Positions 1-42,747 of a stretch of 42,747 bases of DNA are shown in pieces. The position numbers were made by a program, and so were the translations under genes. The notes under the pieces are model-generated. The model had not been told where the DNA came from. It did no database searches and saw nothing but the letters and a program-made list of their open reading frames with translations. Source of the DNA: an uncultured Prevotellaceae bacterium (GTDB lineage: Bacteria; Bacteroidota; Bacteroidia; Bacteroidales; Muribaculaceae); assembly GCA_900317835.1 (NCBI GenBank), contig ONIL01000021.1, positions 1-42,747 on the forward strand, in the 5' to 3' direction. Every line of letters starts with the position of its first letter. Within the stretch, counting starts at the first letter, position 1.

Positions 1-124
1 TATGCTCGTCAAGAAGTATGGTATCGCTGCCAACCGCATCAACGCTGCTGGCCAGGGTATCAGCAACATGTTTGACGAATTGAGCTGGAACCGTGTTTCG
101 ATTTGCGAAATCATCGTGAAGTAA
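1..124 (+). CDS. SusC-like receptor, 3' end (OmpA-like tail only)
   Basis: The left edge cuts this gene. The open frame from base 2 encodes 40 residues before TAA at 122-124. They match the last 40 residues of the complete SusC-OmpA protein at 13995-17825 with only five differences (both contain FDELSWNRVSICEI). This is therefore the end of an OmpA-like peptidoglycan-binding domain. Because SusD follows 54 bases downstream, the cut gene is inferred to be a SusC-type TonB-dependent receptor with the same C-terminal fusion. The barrel itself lies outside the window, so the SusC part is an inference from context. Confidence 0.8.
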   Translation, partial: MLVKKYGIAANRINAAGQGISNMFDELSWNRVSICEIIVK

Positions 125-178
125 TCCCGAGACAATGTGTTAAGAATTATATTCATCATTATTTAAAAAGGATATAAA

Positions 179-1735
179 ATGAAAAAGATATTTAAATATT
201 TGTTCATTGGTATGTTTGGTGTGGCTTGCCTGTCTTCTTGCTCCAACGACCTGCTGGAGACTGAGCCCACCGACTCCATGTCGGGTTCGACCTTCATGAG
301 CGATGCTACTAAGGCCCTCGTGCCCCTGAACGGTATCTACCGCTCTATGTATGATTTTGGTTGGTCGGTAACCGGCAACTATCACCAAGTGTTCGGTATC
401 AGCTCCTATAACCTGATGTCCGAGGTCATGGGTGATGACTTCATCATGGGTAAGGCAGGTAGTGGCTGGTTCTGGTATGATGCCGCCTATGATGTAAAGG
501 ATATGTACGATCGCAGCACTTGGCGTCCTTATGACTTGTGGATGGCTTACTACACTTGGGTAGCTAACGCCAACTACATCATCGCTGGTGAGGAGACCAT
601 GGGCGGTCTGCAGGAAGATGTGGACTATGTTATCGGTCAGGCTTATGCCATCCGTGCTTATGCTTACTTCATGCTGGCTCAGACCTATGCCCGCAACTAC
701 AACTTCCAGAGCGATCCTTGTGTGCCTCTGTATACCGAGCCCACAATGACCACCACAACCGGTCAGCCCCGTGCTAGCGTTAAGGAAGTGTATGATCAGA
801 TTGACAATGACATCAACCATGCACTTGATTTGCTGGCCAATTCGCCCGCTCAGCGTCATCCCAGCCATATCAGCTATGCTGTGGCTCTGGGTCTGAAGGC
901 ACGCATCAGCCTTGTTGAGGAGAAGTGGGACGATGCCTTTAACGCTGCCCAGAAGGCTATCTCAGTCAGTGGCAAGCGCATCTTGCCCGTTTCGCAATTC
1001 ATTGGTTTGAATAGCGTTGACCAGGCTAATGTGATGTGGGGTGCTCAGATCGTTGCTGATCAGTCCACCAAGTACGCATCGTTCTTCTCTCACATGAGTA
1101 CTGACATTTCTTATGGTAAGAATGCTCCCAAGCAGATTTCTACCTGGCTGTACAGCAAGATGAGTCCTACCGACACCCGTCTTGTATGGTGGGATCCCAA
1201 TGATGCTACCTACAGCACTGGTGGCTATATTCAGAGGAAGTTTGACTTCTCGGATCTCCAGACTTGGGCAGGCGACTATGTTTGGATGCGTGTTGAGGAG
1301 ATGTACCTCACCGCTGCCGAGGCAGCTTGTATGAAGGGCGACGAGGCTACTGCCAAGCAGTATCTGATGGCCCTGATGAGCGTGCGTGATCCTAACTATG
1401 ATACCGCTAAGACTGGTACCGCCCTGGGTGCTCTCACTACCGACATCACCAATTCGCTGCGTGAGGAGATTCTGATCCAGCGCCGCATCGAGTTGTGGGG
1501 CGAGGATGGCCGCTTCTACACCGTCCGTCGTCTGAAACAGGGCTTTGTACGCCCCGAAGAGTATGGTTGGCCCGCAGGCCTGCGTTCAACCTTGCACACT
1601 GCTGCTTGGAAGGATCCCGCCAGCTACGTATGGGTAATGACTATTCCTCAGGCCGAGTTTGACGGCAACGTCAACATGGATCCCAATCCTATCCCCGTAG
1701 GAGATCAGAACCCCATTGGTGATTATCCCGAGTAA
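179..1735 (+). CDS. SusD/RagB-family outer-membrane lipoprotein
   Basis: This is a 518-residue SusD-family protein, the surface lipoprotein that caps a SusC channel and helps capture glycans or other nutrients. The N-terminus has a short basic start, a hydrophobic stretch and a lipobox ending in Cys (ACLSSC), then the usual SusD opening LLETEPTDSMS. The middle has the helical TPR-like pattern of the family (AYAIRAYAYFMLAQTYARNY near residue 160), and the C-terminal half contains REEILIQRRIELWGEDGRF, typical of SusD. The gene follows the SusC-like gene closely and precedes a SusE-like lipoprotein gene by 34 bases, so the three should form one operon. The substrate cannot be told from sequence; no glycoside hydrolase lies nearby. 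Confidence 0.93.
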   Translation: MKKIFKYLFIGMFGVACLSSCSNDLLETEPTDSMSGSTFMSDATKALVPLNGIYRSMYDFGWSVTGNYHQVFGISSYNLMSEVMGDDFIMGKAGSGWFWYDAAYDVKDMYDRSTWRPYDLWMAYYTWVANANYIIAGEETMGGLQEDVDYVIGQAYAIRAYAYFMLAQTYARNYNFQSDPCVPLYTEPTMTTTTGQPRASVKEVYDQIDNDINHALDLLANSPAQRHPSHISYAVALGLKARISLVEEKWDDAFNAAQKAISVSGKRILPVSQFIGLNSVDQANVMWGAQIVADQSTKYASFFSHMSTDISYGKNAPKQISTWLYSKMSPTDTRLVWWDPNDATYSTGGYIQRKFDFSDLQTWAGDYVWMRVEEMYLTAAEAACMKGDEATAKQYLMALMSVRDPNYDTAKTGTALGALTTDITNSLREEILIQRRIELWGEDGRFYTVRRLKQGFVRPEEYGWPAGLRSTLHTAAWKDPASYVWVMTIPQAEFDGNVNMDPNPIPVGDQNPIGDYPE

Positions 1736-1769
1736 AGAATGTTTCATCTCATTAAACTAATTGAATATT

Positions 1770-2585
1770 ATGAAATTAGGTAAATATATTTTAGGGTTGG
1801 CAGTTGTTCTGTCCGCTGGTTTGACCAGTTGTGACACTGACAATATTGGTGCCATCTATGAACCTGAGGCAAAGAATATAACGTTCATGCTGCCCGAGAC
1901 GAACAATTTGACCAAGTCGAACAACTATACTGTTCCTGTGACTCTTTCACGTTCGATCATTGGAGATGCCTACACTGCTAATGTGGTTATCAAGGATGCT
2001 TATTGCATTACGGCAAGCGGTGAGAAATTAGATGCTAAAGATAATGTGAAGCTTCAGAACCCGCAGGCAACTTTTGCTGCTGGCGAGAGCTTTGCCACCG
2101 TCAATGTTGAATTTAGCAACATGGGACCGGGTACATCCTATTACTGCACCCTGTCTCTCTCGGATGCCGACTTGCAGACAGCAAGTGAACTTGGCAGCCA
2201 GATTGGTACTACCAATGTGAGCGTAACGTGTGACTTTGACTGGGAGAACATCGGTAACGGCCACTACATCTCGCCTGAATGGTGGGAAGAAGAGTTTGAC
2301 GTGCCCATCGAGCATGCCAAGGGCTCTAACATCTACCGCATGATTGGTCTTTTCCAGGAAGGTTATGACATCGAGTTCACCATCGAAGGTGACAAGGTTT
2401 ATGTTCCCTTGCAGGGTTCATGGGTACACAGCAGCTACGGCGTTGTATCGCTGCAAGGCTGGGCTGGCGAGAATGACTATGCCGGTCCCTATGATGCTGC
2501 TACCAAGACTTGTACGCTTGCCTTGAGGCACACGGTAAGCGCTGGCTCGTTCGGTACCTTTGTGGACTACCTGATTATGCCGTAA
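1770..2585 (+). CDS. SusE-like surface lipoprotein, function unknown
   Basis: A 271-residue predicted lipoprotein. The signal sequence MKLGKYILGLAVVLSAGLTSC has a clear lipobox (LTSC). The start at 1770 (ATG) is preferred over the in-frame TTG at 1761 because the signal peptide begins there. The body looks beta-rich: residues about 30-155 resemble the immunoglobulin-like N-terminal modules of lipoproteins encoded after susD (FMLPETNNLTKSNNYTVPVTL). A second module from about residue 160 (WENIGNGHYISPEWW) has no family I recognise. Its position directly after susD suggests an accessory binding protein of the same receptor complex; that role is inferred. Confidence 0.75.
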   Translation: MKLGKYILGLAVVLSAGLTSCDTDNIGAIYEPEAKNITFMLPETNNLTKSNNYTVPVTLSRSIIGDAYTANVVIKDAYCITASGEKLDAKDNVKLQNPQATFAAGESFATVNVEFSNMGPGTSYYCTLSLSDADLQTASELGSQIGTTNVSVTCDFDWENIGNGHYISPEWWEEEFDVPIEHAKGSNIYRMIGLFQEGYDIEFTIEGDKVYVPLQGSWVHSSYGVVSLQGWAGENDYAGPYDAATKTCTLALRHTVSAGSFGTFVDYLIMP

Positions 2586-2614
2586 TTTCTTTTAAAAGAA
2601 TATCCATCTATTGC

Positions 2615-2650
2615 AAGGGTGGGTGTTCCCGTCGGGGAGCGCCCACCCTT
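2615..2650 (+). terminator. Strong hairpin after the first Sus operon
   Basis: A nearly uninterrupted 16-pair stem (AAGGGTGGG at 2615-2623 pairing with CCCACCCTT at 2642-2650, continued inward with two G-T pairs) closes on a four-base loop at 2631-2634. It sits 30 bases after the lipoprotein stop and before the promoter of the next gene. There is no good T run, so it may act as a terminator or as an RNA 3'-end stabiliser. Confidence 0.65.
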
Positions 2651-2682
2651 CGTCATTCGATTCATATAGCTTGGGAATGGGG

Positions 2683-2713
2683 TTGGCCGATTGGGGAGAA
2701 AAATGTATCTTTG
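2683..2713 (+). promoter_or_regulatory. Promoter of the MscS-type channel gene
   Basis: TTGG (2683-2686), a 19-base spacer and TATCTTTG (2706-2713) match the Bacteroidetes primary-sigma consensus with one change in the -33 box. The -7 box ends 12 bases before the ATG at 2726, so the transcript has almost no leader. This argues strongly against the longer reading frame that opens at 2510. Confidence 0.75.
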
Positions 2714-2725
2714 CCGCCAAAAATA

Positions 2726-5095
2726 ATGACCGACATGAAGAAGATAGTATTGACGCTGCTAGTGCTGGCGACAGCCTTGCAGGTTGGAGCAGTGCTCAAG
2801 GAGAGCACGATGCAGCAGACACTGGGAGTGCTGTGTGAGGAACTGAGTGAGACCCATCAGGAACAGAAGGAACGTGCCAAGCGCTTCGAGCAGCGCAACA
2901 AACAGTTCCAGCGCAGCATCGGACGGGATTTGGAATTGTGCAACAACATCGAACTGATGCTCTATAGCCAGAAGGAGCAGAACATTTTTGACCTGGCATA
3001 CGCTTGTGGTCAGGCCACATCATTGTATAATCGCGTGTCGCGCACTCGTTCGTTCAAGCAGTTCGAGCAGCAGCAGGATGAGCTGATTGCCCAATACGAG
3101 AGCCTGGTGCGCGCCTTGAACAATATCCCCGACTATCAGTTGACTGATAGCAAGACGCGTGTCACGCGCGACAGCTGCATCCGTCTGGCTCAGGTCATAG
3201 AGGATGACATCCGCCATGCCCGCGCGACGATGAAGGAAAATCACGAGAAGCGCCAGTTAGTGACCAACAAGGCCAAGAAACTTAATGACTATGCCCTGGG
3301 CATGTATGAGCGCATCCGCCAGAGCGTCTTCATCAATGGTGGCCAGAACTATTTCAAGGTATTGAACCGATTTAGTTACAACTGGAGGACCACTAAGGAG
3401 GATCTTGCCGAGAAATATACACCTTCACGCAAGACCAAGAGTGAATGGCGCAGCCCGCTCATAGGCTTCCTGTTTATCTTCATGGCAATCTATATCGTTG
3501 GAGCACTGCTGATCAGTTGGCTTATTGTCAAGTTTCTGGTGCCCAAGCGATTTGTGTCCCGTGCTTCTTACAAGAAGTTTCTCGCGAAGCGCTCTTGCAT
3601 CGTCATGTGTATTGCAGCGGCGATATTCGGCATCGTCACGTTTATTATCAGTAATGTCACTGAACGCAACTTCCTGACAATGGCCACGCGGCTCTTGAGC
3701 GAGTATGCATGGCTCATCGCTGTCATCATGCTGTCCATCATCATCCGTCTCAATGGCGCCACGGTCAAGAGTGGCATCAAGCTCTATGTGCCTGTGTTGC
3801 TGGTGGGCTTTGTGGTTTTCTTCTTCCGCATCGTCTTTTTGCCCAGCACCGTGGTCAACCTGGTCTTCCCTGCCCTGCTGTTGGTATTCACGATCTGGCA
3901 GCTGATTGTCAACCGCCGCCACAACTCCGACGTGCCCCGCAGCGATGTTTTCTACTCGTGGATTTCGCTCATCGTCATGGCCGTCTCGTGTGTCATGGCG
4001 TGGATGGGATACACGCTGATGAGCGTGCAGGTACTCATCTGGTGGATCATGCAGTTGACGCTCATCCAGACGATAACCGTCATCTATGACTTGATGCATA
4101 ACTACGAGAACAAGTACATATCCAAGGGTGCCGACGTGCGCCGCACATGGTTCTATGATGCCGTTTACAAGATGGTTATTCCCATTGCGGCGACGCTCAG
4201 TGTGGCCTTGTCGATCTACTGGGCGGCAAGGGTGTTTGACCTCACGCAGTGGTGCGAGCGCATCTTCCGCTACAAGTTTGTGAATATGGAAGGCATCATC
4301 GTGTTGTCGCTCGACAGAATATTGTTCTGTGTCGCTGCGGCATTTGTGTTCCATTACATCATCTACTTGTGCATCGAGGGCTACCAGTTGTGGAGGATGT
4401 ATAAGACCAAGAGCAAGAACAAGGCTGTGTCGCTGTCGATGAACATCATCAAGTACATCGGCTGGGGCATCTACGTTTATATTGTGCTGGTGACGCTGCA
4501 CGTCAACCGCGCGGGCATCACGCTCATCCTCACGGGTCTCTCGACGGGTATTGGTTTCGCCATGAAGGACACCCTCGAGAACTTGTTCTACGGCCTGTCG
4601 CTGATGAACGGTCGTGTCAAGATAGGTGACGTTATCGAGTGTGACGGCGTGCGTGGCAAGGTGAACAACATCAATTACCAGAGCACTCTGGTCGAGACCA
4701 TTGACGGCTCGGTTATCGCATTCCTCAATAGCCAGCTGTTTACCAAGAATTTCAAGAACATGACCCGCAACCACGGCTATGAGATGGCCAAGATTACCGT
4801 CGGTGTAGCCTATGGCAGCAAAATTGACGCCGTGCGCGAGATGATTATCGACCGCATCAGCAAGCTCAACTGCTATGATCCCAAGAAGGGCGTGCAGGTA
4901 CTGTTCCAGAACTTCGGCGAGAGCAGTGTTGACCTGCTGGTCATTGTGTGGGTGCGCGTCAACTCCCAAGTTGCTGATATTGCCCTTGTTAAGGAGAACA
5001 TCTACAGCGTGCTCAATGAGAATGGCATCGAGATTCCCTTCCCGCAGGCCGATGTCCACATCCGCACCGCAGCATCGCTTCCCGGCACCGTATGA
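2726..5095 (+). CDS. Large MscS-family mechanosensitive channel
   Basis: A 789-residue inner-membrane channel of the long MscS/MscK-like type, expected to open under membrane tension and release osmolytes. The N-terminus has a signal peptide (MKKIVLTLLVLATALQVGA), then a charged, probably coiled-coil periplasmic part to about residue 235. About ten hydrophobic segments follow from residue 243. The conserved MscS core is near residues 595-680: ILTGLSTGIGFAMKDTLENL is the pore-lining helix, and GRVKIGDVIECDGVRGKV the beta domain. The C-terminal alpha-beta domain contains VGVAYGSKIDAV. The start is 2726 or ATG 2735; the frame is open back to 2510, but the promoter lies at 2683-2713. It stands alone, bounded by terminator-like hairpins. 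Confidence 0.9.
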   Translation: MTDMKKIVLTLLVLATALQVGAVLKESTMQQTLGVLCEELSETHQEQKERAKRFEQRNKQFQRSIGRDLELCNNIELMLYSQKEQNIFDLAYACGQATSLYNRVSRTRSFKQFEQQQDELIAQYESLVRALNNIPDYQLTDSKTRVTRDSCIRLAQVIEDDIRHARATMKENHEKRQLVTNKAKKLNDYALGMYERIRQSVFINGGQNYFKVLNRFSYNWRTTKEDLAEKYTPSRKTKSEWRSPLIGFLFIFMAIYIVGALLISWLIVKFLVPKRFVSRASYKKFLAKRSCIVMCIAAAIFGIVTFIISNVTERNFLTMATRLLSEYAWLIAVIMLSIIIRLNGATVKSGIKLYVPVLLVGFVVFFFRIVFLPSTVVNLVFPALLLVFTIWQLIVNRRHNSDVPRSDVFYSWISLIVMAVSCVMAWMGYTLMSVQVLIWWIMQLTLIQTITVIYDLMHNYENKYISKGADVRRTWFYDAVYKMVIPIAATLSVALSIYWAARVFDLTQWCERIFRYKFVNMEGIIVLSLDRILFCVAAAFVFHYIIYLCIEGYQLWRMYKTKSKNKAVSLSMNIIKYIGWGIYVYIVLVTLHVNRAGITLILTGLSTGIGFAMKDTLENLFYGLSLMNGRVKIGDVIECDGVRGKVNNINYQSTLVETIDGSVIAFLNSQLFTKNFKNMTRNHGYEMAKITVGVAYGSKIDAVREMIIDRISKLNCYDPKKGVQVLFQNFGESSVDLLVIVWVRVNSQVADIALVKENIYSVLNENGIEIPFPQADVHIRTAASLPGTV

Positions 5096-5165
5096 CGCCT
5101 GGAATAGAAGGTCGGCAGATTAGACGGAGTTTAGGGATTGATTATGAGATCAGACAATTCTATTA

Positions 5166-5192
5166 ATCCGCCGGCTGTTAAATCCGGCGGAT
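5166..5192. terminator. Bidirectional hairpin between convergent genes
   Basis: A perfect 9-pair stem, ATCCGCCGG (5166-5174) with CCGGCGGAT (5184-5192), encloses a 9-base loop. It lies between the stop codons of the channel gene (plus) and the lipoprotein gene (minus), so it probably ends transcription from both sides. Confidence 0.75.
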
Positions 5193-5202
5193 GCTATTCG
5201 TA

Positions 5203-5982
5203 TTATTTGTAGAAGGTAATCCAGTTAGTGCAGTAGCGGGATTTGTCGGCCACGGGATGAATCTCGTGGACGTTGCCGCCAGCGTCGCGCCACCAGGAGT
5301 GGTTCCACCCGGCCCCCATGTCCATATACAGGGCATGACGTGGGGCGAAAGCCTCGAGCAGGGCAACAAACCGCTCATAAGTGACCTCGTCACGGCTGTC
5401 GGCGATGCACAAGCGCCCGTCCTTCTCGCACAGGGCGCGGTACTGGTTGACTCCATCTCGCCACAGGGGGCGGATGCTCTCGCCGTCATGGATGATGATG
5501 GCTTGGCCGAAGCCCATGCCGCCCGTCTGAGCGACGCTGTCGAGCAGTTCACCGTACTCTCCGTTCACAAATTCCCATGTCGAGTCACCAAACCAGGCGA
5601 ATGCGCCACTGTTGTCCTTGCACTTGGCGCCAGCGTAGCGCTTGCCGCCACTGACGTGGTCGCCATCGATGTTGCTGTGGGCAAAATGGTCGAGCAGCTC
5701 GTGGGTGAAGGCCGCCTCGGCACAAAAGATGACACTGCTGTCCTGCTTGGATGGCATCGTGTCGCACACGAGGTCGATGCGGCTGAACTGCGGGTAGTAA
5801 ACAATGAGTCCCTCGACTGTGGTGTCGTCAATCACGACGGGCGAGGAAAGCGTGGTGGTAGTGTCGTTGTCCATTGCTGGTTGTGAGGATTTGCCGGTGC
5901 AGCAGCACAATGACAGCACTGCCAGGGCAATACAGCTCACGCTAAGGCGCGAAGCCGCTAAGTTGTTGTTAAATAGAGTCAT
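5203..5982 (-). CDS. Lipoprotein, possibly phosphodiester-glycosidase-like
   Basis: A 259-residue exported protein. The N-terminal hydrophobic segment ends in a run of cysteines (LAVLSLCCCTGKSS), consistent with a lipobox. The C-terminal half has IADSRDEVTYERFVALLEA then HALYMDMGAGWNHSWWRD and ends YCTNWITFYK. The 'ALYMDMG...' stretch, after a region describing a request or date-like string, recalls the NAGPA/DUF2233 phosphodiester glycosidase fold ('ALNLDGG'), but the match is weak. It follows lgt by 44 bases on the same strand, with no convincing promoter between them, so they are probably co-transcribed. A lipoprotein downstream of the lipoprotein-maturation enzyme is a natural pairing but proves nothing about function. 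Confidence 0.7.
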   Translation of the reverse strand: MTLFNNNLAASRLSVSCIALAVLSLCCCTGKSSQPAMDNDTTTTLSSPVVIDDTTVEGLIVYYPQFSRIDLVCDTMPSKQDSSVIFCAEAAFTHELLDHFAHSNIDGDHVSGGKRYAGAKCKDNSGAFAWFGDSTWEFVNGEYGELLDSVAQTGGMGFGQAIIIHDGESIRPLWRDGVNQYRALCEKDGRLCIADSRDEVTYERFVALLEAFAPRHALYMDMGAGWNHSWWRDAGGNVHEIHPVADKSRYCTNWITFYK

Positions 5983-6026
5983 ATATACTTAAATAAAATT
6001 CTTCTCGGCTTAGCGTGAGGTAATAC

Positions 6027-6905
6027 TTATTTCTTTTTCTCGTCTGCAAAACGGTTAGGGTACTCCAGCGGCACGCGCGGGCGTCGCATCGCCCTGATGA
6101 TGAGCCAAATGCCCAGAATGATAAAGGGGATGCTCAATAACTGGCCCTGGTCCATGCCGATACTGGATCGCATGGCGATTTCCCACGGCTCCTGCACGTT
6201 CTTGATATATTCAATGAAGAAGCGCGGCACGAAGATGCCCAGCATGAATACGCCGAAGATCAATCCCTCGCGCTCCTGTGCGCGCCATCTCCAGTACATC
6301 AGCATGCACACGACAAAAGTCAACAGGTAGAACGCCGCCTCATAGATTTGAGTAGGGTGGCTCGGTGCCGAGAATACGGGTTCAGCACCCTGCATCCACT
6401 GTCCCAGATTCTCCACGAAGCGGAAGCCCCATGGCATCGTTGTCTCGCCGCCATAGATTTCATGGTTCATCAGGTTGCCGATGCGGATGAGCGTGGCGAC
6501 GAACCCCACTGGCACCACCAAGCGGTCAAATGTCCACAGCATGGGTTTGCGGGTCACCCAGCGGCTATATAGCCAGATGGCAATCATGATTCCCAGCGTG
6601 CCGCCATGGCTAGCCAGGCCACCATTCCAGATCTTGGGAATCTCGCTCAGGTGCTGTGAATAATAGGACCAGTCATAGAAAAAGACGTGCCCCAGTCGGG
6701 CCCCCACAATGGTGGCCACGACCACATAGATAAAAAGGCTGCCCACCCAACTCTCGCGGGCTCCCTCGTGACGGAAGATGCGGTAAACGATCTCATAGCC
6801 AACCAGGAAGCCTATGGCAAACATCAGCCCGTACCATCGGACGGTGATTGAACCAAAGGAAAACAGATTGGGACTAGCAGTCCAGGTAATGGAATCGAGT
6901 ATCAT
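6027..6905 (-). CDS. lgt: Prolipoprotein diacylglyceryl transferase
   Basis: Lgt transfers diacylglycerol from phosphatidylglycerol to the lipobox Cys of prolipoproteins, the first step of lipoprotein maturation in the inner membrane. The 292-residue protein has the usual seven or so membrane segments, the family signature around LIRIGNLMNHEIYG (residues about 140-155), the early WYGLMFAIGFLVGY motif and the later HPTQIYEA motif. The length is close to the family norm. The start at 6905 fits a -7 box at 6941-6948. It is divergent from obg and leads a likely two-gene unit with the lipoprotein gene at 5203. Many proteins in this window are predicted clients. Confidence 0.97.
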   Translation of the reverse strand: MILDSITWTASPNLFSFGSITVRWYGLMFAIGFLVGYEIVYRIFRHEGARESWVGSLFIYVVVATIVGARLGHVFFYDWSYYSQHLSEIPKIWNGGLASHGGTLGIMIAIWLYSRWVTRKPMLWTFDRLVVPVGFVATLIRIGNLMNHEIYGGETTMPWGFRFVENLGQWMQGAEPVFSAPSHPTQIYEAAFYLLTFVVCMLMYWRWRAQEREGLIFGVFMLGIFVPRFFIEYIKNVQEPWEIAMRSSIGMDQGQLLSIPFIILGIWLIIRAMRRPRVPLEYPNRFADEKKK

Positions 6906-6940
6906 ATTGTTCTAGATGTTATCAGTAGTTATTGTCGTGG

Positions 6941-6948
6941 CAAAGGTA
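6941..6948 (-). promoter_or_regulatory. -7 box of lgt
   Basis: On the minus strand this reads TACCTTTG, a full match to TAnnTTTG, 35 bases before the lgt ATG. No good -33 box stands at the normal spacing. Confidence 0.6.
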
Positions 6949-7016
6949 CGAATAAGTTTCGGTTTTAGGTTGCAAACTATTAACTATTCTCGATATTACT
7001 ATTCTCTAAAAAATAC

Positions 7017-7024
7017 TATCTTTG
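7017..7024 (+). promoter_or_regulatory. -7 box of obg
   Basis: TATCTTTG matches the Bacteroidetes -7 consensus and ends 20 bases before the obg ATG at 7045. The -33 region is poor. It supports the 7045 start over the longer frame that opens at 6916. Confidence 0.65.
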
Positions 7025-7044
7025 TAGCCAAAATACAGACAGTT

Positions 7045-8268
7045 ATGGCAGAGAGTAATTTTATCGACTATGTGAAGATTTTGTGCCGCAGTGGCAAGGG
7101 TGGTGCGGGTTCGGCCCACTTGCACCGCGCCAAGTATGTCCCCAAGGGAGGACCTGACGGTGGTGACGGCGGCCGTGGTGGACACATCTTCCTGAAGGGT
7201 AACCGCAACCTGTGGACGCTGATCCACTTGAAGTATCAACGCCATGTGTTCGCTACCGACGGCCAGTCGGGAGGCGAGAACCAGATGACTGGCAAGGATG
7301 GTGAGGACCGCACAATCGAGGTGCCCTGTGGAACGGCAGTGTATGATGCCGAGACGGGGCAGTTCCTGTGTGACGTGACCGAGGATGGCCAGATAGTCCG
7401 CCTGCTGCGTGGCGGTCGCGGCGGTTTGGGTAACCAGCACTTCAAGACGGCAACGCGCCAGACACCGCGCTTTGCACAGCCTGGTGAGCAGGGCGTCGAG
7501 AAAGCCGTCATCCTGGAACTCAAGTTGCTGGCCGACGTGGGCCTCGTGGGTTTCCCCAATGCCGGAAAATCCACCCTGTTGAGCGTCATCAGTGCCGCTA
7601 AACCCAAAATTGCCAACTACCCCTTCACAACGCTCGAGCCCAACTTGGGCATTGTGTCCTATCGTGGCAATCAGTCGTTTGTCATGGCCGACATCCCTGG
7701 CATTATAGAGGGTGCCAGCGAGGGGCGTGGCCTTGGGTTGCGTTTCCTGCGCCACATCGAGCGCAATGCCGTGCTGTTGTTCATGGTTCCTGCCGACAGC
7801 GACGACATCCGCAAGGAATACGGCATCCTGTGTCGTGAATTGGAGACATTTAACCCCGACCTGGTCGAGAAACCCCGTGTGCTGGCCATCACCAAGTGCG
7901 ACATGCTGGACGAGGAACTCATTGAGCAGATGCGTCCCGAGATTCCCGAGGACGTTCCCAGCGTGTTCATCTCGAGCGTGGCTCAGATGGGCTTGACCGA
8001 ACTCAAGGACCTGCTGTGGCGAACCATCAACGACGAGCGCAACCGCATCCCCGAATCATTGACGCACCACGACCTGGACGAGCGTCACCGCGAACAGGCC
8101 GAGGATGACTTCATCTTCGGCGCCGAGGACCTTGAGGATGAGGCACCCAATGCCGGCGGCAAGATGGTGGACTCGGGCGGCAAGCAGTGGAGCGAGGAGT
8201 ACTGGGAAAGCGACTACGAGGACGAGAACAAGGACTTCCAGGTCGTCAGCGACCCGGACGAGGACTAA
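7045..8268 (+). CDS. obg: Obg-family GTPase
   Basis: A 407-residue GTPase of the Obg/CgtA family, which acts in large-subunit ribosome assembly and stress control. Residues 1-160 form the glycine-rich Obg fold ([20 protein letters not shown]). The GTPase domain has the P loop GFPNAGKST (about 169), switch [22 protein letters not shown] (about 215) and TKCD (about 282). In place of the C-terminal OCT domain of Gram-positive Obg there is an acidic tail of about 50 residues ending DPDED. The start at 7045 is set by the promoter and by the normal N-terminus ([12 protein letters not shown]). It is a single-gene unit facing a convergent kinase gene. Confidence 0.97.
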
Positions 8269-8277
8269 CTCCTCGTC
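8257..8277. terminator. Hairpin across the obg stop codon
   Basis: GACGAGGA (8257-8264) pairs perfectly with TCCTCGTC (8270-8277) around a 5-base loop that contains part of the TAA stop. It lies between convergent genes and may help end transcription, though the nearest T run is about 16 bases further on. Confidence 0.4.
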
Positions 8278-8325
8278 AGTACTTAGCCTGAATGTTTTTA
8301 GAGTGAACTAGCGAATCGGCAATTT

Positions 8326-9366
8326 CTATATTTTCCCGTCGTTGCTGAGCAGGAAGCGGCGCTTGGGTGCCATAGCGTCAAAGTCCTCCTGCGTGAGTGG
8401 GGCAATGCGGTCTAGGATTGCCGACAGGCGGGCTGCTATCCTGTATTCGACAGGTGAGCTGGGGGGTACGTCATGCAATAGTGTCGCTACCCTTGACTTG
8501 ATGGCCGAGAATTCAAATACCATCGACGTGTTGAACCAGGCATCGGCATGGCTTGCAAACGGCAGAATCCACAAGTTCTCACCGCGCAAGACGCCAGGCC
8601 ACCACTGGAGGGTCTGTAATGCACTGGCACCTCGACTGTTGTAGTCGCGGTAGATGCGGCGCAGCAGGCGGTTGTCGTGTTCGTCTAATCCCAAATTTTC
8701 ACCATAGTAGATAGTGGCCTGGGCAGTAACAAAAAGACGGAATTTCTTATTATCTTCAACATCAGGGACCAGCAACGGGTTCAGGGCGTGCAGACCCTCG
8801 AGGAACAGCAGGCTGTTGCTCTCAAGCTTCAAGGTATTGCCCTGATAGGTGCGCGCACCCTTGACGTAGTCATAGGTGGGTATGGATACTTGATCACCAG
8901 CAAGCAGACTCATCACATCGCTCGCCAACTGCTTGAGGTCTAGCCCGTAGAATGACTCATAGTCGATGGCGCCATAGGGGTCAAGTGGGCGTTGATCCAC
9001 ATTGAGGAAGTAATTGTCAAGCGATAGAACGCAAGGTTGGATGCCGTTATCGCGCAGCATGTGGTTCAGGAATCGCGAGGTGGTGGTTTTGCCAGAGCAT
9101 GACGGACCGGCGACAAGCACTATGCGCAGGCCTTCCTGGCGGAAGCGGCGTGTGATTTCGGTCGTTATGCGTTCAAGGCGGCGGCTGTGCTGCACCTCGT
9201 CCTCGGCCATGAGTTCAGGTGCAAGGCCCTGGGAAATCACCTGGTTGAACAGCGAGATGCCGTTCTTGCCTTGTGCCTCAAGGTGCCTGATGGCTCCACA
9301 AAACTCCTCTAGCGACATGTGTTTGCCGCCCTGTTGCAGTTGTTCTAGACTTGCTGTTAATTCCAT
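8326..9366 (-). CDS. Uridine-kinase-like nucleoside kinase (short paralogue)
   Basis: A 346-residue P-loop kinase of the uridine kinase/phosphoribulokinase family. The Walker A motif GPSCSGKTT is at residues 87-95, followed by LSLDNYF, IDYESFYGLDL and the lid-like segment HDNRLLRRIYRDYNSRG. Residues 80-340 align closely with the C-terminal kinase part of the 561-residue protein encoded just upstream (9470-11155), but the N-terminal TGS-like portion is missing and replaced by about 75 residues of unknown type. The tandem pair probably arose by duplication followed by loss or replacement of the N-terminus. A hairpin separates the two genes. The true phosphate acceptor is not known; uridine/cytidine is only the family default. 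Confidence 0.85.
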   Translation of the reverse strand: MELTASLEQLQQGGKHMSLEEFCGAIRHLEAQGKNGISLFNQVISQGLAPELMAEDEVQHSRRLERITTEITRRFRQEGLRIVLVAGPSCSGKTTTSRFLNHMLRDNGIQPCVLSLDNYFLNVDQRPLDPYGAIDYESFYGLDLKQLASDVMSLLAGDQVSIPTYDYVKGARTYQGNTLKLESNSLLFLEGLHALNPLLVPDVEDNKKFRLFVTAQATIYYGENLGLDEHDNRLLRRIYRDYNSRGASALQTLQWWPGVLRGENLWILPFASHADAWFNTSMVFEFSAIKSRVATLLHDVPPSSPVEYRIAARLSAILDRIAPLTQEDFDAMAPKRRFLLSNDGKI

Positions 9367-9426
9367 CTTTACTTATCAGTTGATATGTATTTTATTTATT
9401 TTCTAAGCGGTTGGATATTAATAAGA

Positions 9427-9459
9427 AGTGGGCCCTATTTGAACACAATAGGACCCACT
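9427..9459 (-). terminator. Hairpin between the two kinase genes
   Basis: AGTGGGCCCTATT (9427-9439) pairs with AATAGGACCCACT (9447-9459) with one mismatch and a 7-base loop. Read on the minus strand it follows the stop of the long kinase and precedes the short one, so it probably ends or attenuates the upstream transcript. Confidence 0.7.
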
Positions 9460-9469
9460 CGTTTTGCCG

Positions 9470-11155
9470 TTAATAGTGGAAGCTGCTTCCGCCCAGGAAT
9501 TCGCGCAGCAAGCTCGTGCTGGGAATATCTTTCTCGTCTAGAGGCTCGAAGTAGCTCAAGAACTTGATGAGTCTCGAGGCTTCGGAGTACTCGGGCGTGT
9601 TGCTGGGCACCTGCTGTAAGATGGGAAGCGCATAGTTCTTTATTACCGATAACTCGAACAGCAGGGAGGAATTGAACATCGCATCGGCGTTCTCGTGGAA
9701 GGGCATGATCCACTTGTTCTCACCGCGTCTGACGCTGGGCCAGCGCTGGATGGTCTGCTGGGCACTGCTGCCGCGGTACTGGTGATCGCGGATGATACGG
9801 CGCAACAGTCGGTTATCATAGGTGCCTATCCAGTTGTGGTCATCGATGCTCAAGGTGGTGAGGGCCGACACGAACAGGCGGAACTTCTGCTCTTCTGGGA
9901 TGAGACGGGTCAGTTCGGGGTTCAAGCCGTGAATGCCTTCCATGAGCAGGATATCGCCTTGATCAAGCTTCATCGTTTTGCCGGTGTATTCTCGCTCACC
10001 TTTCTTGAAATTATAGGTGGGCAGAGCCACTTCCTTGCCCGCGAGCAGGTCGGTCACGTCCTTGTTGAATTGCTCCAGGTCCAGGGAATAAAGCGACTCG
10101 TAGTCGTAGTCGCCGGTCTCGTCCCGTGGTGTGCGGTCGCGGTTCACGAAGTAGTTGTCCAGCTCGATGACCTTAGGCACGATGCAATTGGTAATGAGCT
10201 GGATAGCCAAACGCTTGGAAGACGTTGTCTTGCCGCTGGAAGAAGGACCAGCGATGAGCACCACGCGGGCACCACCCTCGTGGTAGCGGCGTGTAATCTC
10301 GTCGGCAATCTGGATGAAGTGCTTGTTGTGCAAGGCCTCCACCACGTTGATGAGCAATGGAGCATAACCAGCCTTAATGGCGCGGTTGAGCTCGCCGACA
10401 TCGCCCAAGCGGATGATTTTGTTGAAGTTGATATAGTCGGTGAAGGCGTGGAACAGCTTGGGTTGCGGTTCCCATTGAACCACCTTGCTGATATCCTTGC
10501 GATCAGGACCCAACAGGAGCATGCCGTTCTCGTAAGGCACCAGGTCAAACACCTTGAGCATACCAGTCGAGGGTACCAGCGGACCATAGAAGCTGTCGAT
10601 GATGTCGTCGAGCTTGTAATAGACGGTGTAGAGCTGGTTAATGCCCTCGAGCAGGCGCACTTTGTCCTTGAGTCCCTGCTTGCGGAACATCTCGATGACG
10701 TCGGTGGTCAAGCGTTCACGGCGCAGGAAGGGCATGTCGGCATCAATAATCTCGACCATGCGCTCCTTGAGTTGAGTGATGACCTCGAGTGTCAGGAATT
10801 CCTCTTCATGCTTGATTTGGCAATAATGGCCGTTGCTGATGCTGTGCTGGATGCACAACCGCTTGCCTGGATACAGGTCGTTCAAGGCCTTGTAAAGCAC
10901 CATGCACAGAGATCGGGTGAAGACACGGTAACCTGCATTGGAGGTGATGTCGATGAACTCGACGTGTTTAGGTGAAAAGACAGGGTAGTGCAGATCCTCG
11001 ACTTTGTTGTTCACCAGGACACACACGGCATCGCCCTGGAGGTCAAGTCGACCTTTGATCGTATCATAAAGGTCAATAAGGGCCTCGCCGCCGTCGATGT
11101 TGATATACTCGTTGGTATTCTTGCAGAATACTTTGAGTTCATCGTACTTTTTCAT
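9470..11155 (-). CDS. TGS/ThrRS-like plus uridine-kinase fusion protein
   Basis: A 561-residue two-part protein. Residues about 1-280 resemble the N-terminal TGS and editing-type regions of threonyl-tRNA synthetase (ubiquitin-like strand pattern, then QHSISNGHYCQIK and a helical ITQLKERMVEIIDADMPF segment). Residues about 290-560 are a uridine-kinase-like P-loop domain: GPSSSGKTT at 303-311, VIELDNYFVNRDRTPRD, YDYESLYSLDLEQFN and NRLLRRIIRDHQYRGSSA. This architecture is widespread in Bacteroidetes and is usually called nucleoside kinase; the acceptor is not established from sequence. A minus-strand -7 box lies at 11186-11193. The gene precedes its shortened paralogue. Confidence 0.9.
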   Translation of the reverse strand: MKKYDELKVFCKNTNEYINIDGGEALIDLYDTIKGRLDLQGDAVCVLVNNKVEDLHYPVFSPKHVEFIDITSNAGYRVFTRSLCMVLYKALNDLYPGKRLCIQHSISNGHYCQIKHEEEFLTLEVITQLKERMVEIIDADMPFLRRERLTTDVIEMFRKQGLKDKVRLLEGINQLYTVYYKLDDIIDSFYGPLVPSTGMLKVFDLVPYENGMLLLGPDRKDISKVVQWEPQPKLFHAFTDYINFNKIIRLGDVGELNRAIKAGYAPLLINVVEALHNKHFIQIADEITRRYHEGGARVVLIAGPSSSGKTTSSKRLAIQLITNCIVPKVIELDNYFVNRDRTPRDETGDYDYESLYSLDLEQFNKDVTDLLAGKEVALPTYNFKKGEREYTGKTMKLDQGDILLMEGIHGLNPELTRLIPEEQKFRLFVSALTTLSIDDHNWIGTYDNRLLRRIIRDHQYRGSSAQQTIQRWPSVRRGENKWIMPFHENADAMFNSSLLFELSVIKNYALPILQQVPSNTPEYSEASRLIKFLSYFEPLDEKDIPSTSLLREFLGGSSFHY

Positions 11156-11185
11156 AAAATCCAGTGCTTACGGGTTTATAAGTCG

Positions 11186-11193
11186 CAAAGGTA
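11186..11193 (-). promoter_or_regulatory. -7 box of the long kinase gene
   Basis: Minus-strand TACCTTTG, a full TAnnTTTG match, 30 bases before the ATG at 11155. No clear -33 box. Confidence 0.55.
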
Positions 11194-11298
11194 CAAAATT
11201 TTCCCGAAAAACGGTGCGTTTTGTGTCATAAACTCAAACAAATAAGTAAAGAATGTATTTTTTCGGGTGTTTTCAGTATGGATATGAAGGGAAATATG

Positions 11299-11306
11299 TA
11301 CCTTTG
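11299..11306 (+). promoter_or_regulatory. -7 box of the MBL-fold gene
   Basis: TACCTTTG, a full match, 28 bases before the ATG at 11335. The -33 region is weak. Confidence 0.6.
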
Positions 11307-11334
11307 GACAATTATGATTTAAATAAATTGAACG

Positions 11335-12090
11335 ATGAAAGTAAAAAAATTGTTGATTATGGCTATGATGATTGTTGGTACCATGTGCGGTTGCACGGCC
11401 CAAGAGAGTGCCGAGGAAGGTTGTGACGTGTTCAAGACCCAAGAGGGGACACAGGTAAAAATGTACTGCATCAAGCATGGCAGCGTGCGCATGCAAGTGG
11501 GCGAGAAGTGGATCTATGTGGATCCAGTGACCAAGGCAGTCCAGCCTGTGACCGACTACTCTACCCAACCCAAGGCTGATTACATCCTGGTGACGCATGA
11601 GCATTTTGACCACCTGGATTCGGTGGCGATAAACCAGTTGACCAAGGACGGTACTGTGCTCATCACCAATGCCCGCTGCCACGAGATTTTGGGTGGCAAG
11701 GGCGATGTGATGGCTAATGGCGACAGTCGCTCGCTGGTCGAGGGCTGGACTGTGGAAGCAGTGCCGGCTTACAACAATTCGCCCGAGAAACTGCAGTTCC
11801 ATCCCAAGGGCCGCGATAACGGCTTCGTGCTGACGATTGAGGGCATGCGCATCTACATTGCTGGTGATACCGAGGACATCCCCGAAATGGCCGGTATCAA
11901 GGACATCGATGTGGCCTTCCTGCCCTGCAACCTGCCCTACACGATGACACCCGAGCAGTGCGCCCATGCTGCCACGATGGTCAAGCCTGCAGTGCTCTTC
12001 CCCTACCACTACGGCCAAACCGACATCCAGCAAGTTGTCAAGTTACTTGAGGGAAGTGGCATCGACGTGAGGATCCGCGACTACCAGTAA
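11335..12090 (+). CDS. Exported metallo-beta-lactamase-fold hydrolase (UlaG-like)
   Basis: A 251-residue MBL-fold protein with an N-terminal export signal ending near MCGCTAQ, probably a lipoprotein. The metal-binding motif THEHFDH is near residue 86, followed by AGDTED (bridging Asp, about 179) and FPYHYGQ near residue 221. This is the compact arrangement of the UlaG/UPF0173 branch, so a zinc or manganese hydrolase is likely. Cytoplasmic relatives open lactones or phosphodiesters; the substrate of this exported form is unknown. It is monocistronic, with a promoter at 11299 and a strong hairpin after the stop. Confidence 0.85.
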   Translation: MKVKKLLIMAMMIVGTMCGCTAQESAEEGCDVFKTQEGTQVKMYCIKHGSVRMQVGEKWIYVDPVTKAVQPVTDYSTQPKADYILVTHEHFDHLDSVAINQLTKDGTVLITNARCHEILGGKGDVMANGDSRSLVEGWTVEAVPAYNNSPEKLQFHPKGRDNGFVLTIEGMRIYIAGDTEDIPEMAGIKDIDVAFLPCNLPYTMTPEQCAHAATMVKPAVLFPYHYGQTDIQQVVKLLEGSGIDVRIRDYQ

Positions 12091-12109
12091 AATAGACAGC
12101 GGCCCCCTG

Positions 12110-12136
12110 TAGTTACGATAGTTACTATAGTCATCA
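12110..12136. repeat. Three tandem TAGT-type nonamers
   Basis: TAGTTACGA, TAGTTACTA and TAGTCATCA follow each other without gaps between the MBL-gene stop and the terminator. The array resembles, with a different unit length, the TAGT heptamers at 13957-13991. Confidence 0.5.
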
Positions 12137-12145
12137 GTAAAAAAG

Positions 12146-12179
12146 CTGCCGCCACGCCCAATGAAGGGTGCGGCGGCAG
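12146..12179. terminator. Bidirectional hairpin between the MBL gene and susD
   Basis: CTGCCGCC (12146-12153) pairs with GGCGGCAG (12172-12179); after one mismatch the stem continues inward to a 6-base loop at 12160-12165. An A run precedes it and a T-containing flank follows. It lies between two convergent stop codons. Confidence 0.75.
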
Positions 12180-12216
12180 TTGCTATTGTCAGGTGACCCG
12201 TCAAGGGGTCAAGAGA

Positions 12217-13938
12217 TTACCAACCGGGGTTCTGACCAATCTGCGGATTCAGGTTGCGCTGATCGTCGGGAATGGGGAACAGGTTGTACTTGGAATCCCA
12301 CTGGCGGGGAGCACCATTGTTGCTGCAGTTGATGTAACCGTCGGCGTCAACATCAATCTCACTATAGCTGATGTTGCCAGCCTCATATCCTGCAACGTAT
12401 GCACCACGGCACAGGTTGGGATTGTTGTCGGTGTCGAGCAACGAGAGCTTGTTCCAGCGCAGCAGCGACCAGTAACGGTCGTTCATGCAGTACATCATCT
12501 CGACGCGGCGCTCGCGGCGAACCTCCCACAGGATGTTGCTCACGCCCATGTTGTTGGCGGGATCGGCCTCAACGCTGGTCAGCAGGTGGGGCATGCCCAC
12601 GCGGTCACGCAGCAGGTTGATAGACCTGTCGAGGTCATTCTGGGTGATGTTACCCAGCTCGGCGCAAGCCTCGGCATAGTTCAACAGGATCTCGGCATAC
12701 CAGAAGATGGGGGCGTCGGTCCAGTTACCATAGGTGCTCTGACGGTTGGTGTTATCGATCAGGTTGGTATCGAACAGATATACACCGTAACCAGTCGAAG
12801 CGGTGGACTGGGCACCGCCGAAACGGGCATAGCCACAACCGGGGAATTGGAGAATCTTATCCACCTGAGCGCTCAAGCGCGGGTCGCGGTTGGCTAGGAC
12901 GTTGCTGATGTCGATGTGGGGAGCCTCGCCCAGACCCGAGTTGTCGTCGAGGACAACAACGGTACCATGGTCGCTCTTGTCGCAAGAAGTGGTAGCCAGG
13001 GGCTTACCATCACGGAACAGGTAGCTGTCAAAGGCGTCCTTGGTCATACCGTTCACCTGGGTAGAACCGCAGGTGTAGTCGATAGTACCATGGGCAAATG
13101 TGCTCTGGATGTACTTCTTGTACATGATCATCTCAGGATTACCTGCCAGGTCAAGCGAGTTGAAGTTAGCCTGATAGTTACCGTTCAGGCTAAAGTTGCC
13201 CGAGTTCATGATCTGCTCGCAAGCGTTCTTGGCCTCGGTGAGGTAACGGTTAGCGCGATCATTGTTGTTGGTCACATACTTGCTGTAGTCACCCTCATAG
13301 AGGCAAACCTCGGCCTTCATAGCCAGGGCAACCCACTTGTTGAAAGCAGTGCGTGAACCGGCATTGTCGGTGATGTTGGCGCAAGCGAAGTTCAGATCCT
13401 CAAGCACCTTGTCCATCACGTCGTTGCGGGGCTGACGGGGACCGTACAGGATATCCTCGTCACTGGGATCGAGTTCCTTGTCCACCCAGTAGCAGTCACC
13501 ATAGGCTCGAACGAGCTTGTAGTGCTGCCATGCGCGGTACAGGCGACCGATACCCAGCCAGTTGGCCTTCTTGGCATCGCTCATCGACTCGACGTTGGGC
13601 ACAGCGGCGATAAGGGTGTTGGCACGACGGATTTCCACATAAGGCGTGTTCCATGCAGCGGCGCTACCGGGAACGTTCATGTAAGTCCACTTAGTGATAC
13701 CGGTCGAGGCCTGGTCGTCGTTCAGGGTGTTGAAGTAGTAGTCACCACTGCCGCTACCATAACCCGTGAAGGTGTTGTAGAAGTAGTTGGCGAACAACTG
13801 GACGTTAGTCTCACTGGTAAAATAGTTGTCCTTGGTGAACTGATCATAGGGTTCGGTGTCGAGAATATCATCGCACGAAACCAACGAGAGCATGAAAACA
13901 CCCAGACCAACCAGTATAATTGATTTGAAAAGTTTCAT
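12217..13938 (-). CDS. SusD/RagB-family outer-membrane lipoprotein (second locus)
   Basis: A 573-residue SusD-family lipoprotein. The signal sequence ends in LSLVSC, followed by the characteristic DDILDTEPYDQFTKDNYFTSE. Family patterns include ARLYRAWQHYKLVRAYGDCYWVD-type helices (about 125-150) and EVRRERRVEMMYCMNDRYWSLLRW (about 480). It ends NPQIGQNPGW, a common SusD C-terminus. It lies 56 bases after susC on the same strand, with a tandem TAGT heptamer array in the gap. No further lipoprotein or glycoside hydrolase follows, so this is a minimal SusC-SusD pair. The substrate is unknown. Confidence 0.94.
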   Translation of the reverse strand: MKLFKSIILVGLGVFMLSLVSCDDILDTEPYDQFTKDNYFTSETNVQLFANYFYNTFTGYGSGSGDYYFNTLNDDQASTGITKWTYMNVPGSAAAWNTPYVEIRRANTLIAAVPNVESMSDAKKANWLGIGRLYRAWQHYKLVRAYGDCYWVDKELDPSDEDILYGPRQPRNDVMDKVLEDLNFACANITDNAGSRTAFNKWVALAMKAEVCLYEGDYSKYVTNNNDRANRYLTEAKNACEQIMNSGNFSLNGNYQANFNSLDLAGNPEMIMYKKYIQSTFAHGTIDYTCGSTQVNGMTKDAFDSYLFRDGKPLATTSCDKSDHGTVVVLDDNSGLGEAPHIDISNVLANRDPRLSAQVDKILQFPGCGYARFGGAQSTASTGYGVYLFDTNLIDNTNRQSTYGNWTDAPIFWYAEILLNYAEACAELGNITQNDLDRSINLLRDRVGMPHLLTSVEADPANNMGVSNILWEVRRERRVEMMYCMNDRYWSLLRWNKLSLLDTDNNPNLCRGAYVAGYEAGNISYSEIDVDADGYINCSNNGAPRQWDSKYNLFPIPDDQRNLNPQIGQNPGW

Positions 13939-13956
13939 AATTATATCTGTTTTTAT

Positions 13957-13991
13957 TAGTTTCTAGTTTTTAGTTTCTAGTCCCTAGTTTA
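13957..13991. repeat. Five tandem TAGT heptamers between susC and susD
   Basis: Read on the plus strand the units are TAGTTTC, TAGTTTT, TAGTTTC, TAGTCCC and TAGTTTA, contiguous over 35 bases. They fill most of the 56-base gap between the susC stop and the susD start and do not fold into an obvious hairpin. They may be a simple-sequence expansion or may set spacing for susD translation. Confidence 0.75.
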
Positions 13992-13994
13992 TAA

Positions 13995-16900
13995 TTACTT
14001 CACGGTGATCTCGCAGATGGATACGCGGTTCCAGCTCAGCTCATCAAACATGTCGCTGATGCCCTGACCCTGGGCGTTGATGCGCTTGGCATCGATACCA
14101 TACTTCTTAACGAGCATATCCTTCACGCTGGCGGCACGGCCCTCAGCGAGCTTGATATTGTGGTCAGCAGGACCATCCTTGGAGGCATAACCGTTGATGG
14201 TGCATTTTGCCTCGGGGTGGCTCTTCATGTAAGCGGCGATGCGCTCAACGTTGGGCTGCTGGTCGGTGCTGATGGCGGTCTTGTTCACGGGGAAGTGAAC
14301 GAGAATAGTCATGTACTGCAAAGACTTGTCAATCATACCGGTCTTGCTCTTCTGGCAGTCGTTCAGGTCCTTCTGGAGCTGGTTGGCACGATTGTTGGCA
14401 GCGTTGAGCTGGTTCTGGAGGTCGGCCAGACGACGGTTGTAGCTGTTCTCGGCATCGGCGAGCTGAGCGCGCAGGTCATTGATCTGGGCATTCAGGGCGC
14501 TGTTGTCAACAGGAGCGGCAACTGCGGTGTGACCGCTGCTACCGAAGGTCAGCTGCAGACCTACACTGTAGGTGCGCATGATAGGATCGGTACGACCCCA
14601 AACACCGTTACCATAGCTACCCACACCAGTGTTGATCTCGGGATCGAGACCTGTATGGTTGCTGTGGTTGATGATGTCGAACAGGTTGTCGGTCGAAGCA
14701 TAGATGCGCAGCTTCTCGATCAACGCCTTGCGGGTCAAGTGCTGAGGCAGCGTGTAACCCACGGTGATGTTCTTCATGCGCAGGTAGCTCATGTTCACCA
14801 GATACTTGCTCTGGGGATAGAAGTTGAACTTACCCAGATCGAGGATGTCGCTCGAAGCGGTACCACGGCCAGCACCACCAGCCCACATGCGGGGGAATGC
14901 GGCATTCTGGTCGATCTTGCCGGCGGCATAGTCAGCCTCGGTGATATAGTCAGTCTGGTTGGTGTAGATAGCATCAGCACCACGCATGAACGGCATCACG
15001 AATGCAGACTGGGTCCACATGTCGCGCTTGGCCACGCCCTGCAGGTAGAAGTCAACGTCGAAGCCCTTCCAGGCAGCGCCCAGACGCAGCGAGTACTGAT
15101 AGCGCGGGGTAAAGTTACCGATGCGCTTCAGGTCACCGTGATCCTCGGGAGTACCCTTACCCCAGTCAATCACGCCGTCACCGTTCAGGTCCTTGAACTT
15201 GATGTCACCAGGGCCGTAAACAAAGCCATTGGACTGCAGCTTGGTCTGGTCGGCAACACCTTGCTTGTAGGTGCCGTCGGCGTTGAAGTCGTTGAAGTCG
15301 AAGTAGCGGTCGGTCTCGAAGCCCCAGATCTCACCATACTCCTTACCAGAGTAGTTGGTGTTGATCATGTTGTTGCTATCCCACTTGGTGATCTTGGTCT
15401 TGTAGTCATTCACGATAGCGGTAGCATAGAAATCAACAGCGCCGAAGCGGTTGTGGTAGTCAACCTGGACTTCCCAACCACGGGTGCGCATCGAACCGGC
15501 ATTCTCCATTGCAGCGCTTGCACCGATGACCGAAGGCAGTGCCCTACCGGGAGCGAGCATGTCCTTGGTGGTGCGCTGGAACCAGTCGGCGGTCACGTTC
15601 AGATGGCCGTTGAAGAAGGCCAGGTCAAGACCCAAGTTGAGGGTTTGGATCGTCTCCCAGGTCAGGGACTCAGAAACCATCTTGGGAGCGCCAAAGTAGT
15701 CATACCTGGAGTTGCCAGTGCCAATCCAGTTCACAGCATTGGTCTGCTTGCCCATGGTCTCAAGGAACATGTAGTTACCTACCCTGTCGTTACCGATTTC
15801 ACCATAGGATGCACGGAACTTGGCATTGCTGATGGTGTTCTTGATGGGTTTCCAGAATGACATCTCGCTGATGCGCAAACCCATCGATGCGGAGGGGAAG
15901 AAGGCCCACTGATCCTTCTTGGGGAACTTACTCGAACCGTCGTAACGGCCATTCAACTCGAGCAGCAAGATACCCTTGTAGTCATAGTTGATGCGGCCGA
16001 AGAAGCCTGCCGAGCCCCAGTGATCGTGGCTGTGGCTGTAGCTATAGAACTCGTTGGTCAGTGCCAGCTCGGGCAGGTTCAAGTCCTGAAGACCGTGCTG
16101 CTCAAAGTAGAGGTACTCATACTCGTACTTTTCCATGTTGGCACCCACCTTGAAGTTGAAGTTGTGGACATCGTTGATCGACTTGAAGAAGTCGAAGTAA
16201 CCGTTAGCCACGTGACCGTTTGTGAAGCTACGATCGGTCTCGATGAAGGTCGAACCCGTGATGTCCACGGGACCCTGAGGATTCAGACCCCAAGTGTTGT
16301 AAACCACCGAGGGGAGACCGATGCCCTTGTAACGACCTTCAGTCTTGATGAAGGTGTAGTCGGCATTGAAGGTCAGGCCATGACTGAAGTCAATCTTAGC
16401 GAAAGCGCCCAGACGGGTGTTAAACCTCTTGTAGTAGCAATCACCACCGGTGTTGCGGCCACCAATCATGGTGCGGGCATCATACTGCTGGCCGTCGTTA
16501 GGATCCACAAAGTAGCCGTAGGGGCCGAAGAACGAACCCCAGCGCCACAGGTACTGGTAGGTACCGGCACCACGCTTGTAAGGAGTCTCGTAGGTACGGT
16601 CGGTGTAGCTGATGCGGGTACCGAGCTCCAACCAGTCGGTAGCATGTACCGACAGGTTAGCGGTAACGTTGTAACGACGCAGCTTGTCGGGGTTGAAGTT
16701 CATCAACGACTGCTTCTGGTTGTAACCCACCGAGGTGTAGAAGTTGATGCGGCCCGAGTTACCGGTTACACTCAGGGTGTGGCTCTGCGAGGGAGCGTGG
16801 TTGTTGAAGATGATGCCGGGCACATCCCAGTTGGCATAATAACCGTTCTCATCATAGTCGTCACCATAGACCATCTCACGATATTTGTCCTTGATGTCGC

Positions 16901-17825
16901 CATGCTTTTTGATCCAGTTGTTGATACCATTCTGGAAAGCCTCGCTGTCCATGTACATACCGAAGAGCTCCGATGCAACGCCCATGCGGTGGTTCACGTC
17001 GTTAAGGGCGGCCACCTGGGTGGGAACGTTAGGATAGTCGGGCAAGGTGGTTGCCTGGCTCCAAGCGAAGTTGTTGTTGTACTGTACCTTGACATTGTCC
17101 TTGACGCGGGCGGTCTTGGTGGTGACCATGATCACACCGAAGGCTGCTTGAGTACCGTAGATCGAGCTCGAGGCAGCGTCCTTCAGGACACTGATGTTCT
17201 CGATATCGGCGGTATTCAGGTCGTTCAGGCTACCAGGAACACCGTCAATGATAACCAGCGGGCCGGCAGCGGCATCGGACAGCGTACCGATACCACGGAT
17301 CACTACCGAAGCATCAGCACTGATGTCACCGTTGGCGTTCAAAATGGTCAAGCCGGGAACGGTACCCTGCAGGTTCTTGGCCACGTCGGTCTCGGACTTG
17401 GAACCGAGCACCTTGTCAACGTCCACAGTGCTAACAGCGCCGGTCAGGTTGGCCTTGCGCTGCGTACCGTAACCAACGACAACGATTTCATCGAGTTTCG
17501 CGTTATCCTCGGCAAGAACGACGCGCATGCCGTTGGCAGCACGCACGGTCTGGGTCTTGTAGCCGATAAACGAAACTTGAAGCTTAGCATTAGGGCTAGC
17601 TTTGAACGAGAAGTTACCGTCCACATCGGTTGATGTGCCACGGGTCGTTCCAACCTCGACAATGCTGGCGCCGATGACGGGTTCACCCTGCTCATCGACA
17701 ACGCGGCCTGTCACAATGCTGGTGGCGGAATTAGCCGACACCTGGGGCGCAGGTGCTGCTTGGGCCTGATAGACAGGACCGCACAGCATTAACAATGCGC
17801 CCAAAAGAGCTAAATGTCTTTTCAT
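13995..17825 (-). CDS. SusC-type TonB-dependent receptor fused to an OmpA-like domain
   Basis: A 1276-residue outer-membrane transporter. The signal peptide is followed by a carboxypeptidase-regulatory-like beta sandwich (about 36-110), the hinge LDEIVVVGYGTQRKANLTGA and a plug domain (VIIDGVPGSLNDLNTADIENI), then the 22-strand barrel. The barrel ends normally with SVGLQLTF near residue 1094. Unusually, 182 more residues follow (encoded at 13995-14543): a coiled coil (NAQINDLRAQLADAENS...) and an OmpA-like module with GYASKDG and LAEGRA, carrying the Asp and Arg expected to bind diaminopimelate in peptidoglycan. The start at ATG 17825 is preferred to GTG 17831. It is the first gene of an operon with susD; the promoter is at 17934-17965. 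Confidence 0.95.
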   Translation of the reverse strand: MKRHLALLGALLMLCGPVYQAQAAPAPQVSANSATSIVTGRVVDEQGEPVIGASIVEVGTTRGTSTDVDGNFSFKASPNAKLQVSFIGYKTQTVRAANGMRVVLAEDNAKLDEIVVVGYGTQRKANLTGAVSTVDVDKVLGSKSETDVAKNLQGTVPGLTILNANGDISADASVVIRGIGTLSDAAAGPLVIIDGVPGSLNDLNTADIENISVLKDAASSSIYGTQAAFGVIMVTTKTARVKDNVKVQYNNNFAWSQATTLPDYPNVPTQVAALNDVNHRMGVASELFGMYMDSEAFQNGINNWIKKHGDIKDKYREMVYGDDYDENGYYANWDVPGIIFNNHAPSQSHTLSVTGNSGRINFYTSVGYNQKQSLMNFNPDKLRRYNVTANLSVHATDWLELGTRISYTDRTYETPYKRGAGTYQYLWRWGSFFGPYGYFVDPNDGQQYDARTMIGGRNTGGDCYYKRFNTRLGAFAKIDFSHGLTFNADYTFIKTEGRYKGIGLPSVVYNTWGLNPQGPVDITGSTFIETDRSFTNGHVANGYFDFFKSINDVHNFNFKVGANMEKYEYEYLYFEQHGLQDLNLPELALTNEFYSYSHSHDHWGSAGFFGRINYDYKGILLLELNGRYDGSSKFPKKDQWAFFPSASMGLRISEMSFWKPIKNTISNAKFRASYGEIGNDRVGNYMFLETMGKQTNAVNWIGTGNSRYDYFGAPKMVSESLTWETIQTLNLGLDLAFFNGHLNVTADWFQRTTKDMLAPGRALPSVIGASAAMENAGSMRTRGWEVQVDYHNRFGAVDFYATAIVNDYKTKITKWDSNNMINTNYSGKEYGEIWGFETDRYFDFNDFNADGTYKQGVADQTKLQSNGFVYGPGDIKFKDLNGDGVIDWGKGTPEDHGDLKRIGNFTPRYQYSLRLGAAWKGFDVDFYLQGVAKRDMWTQSAFVMPFMRGADAIYTNQTDYITEADYAAGKIDQNAAFPRMWAGGAGRGTASSDILDLGKFNFYPQSKYLVNMSYLRMKNITVGYTLPQHLTRKALIEKLRIYASTDNLFDIINHSNHTGLDPEINTGVGSYGNGVWGRTDPIMRTYSVGLQLTFGSSGHTAVAAPVDNSALNAQINDLRAQLADAENSYNRRLADLQNQLNAANNRANQLQKDLNDCQKSKTGMIDKSLQYMTILVHFPVNKTAISTDQQPNVERIAAYMKSHPEAKCTINGYASKDGPADHNIKLAEGRAASVKDMLVKKYGIDAKRINAQGQGISDMFDELSWNRVSICEITVK

Positions 17826-17933
17826 AAGCACGTTTTAGTTAGTTAATATTAATTGTATTTATAAAAAATTGTTTAAGTCTTATTTGGGACCAAATTTTTG
17901 TAAAAAAGTCGTTTTCCCTTTATTAACAAGGTG

Positions 17934-17965
17934 CAAAGTTGAGAATTTTTTTTGAATTGTACAAA
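17934..17965 (-). promoter_or_regulatory. Promoter of the susC-susD operon
   Basis: On the minus strand TTTG (17962-17965), a 20-base spacer and CAACTTTG (17934-17941) match the consensus except for the first base of the -7 box. The transcript would start near 17927 and have a leader of about 100 bases. Confidence 0.65.
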
Positions 17966-17972
17966 AATAGAG

Positions 17973-18004
17973 GTCAAATTTGACTGCAAATGAGCCAAAT
18001 TTGG
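17973..18004. promoter_or_regulatory. Two palindromes upstream of the susC promoter
   Basis: GTCAAATTTGAC (17973-17984) and CCAAATTTGG (17995-18004) are perfect palindromes whose centres are 21 bases apart, two helical turns. They lie 8 to 39 bases upstream of the -33 box. A related gapped form, ATTTGG-GA-CCAAAT, is in the leader at 17882-17895. The arrangement fits an activator or repressor binding as dimers on one DNA face. Confidence 0.5.
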
Positions 18005-18052
18005 TTAAAAAACCCGAAAAAATGTGCCTAAAATGAAATTACCCTCTTGCTT

Positions 18053-20014
18053 TTACCTATTTGGCAGAAGGCGGTTCTCGTTCATGCGTGACATGTATTG
18101 CTGGATGACGGCCTTGAGGAACAGTTCCATTTCCTGTTGTTTAGGCAGCTTGCCCACGAGGTTTTCCTTCAGCAAGGGGTCTGTCTTGAAGCGATAGGCA
18201 GCGGTGGTCTTTTCTCCGTCAAATTGCAACATCACGTCGCCCTTGACCAGTTGATAAATGCCTGCATTGTAGTTGAAGGCCCAGCTGTCGCCTGGTTCCT
18301 TGCTCCCGTCAAGCAAATCGTCACCAAAGGCCAGATAGGGTTTGTCATAAGCTAGCAGATGCAGTAGTGTTGGGGTGATGTCGGTCTGTTGGGCGATAGT
18401 AGCTCGGTCGTGAGTTGGCTCGAGCTGGCCATCGGGCGTGAAGAAGATGATGGGGATGCTGTACAGGCCCAGGTCGGTCTTGTAGACATCGTGGGTAGCC
18501 TGGTTGGTATGGTCAGCCACGAGAACAAAGATGGTGTTCTGGTACCACGATTCACGGCTGGCGCGCTCAAAGAAGCGCCGCAGCGCCAAGTCGGTGTAGC
18601 GCACGCATTTGTGGATGGGCTGTCCGCCCTCGTCCTTGAGGCTGTCGCGGTATTGTTCGGGCACGTCGTATGGGTGGTGTGATGAGGCTGTGAAAATGGT
18701 GGCCAGGAAAGGTTGATGCATCTCCTCAATGTTGTCGAGTGTGAATTGAAGGAAAGGCTCGTCCCAAATGGCCCACTTGCCGTCAAAGTCGTCCATGCCG
18801 CCGTATTTGGGCGACTGACAGTACTCATCGAGGCCATAGTAACGCTGGTAGCCGATGCTGTGAGCATAGGCACTGAAGCCCATCGAGATGTTGTGCCCAC
18901 CGTGGAAAAAGGCACTGCTATAGCCTTCTCGTCCCAGTATCGATGAGATGCCGTCCACGTCGTTAAGCGACGCCGGCGTGAGGAAAAAGGGCTCGACCAT
19001 CATCGGCAGGCCCGACAGGATAGACGGCATGGCATCCATGCTGATGCGTCCGTTGGCATAGCTGTATGCAAAGGAATAGGACTTCGACAACAGGGTGTCG
19101 ATGAAGGGCATAAAACCCTTGTAACGCCCACCATCCATGGTGCGGTTGAAATAGCCTATGTATTCCTTGCCCATGCTCTCGACAATGAGGATGACGACGT
19201 TCTTGCCTTTTCGGCCACCATCGGTCACCGGATGGTTGTGGACGGGCGAGTAAATGGCCTCCATCTGCTCGTGTGACATGTAGTCAGGCGTGACAAAAGG
19301 CTTCTTGCCGATGCTGCGTATCATCGAGAAGGGGGTGTTCAACACCACCGATGACTCGACAGGGCGGTTGACAAACTGGTTGGCGTTGCTGATGGTCATG
19401 GGACGAGTACCCGCCGTGACGCTGCCGCGAATGCCGACGATGGCAAGCGGTATCATCACCAACAGGGCAATGGCCTGTGAAATATAGTACTGGAAGCCAA
19501 ACCGATAGACTTCAAGGCGAGGCTTAGTATAACACCGCCACAGGAGGTACACCAGGGCGATAAAAAGCACGACAAGATACCAATGACGGATAAACTCGGT
19601 CAAGATGATCGAGGTGATATTGCCCTCGTTGGCAAACTCGGAAAACACCGATACCGTCGAGCGTCGGCCCGTATATTGGAAATAGACAGCGTCCATCAGG
19701 TTGCTGGCAATTCCCACGGCGTTGGAAACAACAAAGAGCCATTTCAGCCCCTTATGGAATCCGTCTCGCTCCTTGATGTGCAAGGGTAACAGCATCAACA
19801 CCAGATACAGGCTGTTGACATAGAGCAGTGCCGACGTATCAAACACTAAAGCGCCATGCAGCATGCTCCAGAACAGCGTCCATGACATGTAGGGCGCGAA
19901 GGTTGACCAATTCTCCATGAAGAATCCCACCCGTGAGAGCATCCACACCAGGTAGGCTACCGCCATATTCAGCACTGCCGCCCCGATATTACTATGAATC
20001 AACTTCTTCCACAT
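18053..20014 (-). CDS. LTA-synthase-like membrane phosphotransferase
   Basis: A 653-residue protein of the LtaS/alkaline-phosphatase superfamily. Residues 1-200 hold about five membrane helices; the periplasmic catalytic domain spans about 265-600. Visible motifs are NVVILIVESMGKEYIGYFN (metal-binding Glu), NGRISMDAMPSILSGLP (probable Ser nucleophile), FFHGGHNISMGF, and FVLVADHTNQ (metal-binding Asp-His). Since Bacteroidetes make no lipoteichoic acid, the likely job is moving phosphoglycerol or phosphoethanolamine from a phospholipid to a periplasmic or surface glycan; this is inferred. It begins 14 bases after the GH3-family gene and is probably in the same operon. Confidence 0.88.
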   Translation of the reverse strand: MWKKLIHSNIGAAVLNMAVAYLVWMLSRVGFFMENWSTFAPYMSWTLFWSMLHGALVFDTSALLYVNSLYLVLMLLPLHIKERDGFHKGLKWLFVVSNAVGIASNLMDAVYFQYTGRRSTVSVFSEFANEGNITSIILTEFIRHWYLVVLFIALVYLLWRCYTKPRLEVYRFGFQYYISQAIALLVMIPLAIVGIRGSVTAGTRPMTISNANQFVNRPVESSVVLNTPFSMIRSIGKKPFVTPDYMSHEQMEAIYSPVHNHPVTDGGRKGKNVVILIVESMGKEYIGYFNRTMDGGRYKGFMPFIDTLLSKSYSFAYSYANGRISMDAMPSILSGLPMMVEPFFLTPASLNDVDGISSILGREGYSSAFFHGGHNISMGFSAYAHSIGYQRYYGLDEYCQSPKYGGMDDFDGKWAIWDEPFLQFTLDNIEEMHQPFLATIFTASSHHPYDVPEQYRDSLKDEGGQPIHKCVRYTDLALRRFFERASRESWYQNTIFVLVADHTNQATHDVYKTDLGLYSIPIIFFTPDGQLEPTHDRATIAQQTDITPTLLHLLAYDKPYLAFGDDLLDGSKEPGDSWAFNYNAGIYQLVKGDVMLQFDGEKTTAAYRFKTDPLLKENLVGKLPKQQEMELFLKAVIQQYMSRMNENRLLPNR

Positions 20015-20028
20015 GGTATATCTGGATT

Positions 20029-21552
20029 TTATTCTTTTGAATCAATCAGAGCCAGCATTTGGTCGATGAGTTCGCGGTTGTTGCTCAAGCGCGGAACTTT
20101 GCGCTGGCCTCCTAACTTGCCCGTGGATGCCAGCCAACGGTCGAACAGGCCTGTTGGGGCGATGACCAGCGTGGGTGGCGCCAGGAAGATGTCGCCTGTG
20201 CGTTTGGCGTCATAGTCACTGTTGGCCTCACGCAGGTGCTGGTCGAGCAATTGCATGAAGCGCTCCTCGTTGGCGGGTTTGTGGGCAAATTCGATGAGCC
20301 ATTGATGGTGTCCGCGGTTACCACCCTGGGCATAAACGGGTGCGGCGGTGTAGTTGAGCACTTGGTCGCCTGTTTCCTGCTCTGTCAAGGCTATAGCATG
20401 GTCGGCATTGTGGACCATCAACTCCTCACCGAAGGCATTAATATAGCTGCGTGTGCGTCCTGCAATCTTGATTTTCACAGGGTTGAGTTGCTCGATGGTC
20501 ACTGTGTCACCGAGGCGGTAGCGCCATAATCCATTGGCTGCGGTGATGATGAGTTCGTAGGTGCGTCCTTTCTCGACTTCCCAAATCGGATAAACTTCGG
20601 GGGTCTCGCTCTCACTTTCTTCCACAGGCAGGAATTCGTAAAATACCCCCACGTCTAGCAGCAACAGCATTGCCTCGGTCTCCCAGTCGCTCTGTACGGC
20701 AAAGAATCCCTCGCTGGCATTGTAGGTGTCCAGGAAATGCATCTTGTCCATATCGCAGATTTCCTCATACTGGTGCCTATAGGGCTCAAAGGCGATGCCA
20801 CCATGAAAGAACACTTCCAGGTTTGGCCACACCTCGTGGATGCAGGTTTTCCCTGTCTTTTCAAGCACTTGCTTGAGCACGGTCAAGAACCACGACGGGA
20901 CCCCACTCAGGTTAGTGACATTGGCATTGAGGCTTGCCTCTACTAAACGGGGCAATTTCTCGGTCCAGTCTTCCATGAGCGCGACTTTTTTGGAGGGAAT
21001 GCGCATCAGGTTGGCCAGTGGATTCATGTTTTCGATGAGGTTGGCGCTCAGGTCCCCTACCCTAACCCCTGGTTTGAGTTTCAGGTTATTAGCGAAACTG
21101 CCGCCCAGAATGAAAGCCTTGCCCGAGAAGATGCTGCTCTCGGGGTTTAGGTTCAGGTAGTGGGATACCACGTCGCTTGCACCCAAATAATGGTTCCACT
21201 GGAATGACTCACGTGTGATGGGGATGTACTTGCTGCGCCCGTCGCTAGTTCCCGATGACTGGGCAAAATTGATGCACGCCCCAGGCCACAACTCGTCTTT
21301 CATGCCATTTACCATGCGCATGATTTGGGGACGTAGGTCCTCATAGGAGTACAGGGGCAAGGTTGAGGCAAACTGATGATAGGTCCTGATAGAAGAGAAG
21401 TCGTACTTACGGCCAATGCGGGTCAATGCCGCTTTTTCGATGAGGCGCACGAGTTCACCCTGCTGAACGGCGTCGGCATGGTCAATGTAGCGTGCGTGCT
21501 GCTGCAGGCGACCCAGAAAACGGTTACGGACAAAAGGCGTGAAATCAATCAT
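20029..21552 (-). CDS. GH3-family acyl-adenylating enzyme
   Basis: A 507-residue member of the GH3 family, named for plant auxin-amino-acid synthetases and common in Bacteroidetes. These adenylate a carboxylic acid and may transfer the acyl group to an amine. The ATP-binding motif SSGTSDGRSKYIPIT is at about 110-124, then SGVPSWFLTVL (about 215-225), YNASEGFF (about 275) and WRYRLGDTV (about 355). Its physiological acid and acceptor in bacteria are not known. The start at 21552 is chosen because the -7 box TAATTTTG (21559-21566, minus strand) ends only six bases upstream, making the mRNA leaderless; the upstream in-frame ATG at 21585 lies upstream of that box. It leads an operon with the LTA-synthase-like gene. 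Confidence 0.88.
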   Translation of the reverse strand: MIDFTPFVRNRFLGRLQQHARYIDHADAVQQGELVRLIEKAALTRIGRKYDFSSIRTYHQFASTLPLYSYEDLRPQIMRMVNGMKDELWPGACINFAQSSGTSDGRSKYIPITRESFQWNHYLGASDVVSHYLNLNPESSIFSGKAFILGGSFANNLKLKPGVRVGDLSANLIENMNPLANLMRIPSKKVALMEDWTEKLPRLVEASLNANVTNLSGVPSWFLTVLKQVLEKTGKTCIHEVWPNLEVFFHGGIAFEPYRHQYEEICDMDKMHFLDTYNASEGFFAVQSDWETEAMLLLLDVGVFYEFLPVEESESETPEVYPIWEVEKGRTYELIITAANGLWRYRLGDTVTIEQLNPVKIKIAGRTRSYINAFGEELMVHNADHAIALTEQETGDQVLNYTAAPVYAQGGNRGHHQWLIEFAHKPANEERFMQLLDQHLREANSDYDAKRTGDIFLAPPTLVIAPTGLFDRWLASTGKLGGQRKVPRLSNNRELIDQMLALIDSKE

Positions 21553-21558
21553 AGTGCG

Positions 21559-21566
21559 CAAAATTA
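21559..21566 (-). promoter_or_regulatory. -7 box of the GH3-family gene, leaderless start
   Basis: Minus-strand TAATTTTG, full consensus, with six bases to the ATG at 21552. The transcript should begin at or next to the start codon. The -33 region is poor. Confidence 0.65.
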
Positions 21567-21750
21567 CTAATAAACCCCGAATCATTGGAACGATGAGCCA
21601 AAAAATCCGAAGAAAGGGCCTGTTTGTCTAGGAAAAAAGCCAGTTTCATAGTACATTTCCCGTAAATGAGTAAAGAATCTTTTCAGGTGGCATGAATTAT
21701 GCAGATTAAAGGGTGATTGGTCGATTATTTATGAAAATTTGTCTAAAAAA

Positions 21751-21782
21751 TTTGCAGCAAATTCTCAAAGAGGCTAATTTTG
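21751..21782 (+). promoter_or_regulatory. Consensus promoter of the 204-residue exported protein
   Basis: TTTG (21751-21754), 20 bases, TAATTTTG (21775-21782): a complete match to the Bacteroidetes primary-sigma consensus. The leader would be about 34 bases. Confidence 0.85.
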
Positions 21783-21822
21783 AGGCAACAAACATTTACG
21801 AACATTAAAAGACATACGCACT

Positions 21823-22437
21823 ATGAAACGCTTACTTCTGACAATGGTGGCAGTGCTGACCCTCGGGACAGCAGCCAATGCGATGAGTTACAAGTCGGCC
21901 CGCGATCAGGCTTTCTTCCTGACCGACAAGATGGCTTATGAACTTGGACTGAGTGATGACCAGTACAATGCCGTGTTCGAGATTAACATGGACTACATCA
22001 TGTGCCTCGAAATGAGTGATGATATCTTCGGCACGTTCTGGACCCGTCGCAACAACGAGTTGAGGTATGTGCTCTCACCCGCACAATACAACATGTACAT
22101 CACGATGGAATACTTCTATCGTCCCGTTTCCTGGGAAAACAAGAAATTTGTTTTCACCATCTATAACCGCTATCCCAAGAATCGCTTCTATCGTCCTGCT
22201 CCTCCGGGATACCAGGTTTACAAGGGCTCTAACCGCTACTTTGACCACAGTGCTTACAATGGACGCACCTTTGGCGCTCCCACGACTAAGTCGCAGCCTA
22301 AGCCTGGAAGTGGCGCTACCCAGCCCGGCATGAATACTCCTAAAAGCCAGCCTGGCAGCAAGAGTCAGCCTGGCATGACCAAGAGGCAGGCTGTCAATCA
22401 GGGCAAGCAGCTGATGAATCAGCCTCCCCGCCGCTAA
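21823..22437 (+). CDS. Exported protein with Pro/Gln/Lys-rich tail
   Basis: A 204-residue protein with a clear cleavable signal peptide (MKRLLLTMVAVLTLGTAANA). The mature part starts with a helical, aromatic-rich region (about 25-120) that contains LGLSDDQYNAVFEINMDY and LSPAQYNMYITMEYF; such 'L(S/T)xxQ' helices recall periplasmic Spy/CpxP-like or LTXXQ proteins, though the similarity is faint. The last 70 residues are disordered-looking, with repeated KSQPG/QPGM units. The gene has a full-consensus promoter and an intrinsic terminator, so it is a well-expressed single-gene unit. I do not recognise the family. Confidence 0.8.
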   Translation: MKRLLLTMVAVLTLGTAANAMSYKSARDQAFFLTDKMAYELGLSDDQYNAVFEINMDYIMCLEMSDDIFGTFWTRRNNELRYVLSPAQYNMYITMEYFYRPVSWENKKFVFTIYNRYPKNRFYRPAPPGYQVYKGSNRYFDHSAYNGRTFGAPTTKSQPKPGSGATQPGMNTPKSQPGSKSQPGMTKRQAVNQGKQLMNQPPRR

Positions 22438-22473
22438 AAGTTTGAACAAGCTGATACTATAGAATAAGATTTC

Positions 22474-22512
22474 AGGAGAGAATTCCGGCGCTTGGGATTC
22501 TCTCCTGTTTTT
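22474..22512 (+). terminator. Intrinsic terminator
   Basis: AGGAGAGAAT (22474-22483) pairs perfectly with ATTCTCTCCT (22497-22506), followed by GTTTTTCT: a classic stem plus T run for the plus-strand gene. The stem can also serve the convergent minus-strand gene ending at 22536. Confidence 0.9.
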
Positions 22513-22535
22513 CTGGGAAAGTTATCGAAATGCGG

Positions 22536-23150
22536 TTATTTCTTGAGTTCAAAACCCACCATCACGTCGTCATAATGATCCATGAGAAATGAGAGGGCCT
22601 TAATTGCCGAGTTATCACTAACCTTGCTAGCTAGTGAAACCAGCTTCAAGAGTTTGTCGGCATCAAAGGTAATGCTTACTTTTTTCTTGCCGTCACGCTT
22701 GAGGCGGGCGGTAAGGGGAATGCCATGCCATTTAAACGTGATTTTCCCTTGGCTGGGATTGTAGTTATAGGTTCCATTCATACTCGTGCCCAGCAGTTGA
22801 ATGGCACATGTGCCGTCCTCGTTAAACGAGAATTGAGGACGCACCTTGTTCAGCCCTATCTTCTTGTAAGCATTTTTGAGTTTTTTCTTGAGCTTGCCCT
22901 TGGCTATGGGTTTACCCAGGCTGGAAAGGATATTCTTGCCGCTGACGTCAACGCTAGGACCACTATAGGTCCACACACCCTTGATGGTGGAGTTGATTTG
23001 ACGGGTCTCACGGGCAATATCCTCTTCGGTAATGGTGAATACATCATCGGGATGTAAACCCTTGCCGCTGGCTGAATTCCTGTTTGTAGCACAGGATGAC
23101 AGCAGCAACATTGCACATAAAATGGTCAGAAAATGTCTCATAAGCATCAT
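22536..23150 (-). CDS. DUF4923-like lipoprotein
   Basis: A 204-residue predicted lipoprotein: MRHFLTILCAMLLLSSC has a clear lipobox. The mature region reads as a lipocalin-like small beta protein: IKGVWTYSGPSVDVSGKNILSSLG, then FSFNEDGTCAIQLLGTSMNGTYNYNPSQGKITFKWHGIPLTA. This pattern of 'GxWxYxGP...' plus a C-terminal helix resembles the DUF4923 family of Bacteroidales; the assignment is from memory of the motif and is moderate. ATG 23150 is chosen because a -7 box at 23160-23167 ends nine bases upstream; the frame is open to 23231, but that would cross the promoter. It is divergent from the glycosyltransferase gene. Confidence 0.78.
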   Translation of the reverse strand: MMLMRHFLTILCAMLLLSSCATNRNSASGKGLHPDDVFTITEEDIARETRQINSTIKGVWTYSGPSVDVSGKNILSSLGKPIAKGKLKKKLKNAYKKIGLNKVRPQFSFNEDGTCAIQLLGTSMNGTYNYNPSQGKITFKWHGIPLTARLKRDGKKKVSITFDADKLLKLVSLASKVSDNSAIKALSFLMDHYDDVMVGFELKK

Positions 23151-23159
23151 ATTTTTCAG

Positions 23160-23167
23160 CAAAGTTA
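23160..23167 (-). promoter_or_regulatory. -7 box of the DUF4923-like gene
   Basis: Minus-strand TAACTTTG, full consensus, nine bases before the ATG at 23150, giving a leaderless or nearly leaderless mRNA. It lies back to back with the plus-strand -7 box at 23221. Confidence 0.6.
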
Positions 23168-23220
23168 GCTCAATTTGATAAAAATGAACCCTAAATTCAT
23201 AGAGAAAAGAAAAAAAATAG

Positions 23221-23228
23221 TAATTTTG
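23221..23228 (+). promoter_or_regulatory. -7 box of the glycosyltransferase gene
   Basis: TAATTTTG, full consensus. The ATG at 23295 is 66 bases downstream, so this mRNA has a real leader. The -33 box is poor. Confidence 0.6.
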
Positions 23229-23294
23229 CATGTTTGATTGAGCGCATACGCTTTTAAAAAAAGAAGATAATAAACAACAAAATAGTATTAGATC

Positions 23295-24437
23295 ATGGTA
23301 GTAGGTTACGGAGGTCGTAAAGTCGTCATGGATAATAATGATACATCCTATTATGGACGCATCCTTATTAAGGCTCTTGCCACGTATTATCCCGACAACT
23401 ATTATATCCTGTATTCCCCTAAGCGTGAGCAGAACAAGCGCTTAACTCCATTATATAACGATGAGAGTGTGCGAGTTAAATTTCCTCGCTCCTATATCCA
23501 TAACAAGCAATTATGGTACACGCGTACAGGCATTGTCAAGTCGGCTAAGGCTCATGGTGTGAACACTTTCCACGGCATTGACGATGGCATTCCTTCGGGT
23601 TTTGATGGCAGTAATTTCCCCACGGTTTTCACGATGACCGACCCTCTCTATAACAGTGCAGGCAACTGGACTAACCGTATGCTCATGCAACGTCGTGCCC
23701 GCAAAGCGTGCAAGATTGCAAAGCGTGTCATCGCTCTTAACGAGGTGGACCGCCAACTCATCATTGACCATTATCATGTGAATCCCGACAATGTTGAGGT
23801 GGTACATCCTTGTTTCTTTTCTGGATGTGATGATTCAGTGCCTCCTAATATGTATGAGATTCTGCGCGAGAAGTATCACTTGCCTGAGAAATTTGTCCTC
23901 TACAAGGGACGAATGGAAAAGGATGATAACATCAAGGAGGCGTTGCAGCTAATTCACGAATTGCGTGACCGCAAGATCTCGGTGGTCTTGTTGGGTTACC
24001 GTACCAATTTCTTTGACAATGTCGTCAAGAATCAGGCCCACGATCTGCACATCTTCCACCGCTTCAAACAATTAGATAAAATTCATCACGCTGATCTCAC
24101 CGCTGTGGTGAAGATGGCCAAGGCAGTCATTATCCCCAATACTGATCGAATGCGTGATAACTATAAGATTCTCAACGCACAGCGTAGCGGTGCCCTTGTC
24201 ATCTGCAAAGATACTGCCAAGGCACGTGAGTTTGGCGGTGATGGCGTCATCTATTTCAACTCATTTTCTGATGGTGCTGAAAAATTAAGCGATGTTCTGG
24301 AGGACGAGGCAAAGCGCAAGGCGATACTTCAGGCTGCTTGGGACAATTCCGAAAAATTTACGGGTAAGATTCTTGCCGACCACATGATTCACATATATCG
24401 GTCGGTACTTATGCATCGCAGGCTTTTTCTCAAATAG
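23295..24437 (+). CDS. GT4-like glycosyltransferase with altered donor motif
   Basis: A 380-residue GT-B glycosyltransferase of family-4 type. The N-terminal domain (KVVMDNNDTSYYGRILIKAL...GVNTFHGIDDGIPSG) binds the acceptor; the C-terminal domain begins near FVLYKGRMEKDDNIKEALQLI (about 200). The usual donor-site E-x7-E (EGFGLPxLEAMxxG) is replaced by RMRDNYKILNAQRSG (about 275), so neither Glu is in its normal place. It could use a different donor-binding mode or have lost activity. Its acceptor is unknown; surface-polysaccharide or protein glycosylation are both possible. It stands alone and converges on nadK with 20 bases between the stops. Confidence 0.85.
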   Translation: MVVGYGGRKVVMDNNDTSYYGRILIKALATYYPDNYYILYSPKREQNKRLTPLYNDESVRVKFPRSYIHNKQLWYTRTGIVKSAKAHGVNTFHGIDDGIPSGFDGSNFPTVFTMTDPLYNSAGNWTNRMLMQRRARKACKIAKRVIALNEVDRQLIIDHYHVNPDNVEVVHPCFFSGCDDSVPPNMYEILREKYHLPEKFVLYKGRMEKDDNIKEALQLIHELRDRKISVVLLGYRTNFFDNVVKNQAHDLHIFHRFKQLDKIHHADLTAVVKMAKAVIIPNTDRMRDNYKILNAQRSGALVICKDTAKAREFGGDGVIYFNSFSDGAEKLSDVLEDEAKRKAILQAAWDNSEKFTGKILADHMIHIYRSVLMHRRLFLK

Positions 24438-24457
24438 CCCAATTGATATAAGGTTTT

Positions 24458-25321
24458 TTACCGCTGGTCGGTACCCCAAAGGAGTTTTTGCCTTAATGTG
24501 TGGGCAAAATCATTTCCTTGGCATTGTACAACGCGCGCGCAGTAGGGTGCGCGTTTGATGCTCAATGTCGAGCCCGTGGGGCACAACGTCACTTCACCAT
24601 CAATGCTGACCTCATAATGTGTCGCCCGTGAATGGGTGCGCACAGCGATATCGCTGTCGTCTCGCACGACAAGCGGGCGCATTGTCAACGAGTGGGGTGA
24701 AATCGGCGAGAGTACGAGGCATGAGGAGGTGGGTTCCAGGATAGGGCCGCCGACGCTCATATTATAGGCCGTTGAGCCGGTAGGTGTACTTACGATCAAT
24801 CCATCACCTCGGTAATTGGTGAGTTCGCGTCCACGCAGGTGTGTTTCCATGTCAAGCATCGATGAGGTGTCGTGCCGCAGGATGGCCACTTCGTTCAATG
24901 CCCAAGGATGGCTGATATCCACAATGTCGCATTGCACTTGAAGCATTGTGCGTTCCTCGATGCGATAATTCCCAGAGAGCACGTCGTCAATGACGTTACT
25001 GTTTTCATCCAGATTCCCTGCTGTGAGGTATCCCAAATGCCCAAGGTTCAATCCCAGGATGGGCATCCCTTTAGGCGATACCCACATCGCAGTGGTGAGA
25101 AATGTGCCGTCACCGCCCAGCGAGAGGGCCATGTCGGCCTCAGGGACATTGTTGGCGTCAAATGTGGGTACTTCAATTGTCCCCTTGGTGGCCAAGAATT
25201 GGCTATACTCGCGCTCAATGGCTACCTCGATGCCGCGGTCACGCAGGTGCTCCAGCAATCCGAATACCTTGCTGATTTCGCCTTGCTGATAGGTGTTCCC
25301 GAATATGACTAATCTTTTCAT
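24458..25321 (-). CDS. nadK: NAD kinase
   Basis: NAD kinase phosphorylates NAD to NADP using ATP, in the cytoplasm. The 287-residue protein has the family hallmarks: SLGGDGTFLTTAMW (GGDGT, about 69-73), GLNLGHLGYLTAG (about 94-106), the NEVAILRHDTSSM segment, and GDGLIVSTPTGSTAYNMSVGGPIL. The length is normal. The -7 box TATATTTG (minus, 25327-25334) ends five bases before the ATG, so the mRNA is probably leaderless. It lies 72 bases downstream of uvrC but appears to have its own promoter. Confidence 0.97.
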   Translation of the reverse strand: MKRLVIFGNTYQQGEISKVFGLLEHLRDRGIEVAIEREYSQFLATKGTIEVPTFDANNVPEADMALSLGGDGTFLTTAMWVSPKGMPILGLNLGHLGYLTAGNLDENSNVIDDVLSGNYRIEERTMLQVQCDIVDISHPWALNEVAILRHDTSSMLDMETHLRGRELTNYRGDGLIVSTPTGSTAYNMSVGGPILEPTSSCLVLSPISPHSLTMRPLVVRDDSDIAVRTHSRATHYEVSIDGEVTLCPTGSTLSIKRAPYCARVVQCQGNDFAHTLRQKLLWGTDQR

Positions 25322-25326
25322 GTCGG

Positions 25327-25334
25327 CAAATATA
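25327..25334 (-). promoter_or_regulatory. -7 box of nadK, leaderless start
   Basis: Minus-strand TATATTTG with five bases to the nadK ATG. No clear -33 element. Confidence 0.55.
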
Positions 25335-25393
25335 ACACTTTTTGTTGATGGTTGCTGGATTTACAGGTTTCTTTTTGATTGAAGTCGGTGATG

Positions 25394-27235
25394 TCATTTT
25401 TCGATGGGCTCAGTCGCTTGATGGTTTTCATCTTTCAGCGCAATGATCAGTTTGTGGGCCTTAATGGGCCCCACTATTTCGGCCAAATCCTGTTCATTAG
25501 CCTCGCGGATACGTTTGAGCGACTTGAAGTGCTTGAGCAGCAGTGTGCGCGTTTTGGGACCTATGCCTGGCACATCGTCTAGTGCACTATGCACTTGGCC
25601 CTTGCTGCGCTGCTTGCGATGGAAAGAGATGGCAAACCGGTGTGCCTCGTCGCGCAGGCGTTGGATGACGTGCAACGTCTCGCTGTTCTTGTCAATGTAT
25701 AGGGGTACGCTATCGCCAGGGAAGAATACCTCATTGAGTCGCTTGGCGATGCCTACCACGGTAATCTGGTCGTGCAGGCCGACTTCATTCAATGCCTCAA
25801 TGGCTGAAGTTACCTGTCCCTTGCCGCCATCAACGATGAGCAGTTGTGGCAATTCTTGACCTTCTTGCACCAGACGGCTATAGCGGCGGCCGATGACCTC
25901 ACGCATCGAGGCGAAATCATCTGACCCTTGAACCGTCTTGATGTTGAAGTGGCGGTATTCTTTCTTGGACGGCTTGGCGTTGCGGAATACCACACAGGAT
26001 GCCACGGGACTCGAGCCGCTGATGTTGCTGTTGTCAAAGCACTCGACATGGCGTGGCAGCACAAGAAGGCGCAAGTCGCGTTGCATGGTCGTCAGCGTGC
26101 GCATGGTGCGCTGCTCGGGGTTGAGTTTTTCCATCATGCGCAGGCGGTCGGTGCGTTTCTGGGTTGCGTTCTTGATAGCGATATCCAGGAGTTTTTTCTT
26201 GTCGCCCCGTTGGGGAATGATGAAAGTCAATCCAGCAAAATCGACGTCGGGCATGACGTTTACCATGACTTCGGTGACATGGTCACGCAGGTAGGTGTCG
26301 GCGAAGCGTTGATGCACCTCGGCGATGGCCATTGACATGATCTCGGCATCGCTCTCGTCGCGTGTCGAGAGCCGGTATTCCAGAGTCAAGGACTGGACTA
26401 CTGCCCCACCCCTCATGTGCATGAAATTGACCCATGCGGCATCCTCGTCACGTAGCAGTCCAAATACATCAATGTTGTGTATCGTGGGGCTGACGATTAC
26501 CGAACGACGGCGCACGTGCTCCAGCAGCTTGTAGCGGCGCTTAACGACCTCAGCTTCCTCGAACCGCAGTTCACTGGCCAGTTGCTGCATCTGGCGCATG
26601 AGCAGCTCCATGAGCTGATGGGTGTCACCATTGAGAATTTGACGGATCTCGCTGATGTACTGCCCGTACTGTTCTGCCGTTACCAGTCCCTTGCAGCATC
26701 CTTCACACCGATGGATGTGGTACTGCAGGCACAAGCGGTGCTTATCCTCTTCGATTGTTTCACGTGAAACATTGAGCCGGCACGTCCGCAACGGATAGAT
26801 TTGTCTGATGGTGTCAATGAGCACTTTGGCTACTTCGGCACGCGGGTACGGACCGTAATATTTGTCTCCCTTGGCTCGAGCGTCGCGGGTGATGTACACA
26901 CGAGGATATAAGTCTCCCGAGACACATATCCAGGGATAGCTCTTATCGTCCTTGAGCAACACGTTGTATCGAGGTTGGTATTCCTTGATGAGGGCATTCT
27001 CGAGATCGAGGGCTTCCTCCTCGGTGTTGACCACAGTATATTCCAGATCAAAGATGTTGCGCACCAGCAGGTTGGTTCTCACCGACGGGTGCTCACGATT
27101 GAAGTAGGAATTGACGCGTCGCTTCAAGTTCTTGGCCTTGCCAACGTAGATGATAGTCCCCTCCCGATTACGGTAGCGATAAACGCCCGGCTCATCGGGA
27201 AGTAAGGATAACTTGAGTTTTAGATTATCGTTCAT
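25394..27235 (-). CDS. uvrC: Excinuclease ABC subunit C
   Basis: UvrC makes both incisions beside a bulky DNA lesion in nucleotide excision repair, with UvrA and UvrB. The 613-residue protein has the GIY-YIG nuclease domain at 14-95 (PGVYRYRN...IIYVGKAKNLKRRV), a Cys-containing central part, the UVR motif near 200-240 (LASELRFEEAEVVKRRYKLL), the RNase-H-like second nuclease domain about 380-540 (VECFDNSNISGS and LLIVDGGKGQ) and C-terminal helix-hairpin-helix motifs (DDVPGIGPKTRTLLLKHF). A 16-base parS-like palindrome is embedded in its coding sequence at 26756-26771. It is the last gene of the ybeY-mnmG-apt-uvrC operon, 25 bases after apt. Confidence 0.97.
   Translation of the reverse strand: MNDNLKLKLSLLPDEPGVYRYRNREGTIIYVGKAKNLKRRVNSYFNREHPSVRTNLLVRNIFDLEYTVVNTEEEALDLENALIKEYQPRYNVLLKDDKSYPWICVSGDLYPRVYITRDARAKGDKYYGPYPRAEVAKVLIDTIRQIYPLRTCRLNVSRETIEEDKHRLCLQYHIHRCEGCCKGLVTAEQYGQYISEIRQILNGDTHQLMELLMRQMQQLASELRFEEAEVVKRRYKLLEHVRRRSVIVSPTIHNIDVFGLLRDEDAAWVNFMHMRGGAVVQSLTLEYRLSTRDESDAEIMSMAIAEVHQRFADTYLRDHVTEVMVNVMPDVDFAGLTFIIPQRGDKKKLLDIAIKNATQKRTDRLRMMEKLNPEQRTMRTLTTMQRDLRLLVLPRHVECFDNSNISGSSPVASCVVFRNAKPSKKEYRHFNIKTVQGSDDFASMREVIGRRYSRLVQEGQELPQLLIVDGGKGQVTSAIEALNEVGLHDQITVVGIAKRLNEVFFPGDSVPLYIDKNSETLHVIQRLRDEAHRFAISFHRKQRSKGQVHSALDDVPGIGPKTRTLLLKHFKSLKRIREANEQDLAEIVGPIKAHKLIIALKDENHQATEPIEK
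26756..26771. other. parS: parS-like ParB-binding site inside uvrC
   Basis: TGTTTCACGTGAAACA is a perfect 16-base palindrome and an exact match to the widely conserved chromosomal parS consensus TGTTnCACGTGAAACA bound by ParB. In uvrC it encodes part of NVSRETIE, so the site is maintained within coding sequence. Confidence 0.88.
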
Positions 27236-27260
27236 CTGGTTGGCTAAGGATGGTGCTGGA

Positions 27261-27794
27261 CTAGAATGTGAACAGCGAGGTTACTTCAACGTCTGACGGG
27301 AATACGTCACGTCCGTGCAAGTCGGCCAGGTCGCAGATGAAGTTGATATAAATCTTCTTGGGATTCATCGATTTCACCAGCTCATAGGCGGCCAGCATCG
27401 TGCCACCGGTGGCAAGCAGGTCGTCGTGGATGACTACCACATCGTCAGGAGTGATGGCGTCCTTGTGAATCTCGATAGTATCGGTTCCATACTCCTTGGT
27501 ATAAGACTTCTGGATGACCACAGCAGGAAGTTTACCCGGTTTTCGCAGGGGGACAAAGCCGGCTCCCAACTGAGTGGCGAGAATTGCTCCGCCGATGAAG
27601 CCGCGTGCCTCGATGCCAACGACACGGGTTACCCCCTTGTCACGATAAAGGTCGGTCATGGCTTCAGTCATGATTTGTAATGCCTCAGGATCCTTGAAAG
27701 CGGTGGTCAAATCCTTGAATTGAATCCCTGGAACAGGAAAGTCAGGAATGTTGCGCACAACACTTTTTACTTGTTCTAATTGTTGCTTATTCAT
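27261..27794 (-). CDS. apt: Adenine phosphoribosyltransferase
   Basis: Apt salvages adenine to AMP with PRPP, in the cytoplasm. The 177-residue length is typical. Motifs: FPVPGIQFKDLT (about 19-30), VVGIEARGFIGGAILATQLGAGFVPLRKPGKLP (about 58-90) and the PRPP loop VVIHDDLLATGGTM (about 120-133). It lies between mnmG (43 bases upstream, with a parS-like site in the gap) and uvrC (25 bases downstream), all on the minus strand, and is probably co-transcribed with them. Confidence 0.97.
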   Translation of the reverse strand: MNKQQLEQVKSVVRNIPDFPVPGIQFKDLTTAFKDPEALQIMTEAMTDLYRDKGVTRVVGIEARGFIGGAILATQLGAGFVPLRKPGKLPAVVIQKSYTKEYGTDTIEIHKDAITPDDVVVIHDDLLATGGTMLAAYELVKSMNPKKIYINFICDLADLHGRDVFPSDVEVTSLFTF

Positions 27795-27820
27795 TGTTAA
27801 TCAATATATTAGGTTAAATT

Positions 27821-27836
27821 TGTTCCACGTGAAACA
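27821..27836. other. parS: parS-like ParB-binding site between mnmG and apt
   Basis: TGTTCCACGTGAAACA is an exact match to TGTTnCACGTGAAACA, with the one variable base breaking the palindrome. It starts 26 bases before the apt start (minus-strand sense) and ends one base from the mnmG stop codon. It is 1065 bases from the site in uvrC. Confidence 0.88.
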
Positions 27837-27837
27837 A

Positions 27838-29715
27838 TTATCTGCCCAATAACACGAGCAGTATGTTGATGTCGCTGGGTGATACGCCTGGGATACGGGA
27901 TGCCTGCCCGACGGTTTCGGGGTCGATGGCTTGAAGTTTCTGTCGTGCTTCGGTGGAGATTTGGTGAATTGTGGAATAGTCAAATTTCCCTTTGAGCGTG
28001 ACATTGTCGAGGCGGGCCACGCGGTCGGCAATGAGCGATTCGCGTTCGATGTATCCACGGTATTTGATGGCAATCTCGGCTGCCTCAACGATCTCGTCTC
28101 TTCGCTCTGTCTCTAGGGCGTTGATGCAGTCGTGCAGGTCGGGTAATGCCTCGGCCAGTATCGCCATATTGAGTTGCGGGCGCAATAACAAGTCATGCAG
28201 ACGCTGTCCTTGGGTCAGGGGTGACATGCCGTTGGCCTCGAGCGTCGGGTTAATGGCTGTTGCTTTGACTGTATACTTGCGGCAAAACTCCGTGATGTGT
28301 TCAATCTGATCTCGCTTTGAACACATCAGGTCATAGCGCTCTTGGGTGGCAAGGCCCAGCTGGTAGCTCTTCTCGGTAAGTCTCATGTCGGCATCATCCT
28401 GGCGCAGCAAGATGCGGTGTTCGGCACGTGAGGTGAACATGCGATAGGGCTCGTCTACACCGCATGTCACCAGGTCATCTATCAGCACACCGATATAGGC
28501 TTCATTGCGGCCCAGAGTAAATGGTTCCTTACCCGTGACGCTCTGATGGGCATTTATGCCGGCAACCAACCCCTGCCCTGCTGCCTCCTCATATCCTGTT
28601 GTGCCATTTACTTGGCCAGCGAGGAACAGGTTCTTGATGATTTTTGATTCGAGGCTGTGGTTGAGTTGGGTGGGGTCGAAAAAGTCATATTCGATAGCAT
28701 AGCCTGGGCGGAAGGCATGAACGTCTCGCAGCGCGGGGATGTGGCGCAAAGCCTCGATCTGCACTTCCCATGGCAGTGATGATGAGAATCCGTTGAGATA
28801 CATCTCATGGGTGTTCGCTCCCTCGGGCTCGATGAAAAGTTGATGGGATGTCTTGTCGGCAAAGGTCACGATTTTGGTCTCGATGCTGGGGCAGTATCGA
28901 GGCCCTATACTCGTGATTTGCCCGTTATAGAGTGGTGATAAGGGTAAGCCTTCACGCAACACATCATGCACTTTCTCATTGGTGTGCACAATCCAGCAGG
29001 GCCGTTGAGGCAACTTGGAAGATATGCCAGGCAGGTAGGAGAAATGGTGGAAATCATCTTCTCCCTCCTGCTTGATGCATTGTGAGAAATCGATAGTGCG
29101 TTCGTCCAGGCGTGGTGGTGTGCCCGTTTTCATCCTGCCCACAGTGAACCCCAGGGCTGCAAGTTGTTCAGTAATACCTGTTGCAGGGGGCTCTGCTACG
29201 CGTCCACCGGGCGTTTTCACGCTGCCCACATGCATCAGTCCGTTAAGGAATGTGCCTGCGGTGAGGATCACAGCGCGTGCTGTGAATTCCATCCCAAGGG
29301 CTGTTTTAACCCCCTTCACTACCCCACTCTCGATTTTCAGCTCATTCACTGAATCCTGCCACATGAACAGGTTGGGTGTGTTCTCCAGCATGTTGCGCCA
29401 TTCAAGGATGAACTGTTGACGATCACTTTGGGAGCGAGGACTCCACATGGCGGGTCCCTTGCTGCGGTTAAGCATCCTGAACTGGATGCTGCTGCGGTCG
29501 GTGATGATGCCCATCTGGCCACCCAGTGCGTCAATCTCACGCACAATCTGCCCCTTGGCGATGCCGCCAACGGCCGGATTGCAGCTCATCTGGGCAATCT
29601 TGTTCATGTCGATGGTGATGAGCAGTGTGCGCGATCCCAACCGGGCTGACGCACATGCCGCCTCACAACCGGCATGGCCGGCACCCACAACGATGACATC
29701 ATAGTCGTTTCTCAT
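27838..29715 (-). CDS. mnmG: tRNA uridine-5-carboxymethylaminomethyl synthase subunit MnmG (GidA)
   Basis: MnmG, with MnmE, modifies the wobble uridine of several tRNAs using FAD and a folate. The 625-residue length is standard. Motifs: FAD-binding VVGAGHAGCEAACASARLG (about 9-27), MSCNPAVGGIAKGQIVREID (about 44-63), DALGGQMG, and AGQVNGTTGYEEAAGQGL (about 367-384). Its ATG overlaps the ybeY stop by three bases (ATGA), so the two are probably translationally coupled. In many bacteria gidA lies beside the replication origin, which fits the two parS-like sites found here. Confidence 0.98.
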   Translation of the reverse strand: MRNDYDVIVVGAGHAGCEAACASARLGSRTLLITIDMNKIAQMSCNPAVGGIAKGQIVREIDALGGQMGIITDRSSIQFRMLNRSKGPAMWSPRSQSDRQQFILEWRNMLENTPNLFMWQDSVNELKIESGVVKGVKTALGMEFTARAVILTAGTFLNGLMHVGSVKTPGGRVAEPPATGITEQLAALGFTVGRMKTGTPPRLDERTIDFSQCIKQEGEDDFHHFSYLPGISSKLPQRPCWIVHTNEKVHDVLREGLPLSPLYNGQITSIGPRYCPSIETKIVTFADKTSHQLFIEPEGANTHEMYLNGFSSSLPWEVQIEALRHIPALRDVHAFRPGYAIEYDFFDPTQLNHSLESKIIKNLFLAGQVNGTTGYEEAAGQGLVAGINAHQSVTGKEPFTLGRNEAYIGVLIDDLVTCGVDEPYRMFTSRAEHRILLRQDDADMRLTEKSYQLGLATQERYDLMCSKRDQIEHITEFCRKYTVKATAINPTLEANGMSPLTQGQRLHDLLLRPQLNMAILAEALPDLHDCINALETERRDEIVEAAEIAIKYRGYIERESLIADRVARLDNVTLKGKFDYSTIHQISTEARQKLQAIDPETVGQASRIPGVSPSDINILLVLLGR

Positions 29716-30155
29716 GATTTCAGGAATACGTTGTCGGGCAATACAGCCAGGGCATCGTTTTCATACTTCTCCATGATTTCTCGCTCGCCTGGCCCCTTGT
29801 CATTGATGCCGCACAGATGCAGCACACCATGAATGATGACGCGCATGAGTTCGGTCTTGTAGTCAGTATTGAGCATCTCGGCATTACTGCGCACTGTCTC
29901 AAGCGAGATGACCATATCGCCGGCGATGTGCCGCGAATTTGTGTAGTCAAACGTGATGATATCAGTGTAGTAGTCATGACCCAGAAATTCGCGGTTGGTC
30001 TTCAGGATGTATTCATCGTCACAAAAGACGTAGGTCAAGCACCCTACCTTCTGGTTATGCTGTTGAGCAACCTCGACAATCCAGTCCTGCACCGCTTGCT
30101 CGTTAAGGCGGGGCTTCTCGGCTTTTCCTTGGGTCATGTAGTTGATTTCGGTCAT
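29712..30155 (-). CDS. ybeY: Endoribonuclease YbeY
   Basis: YbeY is a zinc-dependent RNase used in rRNA 3'-end maturation and ribosome quality control. The protein is 147 residues from ATG 30155. The family core is intact: FLGHDYYTDIITFDY (about 68-82), GDMVIS (about 88-93), and the metal motif HGVLHLCGINDKGPGE (about 115-130), with the third ligand region of the Bacteroidetes type. The frame is open upstream to 30233, but the -7 box at 30183-30190 lies within that extension, so 30155 is chosen; ATG 30137 is a second possibility. It is the first gene of the ybeY-mnmG-apt-uvrC operon. Confidence 0.95.
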   Translation of the reverse strand: MTEINYMTQGKAEKPRLNEQAVQDWIVEVAQQHNQKVGCLTYVFCDDEYILKTNREFLGHDYYTDIITFDYTNSRHIAGDMVISLETVRSNAEMLNTDYKTELMRVIIHGVLHLCGINDKGPGEREIMEKYENDALAVLPDNVFLKS

Positions 30156-30182
30156 TTCAATGAAGATTTGAAAAACGGGACA

Positions 30183-30190
30183 CAAAGATA
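30183..30190 (-). promoter_or_regulatory. -7 box of the ybeY-mnmG-apt-uvrC operon
   Basis: Minus-strand TATCTTTG, full consensus, 27 bases before the ybeY ATG at 30155. A TTGT at 30208-30211 could be a weak -33 box at a short 17-base spacing. Confidence 0.65.
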
Positions 30191-30439
30191 GCACATTATT
30201 TTTATAAACAAGCATAAAATCACAAGTTTTCATGACAGGGATAGCCGATTATGTGCTCAGTGCCCTTTGTTACCTGTTTTTTGCCCTGAGACTCCCCTAC
30301 CCGATTTTTCTGACATTTTCATGGAATTGGCTAAAACCGCTGGAATACAGCCGAAAAAGCGATTTTAACCCGCTGAGAATTCAAAATTCTGTTCTCCTCG
30401 CCCACATGATTTGAAATACGAGAAAAATTTGGCATAATT

Positions 30440-30471
30440 TTTGCAGGTTTAAGGATAAATTTTTACCTTTG
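30440..30471 (+). promoter_or_regulatory. Consensus promoter of the nfeD-SPFH operon
   Basis: TTTG (30440-30443), 20 bases, TACCTTTG (30464-30471): a full match to the Bacteroidetes consensus. The leader to the ATG at 30551 is about 70 bases. Confidence 0.85.
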
Positions 30472-30550
30472 GGGAATCTTAACCACGTACCCTTCATATG
30501 AGTATTAAAATGTAATTAACAGTACAAACAACTATATAATTTACGATATT

Positions 30551-31003
30551 ATGATTGAGTATTTCACATCTAACCTCTGGCTCATTTGGGTTATTATCTC
30601 CATTGTTTGCCTTATTCTGGAATTGTCCTCAGGTGATTTCTTCATCTTGTGCTTTGCTATTGGTGCTGCTGTTGCAGCTATCCTTGCAGGTTGCGGTTTA
30701 TCATTGACATGGCAGATTGTTCTGTTTGCCGTTGTGTCGGCACTGAGTCTGCTGTTGGTGCGTCCTGCCCTCATTAAGAAGTTGCACAAGCCCCATCGTG
30801 AACGTCTCAGCAATGCCGAGGCTCTGATCGGCCAGGAAGGCCGTGTGAGTGAGCGCATCGTGGCTGGCGGATATGGCCGTGTTGCTATCGATGGCGACGA
30901 CTGGAAGGCACTGAGCGTCGACGGCTCTTCAATCGATAAGAATACGCGAGTCCGTGTTGTCAAGATGGACAGCATCATTCTCACTGTCGAGCCCATTAAC
31001 TAA
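30551..31003 (+). CDS. NfeD-like membrane protein
   Basis: A 150-residue short NfeD protein. Residues 5-75 form two or three membrane helices (LWLIWVIISIVCLILELSSGDFF, then ILAGCGL and IVLFAVVSALSLLLV); the C-terminal 65 residues are an OB-fold domain (ALIGQEGRVSERIVAGGYGRVAIDGDDWKA). Such proteins sit next to stomatin/SPFH genes and work with them in membrane microdomains or quality control. The SPFH gene follows by 26 bases in the same operon, which strongly supports the call. Confidence 0.92.
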   Translation: MIEYFTSNLWLIWVIISIVCLILELSSGDFFILCFAIGAAVAAILAGCGLSLTWQIVLFAVVSALSLLLVRPALIKKLHKPHRERLSNAEALIGQEGRVSERIVAGGYGRVAIDGDDWKALSVDGSSIDKNTRVRVVKMDSIILTVEPIN

Positions 31004-31029
31004 GAATAAACAACTAAAATATTATTGTT

Positions 31030-31992
31030 ATGACACCTATCTCAATTTTTCTCATCGTTATTATCCTGTTGGCACTGGTGCTTGTCAAGAGTTCACTGGT
31101 AATCATCCCGCAAAGCGAAACCAAAATCATCGAGCGACTGGGCAAATATTATGCAACGCTCAAGCCTGGTATCAACCTGATTATCCCGTTTATTGACCGG
31201 CCCAAGACAATCATTGCCTACGAGCATGGCCGCTATCGCACGACCAATTCCATCGACCTGCGTGAGCAAGTCTATGATTTCGATAAGCAGAACGTGATTA
31301 CAAAGGATAACGTTCTCACCCAGATCAACGCATTGCTCTATTTCCAGATTGTCGATCCCTTCAAGGCTGTTTATGAGATCAACAATTTGCCCAATGCTAT
31401 CGAGAAACTGACCCAGACCACATTGCGTAATATCATCGGTGAACTTGAACTTGACCAAACGCTTACCTCGCGCGACACCATCAACTCCAAACTGCGCACC
31501 GTCCTGGATGATGCTACCAACAAGTGGGGTATCAAGGTGAACCGAGTTGAGTTACAGGATATTCAGCCGCCACAAACAGTGCTTCAGGCGATGGAGAAGC
31601 AGATGCAGGCCGAGCGTAACAAGCGCGCCACTATCCTTACCAGTGAAGGCCAGAAGCAGGCAGCTATCCTCCAATCCGAAGGTCAGAAGACGGCCCGTAT
31701 CAATCAGGCCGAGGCCGACAAGCAGACCGAAATCCTTCGTGCCGAAGGTGAGGCACAGGCTCGCATCCGCAAGGCCGAAGCCGAGGCTATCGCCATTGAC
31801 AAGATCACTCAGGCTGTGGGACAAAGCACAAATCCCGCTAATTACCTGCTGGCTCAGAAGTATATCCAAATGCTTGATACTGTGGCAAGTGGAGACAAGA
31901 CCAAGACTGTTTACCTGCCCTATGAGGCTACGAACCTGTTAGGCTCCATTGGTGGCATCAAGGAACTGTTTGGTGCCGACAAGAAAGAGTAG
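31030..31992 (+). CDS. SPFH/stomatin-family membrane protein (QmcA-like)
   Basis: A 320-residue stomatin-type protein: one N-terminal membrane helix (ISIFLIVIILLALVLVKSSLVII), the SPFH/band-7 domain about 22-190 (IPQSETKIIERLGKYYATLKPGINLIIPFID, QVYDFDKQNVITKDNV, and GIKVNRVELQDIQPP), then a long Ala/Glu/Lys/Gln-rich coiled coil (about 195-265, repeated EGQK/AEAE units) and a short C-terminus. It should oligomerise into a ring or cage on the inner membrane. The partner NfeD gene is directly upstream; a perfect palindrome follows the stop. Confidence 0.95.
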   Translation: MTPISIFLIVIILLALVLVKSSLVIIPQSETKIIERLGKYYATLKPGINLIIPFIDRPKTIIAYEHGRYRTTNSIDLREQVYDFDKQNVITKDNVLTQINALLYFQIVDPFKAVYEINNLPNAIEKLTQTTLRNIIGELELDQTLTSRDTINSKLRTVLDDATNKWGIKVNRVELQDIQPPQTVLQAMEKQMQAERNKRATILTSEGQKQAAILQSEGQKTARINQAEADKQTEILRAEGEAQARIRKAEAEAIAIDKITQAVGQSTNPANYLLAQKYIQMLDTVASGDKTKTVYLPYEATNLLGSIGGIKELFGADKKE

Positions 31993-32025
31993 GGGAGAGC
32001 TGACTAGCGCAAATAACCATATACA

Positions 32026-32057
32026 AGGAGTTACTGAAGCATGCTTCAGTAACTCCT
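32026..32057. terminator. Perfect 32-base palindrome, bidirectional terminator
   Basis: AGGAGTTACTGAAGCA (32026-32041) is directly followed by its exact reverse complement (32042-32057), then GTTTTG. It lies between the convergent SPFH and AraC-type genes and can form a long stem with the central GCATGC as loop. Confidence 0.8.
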
Positions 32058-32085
32058 GTTTTGATGATAATACTGTCGTGGTGAT

Positions 32086-33201
32086 TCAACGAGCAAGGAG
32101 GTTCCTTTCGCGCCATCGACCTGGGGTTTCTCCCTCGATTGACTTGAATGTACTCATGAAATGAGACTTGGACGAGAAACCCACATTCAAGGCCACGCGG
32201 TCCAGCGAGAGGGTGGGGGAGGAGAGCATCAGTCGCTTTGCCTCGGCCACACGCAGGCGTCCAAGCCATGTGTTGAAGCTGCAGCCATAATTCACGTTGA
32301 TGTATTCTGAAAGATAAGTGCGGTTGGTCCCCAGTTGTTCTGCTACTTGTAACATGGTAACGCCCAGTGTTTTGTAACCTCCATGGTCTACCCAACTCTC
32401 TATCTTGGGTAATAGGGTCATGTGCCGCTCCTGCACATCGTGTGCAGCACGGCGTCTTATCCTGAGATGATAATTTGCTTCGGCCAAAGGATTATAGTCG
32501 ATGACGAGGTTAACAAAACTGATAAACATGTAAACCCAAATGGCAATCAAGGCAAAATTAAATACGGTCGTGTCGCTCACCGACAGCAATGCCAATAAAA
32601 CATAGAGCACAGCAAGCGACGACAACGCAATGACGCAGCGCATCACCATGCTCAAGCATGCAAAGCGCGCGCTATCCTCACTGCCAGGTTCCCGATCAAG
32701 TTTTCTCAACAGCCGGTAGTTATATAGAAAGACAATTGTCAACCTCACCAACTCAACAAAGTAGATGATGAGTGATGCTGCGGTTAAGACATTGGTCCAC
32801 AGTTGATTAAAAGGAATGGCAATCCACAACAGCACCAGACAACCACAAAAAATGACGCATGTCGCAAATAAACGTTCCTTCGAGAGATTGGTGGCAGCCG
32901 CCAGAGCAATAAAAGAGGTGCTAATAACCAGAGTTGCGATATATAGTATACTGATATTCAGCGCATTACATATTTCCAGAGGAAGATTTCTCAACCACAA
33001 CACATGCTGAATCACTATTGATAATCCCACCAGTAGCGACACCAGTGCAACGGCCAGCTTGGCACGGCGCAGCCAGAAGGTGGAGCGCACCTTGTCATTG
33101 CCGATGAACAGCAACGCAATCCCCATGATCGTGACTCCGACCATCAGGCACAACTGGGAGAAACCATATAATGTAATCATTCTGAATGCTAAATCCTGCA
33201 T
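32086..33201 (-). CDS. Membrane-anchored AraC-type regulator
   Basis: A 371-residue protein with seven or so hydrophobic helices over residues 1-240 (for example YIATLVISTSFIALAAATN and ALIAIWVYMFISFVNLVI) followed by a cytoplasmic AraC-type double helix-turn-helix (about 265-365): TMLQVAEQLGTNRTYLSEYIN and LSLDRVALNVGFSSKSHFMSTFK, ending GETPGRWRERN. It probably senses a membrane or periplasmic signal and acts on DNA while tethered. A -7 box at 33213-33220 places the transcript start just before the ATG. It is divergent from a second regulator of the same design. Confidence 0.9.
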   Translation of the reverse strand: MQDLAFRMITLYGFSQLCLMVGVTIMGIALLFIGNDKVRSTFWLRRAKLAVALVSLLVGLSIVIQHVLWLRNLPLEICNALNISILYIATLVISTSFIALAAATNLSKERLFATCVIFCGCLVLLWIAIPFNQLWTNVLTAASLIIYFVELVRLTIVFLYNYRLLRKLDREPGSEDSARFACLSMVMRCVIALSSLAVLYVLLALLSVSDTTVFNFALIAIWVYMFISFVNLVIDYNPLAEANYHLRIRRRAAHDVQERHMTLLPKIESWVDHGGYKTLGVTMLQVAEQLGTNRTYLSEYINVNYGCSFNTWLGRLRVAEAKRLMLSSPTLSLDRVALNVGFSSKSHFMSTFKSIEGETPGRWRERNLLAR

Positions 33202-33212
33202 GAATCAATGGA

Positions 33213-33220
33213 CAAAATTA
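33213..33220 (-). promoter_or_regulatory. -7 box of the minus-strand AraC-type gene
   Basis: Minus-strand TAATTTTG, full consensus, 11 bases before the ATG at 33201. TTGT at 33240-33243 with a 19-base spacer is a fair -33 box. Confidence 0.65.
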
Positions 33221-33297
33221 TAGCAAAAAATGACTAATTACAATAAAAAAGCCGAGAAACTGGTAGCAAATTATCAAAACATACAGCAAAATAGTAG

Positions 33298-33305
33298 TAA
33301 ATTTG
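33298..33305 (+). promoter_or_regulatory. -7 box of the plus-strand AraC-type gene
   Basis: TAAATTTG, full consensus, 38 bases before ATG 33344. The two divergent -7 boxes are about 77 bases apart, so regulation of one could affect the other. Confidence 0.6.
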
Positions 33306-33343
33306 TCGTCCTTTTATAGCAATTTGTTGTGAATTACTTGAAC

Positions 33344-34453
33344 ATGGAATACAGCCTGGTGCTTGCCGGATGGGTTATCGGACTATTGTTCGGTACGATC
33401 TGCCTTGCCTTCAAGACACCGCTTCATGCTCGACAGGCTTATTACAATAGAGGCAAAAATATCACAGGCATTGTCTATCTGCTTTTCGGTCTTGAACTCT
33501 TTTTCCAGTGGCTCATCCGTTTTTATGTCGAGCTGCACAACCTGGTGCTGTCGGTTTCGGTGTACCTGTTCACCTACTGTGCCGCCGTCATTTTGATTGC
33601 TATAGGATTCTGTACGCTGTTGGCTCCCAGTCTGTTGAATAAACGGCAATACAACATTTGCATTGGGATTCTAGCGGTTTATTCCCTCATTTTGTTGGTC
33701 CTGAACCTCTTGCCTGCAAGACCGTTGCAGGTGAAGGGCATCATCGCAGCATGCGTGGTTCTATTCATCATCAATTGCACGATGATTTACAATTGCATCA
33801 TGATCTACCGCAAAGTCATCAATGACCTGCGCACCTATTACTCCGACGTTCTTGACAACCTCATCAACTGGATGCCCGGCGTTGGCATTGGTGTCATGCT
33901 GTTGTTCCTGGCTGCCCCTATCACCTGTTTAGCTCCCAGAGAAGTGGGCATTTACCAGTTGGCAATGGGTATCATCCTGATGGTTTACATTTTCTTGTGC
34001 ATTATCAACTTCTACTTCAGATATGATAGGGTGGCTGCCGCTTTCAGCATTGAGGATGATATCTGCGACGATGATGCTAACGAAGACAACACGACGGAAC
34101 ATGCCGCTCCCAGTTTGAGCGAGTCGCTGTGCGAGGTGTTGCAGGAAAAGGAAAAACACTGGCAGGAACAGGGCCGATACCGCGAGCCAGGGCTCACCAT
34201 CGAGCAAGCGGCTCGCGACATGGGCACCAACCGCAACTACCTGTCCCGCTACCTGAACCAGGAGAGGCACATGACATTCTATGAATGGGTGGCAAAAATG
34301 CGCATCGAGGAGGCCCAAACCCTCATGGCCAACAGTTCAATGACCATGGAGCAAATTGCGGCCCAAGTGGGCTTCTCTTCTTACCCTACATTCTCGAGTA
34401 CATTTAAAAAAGTGGTCGGAATCACCCCGAATCGATGGCGAAATAGCCAATAA
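33344..34453 (+). CDS. Membrane-anchored AraC-type regulator (divergent partner)
   Basis: A 369-residue regulator with about six hydrophobic helices in residues 1-225 and an acidic linker (EDDICDDDANEDNTTE) before a C-terminal AraC-type domain: LTIEQAARDMGTNRNYLSRYLN and MTMEQIAAQVGFSSYPTFSSTFK, ending GITPNRWRNSQ. ATG 33344 is chosen over GTG 33329 because the downstream ATG gives a normal N-terminal helix. It shares the same architecture and the same GTNRxYLS motif with the divergent gene at 32086-33201, but the membrane parts are not obviously alike. Confidence 0.9.
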   Translation: MEYSLVLAGWVIGLLFGTICLAFKTPLHARQAYYNRGKNITGIVYLLFGLELFFQWLIRFYVELHNLVLSVSVYLFTYCAAVILIAIGFCTLLAPSLLNKRQYNICIGILAVYSLILLVLNLLPARPLQVKGIIAACVVLFIINCTMIYNCIMIYRKVINDLRTYYSDVLDNLINWMPGVGIGVMLLFLAAPITCLAPREVGIYQLAMGIILMVYIFLCIINFYFRYDRVAAAFSIEDDICDDDANEDNTTEHAAPSLSESLCEVLQEKEKHWQEQGRYREPGLTIEQAARDMGTNRNYLSRYLNQERHMTFYEWVAKMRIEEAQTLMANSSMTMEQIAAQVGFSSYPTFSSTFKKVVGITPNRWRNSQ

Positions 34454-34600
34454 TCCTTTGATTTTTGCTAGATTCTTAATTTCGCGATTTCATCGGGAAA
34501 TTTTGGTACTTTTTAGGTGCAAAATCGTAAAATTATTTGGTATACAACAATTAAAATCTGTTGTTGTTTGTAAACAGGTTGACATGTTAAGACTAATTAG

Positions 34601-34608
34601 TAATTTTG
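34601..34608 (+). promoter_or_regulatory. -7-like box in the AT-rich stretch
   Basis: TAATTTTG with TTGA 18 bases upstream (34579-34582). It ends 11 bases before the ATG of the doubtful ORF at 34620. Such boxes arise by chance in AT-rich DNA. Confidence 0.35.
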
Positions 34609-34619
34609 CAGTGCTGAAA

Positions 34620-34928
34620 ATGTGCAATTTTAGCTTTATTCGTGAAATGAAGTGTATGACTTTAGATTTTATGAATAATTTGTATGTAAAGAAATGTGCA
34701 TTAATAATACGAGGACAAAAAACAAATGAAAGTAGTATCCTAATTAGAAAAGTGTTATTTGACTTACTGAGCGATTGGATATCGCTTATCAGTATTGATT
34801 TAAGCAAGGATGTTCAGCTGGCCTGTGAAGGTGGGCTGAATTTTTTTGTGCCTGGTTGTGGTTTTTATTCCAAAAAGGTTGTATCTTCGTGCCGTCGCTG
34901 GCGATTATCTCCAGTGAGGCTTAACTGA
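34620..34928 (+). CDS. Doubtful small ORF in the AT-rich stretch
   Basis: A possible 102-residue protein starting 11 bases after a -7-like box and ending 7 bases before the next gene. The middle (TNESSILIRKVLFDLLSDWI) could form a helix, but the C-terminus is basic and Cys-rich with no recognisable family, and the base composition differs from flanking genes. The frame runs open back into the AraC-type gene (to 34356), which suggests chance. It could equally be a leader region or a decayed gene. Confidence 0.2.
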   Translation: MCNFSFIREMKCMTLDFMNNLYVKKCALIIRGQKTNESSILIRKVLFDLLSDWISLISIDLSKDVQLACEGGLNFFVPGCGFYSKKVVSSCRRWRLSPVRLN

Positions 34929-34935
34929 TTGACAG

Positions 34936-36075
34936 ATGATTAATGTTTTCCATATTGTGTCCAACAAGCACTGGACGGGTGCCGAGCAGTACACCTATGA
35001 CTTGGTGGCACTGTTGCGCAACGATCCTGACTTTTATGTGGAAGTCGTGTGCCGCAAGCATCCTAACGTGCTCAAGCAATACCGTCGCCTCGAGATACCT
35101 GTTTCCATTCTCCCCCTTAAGGGTGTGACCGACATCGATTCGCCCGTGCGTTTTGCACGCCTGTTGCGCCGTGGCAGCAATATCATCCACGTCCACAGCT
35201 TCAGGGATGCCTTTATGGCGGTCATGGCACGTCGCATCAGCGAGAACCGCGACACGCGTGTTGTGGTCAGCGTTCACGGCGTGTACAAACCCAAGAGCAA
35301 CTACATGTACACAAAGCTCTACAAGTCAATCGACTGCTTCATTTTCTCGTCTCAGATGGCGCGTGACGCCTTCGTCGGAAAGGCCAAGAAGCAGTATGCC
35401 GACCGAACGGTGGTCCTTCGCGACAGCGTCTGTGACAGCCAGATTGGTACCCACGTGCCCGACTTGCGGCGTGAATTGGGCATGGATTCTCATCAGGCCC
35501 TCATCATGTATCATGGCAAGCTGGTTGCCGAGAAGGGTCTTGACGTGCTCCTGAGTGCGCTGACAAGGGTGGACAAGTCCATGTATCATCTTGTCATCAT
35601 TGGCGACGGACAAGCCAAATACAAGGCCAAAATTAAGGGATTTATTGTATCTAACGGCCTTGTCAACAACGTGTCGTTGCTGGGTTTCAGGGACAACATC
35701 CTCGAGTACCTGCGGCAGGCCGACTTCGGTGTGTTGCCGTCGGTCGCGCCTGAGGCATTGGGCATCACTAATCTTGAGTACATGATGGCTGGTAAGGCCC
35801 ACATCTGCAGCGACAATGGCGCTCAGCCCGAGTATGTTGTCAATGGCGAGAACGGCCTGCTTGTGCCTCCCGGCGATGTCGATGCTCTGGCGACGGCCAT
35901 CAACTTCCTGATGAATGACAGTGCAGCCAGGTCCCGCATGGGCACTAAAGCGAAGCATGACTTTGAGACGCAACTCGATTATCCTAACTTCTACAAGAAG
36001 ATGACCGACCTTTACCGTCAGTTGCTCGTGAAGGAGCCTGTCGTGGACATCTCTCCCGCCATCGAACAGCCTTAG
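34936..36075 (+). CDS. Family-4 glycosyltransferase
   Basis: A 379-residue GT4 enzyme. The N-terminal domain begins VFHIVSNKHWTGAEQYTYDLVALL, the glycine-poor start common in Bacteroidetes GT4 proteins, and the C-terminal domain begins ALIMYHGKLVAEKGLDVLLSAL (about 188). The donor-site E-x7-E is intact in EALGITNLEYMMAGK (about 274-288), followed by NGENGLLVPPGDVDAL. It should transfer a sugar from a nucleotide donor onto a lipid-linked or surface glycan; the glycan is unknown. It is monocistronic as far as can be seen. It is not close in sequence to the other glycosyltransferase at 23295. Confidence 0.92.
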   Translation: MINVFHIVSNKHWTGAEQYTYDLVALLRNDPDFYVEVVCRKHPNVLKQYRRLEIPVSILPLKGVTDIDSPVRFARLLRRGSNIIHVHSFRDAFMAVMARRISENRDTRVVVSVHGVYKPKSNYMYTKLYKSIDCFIFSSQMARDAFVGKAKKQYADRTVVLRDSVCDSQIGTHVPDLRRELGMDSHQALIMYHGKLVAEKGLDVLLSALTRVDKSMYHLVIIGDGQAKYKAKIKGFIVSNGLVNNVSLLGFRDNILEYLRQADFGVLPSVAPEALGITNLEYMMAGKAHICSDNGAQPEYVVNGENGLLVPPGDVDALATAINFLMNDSAARSRMGTKAKHDFETQLDYPNFYKKMTDLYRQLLVKEPVVDISPAIEQP

Positions 36076-36191
36076 GTGAAAGCTTGATGTGATTGCCACA
36101 TGCGCAGTTTAAATGATTGGTATTGAAGTAAATAATAGCGCAGTGATGAAAAAAGTGGCGGCTCAAGTGTGGTTTTATGGCAGATAGTTGC

Positions 36192-36199
36192 TATATTTG
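36192..36199 (+). promoter_or_regulatory. -7 box of the GYF-dispanin gene
   Basis: TATATTTG, full consensus, 55 bases before the ATG at 36255. The -33 region (GTGG/TTTT near 36170) is weak. Confidence 0.55.
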
Positions 36200-36254
36200 C
36201 GACAGTATTGATTTAAGGATAGAAATTGCAAACATTTAACCGTTGTTGTAGAAT

Positions 36255-36935
36255 ATGAAATATTACATTGCAGAAAATGGCCAGCAGTCTGGCCCGTTTG
36301 AACCCAGTGAATTGCTTGCTCACGGCTTGACCGTCAATTCGCTCGTGTGGTGCGAGGGAATGGCCAACTGGACGTCGGCGAGCCAGGTGCCCGAGTTGAT
36401 GGCGCTGTTGAGTGGACACATCGTTAATCCGGGCAATATCGATACCCAGTTGCCGCAGATGCCTCCCATGGGTGGCCAGACCCAGTTGCCGCAGACGCCA
36501 CCGTTCAATTCGCAGCAGCCCACTCAACCCACTACCTATGGCACGCCTAATCAACCTTATGCGCCGCCACAATATGGTCCCAGCACTAACCAGCCCCAAA
36601 ACATGATGCCCAAGACGTGGCTCACCGAGTCGATTATCGCTACGGTGGTGTGCAGCCTATGCTGTGGTGCGTCACTTTTAATCAAAGTGATTACACTGCT
36701 CGCAGGTGTGTATGCCATCTTCCAGGCTAATGGTGTCAAGACCAAATTTAACATGGGCGACTATGCCGGCGCCAACAAGAAGTCGGCCTCGGCCAAGATG
36801 TGGATGCTTATCACAGTGGGACTTGGTCTAGTAGCATCGCTGTACAGTGCCTATTTGCTTCTGTCCAATCCCGAGCTGCTGCAGCAGATCCAGGAAGGCT
36901 CAGGCTTCAACTATCTGTATCCTTTCTTGAAGTAG
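36255..36935 (+). CDS. GYF_2 domain plus CD225/dispanin membrane protein
   Basis: A 226-residue protein. Residues 1-52 are a GYF_2 domain (MKYYIAENGQQSGPFEPSELLAHGL...VWCEGMANWTSASQVPEL), a proline-rich-peptide binding fold. A Pro/Gln-rich linker (about 55-118) follows and could be a ligand for such a domain, in the same or another molecule. Residues about 120-205 form a CD225/dispanin (IFITM-like) pair of membrane helices: TWLTESIIATVVCSLCC, then MGDYAGANKKSASAKMWMLI. Bacterial roles of this pairing are unknown. The last 29 bases overlap the 3' end of the convergent transporter gene. Confidence 0.88.
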   Translation: MKYYIAENGQQSGPFEPSELLAHGLTVNSLVWCEGMANWTSASQVPELMALLSGHIVNPGNIDTQLPQMPPMGGQTQLPQTPPFNSQQPTQPTTYGTPNQPYAPPQYGPSTNQPQNMMPKTWLTESIIATVVCSLCCGASLLIKVITLLAGVYAIFQANGVKTKFNMGDYAGANKKSASAKMWMLITVGLGLVASLYSAYLLLSNPELLQQIQEGSGFNYLYPFLK

Positions 36936-37845
36936 ATTCTTTTGATGCTCTGTTGTTGACGACGAGCCACACTCCCGTGAAGATGAGTGCGGCTGCGACG
37001 GCGTGTGTCCATTGCGGGGCAGCCAGCCCCATAGCCATGCTCGCGACGACGGCGACAAAGGGCTGCACATAGTTATAGACGCTGACAGTCGTAGGCATGA
37101 GTCGTCGCTGGGCAAATACCACCAGCAGAAAGGTGAAGAAGGTCGCCCCGGCCACGATATAGATGATTTCGGCAGCTGTTTTGGCACTCATTCCGGGCCA
37201 GTCGATTTGCGTGATGTGGGGTAGGGTGAACGGCAGGATAAACAGGCTGGCAAAGGTAAACGTCCACTTGTTGAACGTGAACGCGTCATACTTGCGGATG
37301 ACCCGTGAGTAGTGTGTCAAGTAGAAAGCATAGCCCACCTGTGAGATGAGGATAAGGATGTCGCCACGCAGGTCAGTGGGACGGCCGTCGCCCACTGTGG
37401 TGCGGGTAATCATCAGGAAAGCTCCTGTGAAACCCATGATAATGCCCAGCGCCCGCCGTGGCGTGATGCGCTCGTGCAGCAAGATTGAAGAAAGAATCAG
37501 CGTGAAGATGGGCATCGTCGTCAGCTCAATGGTGGCATTGATGGGCGAGGTGAAGCTCAGACCCACGATGTAGCCACCCTGGGCTAGAGCGAAACCGAAA
37601 AAGCCCGCACCCGCAATCTTGAGAAAATCACGGCGCTCTACGTGCTGTTGCGGAACGATAATCGACCCGAGCCAAAACAGCGCTGCGGCCCCGATGACTC
37701 TGAACGCCACCAATTGAGGCCCAGTGATGCCGCCGTTGGTGAGCACGTCCTTGGAGAACGTCGCCATCAGCCCGAACAGCACCATAGCCAGCAGCATCGC
37801 GCCATGCGCCCTATAATTCCTACGATTAGTATTTTCGGTAGCCAT
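36907..37845 (-). CDS. EamA/DMT-family transporter
   Basis: A 312-residue inner-membrane protein with ten hydrophobic segments in two EamA repeats, the drug/metabolite transporter superfamily (GAMLLAMVLFGLMATFSKDVL; SFTSPINATIELTTMPIFTLILSSILLHERITPRRALGIIMGFTGAFLMI; the second repeat ends QPFVAVVASMAMGL). Probably a metabolite or amino-acid exporter; the substrate cannot be told. The TPR gene upstream ends two bases before its ATG, but a -7 box at 37856-37863 inside that gene's 3' end suggests its own leaderless transcript as well. Confidence 0.9.
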   Translation of the reverse strand: MATENTNRRNYRAHGAMLLAMVLFGLMATFSKDVLTNGGITGPQLVAFRVIGAAALFWLGSIIVPQQHVERRDFLKIAGAGFFGFALAQGGYIVGLSFTSPINATIELTTMPIFTLILSSILLHERITPRRALGIIMGFTGAFLMITRTTVGDGRPTDLRGDILILISQVGYAFYLTHYSRVIRKYDAFTFNKWTFTFASLFILPFTLPHITQIDWPGMSAKTAAEIIYIVAGATFFTFLLVVFAQRRLMPTTVSVYNYVQPFVAVVASMAMGLAAPQWTHAVAAALIFTGVWLVVNNRASKESTSRKDTDS

Positions 37846-37847
37846 TT

Positions 37848-39842
37848 TCAGCCCGCAAAATTACTACGTTTTGCTGATAAAAGGCTACCCGTTTGGTTTT
37901 TTTCCTGAAAAGGTGCGACAAACTCGTCAAGGTTATTGACCCTCAGTTTCTTGGCAATTTGCACTTTTTTGTTAGAGATGGTGACAATATGCTTATAATT
38001 CATACACACCATGATGGCTGTACGTGAGAAACCGCAGCAGTACAGGGCGATGAAGTTCAGCTCATCTTCACGCAGAGTGTCGCCTGCCATTTGCTGCGCC
38101 TTGATAAGAATATTGTTATACAGATCATTGACCAGTGATTGCAGGTTACTCCAGTAGCTGGATGATTCTTTCTTTTCCTGTATTGTCATCAATGAGTTGA
38201 ATTTTTTGGTAAAGGCGTTGCCGTCTAGCTCGTAAGCCCACTGCATCAGTTGGTGAATTACCTTGATTTGGCCGTCAAGAATCAAAATAATTTCATCTGA
38301 CTGTTCTTTTTTGTGTTCCATTTCAGCCAGTCGGTCGTTTAACTCGGCCTTTTCGCGCTCCTTGCGGTTTAGTTCATTCTTAACTTCAGAGATTTGGTCA
38401 TTCAGTTGGGTAATGCTTTGGCGCGACGATTCAACATTTTTTTGATAATGGGCACGCTCCGTTTCCATGTCATGCAGTCGCTGATGGGCGGCATCAATTT
38501 CCTGATTCAACCTTTTGATGGTGGATGTTGCATGGTTCATGTCCTCCTCATAGCCGCTGAGTGTTGCCTGAACCTGTTCTAGACTGTTAGTAGAACTGTC
38601 CAAATCAGCCCTGAGCAGTTCAAATTCGTGTTCCTTGTTACGTAGCCTGGAGCGGTAACCGTAGGCAATGGACAATAGTCCCAGGCCAATGGCGGCGAGC
38701 ACAGCAAGCGCCAACCAGGTATTCTTGAGACTAGAACGCAGTTTCTCATTCTGCAATTCCTCGTCCTTGAGGTCATATCTCTTTTCTATCGTCAACAATC
38801 TATGGGTTAAACTGTTGGCAAGAGCTGAATCTTCAAGGTTTATGGCCTTCTTATAATAAGAGAAAGCCTGGGGATAATCCTTCTTGTGATAGTTGATAGT
38901 TGACAAGACTTTAAAGTAGAGGATACTATCGGCGCAACAGGTCATTTCTGGCGCAGTTTTAAGGTAGTGAACGCATGAGTCGGGCTGTTGAAGATTGATG
39001 TAGGCCAAGGCCGCAATGAAATGTGCCCTAGGATGGTCAATTTGGCTACTGTCTATTGATGAGATGGCCTTGATGGCATCGTCCTTAGCCTTGACATAAT
39101 CGTTTTCAACCGAGGCATAGTATTGGGATCGACAGGTGTGGGTTGAAAAAAGTGAATATTGCTCCGTTGGTAGAGCCGTAGCTAAATCCAAAGCCTCATT
39201 GATATAGTGTATAGCACTGTTGGCCTTCCCTTTTTGGTCACTGTAGAGTTCTCCTATCTCTTTCAAGCACAGGATGACATAATGCTGATTTCCCAACTGC
39301 CTATAGAGTTTTAGTGCCTCTTGAAATTTGATGGATGCGATGTTTTTAGCACCAATGAATTGAGACTGGTATAGGTAGCCCAGTCTTAATTTGGCAAATG
39401 CCTGATTGGATAAGTCGGTTTTTTGAGCTGCACATTCGGCCTTGTGATAGCAGAGGACAGCCCTGTCATAGTTACTCAATTCCTCGTTTACAAGACCTTG
39501 GCAGATGAGCGACCTAGTATGTTTCTCTGCATCTTCTGATTTGCTGTAATAAGAAACAGCCTCATTGATGCTCGAATCGCTGGTGGCCTGGATGTGGTTA
39601 TCGTATTTTGCCTGGGTTAACAACAGGTTATAATAAGCCTGGTCTCTCTTGTTGAATTCACTTCTGTCCATGTCAGTCAGGCTATCTAACGCCTGTTGGA
39701 ATTCTTTTTTCACCAACAAGGAATCAACATGAGATAGCAACTCGGTGTGGCTGGGATGAGAGCACAAGAATGACATCACCGTGATTATTCCGACCAGGGC
39801 AAGTGCAGTCACCTTTTTGTTGCGAAAAATGGTTTTAGTCAT
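37848..39842 (-). CDS. TPR, transmembrane, coiled-coil protein with C-terminal HTH-like region
   Basis: A 664-residue probable sensor-regulator. An N-terminal hydrophobic segment (ALALVGIITVMSFLC) leads to a periplasmic helical-repeat domain (about 30-370; for example YLYQSQFIGAKNIASIKFQEALKLY and YHKKDYPQAFSYYKKAINL). A membrane helix (LALAVLAAIGLGLLSIAYGY, about 377-396) follows, then a long coiled coil (about 400-525) and a C-terminal region LREDELNFIALYCCGFSRTAIMVCMNYKHIVTISNKKV with the LuxR/GerE-like 'elNfia...fsrtaI...' pattern. Bacteroidetes have a family of such TPR-TM-HTH regulators. It is divergent from the lipoprotein array at 40159, which it may control. A -7 box lies at 39880-39887. 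Confidence 0.82.
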   Translation of the reverse strand: MTKTIFRNKKVTALALVGIITVMSFLCSHPSHTELLSHVDSLLVKKEFQQALDSLTDMDRSEFNKRDQAYYNLLLTQAKYDNHIQATSDSSINEAVSYYSKSEDAEKHTRSLICQGLVNEELSNYDRAVLCYHKAECAAQKTDLSNQAFAKLRLGYLYQSQFIGAKNIASIKFQEALKLYRQLGNQHYVILCLKEIGELYSDQKGKANSAIHYINEALDLATALPTEQYSLFSTHTCRSQYYASVENDYVKAKDDAIKAISSIDSSQIDHPRAHFIAALAYINLQQPDSCVHYLKTAPEMTCCADSILYFKVLSTINYHKKDYPQAFSYYKKAINLEDSALANSLTHRLLTIEKRYDLKDEELQNEKLRSSLKNTWLALAVLAAIGLGLLSIAYGYRSRLRNKEHEFELLRADLDSSTNSLEQVQATLSGYEEDMNHATSTIKRLNQEIDAAHQRLHDMETERAHYQKNVESSRQSITQLNDQISEVKNELNRKEREKAELNDRLAEMEHKKEQSDEIILILDGQIKVIHQLMQWAYELDGNAFTKKFNSLMTIQEKKESSSYWSNLQSLVNDLYNNILIKAQQMAGDTLREDELNFIALYCCGFSRTAIMVCMNYKHIVTISNKKVQIAKKLRVNNLDEFVAPFQEKNQTGSLLSAKRSNFAG
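37856..37863 (-). promoter_or_regulatory. -7 box of the transporter gene, inside the TPR gene's end
   Basis: Minus-strand TAATTTTG, full consensus, ten bases before the transporter ATG at 37845. It overlaps the last codons of the TPR gene. Confidence 0.5.
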
Positions 39843-39879
39843 TTGGTTTGCGCATATAATTTCAAGTGGATTTCAGATG

Positions 39880-39887
39880 CAAAATTA
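39880..39887 (-). promoter_or_regulatory. -7 box of the TPR regulator gene
   Basis: Minus-strand TAATTTTG, full consensus, 37 bases before the ATG at 39842. Confidence 0.6.
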
Positions 39888-39974
39888 ACTAAAAAATCCA
39901 CACATTTTTTCATGTTAATCCTATGTTAACTTTTATTTTTGTAAACGGTTTTGTATCAGTATTTTAAATGTATT

Positions 39975-40010
39975 TGAATTAACTCTGAATTATTCTGAAT
40001 TTCACTGATT
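39975..40010. repeat. Helically phased TGAATT repeats
   Basis: TGAATT starts at 39975, 39986 and 39996, with a fourth, partial copy (TGATT) at 40006. The spacing is 11, 10 and 10 bases, one helical turn each. They abut the -7 box at 40027, and the last copy falls where the -33 box should be. Confidence 0.5.
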
Positions 40011-40026
40011 TTTGGCTTTTTCTACC

Positions 40027-40034
40027 TAACTTTG
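40027..40034 (+). promoter_or_regulatory. -7 box of the lipoprotein array
   Basis: TAACTTTG, full consensus. No -33 box stands at the normal distance, which fits a promoter that needs an activator. Confidence 0.55.
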
Positions 40035-40158
40035 TATGCAGCAAAGAAGGCGGCACTTCAACCAACAAAATGGAATGAATTCTGTTTGTTCTGTGTTCGG
40101 TTTGCTTCATCTTTGCCACAGTGAAAAATCCACTTTTATTAACCTTTATACAGATGAT

Positions 40159-41328
40159 ATGATGAAGAAGACTAGTAAACGAATGTTATGGCTTATCACT
40201 GTTGTAATGATTATGCTCCCCTCATGTGGGGACAAGAACGATGAGCCTGGAGCAGTTTACAATTATTACATGCTCATCCAGTCTCAGGTGGGACTGGAAT
40301 TGTCGGACAATGCCGAGGAGGATGGCACGCTGGTCGGCGGGCAAGTGAGTGTGATATCCAGAACGGTCTCACGAATGAGGAACGTCATGGCACAGTATGA
40401 CTCTGACCAAAACTCGACGGATATCGAGGCTGCCCTGCTCACGGCATGTGACAGCATTTACCGTGAATATGCTTCGGCCTATGTCCAGTATTCGGGACAA
40501 ACCCTTTGTTTTGTACAGATTAACCGCCGCAAACTGGTAGACGGAAAATCCCAGGAGGGCACCACGCTCAAAACCTACTACTTCCGCGCCTTGAAAGAAG
40601 TCAATCCTAACGGAGGAGATGACCCCACACCACCTGAGTTCTCATTGAACAAGCCCGATGCCCTGGAGGCTGTCGATTTAGGTCTCTCAGTGTTGTGGGC
40701 CAACTGTAATTTGGGAGCCAGAGCGCCAGAGGAATATGGCGGCTACTTTGGATGGGGTGACCCGACGGGTGAACTGTGGGACGGGAACGGCATTTACAGA
40801 CAAGCCGGAGCTTTCGTTTGGGAAACCAATAACTATGGTGGGGTGAATCCTCCGACCGAGATTGGCGGCACAATGCTTGATGTTGTTACCACACATTGGG
40901 GCTCAGGCTGGCATACACCCAGTGCTAATGAAGCAAGGGAATTGAGACTTCAATGCGAGTGGAAACGGCACTCACAGGATGGCCGCAACTGGTATGAGGT
41001 CATCGGTCCTAACGGCAACAGCATCATCATACCGTTGGCGGGAATATACGGCATTAAACCTGGCAAGGGCAGTTCGCTTCTAATGGAGGGTCCATTACAC
41101 ACCAATTCTATAGGGTTTTATTGGACATCAACCATTTGTGACACACCTGGCACATCCGCAACAAGGAGTTATGCCGTCCATCAAGGGGTGGCTACAGCTT
41201 GGGCATTTATCTTTGGCTCTGACTATGAGGAGTGGCAAGGAGTGAGTTGGTTTAATGACCACTTGCGAGCTTTTCATATGCCAATCCGCCCGGTATATTC
41301 TAAACCAGGAGATATTCAACCTAACTAA
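40159..41328 (+). CDS. Lipoprotein: unique N-domain plus FISUMP-like module
   Basis: A 389-residue lipoprotein (from ATG 40159; ATG 40162 is equally possible). The signal MKKTSKRMLWLITVVMIMLPSC has a lipobox (LPSC). Residues about 30-145 form an N-domain (YNYYMLIQSQVGLELSDNAE...AALLTACDSIYREYASAY) shared with the lipoprotein at 42230. Residues about 160-385 are a module of the Fibrobacter succinogenes major paralogous domain type: AVDLGLSVLWANCNLGA, YGGYFGWGDPTGELW, VVTTHWGSGWHTPSANEARELRL, GPNGNSIIIPLAGIYG and a C-terminal HLRAFHMPIRPVYS. It is presumably surface-exposed, with unknown role. It is the first gene of a tandem lipoprotein set. Confidence 0.85.
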   Translation: MMKKTSKRMLWLITVVMIMLPSCGDKNDEPGAVYNYYMLIQSQVGLELSDNAEEDGTLVGGQVSVISRTVSRMRNVMAQYDSDQNSTDIEAALLTACDSIYREYASAYVQYSGQTLCFVQINRRKLVDGKSQEGTTLKTYYFRALKEVNPNGGDDPTPPEFSLNKPDALEAVDLGLSVLWANCNLGARAPEEYGGYFGWGDPTGELWDGNGIYRQAGAFVWETNNYGGVNPPTEIGGTMLDVVTTHWGSGWHTPSANEARELRLQCEWKRHSQDGRNWYEVIGPNGNSIIIPLAGIYGIKPGKGSSLLMEGPLHTNSIGFYWTSTICDTPGTSATRSYAVHQGVATAWAFIFGSDYEEWQGVSWFNDHLRAFHMPIRPVYSKPGDIQPN

Positions 41329-41341
41329 ATAATAAAAGACA

Positions 41342-42109
41342 ATGAAAATTTACAATTACTTATTTGGATTACTTGCCATCCTACTGATGGCGACAGGCTG
41401 TGGCAAAGAAGATGACCCCGATGTCAAAATCAATCCCCCAGTGTTTAATCTTCAAAAGTCGAGCGCCGTTGAAGCCGTAGACTTGGGTTTGTCGGTCTTG
41501 TGGGCTAATTGCAACATGGGCGCCAGTTCGCCTACTGACTATGGCGGCTATTTCGCATGGGGCGATCCCACAGGGACGCTCTGGTCAAGCGAAGGTATTG
41601 GGTATAACGAAAAAGGCTATACCTGGAACACCGACAACTATGGCGGCAACACTCCAATTAACAATATTAGTGGTACTGCATTGGATGTAGTCACCACTCA
41701 TTGGGGTGACGGATGGCGTGTTCCTACTTATGCCGAAATGAATGAATTGATTGAGAAGTGCCAATGGACACTATTAGAACAAGGCGATAAAAAATGGTTT
41801 GAGGTGATCGGGCCTAATGGCCATAGCATAGCCATGCCCATAGCTGGAATGTATGGTGATGATCCTGAAAAGAATCATGCTCGCTTTCTGTCAGGCCCAT
41901 TTCACACAAATGTTTGTGGTTTCTACTGGACTTCATCTGTTAGTTGGAAACAGAACCAAAACACACGTGGTTACCTGGTGAACCCTGGTGTTGTGACATC
42001 ATGGGCATTTCTGTGTACTTACGATCAAAGTGACATGACTATATATCATGTATTCCACGATCATCTGCGAGCTTTCCACATGTCCATCCGTCCCGTTCAC
42101 GACAAGTAA
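41342..42109 (+). CDS. Lipoprotein: FISUMP-like module only
   Basis: A 255-residue lipoprotein (signal MKIYNYLFGLLAILLMATGC). It consists almost wholly of the FISUMP-like module of its upstream neighbour: AVDLGLSVLWANCNMGA, YGGYFAWGDPTGTLW, VVTTHWGDGWRVPTYAEMNEL, GPNGHSIAMPIAGMYG and HLRAFHMSIRPVHDK. It lacks the N-domain seen in the flanking genes, so module gain or loss has occurred. It starts 13 bases after its neighbour and is co-transcribed with it. Confidence 0.85.
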   Translation: MKIYNYLFGLLAILLMATGCGKEDDPDVKINPPVFNLQKSSAVEAVDLGLSVLWANCNMGASSPTDYGGYFAWGDPTGTLWSSEGIGYNEKGYTWNTDNYGGNTPINNISGTALDVVTTHWGDGWRVPTYAEMNELIEKCQWTLLEQGDKKWFEVIGPNGHSIAMPIAGMYGDDPEKNHARFLSGPFHTNVCGFYWTSSVSWKQNQNTRGYLVNPGVVTSWAFLCTYDQSDMTIYHVFHDHLRAFHMSIRPVHDK

Positions 42110-42229
42110 TTACTGAAAAGGCATTAAACTGAAAGGGCATTTTGCAGTCTAATATTATAGGATGTCATAATGATTATTGTCATGAGACAGAACGCTTTAC
42201 CGAAAGTAATAACCTAAATGTACCTAATT

Positions 42230-42747
42230 ATGAGAAATCTAATGACAAAATTCGAGATGTTCTTATTATTGATAGTGACTGTCGTGATGGTCACCTCGTG
42301 CGGGGACAAGGAGGACGTTGCTGACAGCAGTGACTATTATTACTATCTGGACATCCAGTCTGAAGTTCGTCTTAACTTAAAGGAGGCGGATGAGAGTCAA
42401 GGCACGATGTCTGATAAAGATTATGACCTGCTGTCGAAAACCGTCATGTTCATGCAACAGGCAGTACGGCAGAATAACTCCATGAACGGTGATAACCGCA
42501 CTAGGGAGGCGGCGATGATAACGACTTGCGACAGCCTGTATCGGAACTATGCCGATAAGAATCCCACGAGTAAAGGCTTTCTCATCTGCTATGTCAAGCT
42601 GATCCGCTGCTCCTTATATCCCAATGGAACCATCAAAGATATGCTGCCGATCAAATACTATCGCTTCTGGTATGAGATGCCTGAAGGCTATGGCAACGAT
42701 AATGGCAGTGGTTCGTCCCTTGAAGATTATTTCGGCAAGCCCGATAC
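42230..42747 (+). CDS. Lipoprotein, 5' part of a third array member (cut by window edge)
   Basis: The ATG at 42230 opens a frame that runs off the right edge (172 residues visible). The signal ends VMVTSCGDKEDVADS, closely like the first array member (PSCGDKNDEP). The rest matches that protein's N-domain: YYYLDIQSEVRLNL, TMSDKDYDLLSKTV, AAMITTCDSLYRNYADKNP, LICYVKLIR. The frame ends in SSLEDYFGKPDT, where the first protein has FSLNKPDALEAVDLGL, so a FISUMP-like module probably follows beyond the window. It is easily missed because it has no stop codon here. Confidence 0.85.
   Translation, partial: MRNLMTKFEMFLLLIVTVVMVTSCGDKEDVADSSDYYYYLDIQSEVRLNLKEADESQGTMSDKDYDLLSKTVMFMQQAVRQNNSMNGDNRTREAAMITTCDSLYRNYADKNPTSKGFLICYVKLIRCSLYPNGTIKDMLPIKYYRFWYEMPEGYGNDNGSGSSLEDYFGKPD

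What the first reader, a model, noticed from the sequence alone, without database searches (positions are those of the whole stretch)
26756..27836. Two exact parS-consensus sites 1065 bases apart, flanking apt
TGTTTCACGTGAAACA and TGTTCCACGTGAAACA both match TGTTnCACGTGAAACA. A 16-base site with 15 fixed positions is very unlikely twice in a 43-kb window by chance. Such sites cluster near the origin and load ParB for chromosome segregation. The neighbouring mnmG (gidA) is origin-linked in many bacteria, so this window probably lies in the origin-proximal ParB domain.
Basis: partly seen in the sequence, partly recalled or inferred. Interest (0 to 1): 0.75.

Follow-up and report, generated by a model that had tools for sequence, protein, structure and literature searches.

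The report
Two parS centromere sites beside mnmG
This gut-type bacterium appears to mark its chromosome for segregation with two short DNA sites beside the gene mnmG, one of them written inside the coding sequence of a DNA-repair gene; most relatives examined keep such a site at the same gene although other origin-marker genes have moved away.

Summary
Confirmed. The two parS-consensus palindromes are at the stated places and are the only exact matches in the 3.07-Mb draft genome. Site 2 sits one base after the mnmG stop codon. Site 1 lies inside uvrC, spelling Val-Ser-Arg-Glu-Thr.

In Bacteroidales the exact motif occurs in 242 of 393 genomes. In the motif-found loci that were returned, a site abuts mnmG in 30/30 order, 29/30 family and 15/15 genus loci. 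In 80 loci picked by mnmG alone, 72 carry a site (<=1 mismatch) within 250 bp after mnmG.

In three single-contig relatives, rRNA-operon orientation and GC skew put the origin at or near this locus; dnaA and parAB lie elsewhere. The genome's single ParB has parS-type recognition residues.

All 13 UvrC with the VSRET peptide encode it identically; a sister clade has a variant site at other uvrC codons.

Best reading: real chromosomal parS sites, bound by ParB and moved by ParA, without a recognisable SMC. The kind is known. Less expected: parS is tied to mnmG, and second copies arose at three different positions beyond apt. ParB binding is untested.

The parts
26756..26771 (.). parS site 1, TGTTTCACGTGAAACA, perfect palindrome inside uvrC (last base of codon 155 to codon 160; peptide V-S-R-E-T)
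27821..27836 (.). parS site 2, TGTTCCACGTGAAACA, between apt and the 3' end of mnmG, one base from the mnmG stop codon
25394..27235 (-). uvrC, excinuclease subunit C, host of site 1
   Evidence: TIGR00194, E 5.5e-161
27261..27794 (-). apt, adenine phosphoribosyltransferase, between the two sites
   Evidence: TIGR01090, 188.5 bits, cut-off 185.85
27838..29715 (-). mnmG (gidA), the gene whose end carries a parS-like site in most Bacteroidales loci examined
   Evidence: TIGR00136, E 1.4e-236

Best explanation
The two palindromes are chromosomal parS sites of an uncultured Bacteroidales bacterium. The genome's single ParB (293 aa, contig C50, encoded just downstream of a ParA-like gene) recognises them, loads as a CTP clamp and spreads over the mnmG-apt-uvrC region; ParA then moves the duplicated region apart, so the locus acts as the centromere of the origin half of the chromosome. 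Shown here: exact sites, uniqueness in the genome, deep conservation at mnmG, origin-side position in relatives, a ParB with parS-type recognition residues, DNA-level conservation inside uvrC. Inferred: binding, CTP clamping, spreading and segregation (from work on ParB in other bacteria). Site 2 is probably the older, mnmG-anchored site. Site 1 is probably a younger second copy whose DNA sequence is held fixed inside a variable stretch of UvrC. No SMC-length protein was seen, so the sites probably serve ParA-driven segregation rather than SMC loading.
For: Only exact copies in 3.07 Mb, both here. Exact motif in 242/393 order, 187/198 family and 302/395 phylum genomes; the reversed control appears in 1, 3 and 6 of these genomes by my count. 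A site abuts mnmG in 30/30 order, 29/30 family and 15/15 genus loci returned (genus scanned at <=1 mismatch). Picked by mnmG alone: 77/80 loci have a site with <=1 mismatch, 72/80 within 250 bp 3' of mnmG. Of 30 genomes chosen for lacking the exact motif, 29 gave an mnmG locus and 24 of these 29 have a site with 1 or 2 mismatches, 23 of them beside mnmG, against 0 of 29 for the reversed consensus. Origin-side position in 3 of 3 single-contig genomes. One ParB in the own genome; 7 of 8 parS-contact positions kept, including Arg173 and Gly201, which separate ParB from Noc in PMC7383237 (passages). All 13 UvrC with VSRET encode it identically; 5 of the 7 codon-invariant columns among 122 conserved degenerate columns are these five.
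Against: No binding data. The own genome is a draft, so the distance to its oriC is unknown. 151 of 393 order genomes lack the exact motif, and 5 of 29 mnmG loci from such genomes lack even a 3-mismatch site. One contact position differs (Ser172 is Lys here), and the best-scoring solved chain is a Noc, narrowly ahead of Spo0J. parAB is far from parS in the 3 single-contig relatives (365, 423 and about 760 kb). In same-genus G551 GC skew is weak and its local minimum is 81 kb from parS; AT skew there points 230-320 kb away. Outside the order, 7 of 26 loci have no MnmG within the fetched stretch.
Confidence: 0.92

Rival explanations
1. The palindrome at site 2 is an operator for a transcription factor controlling apt or the mnmG-apt-uvrC gene row, unrelated to ParB.
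For: Site 2 lies 26 bases ahead of the apt start codon, and the mnmG-apt-uvrC order is common in relatives.
Against: The site stays at mnmG where no Apt match lies next to it (for example L218, L224). It is upstream of mnmG in 3 of 30 order loci and in 19 of 26 loci of other orders of the class. A copy lies inside uvrC codons. The motif is the parS consensus used in PMC10197239 (passages).
Confidence: 0.04
2. Site 1 in uvrC is a by-product of protein sequence or chance, and only site 2 is functional.
For: The stretch is coding, and 2 of 16 same-genus genomes lack any second site there.
Against: VSRET has 1152 possible encodings, yet all 13 UvrC with the peptide use one, while other conserved columns average about 2 to 3.6 codons by degeneracy class. 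The other 96 of 109 UvrC rows have a different peptide there. A sister clade has a parS-like VSHET run at other codons, also identical in 6 of 6 rows, 5 of them distinct.
Confidence: 0.05
3. The sites are NBS-like targets of a Noc-type or plasmid-type ParB relative, not of chromosomal ParB.
For: ParB-family proteins are many; G551 has three further TIGR00180 hits, and the best PDB match of the own ParB is a Noc.
Against: The own genome has a single TIGR00180 hit, and its residues at the two specificity positions are Arg and Gly, the parS type, not Gln and Arg of Noc.
Confidence: 0.02

Closest known systems
Chromosomal ParABS with parS consensus TGTTTCACGTGAAACA (Bacillus, Caulobacter, Pseudomonas)
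   Same: Identical 16-bp palindrome, origin-side cluster, one chromosomal parA-parB pair, ParB with parS-type contact residues.
   Different: parS is uncoupled from both parAB and dnaA and instead tied to mnmG; SMC, the usual partner, was not recognisable by PF02463.
Gut Bacteroidetes of the OMM12 set, Bacteroides caecimuris and Muribaculum intestinale (PMC10197239)
   Same: The paper (passages and section 20 read) reports parS clusters used with GC skew to place the origin, origin not always at dnaA, and no known condensin in these two species.
   Different: The words mnmG, gidA, uvrC and apt do not occur in its main text.
Prevotella intermedia OMA14 oriC (PMC4755523)
   Same: oriC predicted at a skew switch with DnaA boxes, dnaA elsewhere, stated as common in Bacteroidetes (passages read).
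   Different: The words parB and gidA do not occur in its main text.
parS sites inside coding sequences, as in Bacillus subtilis spo0J (recalled, not read here)
   Same: The palindrome is accommodated in codons.
   Different: Here the host gene is uvrC. Of 7 papers holding both words, 6 were listed and none shows a uvrC-embedded parS in its title or abstract start (listing); one, PMC9712426 (passages), calls uvrC oriC-proximal in Borrelia and used it for an introduced P1 parS tag.

Membership tests
chromosomal parS site | 16-bp palindrome matching TGTTNCACGTGNAACA | tested here: met
   Both sites exact.
chromosomal parS site | Few copies, clustered in one part of the chromosome | tested here: met
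   2 exact copies in 3.07 Mb, 1065 bases apart.
chromosomal parS site | Position near the replication origin | tested here: met
   Met in 3 of 3 single-contig relatives by rRNA orientation and sampled GC skew; in the draft genome itself it cannot be closed.
chromosomal parS site | Cognate ParB with parS-type DNA contacts | tested here: met
   One ParB; conserved at Q162, G170, K171, R173, N178, G201, R204 (Caulobacter numbering, set by matching the residues named in PMC7383237 to the aligned chain), different at S172 (Lys).
chromosomal parS site | ParB binds the site | not testable with these tools
   Needs gel shift or ChIP-seq.
ParABS system | parA next to parB | tested here: met
   255-aa ORF with KGGVGKTT directly upstream of parB in L036; named ParA from recall of the family, no profile search run on it.
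ParABS system with SMC loading | SMC-ScpAB present | tested here: inconclusive
   All 11 PF02463 hits in the own genome lie in frames of at most 655 aa, the best two 582 and 391 aa; no SMC-length frame. Draft 96% complete; ScpAB, MukB and MksB not searched.
Noc/NBS | Gln173 and Arg201 (Caulobacter ParB numbering) | tested here: not met
   Arg and Gly at these positions.

The most novel reading that the evidence does not exclude
In Bacteroidales the chromosome's centromere is locked to the ends of mnmG, a surviving piece of the ancestral origin gene cluster, while dnaA and parAB have drifted away. Selection for a second parS 0.6-1.5 kb beyond it has repeatedly created one, in the apt-uvrC gap of Prevotella-like and some other genomes and at two different codon positions inside uvrC in sister clades, making a paired, SMC-independent centromere cassette that can also serve as a sequence tag for the origin half in draft genomes.
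Probability: 0.45. Interest if true: 0.6.

Novelty: new member of a known kind. Interest (0 to 1): 0.48.

Why it matters
dnaA is a poor origin marker in this group, and many of its members are known only as draft genomes. A parS tied to mnmG gives a simple landmark for the origin half, useful for growth-rate estimates from read coverage and for orienting contigs. The locus also offers a natural experiment: parS fixed at the DNA level inside codons of a repair gene, with second sites at several positions, in bacteria that seem to lack the usual SMC partner. This makes the question of why parS copies cluster, and what ParB does without SMC, testable in culturable relatives.

Tried and rejected
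DnaA-box cluster in the window: one TTATNCACA match, 1.71 expected by chance; no oriC in the window is claimed. GC skew inside the window alone is uninformative. Gene-strand bias gave inconsistent origin positions, third-position skew in G551 was weak and pointed to about 1.0-1.1 Mb, AT skew in G551 pointed to 1.42-1.51 Mb and in G327 to 2.96-3.13 Mb. The radical-SAM gene next to the oriC candidate of G292 was tested as a landmark in six other genomes: in the 900 bases upstream none has a comparable DnaA-box cluster, so the lead was dropped. A tree meant to date the uvrC site does not settle one gain with losses against two gains: the carriers fall in two groups and the relevant node has support 0.739. 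The idea that zero-motif genomes lack parS was rejected for most of the 30 tested (24 of 29 mnmG loci have a site with 1 or 2 mismatches; one genome gave no mnmG hit).

The place lists were cut by the tool, so adjacency to mnmG was checked only on the loci returned (30, 30 and 27 new ones; of the 27, L174 is from the own order) plus 15 genus loci. The 80 named loci are the best of at least 589 matches, hence near relatives.

Full report
Observation. Searched through the whole genome in which the window lies (3,067,028 bases, 65 contigs; the window is all of contig C15), they are the only two exact matches. With 14 fixed bases about 0.01 would be expected (my arithmetic). At two mismatches the motif is not enriched elsewhere: three further places, fewer than the reversed-pattern control. 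Site 1 lies inside uvrC and reads V-S-R-E-T on the coding strand. Site 2 lies between apt and mnmG and ends one base from the mnmG stop codon. NCBIfam names NAD kinase, UvrC, Apt, MnmG and YbeY in a row.

Conservation. The exact pattern TGTTNCACGTGNAACA occurs in 242 of 393 genomes of the order, 187 of 198 of the family and 302 of 395 of the phylum, mostly in 1 to 3 copies; the reversed control appears in 1, 3 and 6 of these genomes by my count. The motif-found loci that the tool returned were checked for MnmG: 30 of 30 order loci (27 downstream, 3 upstream), 29 of 30 family loci and 15 of 15 genus loci have a site beside mnmG (the genus loci scanned at up to one mismatch). To remove the bias of picking by motif, 80 named loci were fetched by MnmG alone: 59 have an exact TGTTYCACGTGRAACA, 18 more have one mismatch, 3 have none at up to two; 72 of 80 have a <=1-mismatch site within 250 bp downstream of mnmG, 65 of these within 60 bp. 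Thirty order genomes chosen because they lack the exact motif gave 29 mnmG loci; 24 of these have a site with one or two mismatches (23 beside mnmG) and 5 have none, against none of 29 at that level for the reversed consensus. In 26 loci from other orders of the class the site is upstream of mnmG in 19 (in 4 of them more than 250 bp away), and 7 loci (families f125 and f129) show no MnmG within the fetched 3 kb.

Origin. The draft cannot be closed, so three single-contig relatives were used. In the same-genus genome G551 rRNA operons point away from a zone between 1.496 and 2.370 Mb, the sampled GC-skew switch lies between 1.587 and 1.678 Mb, and parS is at 1.738 Mb; dnaA is at position 73, on the terminus side. 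In G292 the rRNA zone is 1.591-2.004 Mb, the switch 1.704-1.858 Mb, parS 1.804 Mb, dnaA at 330. In G327 the rRNA zone is 2.272-3.197 Mb (1.843-3.197 Mb if the partial gene at 2.272 Mb is left out; small fragments at 0.336 Mb have the sense opposite to this scheme), the switch 2.470-2.634 Mb and parS 2.629 Mb. parB lies at 1.372, 2.227 and 0.104 Mb, so parAB has also left the locus. Contiguous stretches refined this: the local cumulative-skew minimum is at 1,836,657 in G292 and 1,656,365 in G551, 33 and 81 kb from parS. Skew was sampled, not complete (40 stretches in G551, 20 in each of the others), and strand bias, third-position skew in G551 and AT skew in G551 and G327 were weak or pointed elsewhere. 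PMC4755523 (passages) states that oriC is commonly far from dnaA in Bacteroidetes, and PMC10197239 (passages) says the origin does not systematically go with dnaA in its gut species.

Partner protein. The own genome has one TIGR00180 hit, a 293-aa ParB encoded just downstream of a ParA-like ORF. Its closest solved relatives are Noc, Spo0J and ParB chains, a Noc narrowly first. Mapped on Caulobacter ParB through that alignment, 7 of 8 parS-contacting positions are kept; Arg173 and Gly201, which PMC7383237 (passages) shows to separate parS-binders from Noc, are both of the parS type; Ser172 is Lys. PF02463 found no SMC-length frame in the own genome (11 hits, frames up to 655 aa), in line with PMC10197239 section 20, which found no known condensin in B. 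caecimuris and M. intestinale.

The uvrC copy. Among the 109 UvrC rows examined (my count; the sets overlap), 13 carry the peptide VSRET at this place, and all 13 encode it by GTT TCA CGT GAA ACA preceded by T, giving the exact 16-mer. Three of the 13 come from the mnmG-picked set. Over UvrC residues 2-263 of these 13, 122 conserved columns with degenerate codons include only 7 whose codon never varies, and 5 of the 7 are these five; if columns were independent this would have a chance of about 1e-7 (my arithmetic), but the sequences are related and the columns adjacent, so the figure is only indicative. Of 16 same-genus genomes, 10 have this copy, 4 have TGTTTCACATGAAACA further along uvrC and 2 have neither. 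That variant sits in codons 185-189 as VSHET, again identical in 6 of 6 rows, of which 5 are distinct. Of the 80 mnmG-picked loci, 17 have a second <=1-mismatch site in the gap between apt and the estimated uvrC start, most of them labelled Prevotella, Prevotellaceae or Bacteroidaceae, one more overlaps that start, and 5 have it inside uvrC (names). So second sites occur at three different positions beyond apt.

Mechanism and standing. The evidence fits ordinary chromosomal parS: ParB nucleates here, forms sliding CTP clamps and is pulled by ParA, so the mnmG region leads segregation. Binding and segregation are inferred. As a class this is known. In ten paper searches (listings) and the passages read of seven papers I did not find a statement that parS is anchored at mnmG in Bacteroidales or embedded in uvrC. 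The key survey (Livny 2007) is not held, so priority cannot be claimed.

Noticed in passing
L060 and L314-L322 (unnamed family member G577): This genome has 10 exact TGTTCCACGTGGAACA copies on 10 contigs; one is at mnmG-apt (L320). Five loci (L060, L314, L318, L319, L322) share 71-98 bp including the site at 74-83% identity, as if a small dispersed repeat had carried parS around.
   Followed up: partly
L293:4260-4690 (G292:C1 about 1,838,260-1,838,690): Candidate oriC: an AT-rich gap (77% AT over 300 bases) with three same-strand DnaA boxes beside the local skew minimum, next to a radical-SAM gene, 34.5 kb from parS, with the dnaA gene far away. Not seen at the orthologous gene in six other genomes.
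   Followed up: partly
L069, L070, L071, L079, L210 (uvrC codons 185-189): A sister clade carries TGTTTCACATGAAACA, a one-mismatch parS, in uvrC as V-S-H-E-T with identical codons. Whether ParB accepts the central CATG is unknown.
   Followed up: partly
L182-L185 and L191-L193: In two families of other orders the exact motif has no MnmG within the fetched 3 kb; neighbours include an alpha/beta hydrolase, threonine synthase, proline racemase and GDPD genes.
   Followed up: partly
window 32086-34453: Two divergent AraC-type regulator genes (family hits below curated cut-offs) in a stretch of lower GC, about 46%.
   Followed up: no
G551:C1:1619311 and G292:C1:1710701 (PF02463 hits): A RecF-sized PF02463 protein (374-aa frame) lies on the origin side in both genomes, perhaps another remnant of the ancestral origin cluster; in G327 the like-sized hit (1.779 Mb) is not near the origin. 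Named RecF-like from size only.
   Followed up: no
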